A stretch of 61,622 nt of DNA from Candidatus Peregrinibacteria bacterium CG2_30_44_17 (lineage in GTDB: Bacteria > Patescibacteriota > Gracilibacteria > UBA1369 > UBA12470): the NCBI GenBank assembly GCA_001873565.1, contig MNZJ01000037.1:1-61622 (forward strand), given 5' to 3'. Each line of letters begins with the position of its first letter. Position 1 is the stretch's first letter. The translations under genes were made by a program, and so were the position numbers. Below, piece after piece: positions 1 to 61,622 of this stretch. The notes below the pieces were generated by a model. It was not told the DNA's origin. It saw nothing but the letters and a program-made list of their open reading frames with translations, and made no database searches.

Positions 1-467
1 TTGATCTCCTGTACACCACCTAGAGACGTTTCCAGCTTATTAATAATCTTCTCGAGTTTCACGGCTTCTTTCTTGGTGTATTTGCTGAATTCGCCGCTAG
101 CCTTCTCATCTTTTAACTGTTTCAGATATTTGATCCTCTGCTTAATGGTCTTGAAGTTTGTAAATAGTCCAGGAACCCACTTCTGAGTTACGTATGGGCA
201 ATTACATCCTTTTGCAGCAGCTTTTACCAGTTCGGTAGCTTGTTGCTTTGTACTTACGAACATGATCGTCTTTCCCTGAGATGCTGATGCATTAAGGAAT
301 TTCACTGCCTCTTCCAGGGCTATTGCGGTTTTGTTCAGGTCGAAAACGTGGATCCCTTGTTTGTCTCCGTAGATGAAAGATTTCATCTTAGGATTCCATT
401 TGCTCGTTGCATGTCCAAAATGAACAGCGTTTTTGAGCATTTCTTTCAGGTCTTTTTCCGTTGGCAT
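1..467 (-). CDS. rpsB: 30S ribosomal protein S2, C-terminus cut by window edge
   Basis: Reverse complement from 467 reads MPTEKDLKEMLKNAVHFGHATSKWNPKMKSFIYGDKQGIHVFDLNKTAIALEEAV...KQQATELVKAAAKGCNCPYVTQKWVPGLFTNFKTIKQRI..., typical S2; absent from ORF track because it is truncated. Confidence 0.95.
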   Translation of the reverse strand, partial: MPTEKDLKEMLKNAVHFGHATSKWNPKMKSFIYGDKQGIHVFDLNKTAIALEEAVKFLNASASQGKTIMFVSTKQQATELVKAAAKGCNCPYVTQKWVPGLFTNFKTIKQRIKYLKQLKDEKASGEFSKYTKKEAVKLEKIINKLETSLGGVQEI

Positions 468-694
468 GTGTCCTTGTGGTTATTGCCTAGATACCGTCTT
501 CTCCTATCGAGGATTCCCTTTTGCGGGCAGGACAATAGGATCGAGTACCAGACTTGGATATAAATGGGCATTTTCGATGAAAACGCCAACGGTCGCATTT
601 TAGTATAATCGCTTCTGGAAGGCAAGTGGAGAAATTGCATTGTGTTTGATATAATTTGTGCAATAAGAGTCTTAATATATTTAATTTCATTATT

Positions 695-949
695 ATGATT
701 GATGATTTAAGGGGTCAGATTGACGTTCTTGATAAGAAAATTCTTTCTCTTCTTAAGGAAAGATTTGTGATTGCCCAACAGATTGGCGATCTAAAAAAAG
801 GTAATGATTTGCCTGTGGTTGATGAAGATAGAGAGGCTTTGATATTGAAAAAGCTTGCTGAAGTTTCTATCAAAGAGGGTCTGAATCCGGATTTTGTTTG
901 CTCCGTGTATGAGTTGATCTTCAAGGAATCTCGCAGATTGCAGTGTTGA
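695..949 (+). CDS. chorismate mutase type II (AroQ-like) domain protein
   Basis: MIDDLRGQIDVLDKKILSLLKERFVIAQQIGDLKK...: typical CM-II helix pattern; start refined to internal Met. Confidence 0.8.
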   Translation: MIDDLRGQIDVLDKKILSLLKERFVIAQQIGDLKKGNDLPVVDEDREALILKKLAEVSIKEGLNPDFVCSVYELIFKESRRLQC

Positions 950-974
950 CGCAGGTGTTAAAAATTGGTATAAT
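946..974 (+). promoter_or_regulatory. sigma70-like promoter TTGACG-17-TATAAT
   Basis: TTGACG 946-951, 17-nt spacer, TATAAT 969-974, 3 nt before the ATG of the next ORF. Confidence 0.75.
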
Positions 975-977
975 GTA

Positions 978-1583
978 ATGATTTATAATCAAATCAGAAA
1001 CATGATAGCTTCCGGTAATCAATCTCAAGTCCAAGTTCCTCAGGCTCAACAGCAGCCGGAGCCGGTTCAGGACTCTACTAAGGAGCCTGTGAAAATCACT
1101 ATTATATTGCCTACTAATGCATATTTCTTGTCCGGCATACGTGATTTTACTTTGACGATGACTAAGAATATGACGGGTTTTTCAGAACAATGGGCTTATC
1201 GTTTTCAGTCAGTTGTGGATGAGCTCTGTAATAATGCTATCGAGCATGGATCTGAGAAAGGTCAGAATGTAACTATTAGCTTTGTTAATATCCCTGATGA
1301 TAGTCTTGAAGTTATAGTTGAAGATAGTGGTACCGGTGCTAGTAAATATACCGCGGCTCAGATGAATAACTTGGTGAAGGAAAGGATTTCAATGATGCAA
1401 GGGCAGTATCTTGGCTTGCGCGGCAGGGGACTACCTAAGATTGTGGCCGAATGGACTGATGAGCTTTTGTTTGAGGATATTGAAGGCGGTGGACTTAGAG
1501 TACGTGTGAAGAAGTATTTACGTAGCAAAGAGGATGCAGTATTATCGTCGTCGGGTGATCCTACCCATGTGATGCTTACGTAA
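978..1583 (+). CDS. RsbW/SpoIIAB-like anti-sigma factor histidine-kinase-like ATPase
   Basis: ELCNNAIEHGS N-box, VEDSGTG, GLRGRGLPKI motifs; followed by STAS gene. Confidence 0.8.
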   Translation: MIYNQIRNMIASGNQSQVQVPQAQQQPEPVQDSTKEPVKITIILPTNAYFLSGIRDFTLTMTKNMTGFSEQWAYRFQSVVDELCNNAIEHGSEKGQNVTISFVNIPDDSLEVIVEDSGTGASKYTAAQMNNLVKERISMMQGQYLGLRGRGLPKIVAEWTDELLFEDIEGGGLRVRVKKYLRSKEDAVLSSSGDPTHVMLT

Positions 1584-1617
1584 TCACTATGAATAAACAA
1601 ATAACAAATAAACAATT

Positions 1618-1983
1618 ATGACTCAGGCAACAATAACATTTGAGGACGTGCGATCCGATAGTGATAAAAAAGTTAAGATCGTGAAAATCGTCGGTCAGCT
1701 TGACGAAAGCAATGTAGATGAAGAGGCAAAGAAAATTTATGCAGTGATTGAAGGTGCTGGTAGTGGACTTAGTTTGATTTTTGACTTCAGTGATCTTGAG
1801 TACATGAATAGTAAGTCGATCGGATATTTGACTGATTGGTACAGCAAAGTCTCGAGTAGTGGTGGCAAGCTTGTTGTTGCTCAGGCTAAGAGTAACATTG
1901 TCGATATCCTGCAGGTTGTTGGATTGACGCAGCTCGTTACTACTTATCCAAGTGTTGAAGAGGCTAAACTTGCTGTGATGTAG
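1618..1983 (+). CDS. STAS-domain anti-anti-sigma factor (RsbV/SpoIIAA-like)
   Basis: KIVGQLDESNVDE...LIFDFSDLEYMNSKSIGYLTDWY pattern; adjacent to RsbW-like gene. Confidence 0.85.
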   Translation: MTQATITFEDVRSDSDKKVKIVKIVGQLDESNVDEEAKKIYAVIEGAGSGLSLIFDFSDLEYMNSKSIGYLTDWYSKVSSSGGKLVVAQAKSNIVDILQVVGLTQLVTTYPSVEEAKLAVM

Positions 1984-2007
1984 TTTGTATTTACGAATCA
2001 TCTTTTG

Positions 2008-2038
2008 AGCCCTGCCTTTTTCGTAGGGCTTTTTTTGT
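2008..2038 (+). terminator. Rho-independent terminator
   Basis: AGCCCT-gcctttttcgt-AGGGCT followed by T7. Confidence 0.8.
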
Positions 2039-2092
2039 TTGGTGGATTTTATTCCAAACTTCAGTAAAATAAAGAAGCTTAAATAAAAACAA

Positions 2093-3199
2093 ATGATAGA
2101 TGCTAAGATAGCTTTGGTTGCCGATTGGCTGACCGATCCGGGTGGGGCTGAGAAGGTTGTTTATGCTATGCACAGAATGTTTCCGGAGGCTCCGATTTAT
2201 ACTTCTATCTATGATAAGGATAAGTTGCCGATGTTCGAGGATGCCGATGTTCGTACTTCGTTTATCCAAAAATGGCCTGCGGCCAAGCATCATCATCAAT
2301 GGTATCTCAAGTGGATGCCTGTCGCTTTTGAGCAGTTCGATTTGTCAGAGTACGATATTGTGATCTCCAGTAGTCATTCATGCGCCAAAGGTATTATTAC
2401 GAAGCCTCAGACTATGCATATAAGCTACTGTCATACGCCTATGAGGTATGTCTGGGACGATTGTCACAGATATTTGAAAGATTATCCGTGGCCGAATATG
2501 ATGAAAAAGGTGGCTGCTTACGTGCTTCATGATATACGGCTTTGGGATCGTTTGGCGGCCGATCGTGTCGATTATTTTATTTCTAATTCTGATTATATAG
2601 GGGAGCGTATTTCTAAGTACTACAAGGCTAAATCAGAGACTATATATCCGATTGTTGAGACTGATAACTTCTACTTATCCAGTGACACTGGTAATTTTTA
2701 TCTTGCTGTTGGTCGGCTTATACCTTACAAGCGATTTGATCTGATAGTGGAGGCTTTTAATCATCTTGGCAAACCACTTAAGATTGTTGGGCGTGGTCCT
2801 GAAATGCAGAGACTCAAACGAATGGCTAGGCAGAATATTGAATTCTTGGATTATGTATCGGATGAGCAGTTAAGAGAGCTGCTTTCTACTTGCAAAGCTT
2901 TTGTTTTTCCTCAAGTTGAAGACTTCGGGATTGCACCTGTCGAGGCTATGGCTTCCGGAAGGCCTGTGATTGCTTATGCCGATGGTGGGGCGCTTGAGAC
3001 CGTACAGGACGGAAAGAGCGGAGTTTTCTTTGATACTCAGAGTGCGGATGCGCTTATAAAAGCGGTTTTGCGGTTTGAGAAGAAGAAATTTAATGGTAAA
3101 AGTATTGCAGATAGTGTCGCTGAGTTTGGAAGAGATCGTTTTGAGAGAGAACTTAAGAGTTTTATTTCTAGGAAGTGGAAGAGCTTTAATAGGAAGTAA
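2093..3199 (+). CDS. glycosyltransferase family 4
   Basis: PGGAEKVV N-terminus; VGRLIPYKRFDLIVEAF; PQVEDFGIAPVEAMASGRPVIAYADGGALETV. Confidence 0.9.
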   Translation: MIDAKIALVADWLTDPGGAEKVVYAMHRMFPEAPIYTSIYDKDKLPMFEDADVRTSFIQKWPAAKHHHQWYLKWMPVAFEQFDLSEYDIVISSSHSCAKGIITKPQTMHISYCHTPMRYVWDDCHRYLKDYPWPNMMKKVAAYVLHDIRLWDRLAADRVDYFISNSDYIGERISKYYKAKSETIYPIVETDNFYLSSDTGNFYLAVGRLIPYKRFDLIVEAFNHLGKPLKIVGRGPEMQRLKRMARQNIEFLDYVSDEQLRELLSTCKAFVFPQVEDFGIAPVEAMASGRPVIAYADGGALETVQDGKSGVFFDTQSADALIKAVLRFEKKKFNGKSIADSVAEFGRDRFERELKSFISRKWKSFNRK

Positions 3200-3221
3200 T
3201 GAGCCTTTAATTCAAATTAGC

Positions 3222-4064
3222 ATGGATATACGCAACTATTTTTACTATTTATGGCGAATGAAGTGGAAGGCTGTTTCTGTTGGCATTATTTTTGCTGTTT
3301 GCGGGTTTGTGTATACTTCCGTTTCCAGCATTACTACTTATGAAGGTGTTGTTTTTTTGACTGTCGGTATGGAACAGGCGGAATATCCGCAGGAGGCGGA
3401 AGCTTTTGGCGCACGAGGCGTGACGGAAGCCGATTATTACTTTGCTCAGACTGTTCAAGGATGGACTATGGACCCATCTTTTGCTAACGACGTGATTTCT
3501 CGATTACAGATCGTTAGCGACGATGCTGCGTTGTCTATTTCCGCTAGGCAGCAGGAAAGGCAAAATATTATATTCAGTGTTGTTTCTGGGGATTCCCAGA
3601 CTGCACTTGATGCTTCACAGGCATCCCTTGATGAACTTGATGATAGGCTCATGGGTTATAACGAGACGATGCAAACTTCTTATAAGATTGCTAATCCGGC
3701 AGTCACTTTGCTGACTCACGAACCCAATGTCGTTAGGAATTCGGTTTTGGGGTTACTTGTTGGCATGATCTTCGTTTTTGTTGCGATGCTTTGTTATGAA
3801 TTCCTTGTCGGTATTGTGAGTTTTACTTTTCAGGTCGAAAAAATTCTTGGTAAGCCTTCCATTGATCCTTCTTATATATCAAAAAACGGCTATATACTTG
3901 GTGTTGGCACTGATGTTTCCAAGAAGTACGGACGTGATGTTGTGCATAGCGGAGATATAAAGCATGGCAACTATGTATTTGTTGTCAAAATAGGCACTGC
4001 CTCTGAAAAAGAGCTACAGACTTTGGTAAAAGTAGTTTCTGATTATGAGTGGATCACGGCTTAA
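3222..4064 (+). CDS. Wzz/chain-length-determinant-like membrane protein
   Basis: MDIRNYFYYLWRMKWKAVSVGIIFAVCGFVYT N-terminal TM, second TM near residue 215; between two GT genes. Confidence 0.5.
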   Translation: MDIRNYFYYLWRMKWKAVSVGIIFAVCGFVYTSVSSITTYEGVVFLTVGMEQAEYPQEAEAFGARGVTEADYYFAQTVQGWTMDPSFANDVISRLQIVSDDAALSISARQQERQNIIFSVVSGDSQTALDASQASLDELDDRLMGYNETMQTSYKIANPAVTLLTHEPNVVRNSVLGLLVGMIFVFVAMLCYEFLVGIVSFTFQVEKILGKPSIDPSYISKNGYILGVGTDVSKKYGRDVVHSGDIKHGNYVFVVKIGTASEKELQTLVKVVSDYEWITA

Positions 4065-4076
4065 CAAGGCTATTTA

Positions 4077-5147
4077 ATGAAAATTGGAATTGATTTAAGG
4101 CCTCTTTTGCATGGCAAGGCGTCAGGTGTTGCTGTTTATACGCACTCCTTGGTCTCGGAGATGATAAAGCATAAAGAACATGAGTTTGTGCTTTTTCTTA
4201 GTGGGAGTAAAAGCGAATATTCACATATCATGGATGATTTCTCCGGAGCGAACATCAAGAAGGTGTTTTGGAAAGTGCCTAACAGGATACTTAATTTTGG
4301 TTTTTGGTTTCTTAATTACCCCAAGGTCGATCTCGGTCTGGATGCGATGTTCCTCCCCGATATGAGGCCGATTAGACTGCCTAAGGGCACGGCGAAAATT
4401 GTTACTTGTCATGACCTTTCGTTCCTGCGGTTTTCTCGATTTTTCTCATGGAAAAGCAGGTTTTGGTACAAGCTAAATAGCCCAAAGAATTATTTTCGGA
4501 CTGCCGACAAGGTCATTTCTGTGTCGAAATTTACCAAGAAAGAGCTGGAAAGGCTCTGCGGAGTTGCAAGTGAGGTTGTTTATGAGGGCGCCAGTATCTC
4601 TGATGAGAGTGATACTGCGGCTGTTTCCGAGAAATACAATTTGCCTGCTCGCTACCTGCTATCTTTGTCTACACTTGAGCCCCGTAAGAATCTTAAGAGA
4701 GTTATAGAAGCATTTCAGAAGGCAAAGGTCGATTGTGATTTGGTTGTGGCTGGTGATTTTGACACATCGGTTTTTTCTAAATTGAAACTGCCATCGAGTG
4801 ATAGAGTGCACTTAATAGGGGAGATTGCCGAGACGGAAAAGAAAGCCTTGTATGGGATGTCGGATGGTCTTGTTTATGTGTCTTTGTATGAGGGTTTTGG
4901 ACTCCCCCCTCTAGAGGCTATGTGGTGTGGTAAGCCTGTCTTAACAAGCAAGGATAGTCCTATGGAAGAGGTTTGTGGCAAGTATGGCGTCTATGTCGAT
5001 CCTTATGACGTTGCTGATATTTCAGCCGGTATAAGAGAGCTTATAACTGCCGATAAAGATCCCAAGGAAATTGCTGAACATGCCAGGAAATTCAGCTGGA
5101 GAGATGCAGCTAAACGCACTTTGGAAATCATTGAAAGTTCGCTGTGA
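4077..5147 (+). CDS. glycosyltransferase family 4
   Basis: MKIGIDLRPL...GVAVYTHSL; LSTLEPRKNLKRVIEAF; VSLYEGFGLPPLEAMWCGKPV. Confidence 0.92.
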   Translation: MKIGIDLRPLLHGKASGVAVYTHSLVSEMIKHKEHEFVLFLSGSKSEYSHIMDDFSGANIKKVFWKVPNRILNFGFWFLNYPKVDLGLDAMFLPDMRPIRLPKGTAKIVTCHDLSFLRFSRFFSWKSRFWYKLNSPKNYFRTADKVISVSKFTKKELERLCGVASEVVYEGASISDESDTAAVSEKYNLPARYLLSLSTLEPRKNLKRVIEAFQKAKVDCDLVVAGDFDTSVFSKLKLPSSDRVHLIGEIAETEKKALYGMSDGLVYVSLYEGFGLPPLEAMWCGKPVLTSKDSPMEEVCGKYGVYVDPYDVADISAGIRELITADKDPKEIAEHARKFSWRDAAKRTLEIIESSL

Positions 5148-5148
5148 T

Positions 5149-6372
5149 TTATTTCTCCTTGTCTAAATAGTCTGTCACGAACAAAGACGCTGTTGTTGCG
5201 ACAGGTACGGCTAAGATTATTCCAAGTATACCTAGCATCTGATATCCGATTAAGACAGAGATAATAATAATAACCGGTTTTAGTCCTACTGTTTTTTTCA
5301 TTATCAGTGGAATAAGTACATTGCCTTCCAGTTGCTGAGCCATGATGACGATGCCTATGACCCATAGGACCAGCCATGGGGATTCGTTGAATGCAATCAA
5401 TCCAGCCGGTATGCCTGCAAGGATGGGTCCTATAACAGGGAATAGCTCAGCTATTCCTCCCATCATTGCCAGCGTGATTGCGAAGTCGAGTCCAAGAAGC
5501 GAGAATCCGATCAAGTATAGTGTGAACATGGAAATCATAAGCATCATCATGCCACGTATCCAGTGTCCTATCTTGTCTTTGATCTTCTCTGATTTCTCTA
5601 CGATATACGCGCTGTACTTAGATGGGAATACGGATTTCAGGAACTTGTCTACACTTCCCGCGTCTACTACCAAGAAGAATGTGATGATGAGTACTAGTAT
5701 AGCGTTGAATACGCCATTAAATATCATCTTAAGAGCCACAAATGTATTGCCTGCAATGTTCTGTAATTGCTCGCCAAGTTTCTCGAGAGTGCCTTGCAAA
5801 TTGTTTATAAATGTTTGCTGATCGACAGCTTCCAGTGATGATTGTAAGTAAGGTATTATCTTGTCTGCAAAAGGCAATGTCTCTAATGAGTCGCCGTTGG
5901 TGATGTTTGTTATGAGATGTCCGGCTTTCTTTGCAAGTTCCAGCAGCTGATCTGCAACGATCGGTATAAGATTTGATATGAAGAATCCTACCAGAAACAA
6001 TAATACAGCGTAGATACCTAGTACGCTGATTGCTCTTGGTACTTTTCTGCTCTGTAATTTGTTTACTGCGGGATCAATAGCTGCATACAGCAGTAGCGAT
6101 ACGAAGACGATCAGAATTATACTTCTAATCTCGTATGCCACTTGCATTAACAGATAGATTAGTAGTATCACAAGCGCGGACTTAGCGACGCTAGCTATAG
6201 ATAGATGTACCAGTACAGTATCTTGCTTCTTTGGCTTCGGCAGAGTGGATTCGATCTTCTGGTTATGAGTCTTCTCGTATTCTTCTATTTTACTTAGCGC
6301 ATCTATTTTTGCCCTTATGCTTTTGAGCTTTTTTTGAGAATTTTTAAGCAGATTACTTATTCTGTTTTTCAT
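5149..6372 (-). CDS. AI-2E family transporter (PerM-like)
   Basis: Multi-TM; FPVIGPILAGIPAGLIAF...GNVLIPLIMKKTVGLKPVIIIISVLIG. Confidence 0.9.
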   Translation of the reverse strand: MKNRISNLLKNSQKKLKSIRAKIDALSKIEEYEKTHNQKIESTLPKPKKQDTVLVHLSIASVAKSALVILLIYLLMQVAYEIRSIILIVFVSLLLYAAIDPAVNKLQSRKVPRAISVLGIYAVLLFLVGFFISNLIPIVADQLLELAKKAGHLITNITNGDSLETLPFADKIIPYLQSSLEAVDQQTFINNLQGTLEKLGEQLQNIAGNTFVALKMIFNGVFNAILVLIITFFLVVDAGSVDKFLKSVFPSKYSAYIVEKSEKIKDKIGHWIRGMMMLMISMFTLYLIGFSLLGLDFAITLAMMGGIAELFPVIGPILAGIPAGLIAFNESPWLVLWVIGIVIMAQQLEGNVLIPLIMKKTVGLKPVIIIISVLIGYQMLGILGIILAVPVATTASLFVTDYLDKEK

Positions 6373-6381
6373 GTTGGTTAT

Positions 6382-6873
6382 TTATGATGTTAGTTGAGTT
6401 TGTATGATGTTTACTATTATCCATGCAAGGCTTGCCAGTGCGAGTCCTATGAGTGCGTACATTACTGCTTTTTTGCCTTTCTCTTTGTCCTCCGTGACGC
6501 CTCCCCATGCATAATAATATCCGCCGACTATGACGAATAGAACGCTGATTAGTCCCGCTACCCCTATGAGAAACTCGATAATGTATGTGATGTAATAAGG
6601 TAGCATCCATAGGTGAATATCGCCGGTTTTGATTCCGCATGACAAAAACTCCTCTCTACATGGATTCTCAGTGCTTAGGGTGCATTCCGTATTTGCCATG
6701 TACGCTGCCCTTTCCGTATCGTCGTTATTCGCACTGCTTATAATCGTCATGCACTCTGCATCTGTGAAGTTTTCCGCTCCTTGTGGCAATATTGTGTCTG
6801 CCGCTAATGCTGTCGGAATAAGCATTGCTATTGAAGCAATCAGAGTTAGTAGAATTGCTGCTGCTTTTTTCAT
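6382..6873 (-). CDS. signal-peptide-bearing two-TM protein, TrbC/VirB2 pilin-like
   Basis: N-terminal signal, two TMs separated by short charged loop (GGVTEDKEKGKKAVMYALIGLALASLAWIIVNII). Confidence 0.45.
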   Translation of the reverse strand: MKKAAAILLTLIASIAMLIPTALAADTILPQGAENFTDAECMTIISSANNDDTERAAYMANTECTLSTENPCREEFLSCGIKTGDIHLWMLPYYITYIIEFLIGVAGLISVLFVIVGGYYYAWGGVTEDKEKGKKAVMYALIGLALASLAWIIVNIIQTQLTS

Positions 6874-6931
6874 GTTTGTATTTTTAGGACGACGCGCGAC
6901 TTACATATTACATACCTGAGTAGGTGAGTGT

Positions 6932-7507
6932 CTAGTCAAATAGCATTCTTCCGAGCCTTACTATTGTTGCCCCACACTTGATTGCCAGTTGATAATCTTG
7001 GCTCATGCCCATTGAGAGCTCTTTGAGATGGTACTTTTTTTGGAGTTTTTTCATGCGGTTGAACTGGGTGGTGATGGCTAGTTGATCTGATGTGTCCTCT
7101 GCAATCGTCATTAAGCCTTCGAGCTTAAGGGAGGGGAGTGAGCTGACGGTCTCTATCAAAGGCTGGACGTGTTCCTCTAATATGCCACCTTTTTGATTTT
7201 CGCGACTTATGTTGACTTGTATGTATATTCTTTGTGTTTTTCCGAGTTTTTCGGCGGCTTTGTTCACTGCTTTGGCTAGTTTCTCGGAATCGATAGTTTC
7301 GATAACGTCGCATAGATTTACCGCCATAGCGGCTTTGTTGGTTTGCAAATGTCCTATGAAATGTTTTTCCACTCCCGTTAGCTCGGGGAATTTTTCGCAA
7401 GCTTCCTTTATGCGATTTTCGCCGACTATGCTGATGTTGTGTTTGCGAATGATCTTGAGTATTTCTTCCAAAGACCGCCCTTTTGTAACCGCCATTGTTT
7501 TCGTCAT
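6932..7507 (-). CDS. YggS family PLP homeostasis protein
   Basis: AVTKGRSLEEI...GENRIKEA...HFIGHLQTNK...GLMTIAEDT...LSMGMSQDYQLAIKCGATIVRLGRMLF; ORF-track start replaced by Met at 7507. Confidence 0.9.
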   Translation of the reverse strand: MTKTMAVTKGRSLEEILKIIRKHNISIVGENRIKEACEKFPELTGVEKHFIGHLQTNKAAMAVNLCDVIETIDSEKLAKAVNKAAEKLGKTQRIYIQVNISRENQKGGILEEHVQPLIETVSSLPSLKLEGLMTIAEDTSDQLAITTQFNRMKKLQKKYHLKELSMGMSQDYQLAIKCGATIVRLGRMLFD

Positions 7508-7556
7508 GGTTTTTAGATATGATTCACCACGGTTTGTATCATAACAAAAAATACAG

Positions 7557-8876
7557 ATGTTGCCGATAGTGGCTATCGTAGGGAAGCCGAATACTGGAAA
7601 GTCTACAATATTCAATAGATTGCTTGGAAAGAGGAGGGCTATAGAATCCGATGTTGCAGGTACCACTCGTGATAAATTGATGTCCAAAACCACTATTGGT
7701 GGCGAGAAGATGTATCTTGTCGATACTGGCGGTATCAGGATGGAGAATGAAGATGATATAGAGGAGGATATGCTGGCTCAAGCACATATCGCTATTGATG
7801 GCGCTGACGTGATTTTGTTCGTTGTCGATGGGCAGAAGCCTCTCTCCGGCGAGGATTTCCATGTGGCTGAGATTTTACGCAAATCCGGGAAGCGTACGAT
7901 TCTTGTCGCAAACAAGTGCGATAATCCCGATATTGAGAGTAGGAAATACAATCTCTATGAGCTTGGTTTTGGCGATGCAGTTGCTGTTGCCGCGCTACAC
8001 AAGATAGGTCTTGATGCTTTGAGTGGTATGATCGTGACAGTTCTTGAAGAAGATGGGAAAACAGCGCCTGACGAGAAAGAAAAAGATGCCGACGTTGTAC
8101 GCGTTAGTTTTCTTGGAAAGCCGAATGTAGGAAAGTCTTCATTGCTGAATGCTATTCTGGGTAAGAAGGAGTCAATTGTCTCCGATATCCCCGGTACTAC
8201 TCGTGATACTGTAGAGGCTTATCTGAAGCATGGCGACAAAGAACTCTGTATTGTTGATACGGCCGGAGTTCGGAGGAGAGGCAAAGTGGCCAAAGGTATT
8301 GAGAAATTCAGTGTTCTTAGGAGTTTGCAGGCCATTGAGGATAGTGACGTCTCTGTGCTTGTGCTCGACTACAAAGAGGGTATTACCAGTCAAGATATGC
8401 ATGTTGCTTCTTATATTCTCGAACAGGGCAATGGTCTTATCATCACTGTTAATAAGAGTGATCTTATGGACAATGTCCAAGAGGATTGCAATCGTTTTAT
8501 CAAACATGCAAGATACAAGTTCGATTTTCTAGCTTGGGCTCCGCTTGTCTTTGTTAGTGCTTTGGAAAACAAGGGTACTTCTGAGTTGCTTGACGTGATT
8601 TTTGATTGCAACGAGGAGAGAAAAAGGCGCATTACGGATACGGATCTTTCGATCTGGCTTGAGAAAACTGTTTCTGACCACACTCCCAAGGGCACCAAAT
8701 ACGGCCAGCTTAACAGGATTGATTCTATCACTCAGCATGGTATTCAGCCTCCGAGTTTTACTATCAAGACCAGGTTCCCTGACAAGGTTCATTTTTCTTA
8801 CCGCAGGTATCTGGAGAATCGGCTGCGTGAGGAGTTCGGTTTTAATGGTACTGCTATTAGGATTAGGTTTAAGTAA
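7557..8876 (+). CDS. der: ribosome biogenesis GTPase Der (EngA)
   Basis: Two G domains: GKPNTGKSTIFNRL and GKPNVGKSSLLNAI, KH-like C-terminus. Confidence 0.97.
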   Translation: MLPIVAIVGKPNTGKSTIFNRLLGKRRAIESDVAGTTRDKLMSKTTIGGEKMYLVDTGGIRMENEDDIEEDMLAQAHIAIDGADVILFVVDGQKPLSGEDFHVAEILRKSGKRTILVANKCDNPDIESRKYNLYELGFGDAVAVAALHKIGLDALSGMIVTVLEEDGKTAPDEKEKDADVVRVSFLGKPNVGKSSLLNAILGKKESIVSDIPGTTRDTVEAYLKHGDKELCIVDTAGVRRRGKVAKGIEKFSVLRSLQAIEDSDVSVLVLDYKEGITSQDMHVASYILEQGNGLIITVNKSDLMDNVQEDCNRFIKHARYKFDFLAWAPLVFVSALENKGTSELLDVIFDCNEERKRRITDTDLSIWLEKTVSDHTPKGTKYGQLNRIDSITQHGIQPPSFTIKTRFPDKVHFSYRRYLENRLREEFGFNGTAIRIRFK

Positions 8877-8909
8877 ACGACTCTATAAAGTCATTAACAA
8901 TCCGTATAT

Positions 8910-9122
8910 ATGGTTACTACAACTGTTGAAGTCCGAATACCATCTGATGTTGACCAAGCTATGCTTGCGCTTGCCGGGAAGGTTGCTGCAGGTCACCATG
9001 CGGAATTAGATTTCGATACCGATGTTCTCTCCGTTCAAGTTCCCGAGGATAATGTTGAGGGTTACACTGCAGCAATAGCTGCAAGATTCGGCGTTGTCAC
9101 GGCTGCTCCTTCGAGTAATTGA
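8910..9122 (+). CDS. small hypothetical protein
   Basis: 70-aa ORF after der, plausible codon usage, no recognised family. Confidence 0.5.
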   Translation: MVTTTVEVRIPSDVDQAMLALAGKVAAGHHAELDFDTDVLSVQVPEDNVEGYTAAIAARFGVVTAAPSSN

Positions 9123-9156
9123 TTCCTGTATCCCCGGAACTACAAACTACAATTGG

Positions 9157-10095
9157 CTACACAATATCCTGGATCTTCTTGATCCACCTTTTTTTGTAGT
9201 ACTGTCGTCTGTCGAGGTTGTGGAATTTGAGCATTTTGTCGCTGATTATTATGCTCGCTTCTTTCCCTTCGTTTTCGGTGAACGACTCGAGTTTTTGCTG
9301 CATCCTTTTCATTTGCCATGAACGTAGCTTCTCTTCTATCCTGTCTCCGAATTTGTTGCGAAGCAATTTCTCTTGAAATCTGCGAATCGCGCGTATCCAT
9401 CCTCTGTTGGTGCGGTAATGTCTTTTTTGATAATTGATTGGTGTTGCGAAAAAACTCTCGAGGAATCTGCGGTTATGGTCGATCAGATCTATATATGTTT
9501 GATAATCACCGCAAACCGGCTGCATGGTTTTGAGCCAATAGGCTAGATATATGTCGTGCTCAAACGCAATACTGTCCATATTCAGATTGTCCTCTGTGAG
9601 ATAGAAGCTGAGGCAGAAGCGGCCTTGTATTTTCTGGCCGTGACGGCGGACGCCGAATAGGTGAATCCATATTGTCAGAAGAGTTCTGGCAATGAACATT
9701 CGACCAGGCTTTGTTACTACAACTAAGTCTATATCGGATTTTTTTGTTGGATTGTCGTAGGAAAGATTGTTAGCAACCGCTACCAGTCTTATAAACGGTA
9801 TGATATTAAAAATCTTTCTGAATTTATTTACGCGTTGCCAATATTTTTTTGCAAGCTTGCGTCTCTCATGCATCTTGAAGAAAGCTTCTTCGTTGCCTTT
9901 TAAACAGTAGAGTCCGTCAGAGTAGCTTAACGCTGCGCTATTCTTGAGATATAGTTCGATCTGATGTTCGTCCAGAGGTAGCTTGTAAAGGTACTCTTCC
10001 ACTTCTTCGCGCGACAATGGATAGTCGAACATGTCGAAGAATGCGAATGTTGATAAGATCGCCTGTTTGAAATTTATCTTAGTATTGAGTACCAT
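9157..10095 (-). CDS. nucleotidyltransferase-domain protein with N-terminal winged-helix-like region
   Basis: DNPTKKSDIDLVVVTKPGRMFIARTL NTase signature; start placed at internal Met to avoid uvrC overlap. Confidence 0.6.
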   Translation of the reverse strand: MVLNTKINFKQAILSTFAFFDMFDYPLSREEVEEYLYKLPLDEHQIELYLKNSAALSYSDGLYCLKGNEEAFFKMHERRKLAKKYWQRVNKFRKIFNIIPFIRLVAVANNLSYDNPTKKSDIDLVVVTKPGRMFIARTLLTIWIHLFGVRRHGQKIQGRFCLSFYLTEDNLNMDSIAFEHDIYLAYWLKTMQPVCGDYQTYIDLIDHNRRFLESFFATPINYQKRHYRTNRGWIRAIRRFQEKLLRNKFGDRIEEKLRSWQMKRMQQKLESFTENEGKEASIIISDKMLKFHNLDRRQYYKKRWIKKIQDIV

Positions 10096-10121
10096 AGGCG
10101 TAGTCAATTTATTGGTCTTAA

Positions 10122-12257
10122 ATGCTACCAGAAACACAAAAGAAAATACAGAGAATCATTAAGAAGCTTCCCGGCAGGCCCGGTATCTATAAAATGATAG
10201 GCAAGGATGGAGCTGTTCTTTATGTTGGCAAGGCCAAGGATCTCAAGAAACGAGTGCAGACATATTTCAGAGACTCTGCTGATTTAACTGTCAGAATTTC
10301 CAAAATGATTTCGCGTGTTTGGAACGTTGAATACATAACAGTTGATTCGGAACTGGAGTCTCTTATCCTCGAGTCTAATCTGGTTAAAGAGCTTAAGCCT
10401 CGCTACAATGTTATGCTCAAAGATGATAAGAATTTTGTTTATATCAAGGTTTCTGACGAGGATTTCCCTAGAATCAAAATCGTAAGACAGGTTGAAAAAG
10501 ATAATGCTAAATATTACGGACCGAAGACGTCTGCAAAAAAAGTTTGTAAGACTGTAGAAGTTTTGAGGTCTCTATTCCCAATACGCGATTGTGACCTTGG
10601 TATTCGTCATATCAGAGATGATGCAATGAATGGATCAGAAGTTGATGTTTTTAAGAAAACTATTCCGTATCCATGTTTGCAGTATCATATAAAGACATGT
10701 AGTGCCCCTTGTGTTGGCGCTGTCTCAAAAGAAGATTATGCGGAAATGTCTACTGAAATTTGTAGATTCCTTGATGGTAAGTCCAATGGACTTATGGCAA
10801 CTCTCAGAAATGATATGGAAATCGCCGTTTCCGAGAAGCGTTTTGAGGATGCTGCCGGTATTCGTGACAAGATCCAGTCTATCGAGAGTGTGCTCGAGAG
10901 GCAGAAAATTTCGGAATCCGACGATGTGAACCAAGATGTGATCGGGTATTACCTCGGAGTTTCGGAAGTTTTTATCAACTTGTTTGTCATTAGAAGCGGA
11001 AAACTTATTGATAATGAGAACTTTGTATTATCTGTTCCGGATGTTTCTGATTATGACTTGCCTGAAGTTTTTGCAGGATTTCTGCGTGACTATTATGAGA
11101 AGAGCACTTTCTTGCCGGATTCCGTTTTGTTGCCGTTTGCAATAGACGAAGAGCAGCTTCTCTCTGCCATGCTGGGATTTAAGATTTTTTGCCCTAAAAA
11201 AGGGGAGAAACATAAGCTTCTTGCAATGTCGAACAGGAACGCGGAACATTATTACAAGCAGATGCTTGTGAAATGGGAGTCAGACAAAGCCTATGATCCC
11301 GCTAAGGCTCTAATTGAACTTGCAAACGTCTTGGGGATCAAGAAAAAAATCGTAAGAATCGAAGGATATGATATTTCGCATAATTCAGGTGAGTTTACTG
11401 TCGGCGCGATGGTTGCTTTTGACAAAGGCGAGCCTAAAAACAGTGATTATCGTCATTTTAAGATAAAAACCGTCGATGGCATTGATGACTATGCGTCTCT
11501 ATCCGAAGTTATAACGCGCAGGCTGAGGTACCTATTCGCTGATATCCCAGAAGGAATCATAGTAAGACGAGGACTTAAAAAAAACATTCCCGAGATCGAA
11601 AAAATTATTAAGGCTGAGCAGTTATATGGAGGTGATTTGATTATGCGAAACACGGTAATAGTTGAAAAGAAGGAGCAAATCGTTGGTATTGGTCGTTTGC
11701 GATCTCAAACGAAAGACCAAGATACTATTCATTCTCTCTGGGTGTCTCCCAAAATGAGAGGTAATGGAGTTGGTCATGTTATCCTGCGTGAATTGATTTC
11801 CAGGTCTAAAGCTAAGAGAATTTATATAGGTTGTTATATGAAGAACGCGCCTTTTTACGAGAAGTTCGGATTCAGACATGTGAAGAAAGCACCATCTTTT
11901 ATGAATAAGACAATGGATCATTGTGACGGTGATTGCGAGGTTGCCGGGGTTTTTGTTTATGAGAAGAGCAAAGATGCTTCGTTTGGCAAGATGCCTGATA
12001 TCTTGCTCCTTGATGGTGGAAAGGGTCAGCTATCGACGGTTGCGAAGGTTTTGGTGCATTTTGACGTTTCAATTCCGATAGTTGCTATGGATAAAAGCGG
12101 CGAAAAGTTGTGGATTTTGCAGGGCGGAAAGGTTGCTCTCTCCACTCTTGCATCCGATTCTCAGCCATTTTATCTCCTGAAAAGAGTTATCGATGAAGCA
12201 CATAGATTCTCCAATAAACTGCGCGAAGATTTGCAAATTAAAAAATTAACCCAATAA
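10122..12257 (+). CDS. uvrC: excinuclease ABC subunit C with inserted GNAT domain
   Basis: GIY-YIG (PGRPGIYKMIGKDGAVLYVGKAKDLKKRV), UVR region, YDISHNSGEFTVGAMV, LLLDGGKGQL; GNAT-like block between residues ~477 and ~621. Confidence 0.95.
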   Translation: MLPETQKKIQRIIKKLPGRPGIYKMIGKDGAVLYVGKAKDLKKRVQTYFRDSADLTVRISKMISRVWNVEYITVDSELESLILESNLVKELKPRYNVMLKDDKNFVYIKVSDEDFPRIKIVRQVEKDNAKYYGPKTSAKKVCKTVEVLRSLFPIRDCDLGIRHIRDDAMNGSEVDVFKKTIPYPCLQYHIKTCSAPCVGAVSKEDYAEMSTEICRFLDGKSNGLMATLRNDMEIAVSEKRFEDAAGIRDKIQSIESVLERQKISESDDVNQDVIGYYLGVSEVFINLFVIRSGKLIDNENFVLSVPDVSDYDLPEVFAGFLRDYYEKSTFLPDSVLLPFAIDEEQLLSAMLGFKIFCPKKGEKHKLLAMSNRNAEHYYKQMLVKWESDKAYDPAKALIELANVLGIKKKIVRIEGYDISHNSGEFTVGAMVAFDKGEPKNSDYRHFKIKTVDGIDDYASLSEVITRRLRYLFADIPEGIIVRRGLKKNIPEIEKIIKAEQLYGGDLIMRNTVIVEKKEQIVGIGRLRSQTKDQDTIHSLWVSPKMRGNGVGHVILRELISRSKAKRIYIGCYMKNAPFYEKFGFRHVKKAPSFMNKTMDHCDGDCEVAGVFVYEKSKDASFGKMPDILLLDGGKGQLSTVAKVLVHFDVSIPIVAMDKSGEKLWILQGGKVALSTLASDSQPFYLLKRVIDEAHRFSNKLREDLQIKKLTQ

Positions 12258-12260
12258 AAC

Positions 12261-12704
12261 ATGTTGAAAGACCAGATCGTATCGGATTTGAAACAGGCTA
12301 TGCTGGCCAGGGATGAAATTCGGGTTTCCACTTTGCGTATGCTCAAAGCTGCAATTATGAAGTTCGAGGTTAGTGGTGCCAAAAAAGAGGCAACCGAGGA
12401 AGATGTTATCGACTTGGTAAAGAAAGAGCTGAAAGCCAGGAAGGACTCTTCGGAGCAGTTCCGTAATGGCAATAGGGATGATCTCGCTGACAAAGAAGAC
12501 GCGGAAGCTAAGATACTTGAAGCTTATATGCCTGAGCAGATGAACGAGGAGCAGGTGAGAGCTATCGCTACGGAAGTTGTCTCTAATTTTGGCACTGTCG
12601 GACCTCAAGATTTTGGCAAGGTAATGGGTGCGTGCATGGGTAAGTTAAAAGGGAAGGCAGATGGAGAATTGGTTAACAAAGTTGTGAAGGAACTATTGTC
12701 TTGA
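12261..12704 (+). CDS. GatB/YqeY domain-containing protein
   Basis: MLKDQIVSDLKQAMLARDEIRVSTLRML...DFGKVMGACMGKLKGKADGELVNKVVKELL. Confidence 0.93.
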   Translation: MLKDQIVSDLKQAMLARDEIRVSTLRMLKAAIMKFEVSGAKKEATEEDVIDLVKKELKARKDSSEQFRNGNRDDLADKEDAEAKILEAYMPEQMNEEQVRAIATEVVSNFGTVGPQDFGKVMGACMGKLKGKADGELVNKVVKELLS

Positions 12705-12720
12705 GTATATTGGTGAGTTT

Positions 12721-12754
12721 AAAAAAAAGAGACTTCGTAACGAAGTCTCTTTTG
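12721..12754. terminator. bidirectional Rho-independent terminator
   Basis: A-run, AGAGACTTCGT/ACGAAGTCTCT perfect inverted repeat, T-run, between convergent genes. Confidence 0.9.
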
Positions 12755-12777
12755 AAATTCTATCTGTATCTTGAGCA

Positions 12778-13212
12778 CTAGCGCGTAACTGAGATTGTCT
12801 CAGATAGCTCAGCACTTGGAGCTGCAACTGTTATTCTACTTGTAGTTGCGTCTAGAATGACTGTGTACCCCGTGGCGTAATTAGTACAGTCTGTGTAAGC
12901 TGCTCCAGATCCTGTTGGATCAAAAGGCATCTCAGCTAGATATGTTGGAACTAGGTCGCTACAAATATCTATACCTGCAACACTGATTTCTGTGGCGGTA
13001 CCTGTGATTGCAGCAGGAAATGCGCCTCTGTTGTCTAGAGAGTACTCGTAAACAGCGTCGATAATAGCTTTGACGTCGCTGTCTCTCTGAGTATTGTTGG
13101 CCTGCTTGATTTGCCTAGCCGGATTGACTGCGATAATGACGATTCCTGCAAGGATCGCGATTATCACGATGACGAGGAGTACCTCGATCAGGGTGAAGCC
13201 TTTTTTGTTCAT
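12778..13212 (-). CDS. type IV prepilin / pseudopilin (candidate major pilin)
   Basis: MNKKGFTLIEVLLVIVIIAILAGIVIIAVNPARQ: class III signal. Confidence 0.92.
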   Translation of the reverse strand: MNKKGFTLIEVLLVIVIIAILAGIVIIAVNPARQIKQANNTQRDSDVKAIIDAVYEYSLDNRGAFPAAITGTATEISVAGIDICSDLVPTYLAEMPFDPTGSGAAYTDCTNYATGYTVILDATTSRITVAAPSAELSETISVTR

Positions 13213-13305
13213 GGGCTTGTGGGGTGAAAAAATTTGTTTTTGTATTTAAAGGCGCATAAGAAGTCAGCGCTTTTTGTTAACGCTGCTTAGTCTATAGCAC
13301 TTCAA

Positions 13306-13482
13306 TTACTTAGACAAGTCCAAGTATTTATTCCACTCTATTACGGGAAGGTTGATCTCCACTGCTGCGTCCGATGGGTCCAGCTGGTTATCCCACTTTG
13401 CATAAATAACGGATGAATATACTACTATTACTACGAATAGGATAGTTGTCGTGATTAGATATATGTAGTGCTTATTTAACAT
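13306..13482 (-). CDS. 58-aa single-TM protein at end of pil operon
   Basis: Manual translation: MLNKHYIYLITTTILFVVIVVYSSVIYAKWDNQLDPSDAAVEINLPVIEWNKYLDLSK*; ATG overlaps pilO stop; below ORF-track size cutoff. Confidence 0.7.
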   Translation of the reverse strand: MLNKHYIYLITTTILFVVIVVYSSVIYAKWDNQLDPSDAAVEINLPVIEWNKYLDLSK

Positions 13483-14014
13483 AGAGCCGTATTTTTATTT
13501 GAATATTTTCTCCCGCTGTTTCGGAGCTTAGTTCCGTGAAATTTAGTTCGTATATTTTGACATAGTAAGATAAGTTTTCCAGCTCATTCAGGAAGTCTAT
13601 AAGATTCGTTTTACTTCCGAAAAACTCAAGTTGGTAATCCAGAGTGCTGCCTTTGGTCGCAGATTCTTTCTCGTCTATCTCTATCGACTTAAGATCAAGT
13701 GTTACGCCAAGTGCTTCGGCTGTGTTTTCGATGTCCGATATGAACTGAATGTATTCTATCTCCGATGCCGGACGCAACGAATGAGTGTGCGCTATGGCCT
13801 CTTCTGTTCCTTCGGTATATAGTTGCAAGCTTTGTTCGAAATTGGATTGGAGGTTGTCTGTCGCACTCAAAAACGCGTTAAGCTCTTTGATGTCGTGATG
13901 CATCCCAGACAATGAATAGCCTATGAATAGCACGATAAATGCGCTTACGAATGTTAGTACAAGACTGAGTTTAAAAACTCTCTTTGCTGGATTTGATGGT
14001 TCAGTTAGAAGCAT
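13472..14014 (-). CDS. PilO-like type IV pilus assembly protein
   Basis: N-terminal TM, coiled coil, ferredoxin-like C-terminus (LEFFGSKTNLIDFLNELENLSYYVKI); directly after PilM/N. Confidence 0.75.
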   Translation of the reverse strand: MLLTEPSNPAKRVFKLSLVLTFVSAFIVLFIGYSLSGMHHDIKELNAFLSATDNLQSNFEQSLQLYTEGTEEAIAHTHSLRPASEIEYIQFISDIENTAEALGVTLDLKSIEIDEKESATKGSTLDYQLEFFGSKTNLIDFLNELENLSYYVKIYELNFTELSSETAGENIQIKIRLYVK

Positions 14015-15635
14015 ACTCCGGTAGGCTTGAAAATATTAATGTGATGTTAACTTGAAAAGGTATACTCGACTTGGTGTCAAAGCTTGATAGTGGCATCTCC
14101 GCAGCATCAATGAACTCTGAGTTATCCAGATTGTCTTGCATTTCCAGTAGGGAACTCCTTTCGTCCGCTATTCCGCTAATTGATACAGACATATCAGAGT
14201 CTTTGTATTTGAATGAGTTGATGGTTATTCCTTCCGGCATTAGTTCGTATATCATTGTTATTGTTTGTGGTAGTGAAAATAGTCCGTTGTCTATATTGCT
14301 GAGTGTTATGACTTCTGTGTTAAAAGCTTCCAAGTCTTCTTTTACATCTTGGTACCTTGTTCCGTACAAGGTCAGTTCTATGTTTGATTTTTTAACTTCC
14401 AGGCTTTCTCTTTCGAAACTGGAAGTCAGATGCTTGTAAAATACGAATCCTGCAATCGACAAGCTGATTATAGCCATTGCCAATGAGCCTGCTATTATCG
14501 CTACCTCGATTTTTTTGCTTAGGAATTGTCTTTTGAGCCAGCTTGGGATTAAGTTTATGTTGCTACCTTCTTTTGATTTGAGCGCGTCGAGCGCGACCCC
14601 TATTGCATTTGTGAAATAGATTGAATATGGCGCTTTGCTTGCGCTTCCTTTTTGAATGAATCTGTCGTCTTCTATGAGTAGTCCTTTTTTTGGGTCGCCA
14701 ATTATTATGTTGCGTTTACCGAACTGCTTCTTTGCAATTTCATAAAAGCCAGGAAGGTTAGAGAATTCTCCTGTAAGAATGATGTTTTGTACTTTTTCTT
14801 TCTTTGTTTCCTGTTTTGCTAAAATTATATCTGTCGCCATTTTGTATTTGGAGTTCACAAACTCTCTTATCTTCTCCGAGAATTTGGGGTCTTCCTTGTG
14901 GTTCTCCCACTTTGCGAATAGCTCATCTTTGCTCACCTTGAACTCGCTACTTATGTCGTCAATAAGATGTGATGTCCCTTCATTCGAACTTATGAAATGT
15001 TTTATATGACCGTGTTTGATCGTCAAATAATTAGTCGATAGTGCTCCTACTTCTATGATCAAGCTTTTCCCTTCTTGAGGTATTTGACTCTCCAAGGCGT
15101 ATTTTAATGCTTCCACATGTACTCCATATAGCATTGGTTTGATTCCTATTGCGTCCAGTGTCTTTGTGTACTTGTCGGCAACGGCTTTTTCTACAGCGGC
15201 GAACATTATGTATTGATACTGTTTCGAGTCTCCATTCGAATCATCTCTGTCCAGTATTGCGAAATCCCAATACAGATCTTTCATCGGGTAGGGTATGACG
15301 ATTTCGGCTTCGTATGGCAGTGCTCTGCTTATATCTTTTTTACTGAGTGCTGCAGGAAATGCGAAGATATGCGTGAAGATTATTCGTGGTGGCAGGATGA
15401 TGGCAACAGCTTTTGTGTCTACTTTTGATGGATTTGCATTGCGAATCAAGGCTTTCAGTATTGTTTTGAAATCCTCTTCGTTCTGTATAGCGCCGTCTTT
15501 TATTACGCCTTCCGGTATAACGACTCTGTTGTATGCTCTAAGAGTTGTATCTCCGTTGGATTGCCGTAATTCCACTAGCTGTACTAGGTGGTCATGCAGG
15601 TCTATGCCGACTACTGTTTTTGGTATGATTTTCAT
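14001..15635 (-). CDS. PilM-PilN fusion, type IV pilus assembly
   Basis: PilM actin-like fold (VVGIDLHDHLVQLVEL..., ILTGEFSNLPGF) then INLIPSWLKRQFLSKKIEVAIIAGSLAM (PilN N-terminus) in one ORF; start refined from 15692. Confidence 0.85.
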   Translation of the reverse strand: MKIIPKTVVGIDLHDHLVQLVELRQSNGDTTLRAYNRVVIPEGVIKDGAIQNEEDFKTILKALIRNANPSKVDTKAVAIILPPRIIFTHIFAFPAALSKKDISRALPYEAEIVIPYPMKDLYWDFAILDRDDSNGDSKQYQYIMFAAVEKAVADKYTKTLDAIGIKPMLYGVHVEALKYALESQIPQEGKSLIIEVGALSTNYLTIKHGHIKHFISSNEGTSHLIDDISSEFKVSKDELFAKWENHKEDPKFSEKIREFVNSKYKMATDIILAKQETKKEKVQNIILTGEFSNLPGFYEIAKKQFGKRNIIIGDPKKGLLIEDDRFIQKGSASKAPYSIYFTNAIGVALDALKSKEGSNINLIPSWLKRQFLSKKIEVAIIAGSLAMAIISLSIAGFVFYKHLTSSFERESLEVKKSNIELTLYGTRYQDVKEDLEAFNTEVITLSNIDNGLFSLPQTITMIYELMPEGITINSFKYKDSDMSVSISGIADERSSLLEMQDNLDNSEFIDAAEMPLSSFDTKSSIPFQVNITLIFSSLPEYASN

Positions 15636-15676
15636 TTTTGTTTTGTCGTCCTTCCGATAGTTGAGTTTATTGATAT

Positions 15677-16792
15677 TTAGGTCTCTTGCCAAGAGGTTAA
15701 CTGTGCGTTCCTTGCCTCACCATTACTTGTGATGTCGATTATGCCTTCGTAATTCTGTTCATAATCAAGATATTCTACTTTTATGGCAATGGTATGTACG
15801 CCTTCTTCCGACCCCGAGCTGCTCTCACTGCCTTCTGCACCTGCAATTCCCTGGATTTGCAGCGAGCTAACGTTGATCGTTACCGAGTCTCCCCACAGGT
15901 AGCCGTCTACAGATATTGTGCTTCCCGTGAGCTCTAAGTCTCCTGCTGCTCTGATTATGCCTTCCAATGTGACACTGCTTCCGTTGATATAAACTAATCC
16001 GTCTGTGTATATAAGTAGGTTCCCCTCTGCCGCAGCTATAGATATGCCGCTTCCGTTTATTTCTACGGATCCATTTAGGCTGATTAATGTCAATGTTTTG
16101 TCAAAAATGCTCGTATTTATCTCTATATCGCCGTTATTGACATATATGATGCTGCCATCAGGGGTTACTGATCCGTTTACCTTGAGGTTGCCGCCTGCCT
16201 GTGTCAATGTGACATCGCTGGTGTAGTACGTTCCTGCTGCCACCGCCATGTCGTAATATGTGCTGATCGATGTCGGCAGGGATGGACTAATTTGCGTTGT
16301 TACTTGTGATCCGGATATCGTTACGTTTGTCCCTGTTATGCTGCTGTCATCTACGTATGTTGCCATTTCGGTGGCAGAGATATCCGTGCCATTAATGTTT
16401 AAGTCGTCGTTAGCATGTACTCCTTCTAGCTGTATGCTGGTTCCGTTTATGACGACGTCTTCTTCCGCGAACACTTCTTTGCCATTTATCCCGGTGCTGC
16501 CTGTAGATCCTTCTGCCGATACGCTTATAACGCATCTTAGGTCGGTGCTGAATTCCATGGTCTCGCCTGTGAAGCCTGTGCCGCTTTCTATGCGTGTGAT
16601 TGCTTCTTCCAGGCAAGCTTCGGCTGCGTAATATGACGATCTGTCAGCGTCGCTATTTGATTGCTGTTGATACGATGAGACGCTTGATTCTGATATTGCC
16701 AGTACCATTATCAGCGTGAAGCCAGATATGATTAGCAGGCTGATTAATGCTATAGATCCTCTTTTTGATTGTATTTGTTTTCTTATACTCAT
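15677..16792 (-). CDS. PilX-like minor pilin with bactofilin/beta-helix-like repeat region
   Basis: KRGSIALISLLIISGFTLIMVLAISES...SSYYAAEACLEEAI then repeated xINGTxI / LEG / VDG units. Confidence 0.7.
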   Translation of the reverse strand: MSIRKQIQSKRGSIALISLLIISGFTLIMVLAISESSVSSYQQQSNSDADRSSYYAAEACLEEAITRIESGTGFTGETMEFSTDLRCVISVSAEGSTGSTGINGKEVFAEEDVVINGTSIQLEGVHANDDLNINGTDISATEMATYVDDSSITGTNVTISGSQVTTQISPSLPTSISTYYDMAVAAGTYYTSDVTLTQAGGNLKVNGSVTPDGSIIYVNNGDIEINTSIFDKTLTLISLNGSVEINGSGISIAAAEGNLLIYTDGLVYINGSSVTLEGIIRAAGDLELTGSTISVDGYLWGDSVTINVSSLQIQGIAGAEGSESSSGSEEGVHTIAIKVEYLDYEQNYEGIIDITSNGEARNAQLTSWQET

Positions 16793-17310
16793 AAAGTTCT
16801 TAATGAAAGTGTCAGATTGATTGTGCTTGTGCGTTGTAAATTAGCTACTTCTGCTGAAACAGGTGCAATTTGTATTGTCGCTATGATTTGATCTGGTGAT
16901 TTATTGTATGTGACTCTGTGAAAGTTTGCTTTTTCGATCTTCGTGTCGTTTGTGTTTATCTGTATTGGATCTGCGCTACCTTCTTTGATAAAAATGTTTC
17001 CGTCTTCTATGTAGAATTTGGTAGGGGATTTTGATACGTCGTTCATGTTTAATGAAAGGATTCCGTTGTCGTTGTCGAAAACGCTACTTGTTTCGTCAAT
17101 TCCACTTGAGGTGTATATGCTTGTCTTGATTTTGTCTGCGATGAACTCCTTGTTTGCCTGAAATTCTTGGACCTCCTCGGACACCGCCGTTAATCCGGTT
17201 ATTTGGAAGGCGAATGTTATTGCTACGGCAAGGAATATCGCTAATATCGTGAAATATATGATGATTTCAATAAGCGACGATCCCGAATTGTTTGTTTTCG
17301 TTCTCTGCAT
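16789..17310 (-). CDS. prepilin-like protein (PilW/GspJ-type)
   Basis: SGSSLIEIIIYFTILAIFLAVAITFAF. Confidence 0.75.
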   Translation of the reverse strand: MQRTKTNNSGSSLIEIIIYFTILAIFLAVAITFAFQITGLTAVSEEVQEFQANKEFIADKIKTSIYTSSGIDETSSVFDNDNGILSLNMNDVSKSPTKFYIEDGNIFIKEGSADPIQINTNDTKIEKANFHRVTYNKSPDQIIATIQIAPVSAEVANLQRTSTINLTLSLRTL

Positions 17311-17313
17311 TAC

Positions 17314-19161
17314 CTATGGAGTATAGTTAATTCGTACTTCTTCTATGGTTGGCGTCTCTATCCCGTCAGATGTGACTATTACTCTGAACTGGATATACCG
17401 GATTCCGGATGCACTTGCGTTAGTCTCTATCTGAGTTGGCGATGATTCGTAGTATGTTGATGCTGTTCCGTCATTACCGACCCATGTTGCTGACGATACT
17501 CCTGCCTGCGTGCTTGATGTGCGTATTTGCAGAGTAACTGTTCCCCCCGTTGTGGCTGTTGTATCCCATTCTATGAAGTTGTATCTGGTTTCCTCACTGC
17601 TGGTATCCAATACGTCCGATGTGAATGTTCCATAGGTGCTGTATCCCGGATCTATGGTCTCCAGAATGATAAGACCTTTGTTGTTAACGTCTATCGTGAC
17701 GTAGACGTTCCCGCTGTATGTGTATACTCCCGTACCTTTGCCGCCTATGTCCGCGGAGTACGCGATATAAGGGGATACTGGATTTGATATGTTGATTATA
17801 TCGAGTCCTGGATTGTCATTGTCTATAGCTGCATATAAATAGTCGCCGTCAATAGCCATGTCTTTGATCTTGTCGTTGGTATCCATTGACCCCAGTAGTA
17901 CTGGATTCTCCGGGTCTGATATATTCACTGCCTGCAGTGAGCTGTCGTCGTCTTCGGTTCCTACGTATGCGACTACTCCATTTATTGCTATTGAGATCGC
18001 CTCGTCTCCTACGTTGAGTGATGCGACTTCCAATGGACTTAGAGGGTTCGATATATCGACTACTCTAAGCTGATTTGATGAACTATCTACCCCTACGTAT
18101 GCGTAGTTCCCGTTTATAGTGATTACATTGGTTTCGGCGCTAAAATTCAACGTTGTCTCTTGTACGGGTGTTTCTGGATTGTTTAAATTGAATACAAGAA
18201 AACTATTGGAGGACTTGTTTGTCCCCATAAATAGGTAGCTGCCAGATACTGCTGGTTGGTTGCCGTACGCGCTTAGGTTTTGATTGTCTATCAATGCAGG
18301 GTTCTCGGGGTCGGATATATCGACGATTGCTAAGCTGCCATTTGTATCTTGCACTCCAATATAAAGATAATTCCCATTTATGGTGAGGTATCTGCCTTTG
18401 TTCCCGATGTCTAATGTGGCTACCACTGTTGGCAGTTCCGGGTTGCTAATGTCTACTACTGCCAAGCCTTCGGTGCTTTTGTTGCTGGCTACATATGCGT
18501 AATTTCCTGATACTACTACGTCATTGCCGTGTTCTCCGATGTCAGAAGATGCTATGAATGTGCTAAGCTCCTCTATTAGAGATAATTGTATTGCGCAGTC
18601 GTCATCCGGTGGTGCTGGAGTTTCTATAGTCTCGGTATTGCTGAATGTTCCGGCTACAAATTCGGTGCACGTTGTTTGGAACCAGTCATTGCCTCGCCAA
18701 TCTGCAAGGTATGTCGTCATCGATACCGATTTTGGCAGGATACTGTGCCAGTTCCATGTGACCTCTGATGTTATTTTTTTGATTTCTTCATCCAAAGTAC
18801 CGGTTGTAGCGATATTTCCTTCGCTATCTCGATATACATCTTCGATGGTGACTGTTCTCAGGTAGTACCCGTCTATATCCTCTGGGGCTGCCGTCAAACT
18901 CCATGTATCGCTCGTAAAGTTGAGTCCGAATTCGCCTGCTTCCAGTAGTAAGAAATCGCGATCTCTGATATTCCTGATCGCTTCGATGCCTTCTTCGGCG
19001 TATGCAAGTGCTTCGTTGTTTGTTTGCACCTTTGAGCTGCGGTCCATACTGCTTACTCCAAGCGTAAATATGCCAGTAGCAAATATGGTGAATATCGTCA
19101 TTGCGATGAGTATCTCGATGAGAGAGAAAGCTCTGCTTGTTTTAGTAGGTGATAACTCCAA
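17314..19161 (-). CDS. pseudopilin fused to LVIVD-type beta-propeller
   Basis: SRAFSLIEILIAMTIFTIFATGIFTL pilin signal; seven repeats of type xxINGNYxYVGxxxxxxLxVVDISNPxxPxx. Confidence 0.85.
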   Translation of the reverse strand: MELSPTKTSRAFSLIEILIAMTIFTIFATGIFTLGVSSMDRSSKVQTNNEALAYAEEGIEAIRNIRDRDFLLLEAGEFGLNFTSDTWSLTAAPEDIDGYYLRTVTIEDVYRDSEGNIATTGTLDEEIKKITSEVTWNWHSILPKSVSMTTYLADWRGNDWFQTTCTEFVAGTFSNTETIETPAPPDDDCAIQLSLIEELSTFIASSDIGEHGNDVVVSGNYAYVASNKSTEGLAVVDISNPELPTVVATLDIGNKGRYLTINGNYLYIGVQDTNGSLAIVDISDPENPALIDNQNLSAYGNQPAVSGSYLFMGTNKSSNSFLVFNLNNPETPVQETTLNFSAETNVITINGNYAYVGVDSSSNQLRVVDISNPLSPLEVASLNVGDEAISIAINGVVAYVGTEDDDSSLQAVNISDPENPVLLGSMDTNDKIKDMAIDGDYLYAAIDNDNPGLDIINISNPVSPYIAYSADIGGKGTGVYTYSGNVYVTIDVNNKGLIILETIDPGYSTYGTFTSDVLDTSSEETRYNFIEWDTTATTGGTVTLQIRTSSTQAGVSSATWVGNDGTASTYYESSPTQIETNASASGIRYIQFRVIVTSDGIETPTIEEVRINYTP

Positions 19162-19591
19162 GTTGATTTATCGTTATTGTTGATGTTGTGCTTATTTGCT
19201 GGGAATAGAGGTCTACACTTCCATACTGGTCTGTTGCTCCTTCCGGAGATGTGAAGATTATGTCTGTGCCTCCTCCGTTGAGCGTTATGTTTGTGAACTG
19301 CAACGTGCTTGGTAATTCGTTGACAACGTTGCCTGTGCCGTCCACGATGTAGCTGTCTCCTGAAAACGTCGTGTATGAGTTGCTCTCTATATGAACCCCA
19401 TGACTGCCTGCGTCTTTGCCTGCCATTGCGTCACTTTGTGCAAGCCTGAGAGCGGATATGAAATTGTTTCTTTGTCCATTTAAATCGGATCTTACTATTG
19501 TCGTTTGAGAGTAAAGTATTGATAAGCCCAACATCAAACTCATTAGTGTGATTACCAGCATTATCTCTATTATTGTGATCGCTTTTTTCAT
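19142..19591 (-). CDS. GspH-like pseudopilin
   Basis: MKKAITIIEIMLVITLMSLMLGLSILYSQ. Confidence 0.8.
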   Translation of the reverse strand: MKKAITIIEIMLVITLMSLMLGLSILYSQTTIVRSDLNGQRNNFISALRLAQSDAMAGKDAGSHGVHIESNSYTTFSGDSYIVDGTGNVVNELPSTLQFTNITLNGGGTDIIFTSPEGATDQYGSVDLYSQQISTTSTITINQLGVITY

Positions 19592-20799
19592 TATCTGCTG
19601 AGTAGGTTAGGCAATTGATATATCGGTAAAATCACTGATATTGCGACTCCTCCAACCAACATCCCCATGAAAATCAGGAGGATCGGCTCGAGTAGTACCG
19701 AGAGATTCTTTGTCATGTGATCTACATTTTGTTCGTACATCGATGCTAAGTGGTCTGTTGTCGATTCGAGGCTTCCTGTTTTTTCTCCTACGAAGAGCAT
19801 TCTTGTGGTCAGAACTGGGAAAATCTTTTCATGACCTGAAAAAGATTCTCCTATGCGACCTCCTTTTTCTATCATTTGAGCAGCCTGTGTTATTACCTTC
19901 TTGTATGGCTTGCTTGTTATCATCTGTTCGGTTATTTGTAGCGACTTTGTGATTGGTACGCCAGCTTGTAATAGAGAGTTGAATATTCTGGAAAATCTTG
20001 CGAGATTGATGTATTTGATAAGTTTTCCGAATATTGGAAGCTTGAGGAGTATTTGATCTCGGATGTTTTTTAGATGCTTTGAACGTATCATGAATGCTGA
20101 TAGCCCAGCGGCTCCTAATAGCAGCAGCATTGTGATAAACGGATTGTTTGTTACAAAATTACTTGTTCCAATAAGAATACGCGTTGGCAATGGCAATACT
20201 ACGTCAAATGACGTGAATATTTCCGCTATTTTCGGAAGTACAAAAACAACGATGCCTGCTGTTAATGTTAGCGTTATACATACTATAAATGCTGGATATA
20301 CGAATGCTGACACTACGCGCTTTCTAAGGTCGTAATCTTTCTCCAGTTGCTTATCAAGATATCCGAGGGTTTTTTCGAGTGTTCCGCTTTCTTCTCCCAC
20401 TGCTATCATGTTTATAAATACATCAGAAAAAATCCATTTGTACTCTTGTAAGCTTTTGGAGAGGGTTTGTCCGGATTGAATCATTTGCAAGATGTTCTCG
20501 TACATCCTCCTTGTGTTCTTGTTGGCGGCTTGGTCTTTCAATATATCGATTGCCTCAGTAATGGTAATTCCAACTTTAAGCATTGTTGATAAATGTTTTG
20601 TGAAGGTCATTTTTTCAACAAAGCTTAGTTTTGGTTTTTGCCAGAAATAGTCGTGCGTCTGAGACTCCTCTGTTATCGATATAATCACGTTGTTTTCTTC
20701 CCGCAATGCATCAGCAACATCTTGCTGGCTTGCTGCATTCATGCTGCCTTTTTTGGTAGCTCCTTTTTCGTTACTGATTACGTAGGTGAATTTTCTCAT
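19591..20799 (-). CDS. pilC: type II secretion F / PilC inner-membrane platform protein
   Basis: FTKHLSTMLKVGITITEAIDIL; GEESGTLEKTLGYLDKQLEKDYDLRKRV; FVGEKTGSLESTTDHLASMYE. Confidence 0.93.
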   Translation of the reverse strand: MRKFTYVISNEKGATKKGSMNAASQQDVADALREENNVIISITEESQTHDYFWQKPKLSFVEKMTFTKHLSTMLKVGITITEAIDILKDQAANKNTRRMYENILQMIQSGQTLSKSLQEYKWIFSDVFINMIAVGEESGTLEKTLGYLDKQLEKDYDLRKRVVSAFVYPAFIVCITLTLTAGIVVFVLPKIAEIFTSFDVVLPLPTRILIGTSNFVTNNPFITMLLLLGAAGLSAFMIRSKHLKNIRDQILLKLPIFGKLIKYINLARFSRIFNSLLQAGVPITKSLQITEQMITSKPYKKVITQAAQMIEKGGRIGESFSGHEKIFPVLTTRMLFVGEKTGSLESTTDHLASMYEQNVDHMTKNLSVLLEPILLIFMGMLVGGVAISVILPIYQLPNLLSR

Positions 20800-20814
20800 T
20801 TGTTTTTATACTGA

Positions 20815-22515
20815 CTAGTCATGCATCACTCTGAGAACTTCTTCGAGAGTTGTCTCTCCAGCGAGAACTTTTTCTATGCCGTCTATAAACATTTTCTGCA
20901 TTCCGCTTTTTGTTGCTAAGTTTTCCATCTCTTCCAGTGTTGTGTTTGGTGATATGTTCTTCTTTATCTCGTCCGATATGTCCATTACTTCTGCTACACA
21001 TGTGCGTCCTTTGAACCCGGTATTGTTGCAGTGTTCGCATCCGTCGCCTTTGTAGAGGGTGAAAACCTCGCCTTTGTTTATCTGCTTGATCTCTTCTACC
21101 ATTGCATCGAGCTCTTGTTCTTCGAAATTCGCCAAGAAGTCTGCGAGTTGTTTTATAGACATTCCGTACGAAGCCTTGCAGTGTTTGCATATTTGCCTGA
21201 CAAGCCTCTGAGCGATAATCATTTCCAGTGTTGCCGCAACCAAAAAGCTTTCGACCCCCATCTCCATTAGCCTTGGTATTGTTGAAACGGCATCGTTCGT
21301 ATGAAGTGTCGCAAGCACTAAATGTCCTGTAAGTGCTGCATTAATAGCTACGGTGGCTGTCTCCTGGTCACGGATTTCTCCTACCATGATTATATCGGGA
21401 TCTTGTCTGACCAGTGATCTAAGTCCATTCGCGAAAGTCAGGTCAGCCTTGGGATTCACTTGGGTTTGATTCACTCCTTCCAGCCTGTATTCTATAGGGT
21501 CTTCGATTGTTGATATGTTGACTTCGCTGGAGTTAAGCATCCTCAGTACGGTATACAGAGTTGTTGTTTTGCCTGATCCTGTTGGCCCTGTGGTGAGAAG
21601 GATGCCATGTGTTTTTGATATGTTCCTTTCTATGATCTTTAAGTTGTGCTCTGAGTAGCCTAGTGTAGCCAGCTTTAATGAATTGCTATCAGATCTTAGG
21701 AGACGCATAACTATTTTTTCTCCGTCATATGTTGGCAATATTGATACACGCAGTGTTATTTCGTTGTTCTCTAAATCTATTTCGAATCTTCCGTCTTGAG
21801 AGGCCCTGTGTTCGTCAGTTCTAAGGTTGGAGAGAACTTTAATCCTCGTGGTAACTAGCTCAGCTATCTCTATCGGCAGTTCTGCAATAGTGTTGAGCAG
21901 GCCGTCGATTCGATTCCTTATTATGAGATAGTTCTTGTGTGGTTCTATGTGTATATCTGATGCGCCGTTTTGGAATGCAAAGAGTATGATTGTGTCGACG
22001 ATTTTTGATGCGTCTTCAAGCGACTCGATTTTTTTAGAGTCACTCATCGCTCCTTCAAGGAGCTTGTTGAATTTCTCGTTAACATCTCTGCTGTAGACCT
22101 TAAGTGCCAGTTGAATGTCGTTCTTTGTCGCGTAATGTGGCTCAATTGAGAGTCCTGTTTTGTTTTCGATAAAATCTATGATCTCTATATTTTGAGGGTC
22201 GTTCATCGCAACTTTCAAGATATTCTCTTCTCGCGCGAAAGGAATAATGCGTTGATGTTGAGCAAGTTTATGAGGAACGATAGGCAGCAATGTGTCTTTG
22301 ATCGTCACGTCTGACAGCTTGATGTATGGAACACCATAAACTTCGGCTACTATTTGTCCCAGTTTGTCGTCGGCTACTTTGCCTTTTTCCAACAAAAGTT
22401 CGCCAAGTGATATGTTTTTCTTCGAGCTGACGTCCAGCAATGCTTTGATCTTATCTTCCGCAAGGACGCCGTGCTTTACGAGTGCCGCAGCCAGATCTTC
22501 GTTCTTTATTGGCAT
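20815..22515 (-). CDS. pilB: type IV pilus assembly ATPase PilB
   Basis: GPTGSGKTTTLYTVL Walker A; STIEDPIEYRLEGVNQTQVN; GEIRDQETATVAINAALTGHLVLATLHTNDA. Confidence 0.96.
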   Translation of the reverse strand: MPIKNEDLAAALVKHGVLAEDKIKALLDVSSKKNISLGELLLEKGKVADDKLGQIVAEVYGVPYIKLSDVTIKDTLLPIVPHKLAQHQRIIPFAREENILKVAMNDPQNIEIIDFIENKTGLSIEPHYATKNDIQLALKVYSRDVNEKFNKLLEGAMSDSKKIESLEDASKIVDTIILFAFQNGASDIHIEPHKNYLIIRNRIDGLLNTIAELPIEIAELVTTRIKVLSNLRTDEHRASQDGRFEIDLENNEITLRVSILPTYDGEKIVMRLLRSDSNSLKLATLGYSEHNLKIIERNISKTHGILLTTGPTGSGKTTTLYTVLRMLNSSEVNISTIEDPIEYRLEGVNQTQVNPKADLTFANGLRSLVRQDPDIIMVGEIRDQETATVAINAALTGHLVLATLHTNDAVSTIPRLMEMGVESFLVAATLEMIIAQRLVRQICKHCKASYGMSIKQLADFLANFEEQELDAMVEEIKQINKGEVFTLYKGDGCEHCNNTGFKGRTCVAEVMDISDEIKKNISPNTTLEEMENLATKSGMQKMFIDGIEKVLAGETTLEEVLRVMHD

Positions 22516-22597
22516 ATTTGTTTTTTAAATCTTATTATTTTACCATATTCTATCAGGTTTAGCAAACCTCTTGAGTGTGGTATGATTTATTTAACTT

Positions 22598-23494
22598 ATG
22601 AAAAAAGTATTCGTCGTCTACAATCCGGTTTCCGGTCTGCGTAAAATGAGAAATCTCAGACCTGTTATAGAGAAAAGGCTTATTAAGCTTGGTTGTGAGT
22701 ACGAGGTTTACGAAACTCAAAAAGAGAATAATGATTTCTCCGGTATGCTCATGTCGGATTATGATGTGATCTTGGCTGTTGGAGGTGATGGAACCGTTGC
22801 TGATGTTGCGGATTACGTGGTTAAGCATGACATTAAGGCGTCGCTTGGTATTGTTGGTACCGGATCTACTAATCTACTGGCTTTGTCATTAAAAATTCCT
22901 GTTGTGAATAGTTCCGCTGCCGTTGATTTTGCCGTAAACAACGAGGGCAAGGCGATGGATGTGGGACTTGCGAATGGTCGTGTTTTTCTTATTGCAGCAG
23001 GTAAGGGATACGATAATGTTTTTATGACCGGAGCTACGCGCGAGATGAAGAGGAAGATCGGTTTTCTTGCTTACGTTTGGAGTTTTTTTACGACTTATTT
23101 GGCGCATCCAAAGTGCAAGTATCAAATCGAAATTGACGGCTACTCTCATGAGGTTGAGGCCAAAACCGTCCTTGTGTTCAATTTCTTGCGTCTTTCCGAA
23201 AAGAAGCTTGGTCCCGGGTTTAAGCCTGATGATGGTGTTTTTGAAGTTGTAGCTATGAATCCTACGAGTCTTTGGAGTCTTATCCGAATCGGACTTTTTC
23301 TTCTGCTAAGAAAAGAAAAACACACGCATCCTAAGATTACATTCTTTGAAGCCCGATCCAGCGTTAAGATTCATTCCGATGCGGATAGGGGATACCAAAT
23401 TGATGGCGATGTTCTTGATGACACAGGCGATCTTGATATTACAGTTATGAAGCGGCGTCTAAATGTTGTTTATTGCTCGACCTCTTCTAAGTAG
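22598..23494 (+). CDS. diacylglycerol kinase family lipid kinase (YegS/LCB5-like)
   Basis: VVYNPVSGLRK; VGGDGTVADVADYV; GIVGTGSTNLLALSLKIP. Confidence 0.85.
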   Translation: MKKVFVVYNPVSGLRKMRNLRPVIEKRLIKLGCEYEVYETQKENNDFSGMLMSDYDVILAVGGDGTVADVADYVVKHDIKASLGIVGTGSTNLLALSLKIPVVNSSAAVDFAVNNEGKAMDVGLANGRVFLIAAGKGYDNVFMTGATREMKRKIGFLAYVWSFFTTYLAHPKCKYQIEIDGYSHEVEAKTVLVFNFLRLSEKKLGPGFKPDDGVFEVVAMNPTSLWSLIRIGLFLLLRKEKHTHPKITFFEARSSVKIHSDADRGYQIDGDVLDDTGDLDITVMKRRLNVVYCSTSSK

Positions 23495-25125
23495 CATTTC
23501 TCGCAGTATACGATCTCTGGTCTTGTTGTATCGTAAGTACTCTGTATTCCTACGTTGCATTTTCCGCAATGACGATTCCAGAGGTACTTTGGATTTTTCT
23601 TCGCCATTCTTCTTTTGTGCCGGCACTTCCAGCATTCGCGCGGCAATGCAACTCCCATCTTGCGGTAGAATTCTAGCTCCTGATCTATGATTCTATGGTT
23701 TCCTCCGCAGGTAGGGCAGATTATGATTTGTTTGGTGATGTCGTCTTTGGTCTCTTTGATGTCATCTGGTAGCTTCTCTGCAGTTATTGCGTTTTCCGAG
23801 GCCGGCTTGCATTCTGCGTCGTGCCATTTGAATCCTCTTTCCAGGGCTTGTTCTTTTGTTAATGGTACGTACTCTTGAGCGACGCTTTCGTTGTATGCAA
23901 AAGGTGATATTTCAGTTGGAAAGAACTGACCATACTCGCCTGTTTCCTCCATATGCTTTATGATTCGCTTACTGAGCACCTCGTATTCTTCCTTTGAATA
24001 TTGTTTGTTAAGGATGCAGTACTGTTTGCCTCTGAGAGCTATACATCCAAATAGATTCTTGCTGTTTAAACATAATTCCGAGTATTGCATGTCGCAGCAT
24101 GCTTCCCACGAGTTCATTGTGAATTTACAGTTCTGCATTTTGTATGCGCTTGAAACCATCTCGTAGCAAAGCTCACTCCCGGCTCCTACGAAATCCCAAT
24201 CGTATGAATCTTTGACGTTGAACAGTTGATTTCCGAATTTGACGTCTTCTAAGTCACGACTATCGAAGCAGTATTTTGCGTTTTTTGAATTCGTCAAATA
24301 GTCGCCAATACAATTGTCGCAGTTCACAGTATCCAGTAGTTTCCTTGGGTGTTTCAATATCGATTCATTGGATCTGCGTATGCCTTCTGTGATGCCTGCG
24401 TGTGACGAGACGTTCATCTCTTTTTTTGCTTGCTCAAACTCTTCTTTGGAAACTTTTTGATTGAAAACGTAGTACTCCTTATTTCTGAGATTAGCTGATC
24501 CAATGCAGTTATGGCAATTACGCATATTGTAGCAAAAATATAATTCGCTTGAAGAGCTGCATCGTTGTGAAAAGAAGCACCTAGTGCATTTTTTTGCGTC
24601 CAATGTTTCGTAGCACTGAGTTGAGTCCTCTGTCATGTCAAAATCAACGCAGTTGAAATTGCGCACGCTAAATCTGCCGTAATACGAATCCTCATTATAA
24701 TCAGCTGTAAACAGGAGGTATGAGTTTTTGTTTCTATATGCATAGTTGGCGTAGTCGGAATTTTCATTTCCTATGGAGTTTAGGGCCATTCTTGGCACTG
24801 AGCGCTGTAGATTTGCGAATTGTTCGAAGAATGGTCTATTGAAGTCGAAATCCAATCCGTACTCCATTGGATCCCATTTGTCTGACCACCATTCTTTGGG
24901 ACTGTAAACCTTATATGGCTTGTCTCGTGAATACATAGATATCATCTCCTCTCCGGACAGGTCAGATTTCCTTTTGTATAGGAACAGTTCGTTCCTAAAC
25001 GCTAATCTCCTCATTTGCCTACACGTTGGGCACCATGTAGGTTGAGGTACCTGCATTTTGTCGTAAAATACTAAGTCCTCTGACTCTATTTGGAATGGCT
25101 GTGTGCAGTTTGAGCAGGTCGTCAT
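23470..25125 (-). CDS. cysteine-rich protein with zinc ribbons at both ends
   Basis: N-term CSNCTQPF...TWCPTCRQMRR and C-term CPTCGGNHR...RECWKCRHKRR ... CGKC...CEKC; about 30 Cys; internal NCIGSANLRNKEYYVFNQKVSKEEFE and LFGCIALRGKQYCILNKQYSKEEYE repeats. Confidence 0.85.
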   Translation of the reverse strand: MTTCSNCTQPFQIESEDLVFYDKMQVPQPTWCPTCRQMRRLAFRNELFLYKRKSDLSGEEMISMYSRDKPYKVYSPKEWWSDKWDPMEYGLDFDFNRPFFEQFANLQRSVPRMALNSIGNENSDYANYAYRNKNSYLLFTADYNEDSYYGRFSVRNFNCVDFDMTEDSTQCYETLDAKKCTRCFFSQRCSSSSELYFCYNMRNCHNCIGSANLRNKEYYVFNQKVSKEEFEQAKKEMNVSSHAGITEGIRRSNESILKHPRKLLDTVNCDNCIGDYLTNSKNAKYCFDSRDLEDVKFGNQLFNVKDSYDWDFVGAGSELCYEMVSSAYKMQNCKFTMNSWEACCDMQYSELCLNSKNLFGCIALRGKQYCILNKQYSKEEYEVLSKRIIKHMEETGEYGQFFPTEISPFAYNESVAQEYVPLTKEQALERGFKWHDAECKPASENAITAEKLPDDIKETKDDITKQIIICPTCGGNHRIIDQELEFYRKMGVALPRECWKCRHKRRMAKKNPKYLWNRHCGKCNVGIQSTYDTTRPEIVYCEKCYLEEVEQ

Positions 25126-25289
25126 GGTTGATTGTTTTAATTGTACCTCATTGTAATGCCCAGACAGCGGATAGTCAAAACCTATATAACGAGACCGTTC
25201 TTGGCGAGTTCGCGTCGCTGATTTTACTTCTGTTGGACTATGATCAACGCATGTGATATACTGTTGTCAGGAATATTGACAATGACCTT

Positions 25290-26093
25290 ATGGATCTCCG
25301 CAAGATGCTTAATAAAATCGGGCTAACTGACAAAGAGGCCAAAGTGTATTTGACTCTCCTGGAGCTTCAGGAAACTATTCCTAGCGTTATATCCAGAAGG
25401 TCCGGGATTAAACGTCCTACGACTTATGTAATTCTAGAGCAGCTACAAAAAAGAGGCTTATGTAGTCATGTTCGAAAGGGTAGGACTCTCTACTATAGAG
25501 CCCTTAATCCGCATGCTCTTCTGGAAGATCAATACAATAAATATTCTGAGTTAGAGAAGGCTATGCCTGAGCTGGTCTCTCTTCATGAGAAATATGTTGT
25601 CACTCCTCAAATGACTGTGTATGAAGGAGCTGAAGGAGTTATTAAGATTATGAATGATACACTGAACACTTCTACCGGTCTTTTGTGCTGGGCTGATGTG
25701 ACTGTTGCTGTTGATGGTTTGTCAGCGGACTTCTATGAATCTTATATAAAGACTAAGGTTGAAAGAGGTGTCTGGTTAAAAGGTGTTTTTTGTTATGATT
25801 CTGCGGCTTTGCGATTCAAGAAGAAGGGGAGAGAGGAATTGAGAGAGGTTTATCTTGTCCCAAAGGAGAAATTCCCTTTTAAAAATGAGATAAATATCTA
25901 CGACGACAAGGTGGCCATTGTGTCGTATGAGGAGAAGGTTGGTGTGATTATTCAAAACAAGACTATTGCTGATACTCAAAGAGCCATCTTTGACCTTGGT
26001 TTTGAGTATGCACGAATGATTGAGCAGGATGTTTTGACCGACAAAGATCTTGAGTATCTAGGGGGAGATAGATTTGTCGCTATGGCGCCGTGA
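25290..26093 (+). CDS. TrmB-family transcriptional regulator
   Basis: LNKIGLTDKEAKVYLTLLELQETIPSVISRRSGIKRPTTYVILEQLQKRGL winged helix plus C-terminal sensor-like domain. Confidence 0.85.
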   Translation: MDLRKMLNKIGLTDKEAKVYLTLLELQETIPSVISRRSGIKRPTTYVILEQLQKRGLCSHVRKGRTLYYRALNPHALLEDQYNKYSELEKAMPELVSLHEKYVVTPQMTVYEGAEGVIKIMNDTLNTSTGLLCWADVTVAVDGLSADFYESYIKTKVERGVWLKGVFCYDSAALRFKKKGREELREVYLVPKEKFPFKNEINIYDDKVAIVSYEEKVGVIIQNKTIADTQRAIFDLGFEYARMIEQDVLTDKDLEYLGGDRFVAMAP

Positions 26094-26222
26094 TGACGCA
26101 TTATAGCCGAACTACCATAAAACGGCAGTAAATCCCGAGTGCTAGTTTGCGATATGGCTTTGTTATCAAAAGCCTTAAATAGCTCGGCTATATCTGTTTT
26201 CTTGTGTGGGCTTGCAAAAAGC

Positions 26223-26243
26223 ATCTTGTTATTTGCAAGATAC
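26223..26243. terminator. hairpin terminator between trmB-like gene and tRNA-Asp
   Basis: ATCTTG-ttattt-CAAGAT with T-runs on both strands. Confidence 0.6.
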
Positions 26244-26254
26244 TTTTATTTGAA

Positions 26255-26331
26255 TGGCGGAACGGACGGGACTCGAACCCGCGACCTCCTGCGTGACAGG
26301 CAGGCGTTCTAACCAACTGAACTACCGCTCC
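26255..26331 (-). tRNA. tRNA-Asp(GTC)
   Basis: GGAGCGGTAGTTCAGTTGGTTAGAACGCCTGCCTGTCACGCAGGAGGTCGCGGGTTCGAGTCCCGTCCGTTCCGCCA on minus strand; CCA encoded. Confidence 0.97.
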
Positions 26332-26433
26332 GCGTTTGTTGCCTGCAAAATTTACATTACAAGGGAAGTCTTTGCAATGTTAATTTTTCAAATTATTTGT
26401 AATTTAAATGTTTGCTAGTACAATGCTTTTTGT

Positions 26434-26536
26434 ATGCCGAAGTGGCGGAATTGGTTAGAATTTTGATCAATTGATTCGCTCACGGCTTCGTCCCTTTACT
26501 TGGGACTGCAGAAGTTCTCTCATCAATTGTCAAAAT
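26434..26536 (+). other. truncated 5' tRNA-Leu copy followed by a strong hairpin (possible structured leader)
   Basis: 22-nt identity ATGCCGAAGTGGCGGAATTGGT with 26601-26622; then ATTTTGATCAATTGAT (26460-26475) paired with ATCAATTGTCAAAAT (26522-26536) and inner CTTCGTCCC...GGGACtgcaGAAG. Confidence 0.65.
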
Positions 26537-26602
26537 CTCTTAAATTGATGACTGTGCAGATTGATGAGGCAATGTATACACAACAAAAAAAATTATTAAT
26601 AT

Positions 26603-26689
26603 GCCGAAGTGGCGGAATTGGTAGACGCGCACGACTCAAAATCGTGTTCTCGCAAGGGAGTGAGGGTTCGATTCCCTCCTTCGGCACCA
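26603..26689 (+). tRNA. tRNA-Leu(CAA)
   Basis: GCCGAAGTGGCGGAATTGGTAGACGCGCACGACTCAAAATCGTGTTCTCGCAAGGGAGTGAGGGTTCGATTCCCTCCTTCGGCACCA; long variable arm, CCA encoded. Confidence 0.96.
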
Positions 26690-26717
26690 CGCTCTTTATA
26701 CCTTAACAACCATAATT

Positions 26718-27461
26718 ATGAGCGAAAAAAAACAGCAAGGGGGGGCTATTTGGATGCTAAGTACATTTGCACTTATAGGTGTTTTGATAGGACTTGGCAT
26801 ATCCTCTTTGAACGGATCGCCTGATGAGAGTGCAACGCCTACTCCGTCTGGCGTTCAAGATTCCGAGCAGTCAGCTTACGTGGCTCCCGGTATTGATGAT
26901 GATGCTATGCTTGGCGATGAGAATGCCCCTGTAACTATGATCCTTTTTAGCGATTATCAGTGTCCTTATTGTCAGTCATTCGAGACAGAGACAATGCCTT
27001 TTATTATAGAAGACTTCGTCGATACGGGTCTTGTTAGAGTCGTTTTTCGGGATTACCCTCTTTCTAGTCACGAGTACGCTCATGTTGCCGCAGAGGCTGC
27101 TGAATGTGTCGGCGATGATGATGATTTGTATTGGGCATACCATGATCTTCTTGTAGCCAATGCTGAAGAGTGGGAGTCTTACGATGGCGATCATTTTGAT
27201 CTGTTTTCGCAATACGCCGCTAATCTTGGCGTGGATCAGGACGCTTATTACGAGTGTCTTTCTTCCGGTTCTTACTATGACGAGGTCGATTCCGATGCTG
27301 AAGACGGATGGGCTTCAGGCGTACGAGGTACTCCTACGGTTTTTGTAAACGGCGAAATGGTCGTCGGTGCATTGCCTTACGAAGACTACGTTACATCTGA
27401 TGGCGTTACTCATGAAGGCTACGAGTCTATAATCACTAGAGTCCTGGAGGCGACCAAATAG
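26718..27461 (+). CDS. DsbA-family thioredoxin-fold oxidoreductase, membrane anchored
   Basis: N-terminal TM; FSDYQCPYCQSFE CxxC; GVRGTPTVFVNGE cis-Pro. Confidence 0.93.
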   Translation: MSEKKQQGGAIWMLSTFALIGVLIGLGISSLNGSPDESATPTPSGVQDSEQSAYVAPGIDDDAMLGDENAPVTMILFSDYQCPYCQSFETETMPFIIEDFVDTGLVRVVFRDYPLSSHEYAHVAAEAAECVGDDDDLYWAYHDLLVANAEEWESYDGDHFDLFSQYAANLGVDQDAYYECLSSGSYYDEVDSDAEDGWASGVRGTPTVFVNGEMVVGALPYEDYVTSDGVTHEGYESIITRVLEATK

Positions 27462-27494
27462 GGCTCTTTATGGATATTCCTGTTCCTATTATGA

Positions 27495-27530
27495 CGCGGA
27501 ACTGATAAAATTGGTTCCGCGTTTTGGTTT
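27495..27530 (+). terminator. Rho-independent terminator
   Basis: CGCGGAAC...GTTCCGCG followed by TTTTggTTTT. Confidence 0.8.
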
Positions 27531-27547
27531 TAATGACGGATTACTAA

Positions 27548-28918
<1,371 letters not shown>

Positions 28919-29467
28919 ATGAAATTAATTCTCGGCCTTGGAAATCCTGGCAGCAAGTATGACGGAACTCGCCACAATGTCGGGTTTGGTTTTCTTGATC
29001 TCTTGAGAAGCGACCTTGGGCTTGATGAGTTCAAGACTAAGGCCAAACTTAAAGCATCTGTCTCGGAAGGGAATATCAATGATGAGAAGCTAATTCTGGC
29101 TAAGCCGGAGACTTTTATGAATCTCTCTGGTGAAGCGTTGGTTGCCTTAAAAAGCTTCTACAAGCTTGATTACGCTGACATCCTTGTTGTTTATGATGAT
29201 TACGACCTGCCGCTTTCCGAGATTAGGTATAGGGACAATGGGTCTGCCGGAACTCACAATGGCATGAGGTCATGTATAGAGCTCCTTGGCAGTGGCGATT
29301 TTCCGCGTTTGCGCATTGGTATCAATCCTGGATTCCCTGTGTCAGATCTTAGCAATTATGTTTTAGGACGTTTTACAGATGTGGAGTTGCCTAAAGTAAG
29401 AGATGCTCTGGATCAAGCTTTGCATGATGTAAAAAAAATGCTTGCAATTTCAGGAGAAAATGAGTAG
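28919..29467 (+). CDS. pth: peptidyl-tRNA hydrolase
   Basis: LILGLGNPGSKYDGTRHNVGF; KPETFMNLSGEA; DDYDLPLSEIRYRDNGSAGTHNGMRS. Confidence 0.96.
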   Translation: MKLILGLGNPGSKYDGTRHNVGFGFLDLLRSDLGLDEFKTKAKLKASVSEGNINDEKLILAKPETFMNLSGEALVALKSFYKLDYADILVVYDDYDLPLSEIRYRDNGSAGTHNGMRSCIELLGSGDFPRLRIGINPGFPVSDLSNYVLGRFTDVELPKVRDALDQALHDVKKMLAISGENE

Positions 29468-29506
29468 TTTAGTGAAGCTAATTTTCCGGATTTTAATATT
29501 TTTTAT

Positions 29507-29908
29507 ATGTTTGCAGTAATAGAGATCGGCGGTAAGCAGTACCAAGTTGAGGAGAAGGAAGAGCTCCTTATCGAGAAAATTGACGCCACAGAGGGTCAAA
29601 ATCTTACAGTTAAGACCGTTGTTTTGTTTGCAAAGAGTGATTCTGATGTCGAGGTTGGTATGCCTTACGTTCAAGGTGCTACTGTCGAGCTCAAAGTCCT
29701 AGAGGAGGTCAAAGGTGATAAGATCAGGGTTTTTAAAATGAAGGCTAAGAAGAGATATGCTCGAACTCAAGGTCACAGACAGAAATACTGGAATGTTAAG
29801 GTGCTAAAAATCACAAAAGTTGCCGGCAAGAAACCTGCTGCTCCAAAGGAGGACGACAAAGCTACTGAGGAAAAGCCTGCCAAGAAGAAAGCTGCTCCTA
29901 AGAAGTAA
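29507..29908 (+). CDS. rplU: 50S ribosomal protein L21 with Lys/Ala-rich tail
   Basis: MFAVIEIGGKQYQVEEKEELLIEKI...KMKAKKRYARTQGHRQKYWNVKV. Confidence 0.95.
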   Translation: MFAVIEIGGKQYQVEEKEELLIEKIDATEGQNLTVKTVVLFAKSDSDVEVGMPYVQGATVELKVLEEVKGDKIRVFKMKAKKRYARTQGHRQKYWNVKVLKITKVAGKKPAAPKEDDKATEEKPAKKKAAPKK

Positions 29909-29928
29909 ATAGCGGACGTCTTATTTTC

Positions 29929-30846
29929 CTAGGGAGTCCTTAGCTTCTTGATTACTTCTGCTAGTTCTTGCGGGAGCTTCGCTTTGAACGTGTGCTGTCG
30001 CCCGTTTTTATATTTGAACGTGATCTGTGAGGCGTGTAGGAACTGCCTGGTGAGTCCTAATTTCTCGAACTGTGCGTTTATTTTTGATTTGCCATATTTG
30101 TCATCCCCAATAACAGGGCTACCTATGCTAGAGAGGTGTACTCTGATTTGATGAGTTCTGCCTGTCTTGAGATCTACTTCCAGTAATGTTGCCGCTTCGA
30201 ATACTTCAATTGGTGAGAATTCCGTTATAGCCATTTTCCCTTGTCTCAAGATAGTCATATCTTTACGTTTGTTTGGATTTCGTCCAATTGGTGCCTCGAT
30301 TCGTCCTTTGTGATCTACAATTCCGCTTACCAAGGTGGTGTATAGTTTTGTGACACTTCGCTCTTCTATTTGCTTTGCTATGTTCAGGTGTGCTGCGTCG
30401 TTTTTTGCTATTACAATTATTCCTGATGTGTCCTTGTCTAGTCTGTGCACAATGCCTGGTCTTATCGGGTCGTCTTTTTTGCTTAGATTCTCTTTGAGAT
30501 GGTACAGTATTGCATTTACGAGAGTTTTTTCATTGTGGCCCGGGGCAGGGTGTACGACGGTTCCGGCTGGCTTGTTAATGATCAAATAATCCTTGTCTTC
30601 GTGGATAATATCCAAGTCTATTTTTTGTGGTTTGAGATGTGTCGGCTGGGGCTTGCTTAATATTATCTCTATTTCTTCATCTTGCTTGACCGGATAGTTC
30701 GGCTTGAAAGCTTCTTTGCCATTCACCTTCACTAATCCATCATGAATAGCTTTTTGGACTTTTTGACGCGTAAGCTGCTCGACTTGCCCAGTCAAGATCT
30801 TGTCTAGGCGTCCTGCTGACAATGATTTGAATATTACTTTTTTCAT
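29929..30846 (-). CDS. rluD: RluD-type pseudouridine synthase
   Basis: S4-like N-terminus; INKPAGTVVHPAPGH; GIVHRLDKDTSGIIVIAKN; TGRTHQIRVHLSSIG. Confidence 0.92.
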   Translation of the reverse strand: MKKVIFKSLSAGRLDKILTGQVEQLTRQKVQKAIHDGLVKVNGKEAFKPNYPVKQDEEIEIILSKPQPTHLKPQKIDLDIIHEDKDYLIINKPAGTVVHPAPGHNEKTLVNAILYHLKENLSKKDDPIRPGIVHRLDKDTSGIIVIAKNDAAHLNIAKQIEERSVTKLYTTLVSGIVDHKGRIEAPIGRNPNKRKDMTILRQGKMAITEFSPIEVFEAATLLEVDLKTGRTHQIRVHLSSIGSPVIGDDKYGKSKINAQFEKLGLTRQFLHASQITFKYKNGRQHTFKAKLPQELAEVIKKLRTP

Positions 30847-30860
30847 GCTTTTATTATATA

Positions 30861-31034
30861 CTCTAATGAGACCTCTACGGAAGTCAATTAACTACTGCAA
30901 AATGATAAATTTGGCTGCAAATCCTTCAAAGCTCCTATCCGTATCTAAACTGATACGCCGTTGTCGCTTCTTGGTATTTTCGCACGAATTTATCGTTTTT
31001 CGCTACGTTACTGACTTCCGCAGAGGTCTCTAAT
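30861..31034. repeat. inverted-repeat-bounded dispersed element, copy 1 (MITE-like)
   Basis: Left GAGACCTCTACGGAAGTCAAT and right end (reverse complement GAGACCTCTGCGGAAGTCAGT) are near-perfect inverted repeats; interior shared with copy 2 at 55682-55890. Confidence 0.75.
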
Positions 31035-31062
31035 CTTAAATTTCCCCTAATATAAAATACTT

Positions 31063-32256
31063 ATGACTGACGATCAATTCAAAAGCCTGCTTGATAAGGG
31101 TACTGTCGATGTTATTGTGCGTGATGATTTGGAGACCAAGCTCAAGTCTGGCAAGAAACTGCGAATCAAGCTTGGCATAGATCCGTCAGGTGCCGACCTG
31201 CATATAGGTCATATGGTTGTAATCAAAAAACTTAAGGAGTTTCAGGATCTTGGGCATCATATTCTGCTTCTGTTTGGCAATTTCACAGGGCAGATAGGGG
31301 ATCCTACAGGTAAAACGGAGACCAGGAAGCCCAAGACCCAAGAAGAGCTCGAGAAGAATGCCGAGCATTATATTGACCAAGTAAGTAAAATCCTTGATGT
31401 CGATAAGATTGAGGTTGTTTGGAATGCTGATTGGCTTTCTCCACTGACTTTTGCGGATGTTATTAAATTGTCAGCGCATTTCACCGTAGCTCAAATGCTG
31501 GAAAGAGATATGTTTCAAGACAGGATCAAAAACAGCCAGCCTATCTCTATGCATGAGTTCCTATATCCTCTGATGCAGGGATATGACTCTGTTGCATTAA
31601 AAGCTGATGTAGAAATAGGCGGCACTGATCAGACTTTTAATCTGTTGGCTGGACGCACTTTGCAAAAAGCTTACGGGCAAGTGCCACAGAATATCATCAC
31701 TGTTCCTATTCTTGAAGGTCTGGATGGCAAGATCAAGATGGGTAAGAGTGAGGGGAATTATATCGGCGTCAACGAGGCTTCAAATGAGATGTATGGGAAA
31801 GTGATGTCGATTCCTGATAATCTTATCCTGAAATATTTTGAGTTGGCTACCAATGTCACTCTTGAAGAACTCGATTCTTTGAAATCGCAAATAGAATCAG
31901 GTGCAAACCCTAGAGATTTGAAAATGAGGCTTGGGCGTGAGATTGTCGCTTTGTATCACAATGAGTCGGCTGCCAAAGCTGCAGAAGAAGAGTTCGTTAA
32001 TGTTTTCCGCAACAAAGAGTTGCCGGAAGAGATAGAGGAAGTTTGTCTGAGCACCGAATCGTGGAATGTTATCGATCTTATATCTGAGTGTAAGATGGTT
32101 TCGTCTAAGAGTGAAGGTCGTAGGATGATAGATGGAGACGCCGTTAAAATCGATGGAGACAAGGTTTTTTCTATCGAAGACAATGTCACTCTTTCTAAAG
32201 AAGGCAAGCTTATTCAAGTAGGGAAGAGGCGTTTCTTGCTTGTCAAATTGGGTTAG
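31063..32256 (+). CDS. tyrS: tyrosyl-tRNA synthetase
   Basis: LGIDPSGADLHIGHMVVIKKL; GGTDQTFNLLAGR; KMGKSEGNYIGV; C-terminal S4 domain. Confidence 0.96.
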   Translation: MTDDQFKSLLDKGTVDVIVRDDLETKLKSGKKLRIKLGIDPSGADLHIGHMVVIKKLKEFQDLGHHILLLFGNFTGQIGDPTGKTETRKPKTQEELEKNAEHYIDQVSKILDVDKIEVVWNADWLSPLTFADVIKLSAHFTVAQMLERDMFQDRIKNSQPISMHEFLYPLMQGYDSVALKADVEIGGTDQTFNLLAGRTLQKAYGQVPQNIITVPILEGLDGKIKMGKSEGNYIGVNEASNEMYGKVMSIPDNLILKYFELATNVTLEELDSLKSQIESGANPRDLKMRLGREIVALYHNESAAKAAEEEFVNVFRNKELPEEIEEVCLSTESWNVIDLISECKMVSSKSEGRRMIDGDAVKIDGDKVFSIEDNVTLSKEGKLIQVGKRRFLLVKLG

Positions 32257-32303
32257 ACGGGTCATAATCAGAGTACCTTTTGACCTCTTAATCAGATTTG
32301 CAT

Positions 32304-34046
32304 ATGTTCCACGAATCTTCTGGTAACAAGAAGATAGCTCTGGTGGATCTTGTATCGCTAAAGACTCTTCGACGGATGCAAGATAATTTGGCAAGCGCGC
32401 TAGGTGTAGCTCTTTGTATATATGACGTGTCTACGCATGAGCCGATTATGAAGCGTACTAACATGAGTACTTTTTGCGATAAAGCTCGTGGTCGTTTTGA
32501 TTTTGCCGAGTCGTGTGGCGTTACAGAGAAGGATTTTGAGCAAAAATGTGTAAAGTTCAGAAAACCTTTTGTATTCCAGTGTCATGCTGGCTTGTATGGT
32601 TTTACTGTGCCAATCGTTGTTAATGGATCTGTAGTTGCGTATTTCAAAGGCGGACAGGTTAGGCTGTCTAATCCAGACATAGAGCAGTGCAAGCATAATG
32701 CCGAGAAATACGGTATGGACTTTGATGAGTACCTTGAGGACTATTTAGCTTTGCCTTTGTTTAGTGAAGAGAAATTGGATGCGATGGTTGAACTTATCTC
32801 TGTAGTGTCCAATACGATTTCACATCTAGCTTTGTCTGGGCAGCTTGCCGAGAGTAAAGCTACTGAGCTTGTGCATCTAAACGACTTGCTTGAAAAAGAA
32901 GTGATGAATAAAACGGATGAACTTATGATGTCTGAGAAGCGTTATAGGTCTATCTTTGATAGAGCCTTGGATATTATCTACACCGTTGATGCAGATGGAA
33001 CTATCTCAAATATCAACAATGTGGTCACTCAAGTTCTCGGTTATGCGAAAGATGAGGTCATTGGTCACTCTTTCAAAGATTTTGTATGGGATGAAGATGT
33101 GCAAGTACCACTCGGTTCTTTTTTGGAGCTCAAATCTAGAGCAAGGACTGAGATCAAGGGGCTTCGTTTTAGACTCAAGTCCAAAGCTGGCAAACCTCTT
33201 TTCTTCGAGCTTAATAGCAGGGCTACGTATGATAGCGACGGCGATTTGAAGTATATAGATGGCATTATGCGTGATATCGATAGATCTCTGAAAACCGAGA
33301 ACGACCTAATGATGGTAAAAGAGAAGTATAAAGAACTTTTTGATTCCATGCGCGATGGTGTTTATATGACAGATGAGAAAGGATTTATTAGGGCTTTCAA
33401 CAAGGGTGCTCTGCGTATTCTTGGCTATGACGGAGTGGAGGAAATATTGGGTATGCCTATAACTGATATGTATACGGATTCTGATGACAGAAAAGATTTT
33501 TTGGCGAAGCTTGCAGAGCAAGGCTATGTTGAGGATTATTTGGTCCGTCTTAAGAAGAAAGATGGCACCTCTATATATGTTGAAGCCACTTCCAATGAGT
33601 TGCATGACAAGGATGGTAGGAGGAAGGGTGTTGAGGGCGTATTCCGGGATGTTACTGAAAAAATGGAACTAAAGAAGCAGTTTGAACTCATGCAGAGTTA
33701 TATAACTAATATGATTGAGCATGCTGGTTATGGAATTGTGGGGGTAGGTGCTGACAGAAAAGTCTTTGTGTGGAACAAGGGTGCGCAGGATGTGTTCGGA
33801 TACGAAGCTAAAGATGCGATAGGCCGAGACATAACTTCTCTGGTACCACGAGCTTTTAGGCAGCACAGGTCTCATCTTCTGAAGCGTGTGCTTGATGGTG
33901 AGGTTGTCAAAGACGTAAAAGGAGAGAGAGTCACGAAAGATGGTCAGCGCATCAATATTTCTGTTATGTTGTCGCCGATAAAGGATGCCGGTGGTAGTGT
34001 CATTGGTATATCTGCTATCTCACGAAAGGATTCTGACAAGCAGTAA
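32304..34046 (+). CDS. PocR-domain plus multi-PAS sensory protein lacking a recognisable output domain
   Basis: N-terminal PocR-like region (CHAGLYGFTVPIVVNGSVVAYFKGGQVR) then three PAS/PAC units; ends after the last PAC. Confidence 0.75.
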   Translation: MFHESSGNKKIALVDLVSLKTLRRMQDNLASALGVALCIYDVSTHEPIMKRTNMSTFCDKARGRFDFAESCGVTEKDFEQKCVKFRKPFVFQCHAGLYGFTVPIVVNGSVVAYFKGGQVRLSNPDIEQCKHNAEKYGMDFDEYLEDYLALPLFSEEKLDAMVELISVVSNTISHLALSGQLAESKATELVHLNDLLEKEVMNKTDELMMSEKRYRSIFDRALDIIYTVDADGTISNINNVVTQVLGYAKDEVIGHSFKDFVWDEDVQVPLGSFLELKSRARTEIKGLRFRLKSKAGKPLFFELNSRATYDSDGDLKYIDGIMRDIDRSLKTENDLMMVKEKYKELFDSMRDGVYMTDEKGFIRAFNKGALRILGYDGVEEILGMPITDMYTDSDDRKDFLAKLAEQGYVEDYLVRLKKKDGTSIYVEATSNELHDKDGRRKGVEGVFRDVTEKMELKKQFELMQSYITNMIEHAGYGIVGVGADRKVFVWNKGAQDVFGYEAKDAIGRDITSLVPRAFRQHRSHLLKRVLDGEVVKDVKGERVTKDGQRINISVMLSPIKDAGGSVIGISAISRKDSDKQ

Positions 34047-34086
34047 GACTTTTGTCTTTTTGTTTAAAATGAGTTTTTTTTGTAGT

Positions 34087-36057
34087 ATGTTGATGTCTAT
34101 GCTTGATACTAAATTAAAAGAAGTTCTAAGTACTACGAAAAAGCATCTTTCTATGCTGTCGTCTCTTGGCATCGAAACTGTTCGAGACCTCTTGCTTTAT
34201 TATCCTCGTGCTTATACGGATGAAAGAGAAAGTACGCAGATAATCGACATGAAACTTGCTGATACGAATGTTGTTCAGGGCAGGCTTACTTCGTTCAAAA
34301 TGAGAAAGGGGAGGAATGGCATGTACATTGGAGAGGGGATTATCTCCGATGACACAGGTAGTATCCCCGTTATCTGGTTTAATCAGAAATATCTTGAGGG
34401 AGTTTTGAGAATTGGATCCAGGTACTATTTTTCTGGCAAATTGAAATACGACCGTGGTCGTAGTGTTTTTCATGGGCCTAAAGTTGAGCCTATATCTGAG
34501 GACGTCCTACATACTGGCAGGATTGTTCCTGTTTACCATGAGACCATGGGGCTGACTTCAAAATGGCTAAGGAGCAAGATCTACTCTGTTCTGCATTATT
34601 CTAAGGAATTCAGCGATGATTTGCCTGCTGCTATCAGGACAGAACTTGGTCTGGTTGAGTTGCCTTATGCTATCTCTCATATCCATTTCCCGCCGGACGA
34701 AAGTTCTCTTGAGAAAGCTCGCCGGAGATTGTCTTTTGATGAGCTTTTTTATTTGCAGCTCAAGTACATGAGAATGCGCAAGGCATGGAGGGATGGGTCT
34801 AACTCCCTAGTAATAGAACGTGCTGATGATGACATGAAGTCCTTCGTCGAGAAGCTGGGTTTCTCCCTAACACAAGCCCAGAGACGTACCTTGATAGAGA
34901 TCCTGTCGGACATGGGTAGGGGAGTGCCTATGTTGCGTCTTGTGCAGGGAGATGTCGGTTCTGGAAAAACTGTTATTGCAGCTTTGGCGGCCTTGAATGT
35001 TGTAAAAAATGGTTATCAAGTTGCATTCATGGTGCCAACTGAGGTGCTTGCGAAGCAGCATTTCCAGAAGCTACAGCCTCAATTTGAGAGACTTGGCATA
35101 ACAGCCGAAATTCTGGTGAGTGGGGTAGGTGATAAGCAGGCGATCTATGATCGGCTCAAGTCCGGTGAAATTGGAGTGGTGATTGGTACTCATGCTTTGA
35201 TACAGGAAAAGGTTGAGTTTCAAAATCTTGGACTAGCCATCGTTGATGAGCAGCATCGTTTTGGCGTTGAGCAGCGCAAAAAACTCGCCAGTCATGGTAC
35301 TCCGCACCTTCTTTCTATGACTGCAACTCCTATTCCACGGACTCTCGCTATGATTGTTTATGGCGATCTTGATATATCGATCATCGACGAGCTGCCTCCC
35401 GGTCGCAAAGAAATCATTACACGGATCGTAGAAGACAAGAAACGTGTTGATGCTTACAGATGGATCCGTGAGCAGATTGAAAGTGGTGACCAAGCTTACG
35501 TAATATGTCCTTTGGTTGATGATTCTGATGCTTTGGCCGAAGTTAAATCCGTAAAAGCTGAGTTTGAAAGATTGAACGAAGGTGCTTTCAAAGGCCTTGC
35601 AGTTGGACTCCTGCATGGAAAAATGTCTTCTCAAGAGAAGGATTCGATTATGAAATCTTTCAAAGATGGTGATATTAAGGTGCTGGTTTCCACTTCTGTT
35701 ATAGAAGTGGGAGTCGATGTTGCTAATGCAACAATCATGATGATTGAAGGAGCTGAAAGGTTTGGCTTGGCTCAGCTACATCAGTTCCGTGGACGTGTTG
35801 GGCGAGGAGGCAAACAGTCTTATTGCTTCCTGTTGCCATCCAAATTCACTCCTGAAGGAGTCACACGTTTGATGGCGCTTACCAGGCACCATAGCGGGTT
35901 TGACTTGGCTGATATTGATCTCAGTATGCGTGGACCTGGTGAAATATACGGGACACGTCAAAGCGGCATACCTGATCTCAAGATAGCTTCTTTTGCTGAC
36001 AGCGAACTTATTAAGCTGTCACGAGATATGGCTATGAGGGTTGTCGAGGGACAATAG
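34087..36057 (+). CDS. recG: ATP-dependent DNA helicase RecG
   Basis: RLVQGDVGSGKTVIAALAAL; IVDEQHRFGVEQR; LLSMTATPIPRTLAM; HQFRGRVGRGGKQSYC; start refined from 33985. Confidence 0.96.
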   Translation: MLMSMLDTKLKEVLSTTKKHLSMLSSLGIETVRDLLLYYPRAYTDERESTQIIDMKLADTNVVQGRLTSFKMRKGRNGMYIGEGIISDDTGSIPVIWFNQKYLEGVLRIGSRYYFSGKLKYDRGRSVFHGPKVEPISEDVLHTGRIVPVYHETMGLTSKWLRSKIYSVLHYSKEFSDDLPAAIRTELGLVELPYAISHIHFPPDESSLEKARRRLSFDELFYLQLKYMRMRKAWRDGSNSLVIERADDDMKSFVEKLGFSLTQAQRRTLIEILSDMGRGVPMLRLVQGDVGSGKTVIAALAALNVVKNGYQVAFMVPTEVLAKQHFQKLQPQFERLGITAEILVSGVGDKQAIYDRLKSGEIGVVIGTHALIQEKVEFQNLGLAIVDEQHRFGVEQRKKLASHGTPHLLSMTATPIPRTLAMIVYGDLDISIIDELPPGRKEIITRIVEDKKRVDAYRWIREQIESGDQAYVICPLVDDSDALAEVKSVKAEFERLNEGAFKGLAVGLLHGKMSSQEKDSIMKSFKDGDIKVLVSTSVIEVGVDVANATIMMIEGAERFGLAQLHQFRGRVGRGGKQSYCFLLPSKFTPEGVTRLMALTRHHSGFDLADIDLSMRGPGEIYGTRQSGIPDLKIASFADSELIKLSRDMAMRVVEGQ

Positions 36058-36597
36058 ACTTTTCGAATTACACGCCTTGAGTCAAGGTGTCAAGCTTTTG
36101 GTATTTCTGATTTTCATTTTTTTTTAAATTTTTTCTTGTGGTTCTTGTGTTTAACAAAATCCATGCAAATGCATGTAATAAACTGGTTTTTACAAAGTTG
36201 TAATTTGATGGGTAGTCATTGTGAAACGCTTGAAATATTTATGTCTAAAATATGACTTAGACGTATCAAATGCCATGAAAAAACACACAGAGCCTTAAAT
36301 CGACAGTTTTGAGCTTTATGGCTTGTACAAGGGGTTTAGGGCAGGGCGCTAGTGTTCGTATTAGCTAGTAAGTGTATGTATTGCGGATGCCTGATGATTG
36401 TCTGAGACGGTACAGGCCTAAGGTTTGCACAAGATATATTGTGCGGGATTAAGTATGTCGCCCCACCTTCGAATAGATATGACTGATTTTCCTCGTTGTC
36501 ACCTGCTTTCGCAAGTATCGTCATTTCGGCTGCAACTTACCTAGCCCTCTCTCTTTGAATTAGAAAATCACTCCCTTATTCGTCAAACCGTGCCAGG

Positions 36598-36626
36598 TTG
36601 TTAGATCTGTTAATTTCTGGTATAAT
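36598..36626 (+). promoter_or_regulatory. sigma70-like promoter TTGTTA-17-TATAAT
   Basis: TTGTTA 36598-36603, TATAAT 36621-36626, upstream of giant ORF. Confidence 0.75.
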
Positions 36627-36648
36627 GATATGAATTAACTTAAGTTCT

Positions 36649-39600
36649 ATGGGAGGTGCGCAAGGTAACAACAATCCGGCGAAAGGGCTTGAGGCAGCTC
36701 CGGAAGCTGCTCACGAAGCTTTGTCTCCTACGCAGGAGATGGCTACCTTGGCGATGGAGGTTCTCGAAGGAAAAAGCTTGCATTCGCCAGCTTCGAAAAA
36801 AATAGATTCTATTAGTCTTTCTGAGGCTGTTGAGTCTCAAGTTGAGAACTTGAAGCATTTGTATCTGGGTGCCATACTGCTACTTACGTACTTAAAGCAC
36901 TCTGGTAAGCTCGGTACTGGATCTTTTTCCTTAAGTACATTCAGGAATTTATCGGTTCCCAGTTCTGATCTGTCTCCTGAGCAGTTCTCAGCTTTCAAAA
37001 AGCTTAGAGAGATGGCTACAGGCAAAGATTCTGTGGTTTCTTCCTTCTGGAATAGCGAAATCATGAGTCATCTCAGTGATGCGGTCTCTACTGTGTCTGT
37101 TGCCACAACCGCTGCTGTCGACGTTATTACCGGGAAAGAAGATCGAGATGTGCCCGATGGAGAAAGAAGTATGTATGATAAAACCAGAGATTTCGCCAAT
37201 GAACATCCTGTTATTGCAGGCACCGTTGCGCTTGCCGGGGCTATGGCTGTTGGATATGGACTTTTTAAGCTTTGCTCTGCAGCGAAAGAGAAGCTTGGCG
37301 GTAAGAGCAGTTCCCCATCGAGTAGTGCGGAAAGTACGGGTGAGTCTGTATGGAAATGGACTAAGCGTCTTGCGCTTATGCTTGGTGGTACGTGGATTGC
37401 AGGACAGATTTTGGGCCTCGAGGAAGTGCAAAAATGGCTAAAGAAAAAAGGTCTCGATGTTAATGCTAATAGATTCAGCAAGGCGCTTGTGCTGTTTGCT
37501 GATTTTAATGTCTTGGAAGGTATAGAGACTCTCAAACGCGGTGTTCGCGATTCCGAAGAAGAGCGGAGGCATACTGATTTCTCCAATGAATTCGGACTTA
37601 ATAATAGTATCAGTGTTTGGGTTTGCGCTGATGAAAACTGTAAGGATTTGCTTGATATGACTGACGACAGTCATACTTATTCGATTGCGGCTCCTGCGGC
37701 GTTGGCAAATATCCCTTTTATTGGTGCTATATTTACTAACGAAGAACAACTCGAGGATGAACGCAAATTGCGCAAAGGTCTCTCCGGTATGCGTTCTCAA
37801 ATCGAAAAAATACCCGGATGGGGAAAAATGAGTATAGATGAAGTATTGAAACAGCTAGCCAAGAGTGGCGCGGTTGCAGCCCCTGAAGGTCCTAGGGCGC
37901 AGAGGGAGATGTCGGATGCCGAAAGGGCTGTAATTGCTAAGCAAGAAGAGGCCCTTGTGAATCAGCCATCTACGCAGTTCGATAGGCTACTTGCCAGTAT
38001 TGATACCAATCAATCTATCTCTCGCGAAGAGAAGATGGAATTGCTCGCAATGATTGGCGGTCCCGAATCGGAGAATTCCCTACTTAGTGATTTGCACTTC
38101 ATGGAAGATGCAATTCCCGGGATGTGGGATACTTGGAAGAGCAAAGCTTTTGATGTTACGGCTGGAGCCGGCAGTTTGTATGGTGAAGGACAGGCTGGAC
38201 AAGCAATGATTCAGGCTTTTGGCCTGGATATAGAAGATAGGGAGGAGATGGCTGATTTGGTTAAGGCGAGAAAAATGCTCGATGAGAGCCTTGGATCAGA
38301 GATGGAAAGAAGTGAACTTGAGATGGTTAGAGGACTTATACTGGAAGCCGAAGGTTTCCGTGACTTTGTCGAAGGCGTAGGGTCTGGCGATAAATTCGAT
38401 GCAGGTGACCTTACTAAATTCCGATCCTATAAGAAAAAATTTACAGGGCCTGATGGAATTTTCAAACAGGTAAAGCTAGCGAGACAAAGAGCTAGTAACA
38501 CTGAATTCATGGATCAACGTCTTGAATTCGGCAAATGGACTGTCGGAGACCAAGGACAAGCTATGTTGGATTTGTACATGTATTCCCTATTCGGATATAC
38601 GTTGGAGGCTTTTGTCTCGGCTGAGTCGACCGATGCCGACAAAGGAGTTGGCCTTGCACTGACTGTCGGTACTATTACCGGCACCTCTGCCGCTTTGTAT
38701 GCCGTTAGGCATCCTATTGTAGCAGCCAAATCTACTGTTCTTCCGTGGAGGGCTGCCGGATGGAGCAAAGCTAAGTTCCACGAGGCCGTACTGAGCAGTA
38801 TGGCTAGCAGGCTTGAAGCCGGTGCGTATACTGCCAAAGAAGCCAAAGACGCTATTAAATTTTGCGAAAAAATAGAGGATACATATAGTCTGGCAAAAAC
38901 TGGCAGTTATCATATGGTTAGCAAGGAGTCCGGAAAGCCGGTACGTCAACTTGCCACCACCCTAAGGGAAAGATTTGATGCGAGAATTGCAAGTGGCGGC
39001 AACGAGTTCGGCAGAGTTGCAGAAGCTGATAGACTTAGAAGGGCTCTTCGGGCTGGCAGCGCTGAGCATGTTGATTTGGTTGTCAGGCAGATTTCTGAAT
39101 ATACCGGTGTTTCCGATGATGTTATCAGACGTTCTGTAGAAATAGAACTTCAAGCAGGCCACATTGATGACGTTGTAGATGCTATGATGGAAGCACGAAG
39201 AGCATCAGAGGCCGCTGATCAAATTGACGATATAAGTCGAGCTGCCGCTGCAAGGCAGCAACTTGCTGCTATTGGTACATACTTCACTAGGAATGCTGCT
39301 GAGGGTACCGAGATGCTTGTCAGAAACAGAGCATTGGTTCAACTGCTTGCAGGTAATGGAGTAGAGGTGTCGTCTGACGTTGCTATGAGGCTTTCCAGAA
39401 CGTCTCCTTCGCTACTTGGCGCTGTTGATGATCCAACTTTGATTGCTGTCGAAATTGAGAAGCTTAGATCTACGATGAAAGTCAGTGATGCTTCTGAGAT
39501 TGCTTCCAAGGCTAACATGGCTATGAAGGCCGAGAGAGCGCTGCTCGTTCTCAATGTCGTTGTTGATATTTTTACGATAGGGATGTCTCTATACAGGATC

Positions 39601-42315
39601 AAAGACCTCGAAGAAATGATAGCCAATGCCAGTAATCCCGCGATCAGGGATATTTATGCAAACAAACTTTTGCGAGAGCATGCGAATATCGCTTTGTCCG
39701 GTGCCTCGCTTGTAGTCGGGGTTTCTGCGATTGCTTTGCAGAGCAGTGCTGTGGTTGGGGCGCTTGGATCTGTGATCGGATCTGCTGCTGCCGCTTCCGC
39801 TGCCTCCGCTTCTACCGGCGTGGGTCTTGTCTTAATCCCTGTTATCATAGTTGCCGGTGGGGTCATGCATGTTCAAGATGTCATGGACGAAGGTCGTATC
39901 GAAATTGCTCGAGAGAAGGAAGACTGGAAACAGCTCTCCCCTGCCGATTTATATAGGCAATGGGTCACGATGGTAGGAACTAACGATAGCGAAGAACTTA
40001 TCGCTTTCTTTAACTGGAAGAATGTTTGTGCCGGATTCACCGGTATTTCCTATATGGTCGGTGGATACGATGAAAGAGACAAGAGGATGGAAGCTTTTAG
40101 ACAGGAAAAAGTCGTTACGAGGAGGGAGATCGTAGAAGCTCTTACCGAAAAGCAGCTTAAACTATTTGGCGGAGCTGGGGATTTGCTCCTTTCCAGCTAT
40201 GCTATGCAGTACATGGAGGCTACTTTGGGACAAGATTTTGATGCAGGTACTATAGAAATGGCTCGTGAGTCTGTTCAAAACGCAGCGTCTTATGCGCGCA
40301 TGATGGCTGCCCGTGAACATGCAGCCGTAAGGAGAGAGTTCTTTGCCGGCGATACTTCCGAGTATCTTGGGTCTGATTATGCCGTATCATCTCATCAGAC
40401 AAGGTTAACCGCCTTACAAGTGAGTATTTTACCTCCCGCCGCTAGACGTGACTACGAAATGCTTCTTGCTATGACGCCTTACGCGGATATGGTCCCTGAT
40501 GCTACAGTCTTTGACAGTAATGCTGCGGTATTACCTGCTGATTATGATGCTGAGATCGATACTGCTACTGGACTTGATTCCGTGCTTGGTGACTTTGGAG
40601 TTCGCGTCAAGACGCATGCCGAGGCGAGACTTAGATCCGCCGAACATAAACCTGTTTTCGAGAGACTTTTACGGGTTTCCGACTACGTTGTTTTGCAGAA
40701 AATGAATGCAATACAGACTGTATACTCTACAACTGGATCTTACCCTCCAAATGCCGTGATACTTCTGCCGACATTGGAGCTCTATGCTCAGTACAAAGGT
40801 CTTTCTTCGGGCTTTGACGTGAGTTATCCATCTTCAGTTGAAGCTCTAGACAAGTGGTGTTTTGATCTACTGGTTGACCATGCCGTTCCTGCCGGCGATT
40901 TGACGGCTAGAAAAGCAATGATGATTAGGACTGATGAAGAAGTTATGGCTGAGAATGGGGTTTTTGATGATAAATTCCTGTATGTATTACATAGAATTGC
41001 AGTAGAAGTTTTTGGGTATTCAGGCAGTGCCGACGAAGAGTCTATCAAGAGGCTCTACAGTAGTGCTAATGCCAATGTTTTTGGTATCTATTGGGATGGA
41101 GCGCAGTGGGTAGTGCAAGAGGGTGGCATGGAGTCTGATAACGAGCTCCCCCGTGATACCAACCCAGACCAGCTAATATCTCAGCTTCTTATCGAACTTG
41201 AAAATCACGGAGACGATCTATTTGAAGAGACCGGAGACAGCATGTGGGTTTCCAGCAGATCGGAAGAGGACCGAGAGTTTTTCCGAAGGAGTGAGGCCAT
41301 TGCCGCCAAGTATAGAGAGGTAATCATGGCCGCTTCCGAGCGTTACGCGACGGAATCAATAGCCGCTCTCTCTGGTTTTGATGCGGAGGCTACAGCTTAC
41401 ATACAAGAACACGCTACCTGCGATGCTTACGTTGTTTTGCCAGGTTATTTAATTGCAAAAGGCATACAAGCTGGCAAACAAGATCTTGGACTTTTCTCCT
41501 ATAGATATGAAAATGGTGCTGTTGTTTGCTATCAAATGTATGAAGGTTCCGAACTCACGGCTCCTATTGGGAATAAAGTGTCTCGCCTTGAGTCTTTCGA
41601 AGTCGCTGACGCCACAAAGCAATATACTGATGCGATGTATGCCGACTTGGCTCAGGTTCGTGAGACTGTACGCATTTCGGATGACGAGTTTGATATACCC
41701 GCGTCTGTAGATCTTCTTATTGATTCTAAGCGATTAGAAGTTGATACTTTTGTCGCTGGTCTTGCAAGTTTTCCAGAGGCGCAACAAGAGACTATGGCTA
41801 TTTCAAAAGCTTCTGAAATCGATGAATTCAGAAGAGTTGTTGAGCTAAGCGTTCTTACAGAAGCTGCCAGTGGAAGCTTTTGGGCTTTTAGGTGGTCTGA
41901 CGATGTAGATAGTGAGACTGTAGATGAATCTATCCAAGGCAACTTGGCGATGCATCAGACATTCAACTACCACCCTGTTTTGAGAGAGCAGTGGGAGAGC
42001 CTGAGGGACGTTTCCGCCAGTATTAGTAATAACGTTGCCGGAGAGAAGCATTCTGCCGAATATATGCTTTATTTCGACCAGGCCATGTCACTAGCACTTG
42101 TGAAGTCAATAGCTTTGAATCGCAATGTAGATACTGGGAAAATGGAGGTGCAAAGCTGGAAAGGTCTTGATATGGAGCAGTTTGATAGGAATATCGCCGA
42201 AGTTCTTTTGTACGACGAATGGATGAAGGAGTACAAAGGCGAAGACAGTGGCAGTACGTCTGCTGATTTCCGATTCGAGTTCAAAGAGAGCTGCATGGAG
42301 GCTCTGGCTGGCTAA
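36649..42315 (+). CDS. giant 1888-aa protein of unknown function with several hydrophobic segments
   Basis: Single uninterrupted ORF with upstream promoter; hydrophobic stretches near residues 187-210, 245, 666, 964 and 1011-1072; no recognised domain or signal peptide. Confidence 0.9.
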   Translation: MGGAQGNNNPAKGLEAAPEAAHEALSPTQEMATLAMEVLEGKSLHSPASKKIDSISLSEAVESQVENLKHLYLGAILLLTYLKHSGKLGTGSFSLSTFRNLSVPSSDLSPEQFSAFKKLREMATGKDSVVSSFWNSEIMSHLSDAVSTVSVATTAAVDVITGKEDRDVPDGERSMYDKTRDFANEHPVIAGTVALAGAMAVGYGLFKLCSAAKEKLGGKSSSPSSSAESTGESVWKWTKRLALMLGGTWIAGQILGLEEVQKWLKKKGLDVNANRFSKALVLFADFNVLEGIETLKRGVRDSEEERRHTDFSNEFGLNNSISVWVCADENCKDLLDMTDDSHTYSIAAPAALANIPFIGAIFTNEEQLEDERKLRKGLSGMRSQIEKIPGWGKMSIDEVLKQLAKSGAVAAPEGPRAQREMSDAERAVIAKQEEALVNQPSTQFDRLLASIDTNQSISREEKMELLAMIGGPESENSLLSDLHFMEDAIPGMWDTWKSKAFDVTAGAGSLYGEGQAGQAMIQAFGLDIEDREEMADLVKARKMLDESLGSEMERSELEMVRGLILEAEGFRDFVEGVGSGDKFDAGDLTKFRSYKKKFTGPDGIFKQVKLARQRASNTEFMDQRLEFGKWTVGDQGQAMLDLYMYSLFGYTLEAFVSAESTDADKGVGLALTVGTITGTSAALYAVRHPIVAAKSTVLPWRAAGWSKAKFHEAVLSSMASRLEAGAYTAKEAKDAIKFCEKIEDTYSLAKTGSYHMVSKESGKPVRQLATTLRERFDARIASGGNEFGRVAEADRLRRALRAGSAEHVDLVVRQISEYTGVSDDVIRRSVEIELQAGHIDDVVDAMMEARRASEAADQIDDISRAAAARQQLAAIGTYFTRNAAEGTEMLVRNRALVQLLAGNGVEVSSDVAMRLSRTSPSLLGAVDDPTLIAVEIEKLRSTMKVSDASEIASKANMAMKAERALLVLNVVVDIFTIGMSLYRIKDLEEMIANASNPAIRDIYANKLLREHANIALSGASLVVGVSAIALQSSAVVGALGSVIGSAAAASAASASTGVGLVLIPVIIVAGGVMHVQDVMDEGRIEIAREKEDWKQLSPADLYRQWVTMVGTNDSEELIAFFNWKNVCAGFTGISYMVGGYDERDKRMEAFRQEKVVTRREIVEALTEKQLKLFGGAGDLLLSSYAMQYMEATLGQDFDAGTIEMARESVQNAASYARMMAAREHAAVRREFFAGDTSEYLGSDYAVSSHQTRLTALQVSILPPAARRDYEMLLAMTPYADMVPDATVFDSNAAVLPADYDAEIDTATGLDSVLGDFGVRVKTHAEARLRSAEHKPVFERLLRVSDYVVLQKMNAIQTVYSTTGSYPPNAVILLPTLELYAQYKGLSSGFDVSYPSSVEALDKWCFDLLVDHAVPAGDLTARKAMMIRTDEEVMAENGVFDDKFLYVLHRIAVEVFGYSGSADEESIKRLYSSANANVFGIYWDGAQWVVQEGGMESDNELPRDTNPDQLISQLLIELENHGDDLFEETGDSMWVSSRSEEDREFFRRSEAIAAKYREVIMAASERYATESIAALSGFDAEATAYIQEHATCDAYVVLPGYLIAKGIQAGKQDLGLFSYRYENGAVVCYQMYEGSELTAPIGNKVSRLESFEVADATKQYTDAMYADLAQVRETVRISDDEFDIPASVDLLIDSKRLEVDTFVAGLASFPEAQQETMAISKASEIDEFRRVVELSVLTEAASGSFWAFRWSDDVDSETVDESIQGNLAMHQTFNYHPVLREQWESLRDVSASISNNVAGEKHSAEYMLYFDQAMSLALVKSIALNRNVDTGKMEVQSWKGLDMEQFDRNIAEVLLYDEWMKEYKGEDSGSTSADFRFEFKESCMEALAG

Positions 42316-43853
42316 AGCGGTTTAGACATATAAGTCCCATCTCTTTCGTATCCAAGTTTTTTGTAATATGCTCTTGTGCCGACACTACTGATTACAGCTA
42401 TTTTTTTGTATCCAGCTGTTTTCGATAGATTCTCGGCTTCTGCGATTAGCTTTCTACCAAGTCCTATGTGTTGGGCCTCGCCCGTACTCTTCTTTGATAT
42501 CCTCAGTTGACTGCCGTAAGTGTGGACTTCTCTGATTATCGCGATTTGGCCGTCTATTTCTTTGACTACTTGGTCTGGTGATGGGAAGCGTAGTCGCAAC
42601 ATTGAGCACAAGCTCCTTCCTTGATCGTATGACAGAAAAAATTCCTTGCCTCCCGATGCGTCATACTCCAGTTTATGAAACTTGAGTTTCTCCGCGATGA
42701 TATCGGTATCTTTGATTTCTCTGCATCTTATGCACTTGCACTCTACTTTGTATTTCCGTTCGATTTCCTGCCTCATATTGGTGATCTTGCTGCCTTCTAT
42801 AATGCTCTCTCCGGGGATGTCCCTAATTAAGCGCTCTATCCGCACATACTCTGGAATAGTTCTTTTAATTTTCACGAGCAGCTCTTCCAGTTCTTGATCG
42901 GAGTAGCTTTTGTATGTTTTTTTCTTCACCCATCCTTCAAGTTCGCTAAAAGGAGTCACCGTGCATGGATAAACTTTTAAATAATCCGGCCTAAAGTCAG
43001 GATTTGCAAAAAGCTCCTTGAACATTTGTAAGTCTTTCGCAGGCGTACTACCTGGTAAATTCGGCATCATATGCAGGCATATCTTGAGCCCTGCGTCTTT
43101 GCATAGACGAATGGCCTGTGCCGCATCTTCTTTGTAGTGTCCTCTTTTTACATAGTCCAGTATCGTATTGTCGAGATGTTGGACTCCGAGCTGTATCTTC
43201 GTGCAGCCTAGTTTTCGGAGCCATCTGACCTCGTCCTTTGTTACATGATCTGGACGCGTTTCGAGGCTGAGTCCAACTACTCTGTGTTCTGCGTTTTCAT
43301 TGTTTTTTTGTGCTTTTTCCAGCGAAAGCTCTTTCTTGCCACCATTGAGTGCGTTGAAGCATTGCCTTACGAACGCCTGTTGGTATCTACGAGGGTAAAA
43401 TGAGAATGTGCCTCCCAATACGATCAGCTCTATCTTGTCTGTCGGATGCCCCTGATTTTTTAGACTTGTAAGCCTTTTTTCAATTTGTTTCCCCGGGTCA
43501 AAATTGTTTAACAGAGCTCTCATTGCCGCCGGTTCGTTGGACAGATAGCTCTTTGGCATCCCCTTCTCCGTAGGGCAAAATACGCATTTCCCCGGGCATG
43601 GATAAGGTTTTGTCAGCACTGTTATTATTGATACTCCTGACATCGACCTGACTTGTCTCTTCTGGAAAAGTTTCTTTAGGTGATCCTCTCTTGGAAGATC
43701 GCTAGCATTATAGAACTTATTAAGCTCGTAATTTGAAACAGAATGCTTGCCGTGCTTTTTGGCGAGTCGATTTTTAATCTTCTGTAGCTTCTCCGGTGTA
43801 TCTATGTTCTTCTTGCTCGCTTCTTTGATGATTTCCTCTAAGAGTTCTTTCAT
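42312..43853 (-). CDS. Elp3-like radical SAM / GNAT tRNA-uridine modification enzyme
   Basis: PYPCPGKCVFCPTEKGMPKSYLSNEPAAMRALLNNFDP; LGGTFSFYPRRYQ; GLSLETRPDHV; LGVQHLDNTILDYVKRGH; C-terminal GNAT (HIGLGRKLIAEAENLSKTAGYKKIAVISSVGTRAYYKKLGYERDGTYMSK). Confidence 0.93.
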   Translation of the reverse strand: MKELLEEIIKEASKKNIDTPEKLQKIKNRLAKKHGKHSVSNYELNKFYNASDLPREDHLKKLFQKRQVRSMSGVSIITVLTKPYPCPGKCVFCPTEKGMPKSYLSNEPAAMRALLNNFDPGKQIEKRLTSLKNQGHPTDKIELIVLGGTFSFYPRRYQQAFVRQCFNALNGGKKELSLEKAQKNNENAEHRVVGLSLETRPDHVTKDEVRWLRKLGCTKIQLGVQHLDNTILDYVKRGHYKEDAAQAIRLCKDAGLKICLHMMPNLPGSTPAKDLQMFKELFANPDFRPDYLKVYPCTVTPFSELEGWVKKKTYKSYSDQELEELLVKIKRTIPEYVRIERLIRDIPGESIIEGSKITNMRQEIERKYKVECKCIRCREIKDTDIIAEKLKFHKLEYDASGGKEFFLSYDQGRSLCSMLRLRFPSPDQVVKEIDGQIAIIREVHTYGSQLRISKKSTGEAQHIGLGRKLIAEAENLSKTAGYKKIAVISSVGTRAYYKKLGYERDGTYMSKPL

Positions 43854-43902
43854 GTTTCAGGTATAATGGTGAGGTCTTTTTTCGCGAATTTAAATCTATC
43901 TT

Positions 43903-44577
43903 ATGAGAGAGTCTACCGCAAGGGAGCTTCTTGCCAAGGTCAAAAACGATTATACCGAGATTGCTGGTGAGTTTGACGCTACGAGGCAGGGAAACTGGAA
44001 GGATTTTGAGGTTTTTGATGAGTACTTGGCAGACGGGATGAAAATTCTTGATATCGGATGTGGTAATGGCAGGCTGAAGGAGTATATCGATGGCAAAGTC
44101 AGAGCCAAGTATTTCGGTACGGACAATAACGATACTTTTATTGAGATGGCAAAGAAACGTGGTGACTTTTTTAAGGTCGGAGATTTTCTAAGTCTCCCCT
44201 ACCCTGACAACGAATTTGATCTCGTCTTGTCTGTTGCCGCTTTTCATCACTTGCCTACTCGAAAATTGCAGCTTCATGGACTTGCCGAAGTATCTAGAAT
44301 CATGAAGCCCGGAGCTAATGGCGTTTTTTTGGTATGGAACCTATGGCAGAGGCGGCATGTAAAGCTCTTTTTCGAGAGCTGCTTGCGTTTTTTTGCTTCC
44401 TTTGGTAAATATTGCCTACACGATTTCTTTGTCCCATGGGGCAAAAAGACTGAAAGATATTATTATGCATTTACAAAAAGATCGCTTAGAAAACTTTTCG
44501 CCAAGAGTAATCTTAAGGTTTGCGAGCTAGATCTTTCTCCCAGTAAGAATAACTATTACGTCGTATTCACAAAATGA
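43903..44577 (+). CDS. class I SAM methyltransferase, Trm9/ALKBH8-like
   Basis: VKNDYTEIAGEFDATRQGNWKDFEVF; ILDIGCGNGRL; GTDNNDTFIEMAKKR; SVAAFHHLPTRKLQLHGLAEVSRIMKPG; VWNLWQ; DFFVPWGKKTERYYYAFTKRSLRKLF. Confidence 0.8.
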   Translation: MRESTARELLAKVKNDYTEIAGEFDATRQGNWKDFEVFDEYLADGMKILDIGCGNGRLKEYIDGKVRAKYFGTDNNDTFIEMAKKRGDFFKVGDFLSLPYPDNEFDLVLSVAAFHHLPTRKLQLHGLAEVSRIMKPGANGVFLVWNLWQRRHVKLFFESCLRFFASFGKYCLHDFFVPWGKKTERYYYAFTKRSLRKLFAKSNLKVCELDLSPSKNNYYVVFTK

Positions 44578-45401
44578 ACAAAAAAGAACGAGTTAAGGTA
44601 ATGGGGGTAAACTTCGATCCTGTCACTTATCGCGAGGCTCTCGATAGAATCTTCTTTATGCTCAAGGATGGCAAGCAACATCAGGTTGTGACTCCTAACC
44701 CCGAGATCTTGCTTAAGGCGCAAAGCGACGCTAAATATCGTACTATTTTGAATAGAGCGAGTTTGAGTGTCCCTGATGGCACCGGTATTATCTGGGCTGC
44801 TAGCTTGGAAGGCAGTCTCAGCATCAAAAAAGGGCTTTGGCATATGCTTCTTATGCTGGTCAAACCTAGCAAAGTGAAACGGATCTTGCCGGAGAGAGTA
44901 ACAGGTGCGGATTTGATGAGGGATGTACTCAATATGGCTTCTAAAAATGGAAATAATTACCGCATTTTTCTTCTTGGTGCTCGAGATGGAGCTGGCAAAC
45001 AAATTCAATCCTCTTATCGTTTCAAAGATAAGAATTGCCAGATTGTTGGCGCTCATGAGGGCTCTCCTAATCCGTCGGAAGATGCCAACATAGTTTCCGA
45101 AATCAATGAGTCTGGGGCTGACATACTCTTTGTAGCCTACGGCTCTCCTCAACAGGAGAAATGGATCCATAGGAATATGAAGAATATACCAAGCGTGAAG
45201 GTTGCTATTGGTGTCGGAGGTGCTTTTGATTTCCTTGCTGGCAACGTAAAAAGAGCTCCAAAGTTCTGGCGCAATGCAGGCTTAGAGTGGCTCTGGAGGC
45301 TTATCAATCAACCTAGGCGTGTTCAACGAATATGGAACGCTGTTTTTGTGTTCCCTTATCTCTTGGTTGTAAGAAGTATCAATATTAAGTTCGTAAAATA
45401 G
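44574..45401 (+). CDS. WecG/TagA/CpsF family glycosyltransferase
   Basis: VVTPNPEILLKAQ; VPDGTGIIWAASL; RVTGADLMRDVL; FVAYGSPQQEKWIHRNM; GVGGAFDFLAGNVKRAPKFWRNAGLEWLWRL. Confidence 0.95.
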   Translation: MNKKERVKVMGVNFDPVTYREALDRIFFMLKDGKQHQVVTPNPEILLKAQSDAKYRTILNRASLSVPDGTGIIWAASLEGSLSIKKGLWHMLLMLVKPSKVKRILPERVTGADLMRDVLNMASKNGNNYRIFLLGARDGAGKQIQSSYRFKDKNCQIVGAHEGSPNPSEDANIVSEINESGADILFVAYGSPQQEKWIHRNMKNIPSVKVAIGVGGAFDFLAGNVKRAPKFWRNAGLEWLWRLINQPRRVQRIWNAVFVFPYLLVVRSINIKFVK

Positions 45402-45408
45402 CTTTTTG

Positions 45409-45699
45409 CTATTTCTTTCGAGGATTCTTTTTCGGCCTATCTGCTTCCATCCTTTCCTCTATCTTCTCCTCGACGATCTTAATGATTGGGCCAATGTGCT
45501 TGCTTAAACTTCTTGCTGCGTTTATCGGCTTCATTACGTATGTGTTTACTTTTTCTGCCGTGTCTTTCGCGGATGCCACGACCTTGTTGGCATCTCTAAG
45601 TATGAGGATTAGGTAAATAAGTGTTATACATCCGAAAATTGCTAATAGAGCTATCGCTATGGCTATTGTGATATAAAGCAAATCAAGTGGAGTTAGCAT
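45409..45699 (-). CDS. small membrane protein with basic C-terminus
   Basis: One N-terminal TM then coiled-coil and PKKNPRKK tail. Confidence 0.6.
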   Translation of the reverse strand: MLTPLDLLYITIAIAIALLAIFGCITLIYLILILRDANKVVASAKDTAEKVNTYVMKPINAARSLSKHIGPIIKIVEEKIEERMEADRPKKNPRKK

Positions 45700-45773
45700 T
45701 TTGGTTTTTGTTTAAAGTCTTTATCTAGGAAATAGTATAAAGGAGCAAGCATTCGAGGGCAAGAAGCAGAATG

Positions 45774-47204
45774 TTATTTTATTAGTTTCTTGATGGTGTC
45801 TGCTACAATTCCAGGGTTGGCTTGTCCTTTTGAGAGCTGCATTACTTTGCCAATAAGCGATCCGATTGCTCTGTCTTTACCGTTTTTGATATCCTCTACC
45901 GCCTCTGGGTTTTCTTCTATGACCTTATTGCATAATCCTTCAATCAGCCCTGTGTCTGAAACTTGTTTTAGCCCCTTTCTTTCTACTATTGCGGATGGGG
46001 GCGTCCCTTCCTTGTACATTTCTTCGAACACTTCGCCTTTGGCTACGTTGTTTGATATCTCGCCCGAATCAATAAGCTTTATTAGTTCTGCGAGCATAGC
46101 CGGGGTGATTTTTGACTGCGTAATTCCTACTTGGTCTTCGTTGAGATGTTTGAGTAACACTGTTGTTGTGAAAGCATTTGCCGACTTTGGATTACCTGAG
46201 ATCTTTGCTGCTTCCTCGAAAAAATCTGACAGTTCCGGTGCCTCTGTTAGCTGCCTTGCATCCTCTTGAGCGAGTCCGTACTCCGACACGAATCTTTGTT
46301 TCCTACTCAGAGGCAATTCCGGAATTTCTCTCTTTAATTTCTCGATATCTTCTGCCGTAATTGTCATTGGTGGCAAATCAGGCTCTGGGAAGTACCTGTA
46401 ATCCTGCGCTTCTTCTTTTGTTCGTTGAGATACAGTGACCTCGTTTTTCACATCAAAACCTCGCGTCTCCTGGACTACTACCTCCCCTGACTCGAGAGCC
46501 TCGACTTGTCTTTTGAACTCATATTCGAGTGCTTTTTCCAAAAACCTGAATGAGTTTAGGTTCTTTACTTCAACTTTGGTTCCGAATTTTGTCTCGCCCT
46601 TCTTGCGTATGGATATATTGATATCAAATCTCATCATTCCCTTCTCCATATCGCAATCAGATGAGCCGACGTATCTGAGTATTTTTTGCATCTCTCGGGC
46701 GTATGCAGATGCTTCTTTTGTTGAATAAATTTCCGGATCCGAAACTATCTCCATTAGAGGGGTGCCAGACCTGTTGTAATCACATAGCGTTCCTCCTGCT
46801 TCGTGTGTAAGTTTGCCTGCGTCGTCCTCGAGATGCAGTCTTGTTATCCCGACTCTCTTCATGCGTCCGTCAACTTCGAAATCTATGTATCCGTTCGCCG
46901 ATACGGGCTTGTCGTACTGAGATATCTGATAACCTTTCGGCAAGTCAGGGTAGAAATAGTTTTTTCTGTCGAATTTTGAAAAGAGTGGAATGTTGCAATT
47001 AAGTGCTACCGCCGCCTTGAGCCCTTTTAAGTAAGCTTCCTTGTTGACTGTCGGCAGCGTTCCTGGGAAACCCATGCAAATTGGGCAAGTGTTTACATTC
47101 GGCTCCTTGCGAAACGAATCGTTGTCGCATGAGCAGAACATCTTTGTTCTAGTGTTGATCTGTGCGTGGATTTCAAGTCCGATGATTGGCTCGTACTGTG
47201 TCAT
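45774..47204 (-). CDS. gatB: Asp/Glu-tRNA(Asn/Gln) amidotransferase subunit B
   Basis: EPIIGLEIHAQINTRTKMFCSC; CPICMGFPGTLP; FYPDLPKGYQISQYD; DYRYFPEPDLPP. Confidence 0.97.
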   Translation of the reverse strand: MTQYEPIIGLEIHAQINTRTKMFCSCDNDSFRKEPNVNTCPICMGFPGTLPTVNKEAYLKGLKAAVALNCNIPLFSKFDRKNYFYPDLPKGYQISQYDKPVSANGYIDFEVDGRMKRVGITRLHLEDDAGKLTHEAGGTLCDYNRSGTPLMEIVSDPEIYSTKEASAYAREMQKILRYVGSSDCDMEKGMMRFDINISIRKKGETKFGTKVEVKNLNSFRFLEKALEYEFKRQVEALESGEVVVQETRGFDVKNEVTVSQRTKEEAQDYRYFPEPDLPPMTITAEDIEKLKREIPELPLSRKQRFVSEYGLAQEDARQLTEAPELSDFFEEAAKISGNPKSANAFTTTVLLKHLNEDQVGITQSKITPAMLAELIKLIDSGEISNNVAKGEVFEEMYKEGTPPSAIVERKGLKQVSDTGLIEGLCNKVIEENPEAVEDIKNGKDRAIGSLIGKVMQLSKGQANPGIVADTIKKLIK

Positions 47205-47234
47205 CTGTAGGATATAGGAATTAGTCAGTAGGAT

Positions 47235-47795
47235 TTAGTCTGTAATCCGATTGTAGACTTTTGTTAGCTTCTGTCCAAAAGTTTTTTTATCAAAATTGTT
47301 GATTACCTTGATGTCGTATCTTATTTTGCTCAGGTTTTTGAAACTATCTATCTTTTGTAGGTACTGCGTTCGTATTCTTTTTATTCTCTGGTCTCTCGGC
47401 GCGGCAATGAGTATTATTTTGTCACAAAGCCTAAGGAACTTGTCTACCGGAGCACCTATCTCTACAAAAACCACTTTGGTCTGAGCTTTGTCTATAGCTT
47501 TCTGTGTCTCGGATAATACCAACGGGTGGATGATTTTTTCCAGAATTCGCAACTTCTTCTCGTCTTTGGAAACGAAGATGCCAAGGCGCGCTTTGTCTAC
47601 AGCTCCTTCTTTCATGAACTCTTCTCCGAAGAATGTCTCTATCTTTTTAGATCCCATGCCTCCTTTTTCGTATAGTGTTGCAACTATCTCATCGCAATCT
47701 ATGAATGCTGATCCTTGCCACTGAAAAAAATGTCCAGCGAAAGATTTGCCAGATGCGACGCCACCTATTATGCCGATGATTTGTTTGTTTTTCAT
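47235..47795 (-). CDS. coaE: dephospho-CoA kinase-like
   Basis: IIGIIGGVASGKSFAGHFF...FIDCDEIVATLYEKG...IIHPLV. Confidence 0.8.
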   Translation of the reverse strand: MKNKQIIGIIGGVASGKSFAGHFFQWQGSAFIDCDEIVATLYEKGGMGSKKIETFFGEEFMKEGAVDKARLGIFVSKDEKKLRILEKIIHPLVLSETQKAIDKAQTKVVFVEIGAPVDKFLRLCDKIILIAAPRDQRIKRIRTQYLQKIDSFKNLSKIRYDIKVINNFDKKTFGQKLTKVYNRITD

Positions 47796-48358
47796 TGCCC
47801 TCGTCTATTTTCCTGAACCATTTGAACTAAAAGGTCTTTCAATGCGGTTTGATCTTTGTAGTTTTTCGCTTTTACGAACTTCTCCTGATATTTAAGGACT
47901 TCTCTTCCTACGGTCTTTGGGAATGATACGTCTCCTAGCGTCACGACTGTTCCAGTTCCAAGCCTCTCTATCATAATATCGCCGTAATTCATTATTGTGC
48001 CCCAGAACCCTTGAATCTGGTAAGTCACCCCTTCTATCGTGTGGTACTCTATCCTGGTCGAGGATTTGTTGAAAAAACCATCCCACTGCAAGTCTATGAT
48101 GCCAAGATTTGTTATTATCCATGCATCCATGTACCAATCAAGTAGCTCGTATAGAAACAGTAGGATTCCTACTGCGAGCCAGCCCATCCATATCACAAAA
48201 AACGGTGGCATAATGAGGTTGAACCCGAGAGGAAGAACTATCCCAAGCACCAATGCTTTGAAAAAAGACGCGTAGTTTATGAATGGATGAGTGTGTGCGA
48301 CAAAATATATCTTCTCCCCCTGATTCAGATAACTTCTAAAAAAAATATTTGCTAGCAT
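47792..48358 (-). CDS. bacterial PH-domain membrane protein
   Basis: Two TMs then WIITNLGIIDLQWDGFFNKSSTRIEYHTIEGVTYQIQGFWGTIMNYGDIMIERLGTG. Confidence 0.75.
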   Translation of the reverse strand: MLANIFFRSYLNQGEKIYFVAHTHPFINYASFFKALVLGIVLPLGFNLIMPPFFVIWMGWLAVGILLFLYELLDWYMDAWIITNLGIIDLQWDGFFNKSSTRIEYHTIEGVTYQIQGFWGTIMNYGDIMIERLGTGTVVTLGDVSFPKTVGREVLKYQEKFVKAKNYKDQTALKDLLVQMVQENRRGQ

Positions 48359-48472
48359 TTTGGGTGTTGATTTCTGTACTTATCTGAAATTTACCTAAAA
48401 AAGATCATCTTGTAAATGCTTCGCTCACCATGTAGATTACTCTTTGCTTTTTAACTAAACATAAAAACACAA

Positions 48473-49210
48473 ATGGACTCTGAGTTGAAAGAAGAAGATG
48501 ATAGCAGTAAGGATGTAGACGAGGTGTATTATGATGGTTCTTCCAAGTTAGCATATGTCGCCAAAAGCACTCTTTGGTTTTTTGTCGACGTAGCTATCAA
48601 TGCTGCGATTATCATCGCTCTCGTATTCATAATAAGAGGCGTTATATTCTCTCCTTTTCAGGTGAGTGGGCCGTCTATGTGTGACACTCTGAATAATTTT
48701 AGTGACAACTGCGTTCATGGCAATGGCGAATATATTATCGTAAACAAATTCTCTTATTTTAGTTTCTTTGGATGGTCTTTCTCTGATTACGAGAGAGGCG
48801 ATATCATAGTTTTTCATCCGCCTGAAGGTGATGATGGCGAGTTTTACATCAAGAGAATCATAGGCTTGCCTGGAGAGACCGTTGAACTCATTGATGGCGA
48901 AGTCTACATATACAACGAGGACTATCCTGATGGATTTAAGCTGGATGAACAGTATCTCAATGAAGGGAATTACGGAAAAACATATCCGTTTACGACAACT
49001 TTGACCGAATTCTACGTAGAGGACGGAACGTATTTTGTTATGGGTGACAACAGGCGCGCAAGTAGTGATTCGCGAAGATGCTTTGGAAATGTCGACTGCA
49101 ACGCCGAACTGGCACTTCTTGATAGAGATCTTATCCAAGGAAAAGGCTGGCTCATTCTGTGGCCACTTGATAGACTGAGGATCCTGCCTAGCTACGATTA
49201 CGGTATGTAG
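48473..49210 (+). CDS. lepB: signal peptidase I
   Basis: PFQVSGPSMCDTL; IIVNKFSY; RGDIIVFHPP; YIKRIIGLPGETVELIDGEVYI; VMGDNRRASSDSR. Confidence 0.95.
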   Translation: MDSELKEEDDSSKDVDEVYYDGSSKLAYVAKSTLWFFVDVAINAAIIIALVFIIRGVIFSPFQVSGPSMCDTLNNFSDNCVHGNGEYIIVNKFSYFSFFGWSFSDYERGDIIVFHPPEGDDGEFYIKRIIGLPGETVELIDGEVYIYNEDYPDGFKLDEQYLNEGNYGKTYPFTTTLTEFYVEDGTYFVMGDNRRASSDSRRCFGNVDCNAELALLDRDLIQGKGWLILWPLDRLRILPSYDYGM

Positions 49211-49218
49211 GTTTGGCC

Positions 49219-49611
49219 CTAATAATTCTTGCTTGTAACGTATGATTCAAGCAAGACTATTATTGCTACTACCAAGAGTCCGTTCCACCACGTCAATACG
49301 CCGAGCACTAGAAATGCCAGACAGATTATCGTGCATAGTGATAGCAGCAGTCCCTGCCTGATTGATGTATTGATGTATCCTATGCTGATTTCGTTTTTTG
49401 TAACCCATTTTCGCAAATAGAATCCTAGCAGCGTAAACGAGCATGTTAGCGTTATAAGCAGACTCAAGAAAAACAGAGCTAATGCAAGCCCTGTGGACTC
49501 ATATGGGTCGAGTTTCATCACTACTACCAGCCATCCTGCCAGGCTTATACCGCCAGCTATCATTAGCGGCTGTATGTATCTTTTTTCCGGGTTGAAAGGT
49601 TCAACGTTCAT
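49219..49611 (-). CDS. hypothetical multi-TM protein
   Basis: Three to four hydrophobic segments; overlaps UDG start by 11 nt as in an operon. Confidence 0.6.
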   Translation of the reverse strand: MNVEPFNPEKRYIQPLMIAGGISLAGWLVVVMKLDPYESTGLALALFFLSLLITLTCSFTLLGFYLRKWVTKNEISIGYINTSIRQGLLLSLCTIICLAFLVLGVLTWWNGLLVVAIIVLLESYVTSKNY

Positions 49612-50191
49612 TGAGGTTTTCTTTTTTTATTTTTTGTAAGAGCACAGGGATATTCTTCATGTCTTCTATGAGTATCTCTCTGTACGACCCATTATACAAC
49701 GCTACGGCCGGATGGTACATCGGATAATAAACTTGCTTGCCTCCGTCGATGCCTTTGTATCTCTTTGCTTTGCCATGGGCCTCGGATATTTTTAGTCCAG
49801 GCAGGAATCTTCCCATGGAGTGTCTGCCGAGCGTGACAATCAATATCGGCTTAATAGCTCTGATTTGCGCCTCTAGGTATGGCCAACATGCTGCTATCTC
49901 TTCCGGCAAAGGATCTCTGTTGTTTGGTGGCCTGCATTTTACGACATTGGCTATATAAACATCTTCGCGTTTTAAGTCGACAGTGCTCAGCAAATGATCT
50001 AAGAATTTCCCTGCTGCTCCTACAAAAGGTCGTCCTTGCAAATCCTCGTCTTTTCCAGGTCCTTCGCCTATAAACATAATCTCCGCATGGGGGTTGCCCT
50101 CGCCAGGCACGCCGTTAGTCCTGCCTTCGTGCAGCGGGCATTTTGTACACTTTTTACATTGATCCTCTATGTCTCTAAGAGTTGTCGTCAT
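49601..50191 (-). CDS. uracil-DNA glycosylase family 4 (SPO1 pol-related)
   Basis: [61 protein letters not shown]. Confidence 0.95.
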
Positions 50192-51161
50192 TCGTTCTGG
50201 TTAATACAAAACCAATTATCAGCATTATTGCGCCGGCTACAGTCAGTATTATTCCATGCATCTCTACTCTATCCGTAAGAAGTTTTATGAATGTCATCGC
50301 CGTAACCAAGCTTTTTTCTAACGTTTCAACCGATACTTCCGGAGTCTCTTGCGCTATTTTTAGAAGTAGCATTTTCATTGTGCCGTCTATTGTAAGATTT
50401 ATTATTGCCAATGGCAATCCACTCCAGAATAGAGCGTTACCAACCCACTTAAGCACAGAGGCAAGAGGTCTCCATATAATCAGGCCTATTAGTGTAACCA
50501 GCAAGAAGTATATTGCGAGTATGCCTATTCGTAGCCGCTTATTGTTCTGAACGAGCAATTGTATGGTGTTTCTCGCTTTTTCTGGCAGCACCGTCAAATC
50601 TATCTCTGTTTTCTCCGGCATGCTTGCGAAAACATCTGGGTCTACAGCCAGTCCTCCGAGTAGATCTGCGCGATCCAAGTCCGACGGTATACATGTGATC
50701 ATTTCGCCACCTTCGATATCAAAATCTGCCATACTTTTTTCAGGGCACTCTTCCATTTCGGATACCATGTCTCCGAGTATGGCCTCCGCTACTTGCGGCA
50801 TATTTTCTTTTATGACAGAAAGATCCACAGTAATGACATCAGGCAAAGGTTCTTGCATTAGTTGATCTATGACGTCTTGCGTTAAGTCTATTGCTGCGTC
50901 TTTTGGCAAGATCTCTTCTATTTGAGAGGCTATCTTCTGAGGATCTATCAAGGAGCTGCCGTCTGTGTTTTCCGTTTTGATTATGTCACCTATATTGGCT
51001 GCTATATATTCCGCCAAAGTATCGTAGATCTCGGATATTACATCTTCATCCGTATAGAAGTCCGGATTCACGTATGTTTCCAGTGCCGCGTAAACAAAAC
51101 TGATTACCGGCACTACGAGTAGTACTAAGAATAGTATGAATCCTGCCAAAAGTTTCCTCAT
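50175..51161 (-). CDS. hypothetical membrane protein with large extracytoplasmic domain
   Basis: N-terminal TM, about 190-aa soluble part, C-terminal TMs. Confidence 0.7.
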   Translation of the reverse strand: MRKLLAGFILFLVLLVVPVISFVYAALETYVNPDFYTDEDVISEIYDTLAEYIAANIGDIIKTENTDGSSLIDPQKIASQIEEILPKDAAIDLTQDVIDQLMQEPLPDVITVDLSVIKENMPQVAEAILGDMVSEMEECPEKSMADFDIEGGEMITCIPSDLDRADLLGGLAVDPDVFASMPEKTEIDLTVLPEKARNTIQLLVQNNKRLRIGILAIYFLLVTLIGLIIWRPLASVLKWVGNALFWSGLPLAIINLTIDGTMKMLLLKIAQETPEVSVETLEKSLVTAMTFIKLLTDRVEMHGIILTVAGAIMLIIGFVLTRTNDDNS

Positions 51162-51236
51162 GTTTTTTGTTTTTATATGCGCCTTCCCAATTTATCAAAT
51201 ACAGTGTTAAAATTGAAGGTGTAATTTATAAGCTTT

Positions 51237-52172
51237 ATGAATAAGATTCACGTTGTTTTCATGGGTACGCCCGAATTCGCAGTTCCTGTGCTGCAGGGGC
51301 TATGCGAAGATCCACGCATAGAAGTTGACATGGTTGTTACTCAGCCGGACAGACCTGCGAATCGAGGGAAGATTCTAACTTCTCCCCCGGTTAAAGTCCT
51401 TGCTGAAAAACTATCACTCACTATTGTGCAGCCTGATAATGTCAATGGAGATGACGTCATCAGAATGATCGCAGGCGTTGCGCCTGATTTTATCATAGTA
51501 GTTGCTTACGGACAGATACTCAGTACTAAGATATTGGCACTTGCAAAGAAAGAGGTTCTCAATTTGCATGCGTCGCTACTGCCTAAATACAGAGGGGCAT
51601 CCCCTATCCAAGCCGCTATTCTCGCTGGAGAAAAAAAGACAGGTGTGTCTATTATGGGTGTTCGCAAGAAGATGGACTCTGGGCCTGTTTACAGAAGCTC
51701 CAGCACTTCAGCTGATGACAAGAACTTCATTGAACTATCCGAGGAACTAACCGAAATTGGTACGAAAACGCTAGTCAAAGTTATCAAGGAGTTTAGCAAG
51801 CTTGTTCCGTCAGAGCAGGATCATTCCAAAGCGACTTACTGCAAGAAGGTTGATAAAACCGACGGGCTCATTTCTTTTTCCGAGATGGATTCGAATGAAA
51901 TCTTTAGAAGATTTAAGGCTTTTTACGGATGGCCCGGCGTGTTTGCCGAGTGGCATGAAAAGCGCATACTTCTATCTGGAATTTCTATCAGTGACGTACA
52001 GTGCGGCAATCAATCCGGCGCCGTTTGCCGCATCGATGACAATGTATACGTCATGGCAAAAAACTCTTCTTCTATTGAGCTAAAGAGCGTTAAGCTCGAA
52101 GGGAAGAAAGAGCTTCCTATTTCTGAATTCCTCCGAGGACATCGTGACTTTGTCGGCTCGCGACTTGCATAG
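51237..52172 (+). CDS. fmt: methionyl-tRNA formyltransferase
   Basis: VVFMGTPEFAVPVLQGL; VVAYGQILSTKILALAKKEVLNLHASLLPKYRGASPIQAAILAGEKKTGVSIM. Confidence 0.96.
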   Translation: MNKIHVVFMGTPEFAVPVLQGLCEDPRIEVDMVVTQPDRPANRGKILTSPPVKVLAEKLSLTIVQPDNVNGDDVIRMIAGVAPDFIIVVAYGQILSTKILALAKKEVLNLHASLLPKYRGASPIQAAILAGEKKTGVSIMGVRKKMDSGPVYRSSSTSADDKNFIELSEELTEIGTKTLVKVIKEFSKLVPSEQDHSKATYCKKVDKTDGLISFSEMDSNEIFRRFKAFYGWPGVFAEWHEKRILLSGISISDVQCGNQSGAVCRIDDNVYVMAKNSSSIELKSVKLEGKKELPISEFLRGHRDFVGSRLA

Positions 52173-53319
52173 ACAGAAGCAACACTGCCAATATTTGTCC
52201 CTGAGTCGTTGTGTACATGTAGTGATCTACCAGCCCTATTACAGCTAAGGCTAATATTGAGTACTTGATTCTCTTGCTTTTGCCACTTAGAAGTACGTTG
52301 AATAGAATGAATAGTATTACTGATATCCCTATAATTCCCAGTTCCGCTGTCGCTAGCAAATACACATTATGAACAGGCTGATATTCCCACGGCGATATCT
52401 TGTCATCCGAGTAATCCTGTACGTAGTTGGTGAAATTTGCGAATCCTACTCCCATAGGATTGTCCAATATCATCTCTACGGCTGGCTGCAGCTGACTCAA
52501 TCTGGCCTCTATTTCTGTCGTACTCAGGAAATGAGTCTTCAAATAAGGTAATGCTACTACTACGGGGATAACGCAGATTCCTATAAGGATTGTCATCATC
52601 CTCTTGCTAGATGATATTTTTTTGATATTAAAAATCGCATATATAAAACCGACGAGTATCAAAGCTCCTATTCCCGACCTGGAAAATGTTAAAGTTAGTC
52701 CGACGATGCAAAGCGCTATAAGTGGCAGCCGTTTTTTGAATTTCATGTTCAGTATTATAGCTACCACCATGAAGCCCGCTAAGATGTTTGGATGAGGCAT
52801 TGTGCCGTAACTCCTTATGATTTTATCTTCACCCATGTCGATTTTGGCGATGCCGGAAGATGCTAAATTCGGCTCTCCAAGCAGTGATAGACCCAAGCTA
52901 TCTTGACTCACAAATTGCCCTATGGAGGCTGCCGCCTGCAATGCCATCGATATCATAAATACTCCCGATATCCTGCTTTTTTTTGCGATTCCATTCTTGA
53001 TAAGTATGTATAACAAGAAGAGTGTCGCGATCTTAAAAACCACCCACTCTATCGCAACTGATGAGTGAAAAGCTATGAGTGCTCCAAGGATACAAAGCAG
53101 TCCCAGATGCATTCTGTTCCCTGTATTGATCTTCTTCTGAAACGGCAAGAAGAGTACTGCGCTTAGTATGACTAGTATGTCGCTTAAATATATTGCTGCG
53201 TTATTAAACTGATTCGCTTGTCCTGCCAAATATATATCAGGCTGAGAAACGATAGTGAAAATTTGCAGGGGCAGTATGAAAATCGCGAACAAAAATATCG
53301 CTTCGGCTATATCCTCCAT
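52117..53319 (-). CDS. O-antigen ligase family protein
   Basis: Multi-TM; SYGTMPHPNILAGFMVV; FSRSGIGALILVG; PVHNVYLLATAELG; start refined from 53373. Confidence 0.85.
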   Translation of the reverse strand: MEDIAEAIFLFAIFILPLQIFTIVSQPDIYLAGQANQFNNAAIYLSDILVILSAVLFLPFQKKINTGNRMHLGLLCILGALIAFHSSVAIEWVVFKIATLFLLYILIKNGIAKKSRISGVFMISMALQAAASIGQFVSQDSLGLSLLGEPNLASSGIAKIDMGEDKIIRSYGTMPHPNILAGFMVVAIILNMKFKKRLPLIALCIVGLTLTFSRSGIGALILVGFIYAIFNIKKISSSKRMMTILIGICVIPVVVALPYLKTHFLSTTEIEARLSQLQPAVEMILDNPMGVGFANFTNYVQDYSDDKISPWEYQPVHNVYLLATAELGIIGISVILFILFNVLLSGKSKRIKYSILALAVIGLVDHYMYTTTQGQILAVLLLSMQVASRQSHDVLGGIQK

Positions 53320-53329
53320 TTTGATTTTT

Positions 53330-54754
53330 TTACTCTCCTTCCGTACCAGAGAGACTAGGGAAAAGCCCTTCATCGGGTATGATTGCGTTAATTTGTTGCT
53401 CTACTGTGCTGAGGGCTGAGCTTACTTTGACTGTCGAAAGTATTGATGAGACAGCCTCTTCGATAATCTCTGCGTATTTTTGCGCATCGGCTATAGGTAT
53501 TGTTTCCGCATATCCAACTTGAGTCGCGAATACGCCATAAATCGGATCTTTCATCTCTTCCTCAAGCAAGTCTCTTCTTGATGACGGCTTGTGAGTCTCT
53601 TCGAAGTAATACTGCCCGACTTCTTGTGATGCTAAATACTCTATAAAAGCCCACGCTTCGTCCGGATAGTCCGATGTTCTGGAAACCGTATATGCGAAGT
53701 AATTTGCATACACATTCCTCTTGTCCGTACTTGTGTCGGGGTCGTAGACCTGTGGTATTTCCACTACCTTGATTGCATTCGGATCTATAGTGTCTCCGCC
53801 TGTCTTCTTCTCTGTTTCTATCAAGTTTAACAAGTCTTCGTACAGATAAGAATAACCGAAAATCATTGACACTTTACCTTCTATAAAAGATTGTAACTCC
53901 TTCTCGCTGCTATCTGCATCCGAGATGTACTCATTCCAGCAATAATTCTTGTTACTTGGAATAGCAAACGACGTGTATAAGTCAAAAGCTTCTTCTCCTG
54001 GTGACGTGATGCCTCCAGAGGCGCTAACCTCTGTATCGGCGATGGTCGAAGCCGTGTAGCTGTTGTTATACAAAGGTGCTTTGTACTGCAATAACAATGT
54101 ATAGAGTATGTCTGTTGCCCTAAGGATGTTGTCGGTACGTCCCATTGCAATCCCAGCCACCTCAAATCTCTCGAAGCTGTTGTCTGACTTAGTGAGCTTG
54201 TACACGTCATCAAGCAGTTCGCTCCATGTATTTGCGGGCTTTCCTCTCGATGGTACGGCGTCTTCGTACTGATTTTTGTTGTAGTAAAGAGCTATCGTGT
54301 CCACGTACATAGGCATGCCGAAAATCACATAGTTAGTTGCGTCATATTGTCTTAGAAAATCGTCCGAAACTACGCTTACGAACGTATTATCAAACTCCGT
54401 CGCAGTTTCTAGGTCTACCAAGTATGGATTTACCTTTTTGTAATGTTCGTATATCCAGCTATTTTGCATCATGAAGATGTCCGGACCTTTCCCCTCCGCT
54501 AATTCATTGATGATGAGGTCCAGATATGCCTCGGGGTCTGTGAACTGTTTATACGTTATGTTGACGTTCGTGTGAGAGCTTTCGTATTCCTGTATTAGTG
54601 GCTTGTAAATATCGGAATCATCAAAAAGTCCGTACATGACAAGGTCAACCGCCTCCGAACTACTTTTGGTAGATGTCGTATCCTTTTTAAGGCATCCTGA
54701 AAACATCGTCAAAATCACTGTAATAATTACAATAAATGCTATGTTTTTTCGCAT
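53330..54754 (-). CDS. ABC extracellular solute-binding protein family 1, lipoprotein
   Basis: MFSGC lipobox; LIQEYESSHTNVNITYKQF; EGKGPDIFMMQNSW; DYPDEAWAFIEYLAS. Confidence 0.9.
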   Translation of the reverse strand: MRKNIAFIVIITVILTMFSGCLKKDTTSTKSSSEAVDLVMYGLFDDSDIYKPLIQEYESSHTNVNITYKQFTDPEAYLDLIINELAEGKGPDIFMMQNSWIYEHYKKVNPYLVDLETATEFDNTFVSVVSDDFLRQYDATNYVIFGMPMYVDTIALYYNKNQYEDAVPSRGKPANTWSELLDDVYKLTKSDNSFERFEVAGIAMGRTDNILRATDILYTLLLQYKAPLYNNSYTASTIADTEVSASGGITSPGEEAFDLYTSFAIPSNKNYCWNEYISDADSSEKELQSFIEGKVSMIFGYSYLYEDLLNLIETEKKTGGDTIDPNAIKVVEIPQVYDPDTSTDKRNVYANYFAYTVSRTSDYPDEAWAFIEYLASQEVGQYYFEETHKPSSRRDLLEEEMKDPIYGVFATQVGYAETIPIADAQKYAEIIEEAVSSILSTVKVSSALSTVEQQINAIIPDEGLFPSLSGTEGE

Positions 54755-54786
54755 ATTTTGTTTTTTATTTTTAATCTTTGATGGGA

Positions 54787-55671
54787 TTATACCTGCCGCA
54801 GTCCACAGAGCAAATACCTTTTTGAAAGCGCGTAGTAATAAAAGTTCTTTCTATACTTCTTAGCCAGCATAAGTACGGGCTTCCGCGATATCAGCCATAG
54901 CGCTGTTTTCTTCCATAAAGGCGGTAGTTTTTTCAGTTCCGGATGTTTTTTGTGGAAGATTTTTGACGATTTGCCGATCGACCGCATCCGATCCGCCAAA
55001 GACTTCTCGTCTATCATATGGTGATGGTAGCCTACAGCATTTTTATTGTAATAAAGCTTCATGTTCTCTTCTTTTGCGAGTCTGTATCCAAGCTCTATAT
55101 CTTCCCATCCGTACGAATGGAAGTCCTGATCAAACTTGTGTTTTTCCAGTAGCTTTTTCTTGATTGAGATGTTCGAGGTGTAAAAGAAATTGTAATCCGC
55201 TTCCTCCTTCCCCTCGAGAAGATCGTATGCAAACTGAGTGCCTCCGTCTTTTCCACTTGTGAGCCATCTCATAAAATCCGTCACTTCTACTTCCGGATGC
55301 CACAGCACCAAACCGAGCACTGCTATCCTCTTCTCCGGATGTTTTTTGTGCATAAGCATATGTCCCTGTACCGCGGTTCTTTCGAGAAGAATGTCGTCGC
55401 CTATAAACAGGATGATGTCTCCTGTAGCGTGCTTAAGCCCATTATTTCTTGCGTTGCCCTGTCCTTGATTTTTCTGATATACGTATTTGAAATGGGGGAA
55501 TCTAAAACTCCAACTTGTTGAAATCTCTTGTGTCTTATCGCTGCTGCCGTCGTCAACAACGATTACTTGGAAGTCCTGAAAAGTTTGTTCGCTTAAATGT
55601 TCGAGGCAGCGACCGAGTATTTCGGCTCTATTGTGAGTTGGTATGATTATTGTAAGCATTGGATCTATCAT
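54787..55671 (-). CDS. glycosyltransferase family 2
   Basis: LTIIIPTHNRAEILGRCLEHLSEQTFQDFQVIVVDDGSSDKT; KNQGQGNARNNGLKHATGDIILFIGDD; GWEDIELGYRL. Confidence 0.95.
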   Translation of the reverse strand: MIDPMLTIIIPTHNRAEILGRCLEHLSEQTFQDFQVIVVDDGSSDKTQEISTSWSFRFPHFKYVYQKNQGQGNARNNGLKHATGDIILFIGDDILLERTAVQGHMLMHKKHPEKRIAVLGLVLWHPEVEVTDFMRWLTSGKDGGTQFAYDLLEGKEEADYNFFYTSNISIKKKLLEKHKFDQDFHSYGWEDIELGYRLAKEENMKLYYNKNAVGYHHHMIDEKSLADRMRSIGKSSKIFHKKHPELKKLPPLWKKTALWLISRKPVLMLAKKYRKNFYYYALSKRYLLCGLRQV

Positions 55672-55681
55672 CTGTTTGATT

Positions 55682-55890
55682 CTAATAGAGCCATTCTTCC
55701 AAAGTCAATCAACTACTGCAAAATGGGGAAATCTGCTGCGAATTCTTCAAAGCTCCTCAATGGGAATTTGCTCAGGTTTCGCCACTACCTTATCCGTATC
55801 TAACCTGATGCGCCGTTGTCGCTTTTTAGAATTTTCGCGCAACTTTATCATTTTTCGCTACGTTACTGACCTTTGCAGAGGTCTCTATTA
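55682..55890. repeat. inverted-repeat-bounded dispersed element, copy 2 (MITE-like)
   Basis: Shares GTCAATxAACTACTGCAAAATG, AAAGCTCCT, TATCCGTATCTAA.CTGAT.CGCCGTTGTCGCTT, TTTTTCGCTACGTTACTGAC and GCAGAGGTCTCTA with copy 1; about 35-nt interior insertion. Confidence 0.75.
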
Positions 55891-55892
55891 GA

Positions 55893-55922
55893 AAAAGGGT
55901 CTTATGTAAAAGACCCTTTTTC
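55893..55922. terminator. Rho-independent terminator
   Basis: AAAAAGGGTCTT-atgta-AAAGACCCTTTTT. Confidence 0.8.
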
Positions 55923-55962
55923 ATCCCTACCGTACTTCGCTTTAATCGACTGTACGTAATTA

Positions 55963-56334
55963 TTACTCTTTGTCCTCTGCAGACGTAGCCTCTATCTCGT
56001 CTTTCTTAATCTTCAGGAAGATTACGCGACTCGCTTTCACCTCAGTGATAGAGCGCTTACCACCCTCTTTATCTTCATAGCCCCTGTACTGAATTTCGCC
56101 CTCCAGCATAACCAGGCTGCCTTTTGTTAAATGCTTTGCGCATATGTCGCCAAGCTGTCTCCATGCTACAATCCTATGAAATTGAGCCTGATCCTCTATC
56201 TCGCCTGTCTCATGCGCTACCGCTTTGTTTGTTGCGACTGAGAATTTGGTCAGAGTGTGGCCGTGTTCCGTCTTTTTGCTCTCGGGATTGGCCGTGAGAT
56301 GCCCGAGCAGCATCACTTTGTTTAGGTACTGCAT
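55963..56334 (-). CDS. ssb: single-stranded DNA-binding protein
   Basis: YLNKVMLLGHLTANPESKKTEHGHTLTKFSVATNKA...WRQLGDICAKHLTKGSLVMLEGEIQYR. Confidence 0.95.
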   Translation of the reverse strand: MQYLNKVMLLGHLTANPESKKTEHGHTLTKFSVATNKAVAHETGEIEDQAQFHRIVAWRQLGDICAKHLTKGSLVMLEGEIQYRGYEDKEGGKRSITEVKASRVIFLKIKKDEIEATSAEDKE

Positions 56335-56752
56335 CTTTTTATTTGGTTAGGAAATACAGCACTTTCTGTTTTAGCAAAGTGATATTAAAAAAAGATGAAA
56401 AAACATCCTGGGAGCTGTTAACGTAACCAGCTTCTAATATCCGAATCTTTGGTAACTTTTTCCAAGTCTGGATGATCTGCCTCCCAAATTCCGATCTGGC
56501 TCCCACCACATTTCGCGGCCCAGTACTAGGGCTGCTCTCTTGCATGTTTCTCCTCTCTGGTCTGTTATGGCTCTGTGCATAGCTTTTGGAGGAACTAAGC
56601 GTTCAAGATGAGGTGGAAAGCTTCCGGTAGCCGCATAGTGTAGTTTTTAGTATCGGCAGTGTATTTTATTATATCAATGCCTTTAGGGCAAGGTTGTTTA
56701 TTGACGCCAATCCTGTATAGGCTATACTTTTACGCCTTAACTTACTTATATT

Positions 56753-57885
56753 ATGAGTTTTTCACAGGCGACAGGATTGCATGATCAGTGGCAAGGCACG
56801 GTTGGACGAACATTTGATGTTGGTACTCCCGACAATGGCAAAGAAAAGCCGATGCAGCGTCACTATCTGGAAGGAAAAGGAGATTTTGATTTCGATGATC
56901 AGCAGTATAGCTTCCATGTCTCGTATTTAGATCTGCCTGAGCCAAATCAGTCTATGCCTGTACCTGCAAGCAGGGTTATTACCGAAGTTGCGCCTGATCT
57001 AAATTCACCACATGACATCGTTGTTCCTGTCTTAATGGGCTGGGGTGAAACTTCCGCTCAAATGGAGGGATCGATGCTTAAATGTTTACTTAGGAGCCTT
57101 AAGAAGAATGGATACGCCAACCCTCAAGTTATTGGAGTTAACTGTGTCGGCAAAGGTACGCCAGCATATTTGTACGCGGATAATCAGAGCGAAATAGGAC
57201 TTGATGATGCGAGGGCTTTGGCAAAATACCTACACAAAACGGTCACCTTGGAGGCAACGTGTGCCTTGTAGGGCATTCTATGGGTAATCTGGCCGCATGT
57301 GCATTTTGGGAGCAGCTTAATGGTGCCAAAGAGGTAGAATCCGAGCGAGCGACTACTAATGTAAAGGTCAATAGACTCCTTGCGATGATGCCTGCTACAG
57401 ATCAAAGACTTGGTCTGATTCGTCCTGGATTTTTGTCGGCTGTAATGAGTCAAGTGTTGCCTGCGATTTATAAAGTTCTTATTGATCACACTGGTCTCGA
57501 TTTGGATTATGATGATTTTAAACGAATTATGTTCGAAGGGTCTATTCTAAATCAACGTACAGACTGGGTCCGTATAGTTCCAGATTCTGCCAAGAGGTTT
57601 TTGGAAGCGACTTTGATCTGGAACAGAAGGTTTGGTGATCTGTTCAAAGCGGCTGCTTCCGATCAAGATTTGGAAGTGCACATCTTTGGCGGAGGGAATG
57701 ACACTCTCATACCTCGCTCTATGCTCAAAGACTACCAATCTTATCTTGGCGATCAGGGCATCACTGCCGATATAACTTACGGCGAAAAGTTCTCACATTC
57801 GATACCGTTTGATATGAGCTTAGCTCAAGAGGAAGAGATGGGTGCTTTCTTTGATAAAGCGTTTCCCACCAAGCAGCCAGAGTAA
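56753..57885 (+). pseudogene. alpha/beta hydrolase split by a frame change (ORFs 56753-57271 and 57259-57885)
   Basis: ORF1 ends ...ALAKYLHKTVTLEATCAL*; the other frame reads ...NGHLGGNVCLVGHSMGNLAACAF, the expected continuation; AAAA at 57236-57239. Confidence 0.75.
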
Positions 57886-57924
57886 CTTGCTTTGAATCTT
57901 CTTTTCAGATAACTTCTTCTTGCT

Positions 57925-58473
57925 ATGTTTACAGGTATTATTAAATCTATCGGGAAGGTTGTCGAATCGAAAGCTGGCTATCTTGAAGTCCAGCATGACT
58001 TAAGGACTATTCCCGGCGATAGCATTGCTGTAAATGGCGTATGCTTAACTGTTAACAGAGATGGCTGCTTCGATGTCATGGACGAGACCTTGGGTTGTAC
58101 AAACATCGGCAGTCTCAAAACTGGAGACACTGTCAATCTAGAACCCGGAATGTCGCTTGCAGACAAGATTGATGGGCATCTGGTTTCTGGTCATGTCGAT
58201 TTCGTTTCTGAGGTAGTGTCTTTTGATGGCACGGTCCTTGAGGTCGTATTTCCCGCTGATTATGCGCGATTTTTTGCCGCCAAAGGGTCTGTCGCCATCA
58301 ACGGCGTTAGTCTTACGGTCACAGATGTTTCCGAGAACACTCTCTCGGTTTCTCTCGTCGGTTTTACGCTTGATCATACGAATCTCGGCTCGCTAACAGC
58401 CGGCTGCAAGGTCAATGTTGAAGTTGATTTAATTGCCAGATATCTTGACCGTATAGTTTCTTTAAAAAAATAA
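57925..58473 (+). CDS. ribE: riboflavin synthase alpha chain
   Basis: MFTGIIKSIGKV...GDSIAVNGVCLTV...GSLADKIDGHLVSGHVDFV...VAINGVSLTVTDV; two lumazine-binding repeats. Confidence 0.96.
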   Translation: MFTGIIKSIGKVVESKAGYLEVQHDLRTIPGDSIAVNGVCLTVNRDGCFDVMDETLGCTNIGSLKTGDTVNLEPGMSLADKIDGHLVSGHVDFVSEVVSFDGTVLEVVFPADYARFFAAKGSVAINGVSLTVTDVSENTLSVSLVGFTLDHTNLGSLTAGCKVNVEVDLIARYLDRIVSLKK

Positions 58474-58475
58474 CC

Positions 58476-58856
58476 ATGATAGGAGTCGTTGTTGCCGAGT
58501 TTAATGATTTCATTACAGACAAACTTCTCTCCGAGTGCGAACGTGGACTCAATAAGCTTGGTCTTAAGTATGAAGTTGCGAAAGTCCCTGGCGCATTCGA
58601 AGTTCCTCTTGCCGCAAAGAAGATGTCAGAAAAGTGCGACATTGTTATCGCACTCGGCTGCGTTATAGAAGGAGGAACTAACCACTATGATATGGTTTGC
58701 CGTGCATGCACCGATGGTATTATGCAAGTGCAGCTCGAAACAGGCATCCCTATCGTTTTTGAAGTTCTTATGGTAAAAAAGATGGAGGATGCGGCAAAGC
58801 GTGTTTCGAAAGGATATGATGCCGCTAAAGTAGCTCATAAACTTCTACAGAAATGA
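58476..58856 (+). CDS. ribH: 6,7-dimethyl-8-ribityllumazine synthase, short N-terminus
   Basis: VVAEFNDFITDKLL; KVPGAFEVPLAAKKM; IALGCVIEGGTNHYDMVC; LETGIPIVFEVL. Confidence 0.93.
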   Translation: MIGVVVAEFNDFITDKLLSECERGLNKLGLKYEVAKVPGAFEVPLAAKKMSEKCDIVIALGCVIEGGTNHYDMVCRACTDGIMQVQLETGIPIVFEVLMVKKMEDAAKRVSKGYDAAKVAHKLLQK

Positions 58857-60031
58857 AAACTCTCCACGATTTAGACCCTAAAGACAAACGTGTTCTTGTC
58901 AGGGTGGATTTCAACGTTCCAATGGATAAGAATCGTGAAATCACAGACGACACGCGTATTAAGGCTGCCCTGCCTACTATAGAGTACCTCGCTGAGCGCT
59001 GTGCAAAGGTTATCATAATGTCTCACAGGGGACGCCCCAAGGGTCAACGCGTTGATGATCTCAGGCTGGATAAAGTTGCCGCAAGACTCGCCTCTTTGAC
59101 GAAATTCCCTGTTTCCGATGTTCACGACTGTATAGGTCCTGACGTTGAGGCTGCCGTCTCGTCGATGGAGCCTGGTGAAATATTACTCCTTGAGAATACT
59201 CGTTTTCACCATGGCGAAGAGATGAATGATGCCGAATTCACTAAGCAAATAGCCAAACTAGGCGACGCTTTCGTTAGTGATGCGTTTGGTGCGGTACATC
59301 GTGCTCATGCAACAACCGCTGGACTTGCCGATTTTCTCCCCGCCTATGCCGGTTTACTTCTTGAGCGCGAGATAGAGGTGCTTTCCTCTATACTCAAGGC
59401 TCCGAAGAAGCCCGTTGTGCTTATCATGGGTGGTGCCAAGATATATACAAAGATTGGCATACTCAAGAATTTCATAGACAAAGGCGATGCTTTCCTCATT
59501 GGTGGAGGACTTGCCAATACATTTCTTTATGCAGCCGGCTACAACGTAGGAGAATCGCTGTATGAGTCTGCGAAACGTGATATTGCCTGCGAGATCATGC
59601 TAGAGGCCGAGAAAGATATGGATCAATTTATTTTGCCCACTGATGTAGTAGTGGCTTCTCAAGCGTCGGAAACGGCAGAGACATTGACGATCCCTGTTTC
59701 TGATCTAGAAGGAGACATGAAAATATTCGATATTGGCAAAGAGACTATCACTCGCTTCTGTGACATTATTGCAAGAGCAGGTACTGTCATCTGGAATGGT
59801 CCTGTTGGTCTTTATGAAATGGCTCCATTCTCCGAAGGGACAAGAAGAATTGCCGAGGCTGTTGCTGACTGCGAAGGCACGACAATTATAGGTGGTGGAG
59901 ATACTATCGATGCTATTAATAAATTCGGTATAGCTCCAGAAAGATTTACACATATTTCAACAGGTGGAGGAGCTATGCTCGAACTACTCGAAGGCAAGAA
60001 GTTGCCTGGGATCGAAGTTCTTTCAAGATAA
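58853..60031 (+). CDS. pgk: phosphoglycerate kinase
   Basis: LVRVDFNVPMDKN; SHRGRPKG; LLLENTRFHHGEE; IMGGAKIYTKIGIL; WNGPVGLYE; IIGGGDTIDAI; HISTGGGAMLELLEGKKLPGI. Confidence 0.98.
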   Translation: MKTLHDLDPKDKRVLVRVDFNVPMDKNREITDDTRIKAALPTIEYLAERCAKVIIMSHRGRPKGQRVDDLRLDKVAARLASLTKFPVSDVHDCIGPDVEAAVSSMEPGEILLLENTRFHHGEEMNDAEFTKQIAKLGDAFVSDAFGAVHRAHATTAGLADFLPAYAGLLLEREIEVLSSILKAPKKPVVLIMGGAKIYTKIGILKNFIDKGDAFLIGGGLANTFLYAAGYNVGESLYESAKRDIACEIMLEAEKDMDQFILPTDVVVASQASETAETLTIPVSDLEGDMKIFDIGKETITRFCDIIARAGTVIWNGPVGLYEMAPFSEGTRRIAEAVADCEGTTIIGGGDTIDAINKFGIAPERFTHISTGGGAMLELLEGKKLPGIEVLSR

Positions 60032-60036
60032 TCCGT

Positions 60037-60453
60037 TTACTTTTCATTATTCTTTCGATCTATCCACGCTTGCAATATGATTTGGGCTGCTATTTCGTCG
60101 ATCTCAGAAAACTTCTTGAGCCCTTTGTCTATCAGAGCTCGTTCCGCCTGAATCGTACTTAAGCGTTCGTCAAAAGTCTCTATCGTGGCTCTAGGCATGT
60201 GGGTTTGCAGTCTCTCTATAAACCTCTTAGTTGCCTCTGTTTGAGGAGTCTCGTCGCCCTGCATGTTAGTTGGCAATCCTATGACTATAGTTTTTATACT
60301 CTCTTCAGTACATATTTTCTCGATCTCGCTCAACAAAGTTGCTTCCTTCTTAAAAGAGAAAGTCGTGCGTGGAAAAGCTATGCCGGAGTCGGTGTCGCCG
60401 ATAGCGACTCCCGTTCGACGTTTCCCATAGTCTAAGCCTAGAATTTTTGGCAT
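60037..60453 (-). CDS. ruvX: Holliday junction resolvase-like RuvX/YqgF
   Basis: ILGLDYGKRRTGVAIGD; IVIGLPTNMQGDETPQTEATKRFIERL; DERLSTIQAERALI. Confidence 0.95.
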   Translation of the reverse strand: MPKILGLDYGKRRTGVAIGDTDSGIAFPRTTFSFKKEATLLSEIEKICTEESIKTIVIGLPTNMQGDETPQTEATKRFIERLQTHMPRATIETFDERLSTIQAERALIDKGLKKFSEIDEIAAQIILQAWIDRKNNEK

Positions 60454-60460
60454 TATTTAT

Positions 60461-60910
60461 TTAGCTTAAAGCCCCCTCTACAACTACTGTAAGAGTAGCT
60501 GTGTGGCCACCTGGCAGCATCACTTTTATTTCGTACTCACCTACTTCTTTAAAATGATCCATCTTGATATTACTTTCGGCTAATTCAACCTTTAGCTGTT
60601 CTTTGATTGCCGCTATTACTTCTTTCTCCGTTACGGATGCGTAAAGCTTGCCTTTCTCGGAAGCCTTGTGTGTTACATTTACTGTTGCTCCCGATAATTT
60701 TTTCTCTACACTTGATGCGTTCTTCTCCAACTCTTCGAGACGCAATCCTTCTTCTGCTCGAATTTTGTTGATTGCTGCCATTCTGCTCTCTGTAGCATTT
60801 ACTGCGAGTCCTTTTGGCATTAAAAAATTGTGGAAGTATCCTGATTTTACGGTTTTAACTTCGTTTCTGTGTGCTACTCCAGGAACGTCTTGCGTGAATA
60901 TTACTTGCAT
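60461..60910 (-). CDS. rplI: 50S ribosomal protein L9
   Basis: MQVIFTQDVPGVAHRNEVKTVKSGYFHNFLMPKGLAVNAT. Confidence 0.95.
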   Translation of the reverse strand: MQVIFTQDVPGVAHRNEVKTVKSGYFHNFLMPKGLAVNATESRMAAINKIRAEEGLRLEELEKNASSVEKKLSGATVNVTHKASEKGKLYASVTEKEVIAAIKEQLKVELAESNIKMDHFKEVGEYEIKVMLPGGHTATLTVVVEGALS

Positions 60911-60949
60911 GTTTTTTAGGGTTTAGGGTTGTAGGGTTTTTGCTGATAT

Positions 60950-61622
60950 TTATTCGAAGTACCAATCTGCTATTGTTGCGAATCTGTCTGATGGGAATCT
61001 GATGTCTTCTATTACTACTCCCTGTACTCTTTCATCAACCAAGAAATAGTAACTTGGTGTGTATAGGAATACCGCTGGAATATCTTCTTCTATCGTTTCG
61101 GCCAGAGACTTAAGTAGCTCATCCTTCTCATCCGCATCAAATGTGCTTCTGATCCTCTCTATATACGCATCTGCATTCGGATTCCTGTAGTTTGAAAGAT
61201 TCAGTCCGTATTCTGTGGCCTGACTCGAATGCCAGTAAGAATAAGTGTCGAGATTATATCCTAAGTTCTGACCATATAAAAGCAAATCGTACTCTCTGTT
61301 TTGGATTTTTGATTGCAATGTCTCGTTATCATAACCTTCCACTACTACATCAATGCCAACCGCTGCTAACTGGCTCTTGATTATATCTACCGTCATGGAC
61401 GTTATTTCCTCCTGTTTTGAGCCTTCGTCGAAGACTCTGCGCAGCAATGTCAGAGTAAGTTTTTCGCCGTTTTTGTACCTAAAGCCGTCCTCGTCATCCA
61501 GATACCATCCTTCACCGTACAAAGCTCCCATAGCTTGCTCCTGATCAGCCTGATGTATCCACTCGTCCTGATTAAGCTCCAGCAGCGGAGTGTCTATAGT
61601 CTTCGTGTATCCTATCTGGTCT
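60950..61622 (-). CDS. ABC peptide/oligopeptide substrate-binding protein family 5, N-terminus off window
   Basis: In-frame reading continues upstream of the track start (DQIGYTKTIDTPLLELNQDEWIHQADQEQAMGALYGEGWYLDDEDG...); SBP_bac_5-like lobe. Confidence 0.85.
   Translation of the reverse strand, partial: DQIGYTKTIDTPLLELNQDEWIHQADQEQAMGALYGEGWYLDDEDGFRYKNGEKLTLTLLRRVFDEGSKQEEITSMTVDIIKSQLAAVGIDVVVEGYDNETLQSKIQNREYDLLLYGQNLGYNLDTYSYWHSSQATEYGLNLSNYRNPNADAYIERIRSTFDADEKDELLKSLAETIEEDIPAVFLYTPSYYFLVDERVQGVVIEDIRFPSDRFATIADWYFE

What the first reader, a model, noticed from the sequence alone, without database searches (positions are those of the whole stretch)
30861..31034. MITE-like / mobile-promoter element, copy 1, between rluD and tyrS
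Seen: a non-coding ~174-bp block with near-perfect inverted ends (GAGACCTCTACGGAAGTCAAT / GAGACCTCTGCGGAAGTCAGT) and TAAT next to both termini. A diverged second copy lies at 55682-55890. The element ends 15 bp before the rluD start codon; on that strand it carries TTGACT in its left arm followed by TAGAGT/TATAAT-like sequence near the junction. Inference: a small mobile element that can supply a promoter, or a structured regulatory element.
Basis: partly seen in the sequence, partly recalled or inferred. Interest (0 to 1): 0.72.

Follow-up and report, generated by a model that had tools for sequence, protein, structure and literature searches.

The report
Phylum-wide hairpin-shaped miniature transposon
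The stretch between rluD and tyrS is a 163-bp gene-less jumping element, one of about a dozen in this Peregrinibacteria genome, and it belongs to a family of about 162-bp hairpin elements found across its bacterial phylum, whose folded shape has been preserved while its sequence and its ends changed.

Summary
The element is window 30868-31030 (163 bp): 21-bp inverted ends (19/21 match) inside a TAAT/TAAT duplication. The genome holds about a dozen copies, including 55688-55885. Six relatives keep the divergent rluD-tyrS pair without it. In a heavily loaded relative, 30 of 46 full copies have an exact 4-bp duplication (shuffled mean 4), and some copies interrupt other copies cleanly. It is a mobile non-autonomous element (MITE). 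Its ends and YTAR-like target match IS5-group insertion sequences of the same order, but almost no carrier holds such a transposase.

The interior is not an IS remnant. It is a long imperfect hairpin. A covariance model finds it in 25 of 89 genomes of the order and 57 of 382 across the phylum, mostly at about 162 bp, with diverse ends. Pairing is kept by double changes (55 of 56 pairs) around fixed off-pair motifs. One strand, minus in the window, folds consistently better (20/20 and 41/43) and carries the G-U type pairs, so a single-stranded structure (RNA or ssDNA) appears selected. This is unusual for a MITE and is absent from Rfam.

The promoter idea is weak and not a family feature.

The parts
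30868..31030 (+). element copy 1, 163 bp; + is the orientation of the covariance model, the minus strand is the better-folding one
30864..30867 (.). target duplication TAAT, left
31031..31034 (.). target duplication TAAT, right
30868..30888 (+). left terminal inverted repeat
31010..31030 (-). right terminal inverted repeat
30895..30900 (+). conserved motif CTGCAA (reads TTGCAG on minus)
   Evidence: position counted on the sequence
30913..30921 (+). conserved motif GGCTGCAAA (reads TTTGCAGCC on minus)
   Evidence: position counted
30940..30957 (+). apical hairpin CGTATC / GATACG
30977..30985 (+). conserved motif TTTTCGCAC opposite GGCTGCAAA
   Evidence: position counted
30998..31006 (+). conserved motif TTTCGCTAC opposite CTGCAA
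   Evidence: position counted
55688..55885 (+). element copy 2, 198 bp, insertion near the apex, no clear target duplication
31063..32256 (+). tyrS gene
30860..30887 (-). weak promoter-like match TTGACT-16-TAGAGT, straddling the element end

Best explanation
It is a non-autonomous mobile element (MITE) that inserted into the roughly 49-bp spacer between the divergent genes rluD and tyrS and duplicated TAAT (shown: copies, duplications, empty sites). It is moved in trans, most likely by an IS5-group DDE transposase that acts on the inverted ends and cuts at a YTAR-like 4-bp target (inferred from matching ends and target; no such enzyme was found in most carriers). Unlike an ordinary MITE it is not visibly a deleted IS. 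It belongs to a distinct lineage of about 162-bp elements spread through the phylum that kept one fold, a long imperfect hairpin with fixed off-pair motifs, while ends and stem sequence turned over by compensatory change (shown). The better pairing of one strand, with G-U and purine mismatches tolerated there, indicates that the structure works single-stranded, as RNA or ssDNA (supported, not proven). Its likely role is in the element's own spread or survival, by recognition of the folded strand by the mobilising enzyme or a host protein (inference).
For: Copies and empty sites. Duplications 30/46 vs 4.0 shuffled, target Y-T/A-A/T-R; IS5 target YTAR in PMC10359306. IS5-group ISs with the same two end styles, ends up to 16/17 identical and interior unrelated. 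Covariation: 41 of 56 pairs in the order, 55 of 56 across the phylum. Phylum-wide occurrence. Strand asymmetry: A-C 98 vs G-U 31 on plus, i.e. reversed on minus; 34 vs 10 sequences, p=4e-4, and MFE better on minus in 20/20, 44/46 and 41/43; tRNA control G-U 8, A-C 1.
Against: IS5-group transposase genes are in 4 of 89 order genomes and 1 of 25 tested carriers; no autonomous partner in the richest carrier. Copies share descent, so the strand counts are not independent; the apical helix goes the other way. The phylum alignment was fitted to the model. Many copies outside the order show no clear duplication. No gene-orientation bias that would suggest co-transcription.
Confidence: 0.7

Rival explanations
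1. Ordinary IS5-type MITE. The covarying stem is a by-product of palindrome upkeep (arm-to-arm conversion or template switching) and of transposase binding to both ends; no single-strand role.
For: Ends and target fit IS5. Both-sided changes far outnumber one-sided ones, as expected if the arms are copied from each other. MITE transcripts commonly fold (PMC10969869).
Against: Fixed off-pair motifs are kept for the whole phylum although conversion would erase them. G-U/A-C asymmetry and consistent strand preference in folding.
Confidence: 0.25
2. Structured RNA gene or regulatory RNA that merely happens to be repetitive, kept because it serves the host.
For: Covariation and strand-specific folding.
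Against: Target duplications, nested insertions and empty sites show that it moves. Locations are not conserved, flanking genes vary, no orientation bias. 32 of 57 phylum carriers aside, 64 of 89 order genomes have none, so hosts do without it.
Confidence: 0.07
3. REP/REPIN-like hairpin moved by a Y1 (HUH) transposase that recognises one strand of a mismatched hairpin.
For: One-strand structure with conserved mismatches resembles what HUH enzymes read (own knowledge).
Against: 4-bp target duplications, which that mechanism does not make; Y1 genes in 11 of 25 carriers and 8 of 25 non-carriers, and none in the richest carrier.
Confidence: 0.04
4. Mobile promoter: the insertion supplies a promoter to rluD.
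For: TTGACT-16-TAGAGT, 9 of 12; the element lies in the promoter region of both genes.
Against: About chance number of matches; box not kept in other copies; the TATAAT is host sequence.
Confidence: 0.08

Closest known systems
IS5-group-related bacterial MITEs (general class reviewed in PMC10969869)
   Same: Under 500 bp, no gene, inverted ends, 4-bp YTAR-like duplication, intergenic, many copies; ends like IS5-group ISs of the same order.
   Different: Interior conserved phylum-wide with covariation and strand preference, interior unrelated to the ISs compared, ends variable; no cognate IS in most carriers.
ERIC (enterobacterial intergenic repeat)
   Same: Short intergenic imperfect palindrome shared by several genera, mobile, no known transposase of its own (own knowledge).
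   Different: ERIC is about 127 bp and enterobacterial (own knowledge); here about 162 bp, 4-bp duplications, spread over a phylum.
REP / REPIN with RAYT (PMC3116915, PMC3733652 as leads)
   Same: Non-autonomous hairpins with conserved mismatches, one strand recognised (own knowledge).
   Different: REPs are 20-40 bp (PMC3733652 abstract); here 162 bp with target duplications and no link to Y1 genes.

Membership tests
MITE | Short (<500 bp) and without a gene for its own transposition | tested here: met
   163 bp; no transposase; open frames not in one conserved frame
MITE | Terminal inverted repeats | tested here: met
   19/21 in the window copy; most full copies 12-14 of 14
MITE | Target-site duplication | tested here: met
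   TAAT/TAAT; 30 of 46 exact in G012 vs 4.0 shuffled
MITE | Multiple copies and empty sites | tested here: met
MITE | Autonomous relative sharing the ends | tested here: inconclusive
   IS5-group ISs with similar ends in own genome, G059, G080, but none in most carriers
IS5-group derivative | 4-bp YTAR target | tested here: met
   Y 0.93, T/A, A/T, R 0.94 at the four positions; YTAR for IS5 in PMC10359306. The window's own TAAT is not YTAR
IS5-group derivative | Interior derived from the IS by deletion | tested here: not met
   blastn of 20 elements against three IS5-group ISs: only the ends match, apart from scattered 12-13-mers
REP/REPIN | Linked Y1 transposase (RAYT) and no target duplication | tested here: not met
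Rfam family | Score over a gathering cut-off | tested here: not met
   only tRNAs in the window; nothing relevant at relaxed E-value
ERIC | ERIC consensus sequence | not tested
   named as a functional analogue from own knowledge

The most novel reading that the evidence does not exclude
A phylum-wide lineage of small mobile elements in Patescibacteria that is defined by a conserved, strand-specific folded single strand (RNA or ssDNA) and not by one transposase: the ends re-evolve to exploit different transposases while the folded core is recognised by a factor not yet known.
Probability: 0.35. Interest if true: 0.82.

Novelty: new variant of a known kind. Interest (0 to 1): 0.64.

Why it matters
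MITEs are usually seen as short-lived deletion products of one IS, with meaningless interiors. Here the interior is the conserved part: one fold kept by compensatory change across much of a bacterial phylum, while the ends differ from genome to genome. If the strand-specific structure is functional, it makes testable how a gene-less element persists in very small genomes that lack its transposase. It also gives a ready covariance model for a repeat class, absent from Rfam, that sits at many contig ends in these assemblies.

Tried and rejected
Autonomous partner in G012: searched paired ends 450-4500 bp apart, and any 14/16 inverted pair with a 4-bp duplication around an ORF; none fits. DDE_Tnp_1 genes in other carriers have unrelated ends, except the G059 IS already named. 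Y1 transposase association: none. Coding peptide (Rickettsia RPE-like): plus-strand frames are open more often than shuffles predict, but in no single frame, as expected of a pyrimidine-rich strand. Rfam: none. Phage and plasmid collections: no match to this copy. The viral-contig scan gave no answer four times, so carriage by viruses is untested. Gene-orientation bias: none significant. Papers on MITEs or structured repeats in CPR bacteria: none relevant in the held library.

Full report
OBSERVATION. The window is a contig of a genome of 1.17 Mb in 51 contigs. The element occupies 30868-31030 with TAAT on both sides. Its ends match at 19 of 21 positions. It folds at -62.4 kcal/mol (plus) and -70.8 (minus), z-scores -9.5 and -10.6.

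MOBILITY. The own genome has ten BLAST matches from about eight places and 12 covariance-model matches. Exact 4-bp duplications flank the window copy (TAAT), C2:51956 (TTTG) and the C24 copy (TTGA). The divergent rluD-tyrS pair is preserved in six relatives with short spacers and no element. Among 46 full copies 30 have an exact 4-bp duplication, against a shuffled mean of 4.0 (maximum 11 in 2000 shuffles), and the target reads Y-T/A-A/T-R. Copies nested in other repeats give contiguous empty sites when the insert and one duplication are removed. The GGAAACCC subfamily (15 copies of 164 bp) averages 95.4% identity, so it spread fairly recently.

WHICH ENZYME. The own genome holds an IS5-group IS (DUF772 + DDE_Tnp_1) with ends GGACTCTCTGAAAAAAG. 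G059 has one with GGAAGCTCTGAAAAAC and a TTAG duplication, and G080 one with GAGGCCTCTGCAAAAG. These are the two end styles of the elements in this order (GGNNCCTCTGAAAAA and GAGACCTCTGCGAAAG), up to 16 of 17 identical at the ends with no shared interior. IS5 targets YTAR (PMC10359306). Mobilisation in trans by IS5-group enzymes is therefore the best guess. Yet such genes are in 4 of 89 genomes of the order and 1 of 25 carriers tested with DUF772, and no autonomous version was found in G012. The enzyme that moved the G012 copies is unknown.

THE CORE. Twenty diverse copies align over 169 columns with fixed motifs CTGCAA, GGCTGCAAA, CTCCTC, CGTATC/GATACG, CTTCGTC, TTTTCGC and TTTCG, while stems and ends vary. 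Of 56 pairs 41 show changes on both sides; 94.4% of cells are paired, against 30-46% when the partner is slid. A covariance model finds copies in 25 of 89 genomes of the order and in 57 of 382 across the phylum, in 50 genera. Most matches are full-length at 158-166 bp, with E down to about 1e-29 outside the order. In 48 such copies 55 of 56 pairs are double-changed. That alignment was fitted to the model, so its counts lean towards the structure, but the slid controls and the order-level MAFFT alignment agree. The ends differ from genome to genome although the core is recognisable. Many of these outside copies lack a clear duplication, so their mobility was not shown one by one.

WHICH STRAND. 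If the stem mattered only as double-stranded DNA, G-T and A-C mismatches should be equally common. On the plus strand the arms have 98 A-C and 31 G-U cells. Counted by sequence, A-C exceeds G-U in 34 and the reverse holds in 10 (p = 4e-4). The excess is significant in the terminal repeats and the inner arms; the apical helix alone goes the other way. The minus strand folds better in 20/20 order copies, 44/46 G012 copies and 41/43 phylum copies, by 10-13 kcal/mol on average. Consensus folds give -83.6 (minus) against -62.4 (plus) in the order set. tRNA acceptor stems of G012 show the sense-strand pattern expected of RNA (G-U 8, A-C 1). On the minus strand the fixed motifs read RCGAAA opposite TTTGCAGY, twice, consistent with a bulged A plus an A-G mismatch, and GACGA opposite GAGGA near the apex, consistent with tandem G-A pairs; this reading was made by eye and is inference. 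Shared ancestry makes the copies non-independent, so I rate single-strand function at about 0.65.

PROMOTER IDEA. One 9/12 match exists, near shuffle expectation. It is not kept in other copies, and the better TATAAT is host sequence outside the element. An effect on rluD or tyrS from the insertion itself remains possible but untested.

LIMITS. E-values of the model are rough. Searches outside the phylum and in viral contigs could not be done. No transcript data were available.

Noticed in passing
L101 1021-2177 (G000:C2 about 37406-38562): Intact-looking IS5-group insertion sequence in the same genome, 315-aa transposase, ends GGACTCTCTGAAAAAAG.
   Followed up: partly
G012 C17:14042-14257, C12:30743-30959; L027: About 202-bp variants whose apical hairpin is replaced or extended by another GC-rich hairpin: the apex looks modular.
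   Followed up: no
L217-L223 (G069, G085, G036, G072, G047, G049, G018): A second, about 122-bp core type with similar ends and apex; four of five folded also prefer the model's minus strand, the fifth agrees once its orientation is taken into account.
   Followed up: partly
G012:C13:52420-53473: Candidate IS with a zinc-ribbon transposase-like ORF and its own ends (GGGATAAGGGAAATTTCGTG), unrelated to the elements.
   Followed up: no
contig ends of G035, G346, G172, G430: Element copies often sit at contig ends, so they probably break these assemblies.
   Followed up: no
window 55688-55925: Copy 2 lies between a glycosyltransferase gene and ssb, has TTCTAATA/TATTAGAA inverted flanks in place of a duplication, and is followed by a terminator-like hairpin (AAAAAGGGTCTT..AAGACCCTTTTT).
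   Followed up: partly
A1 and A2: The plus strand of the elements is stop-free more often than shuffles predict, in varying frames, so ORF callers may run genes through them.
   Followed up: partly
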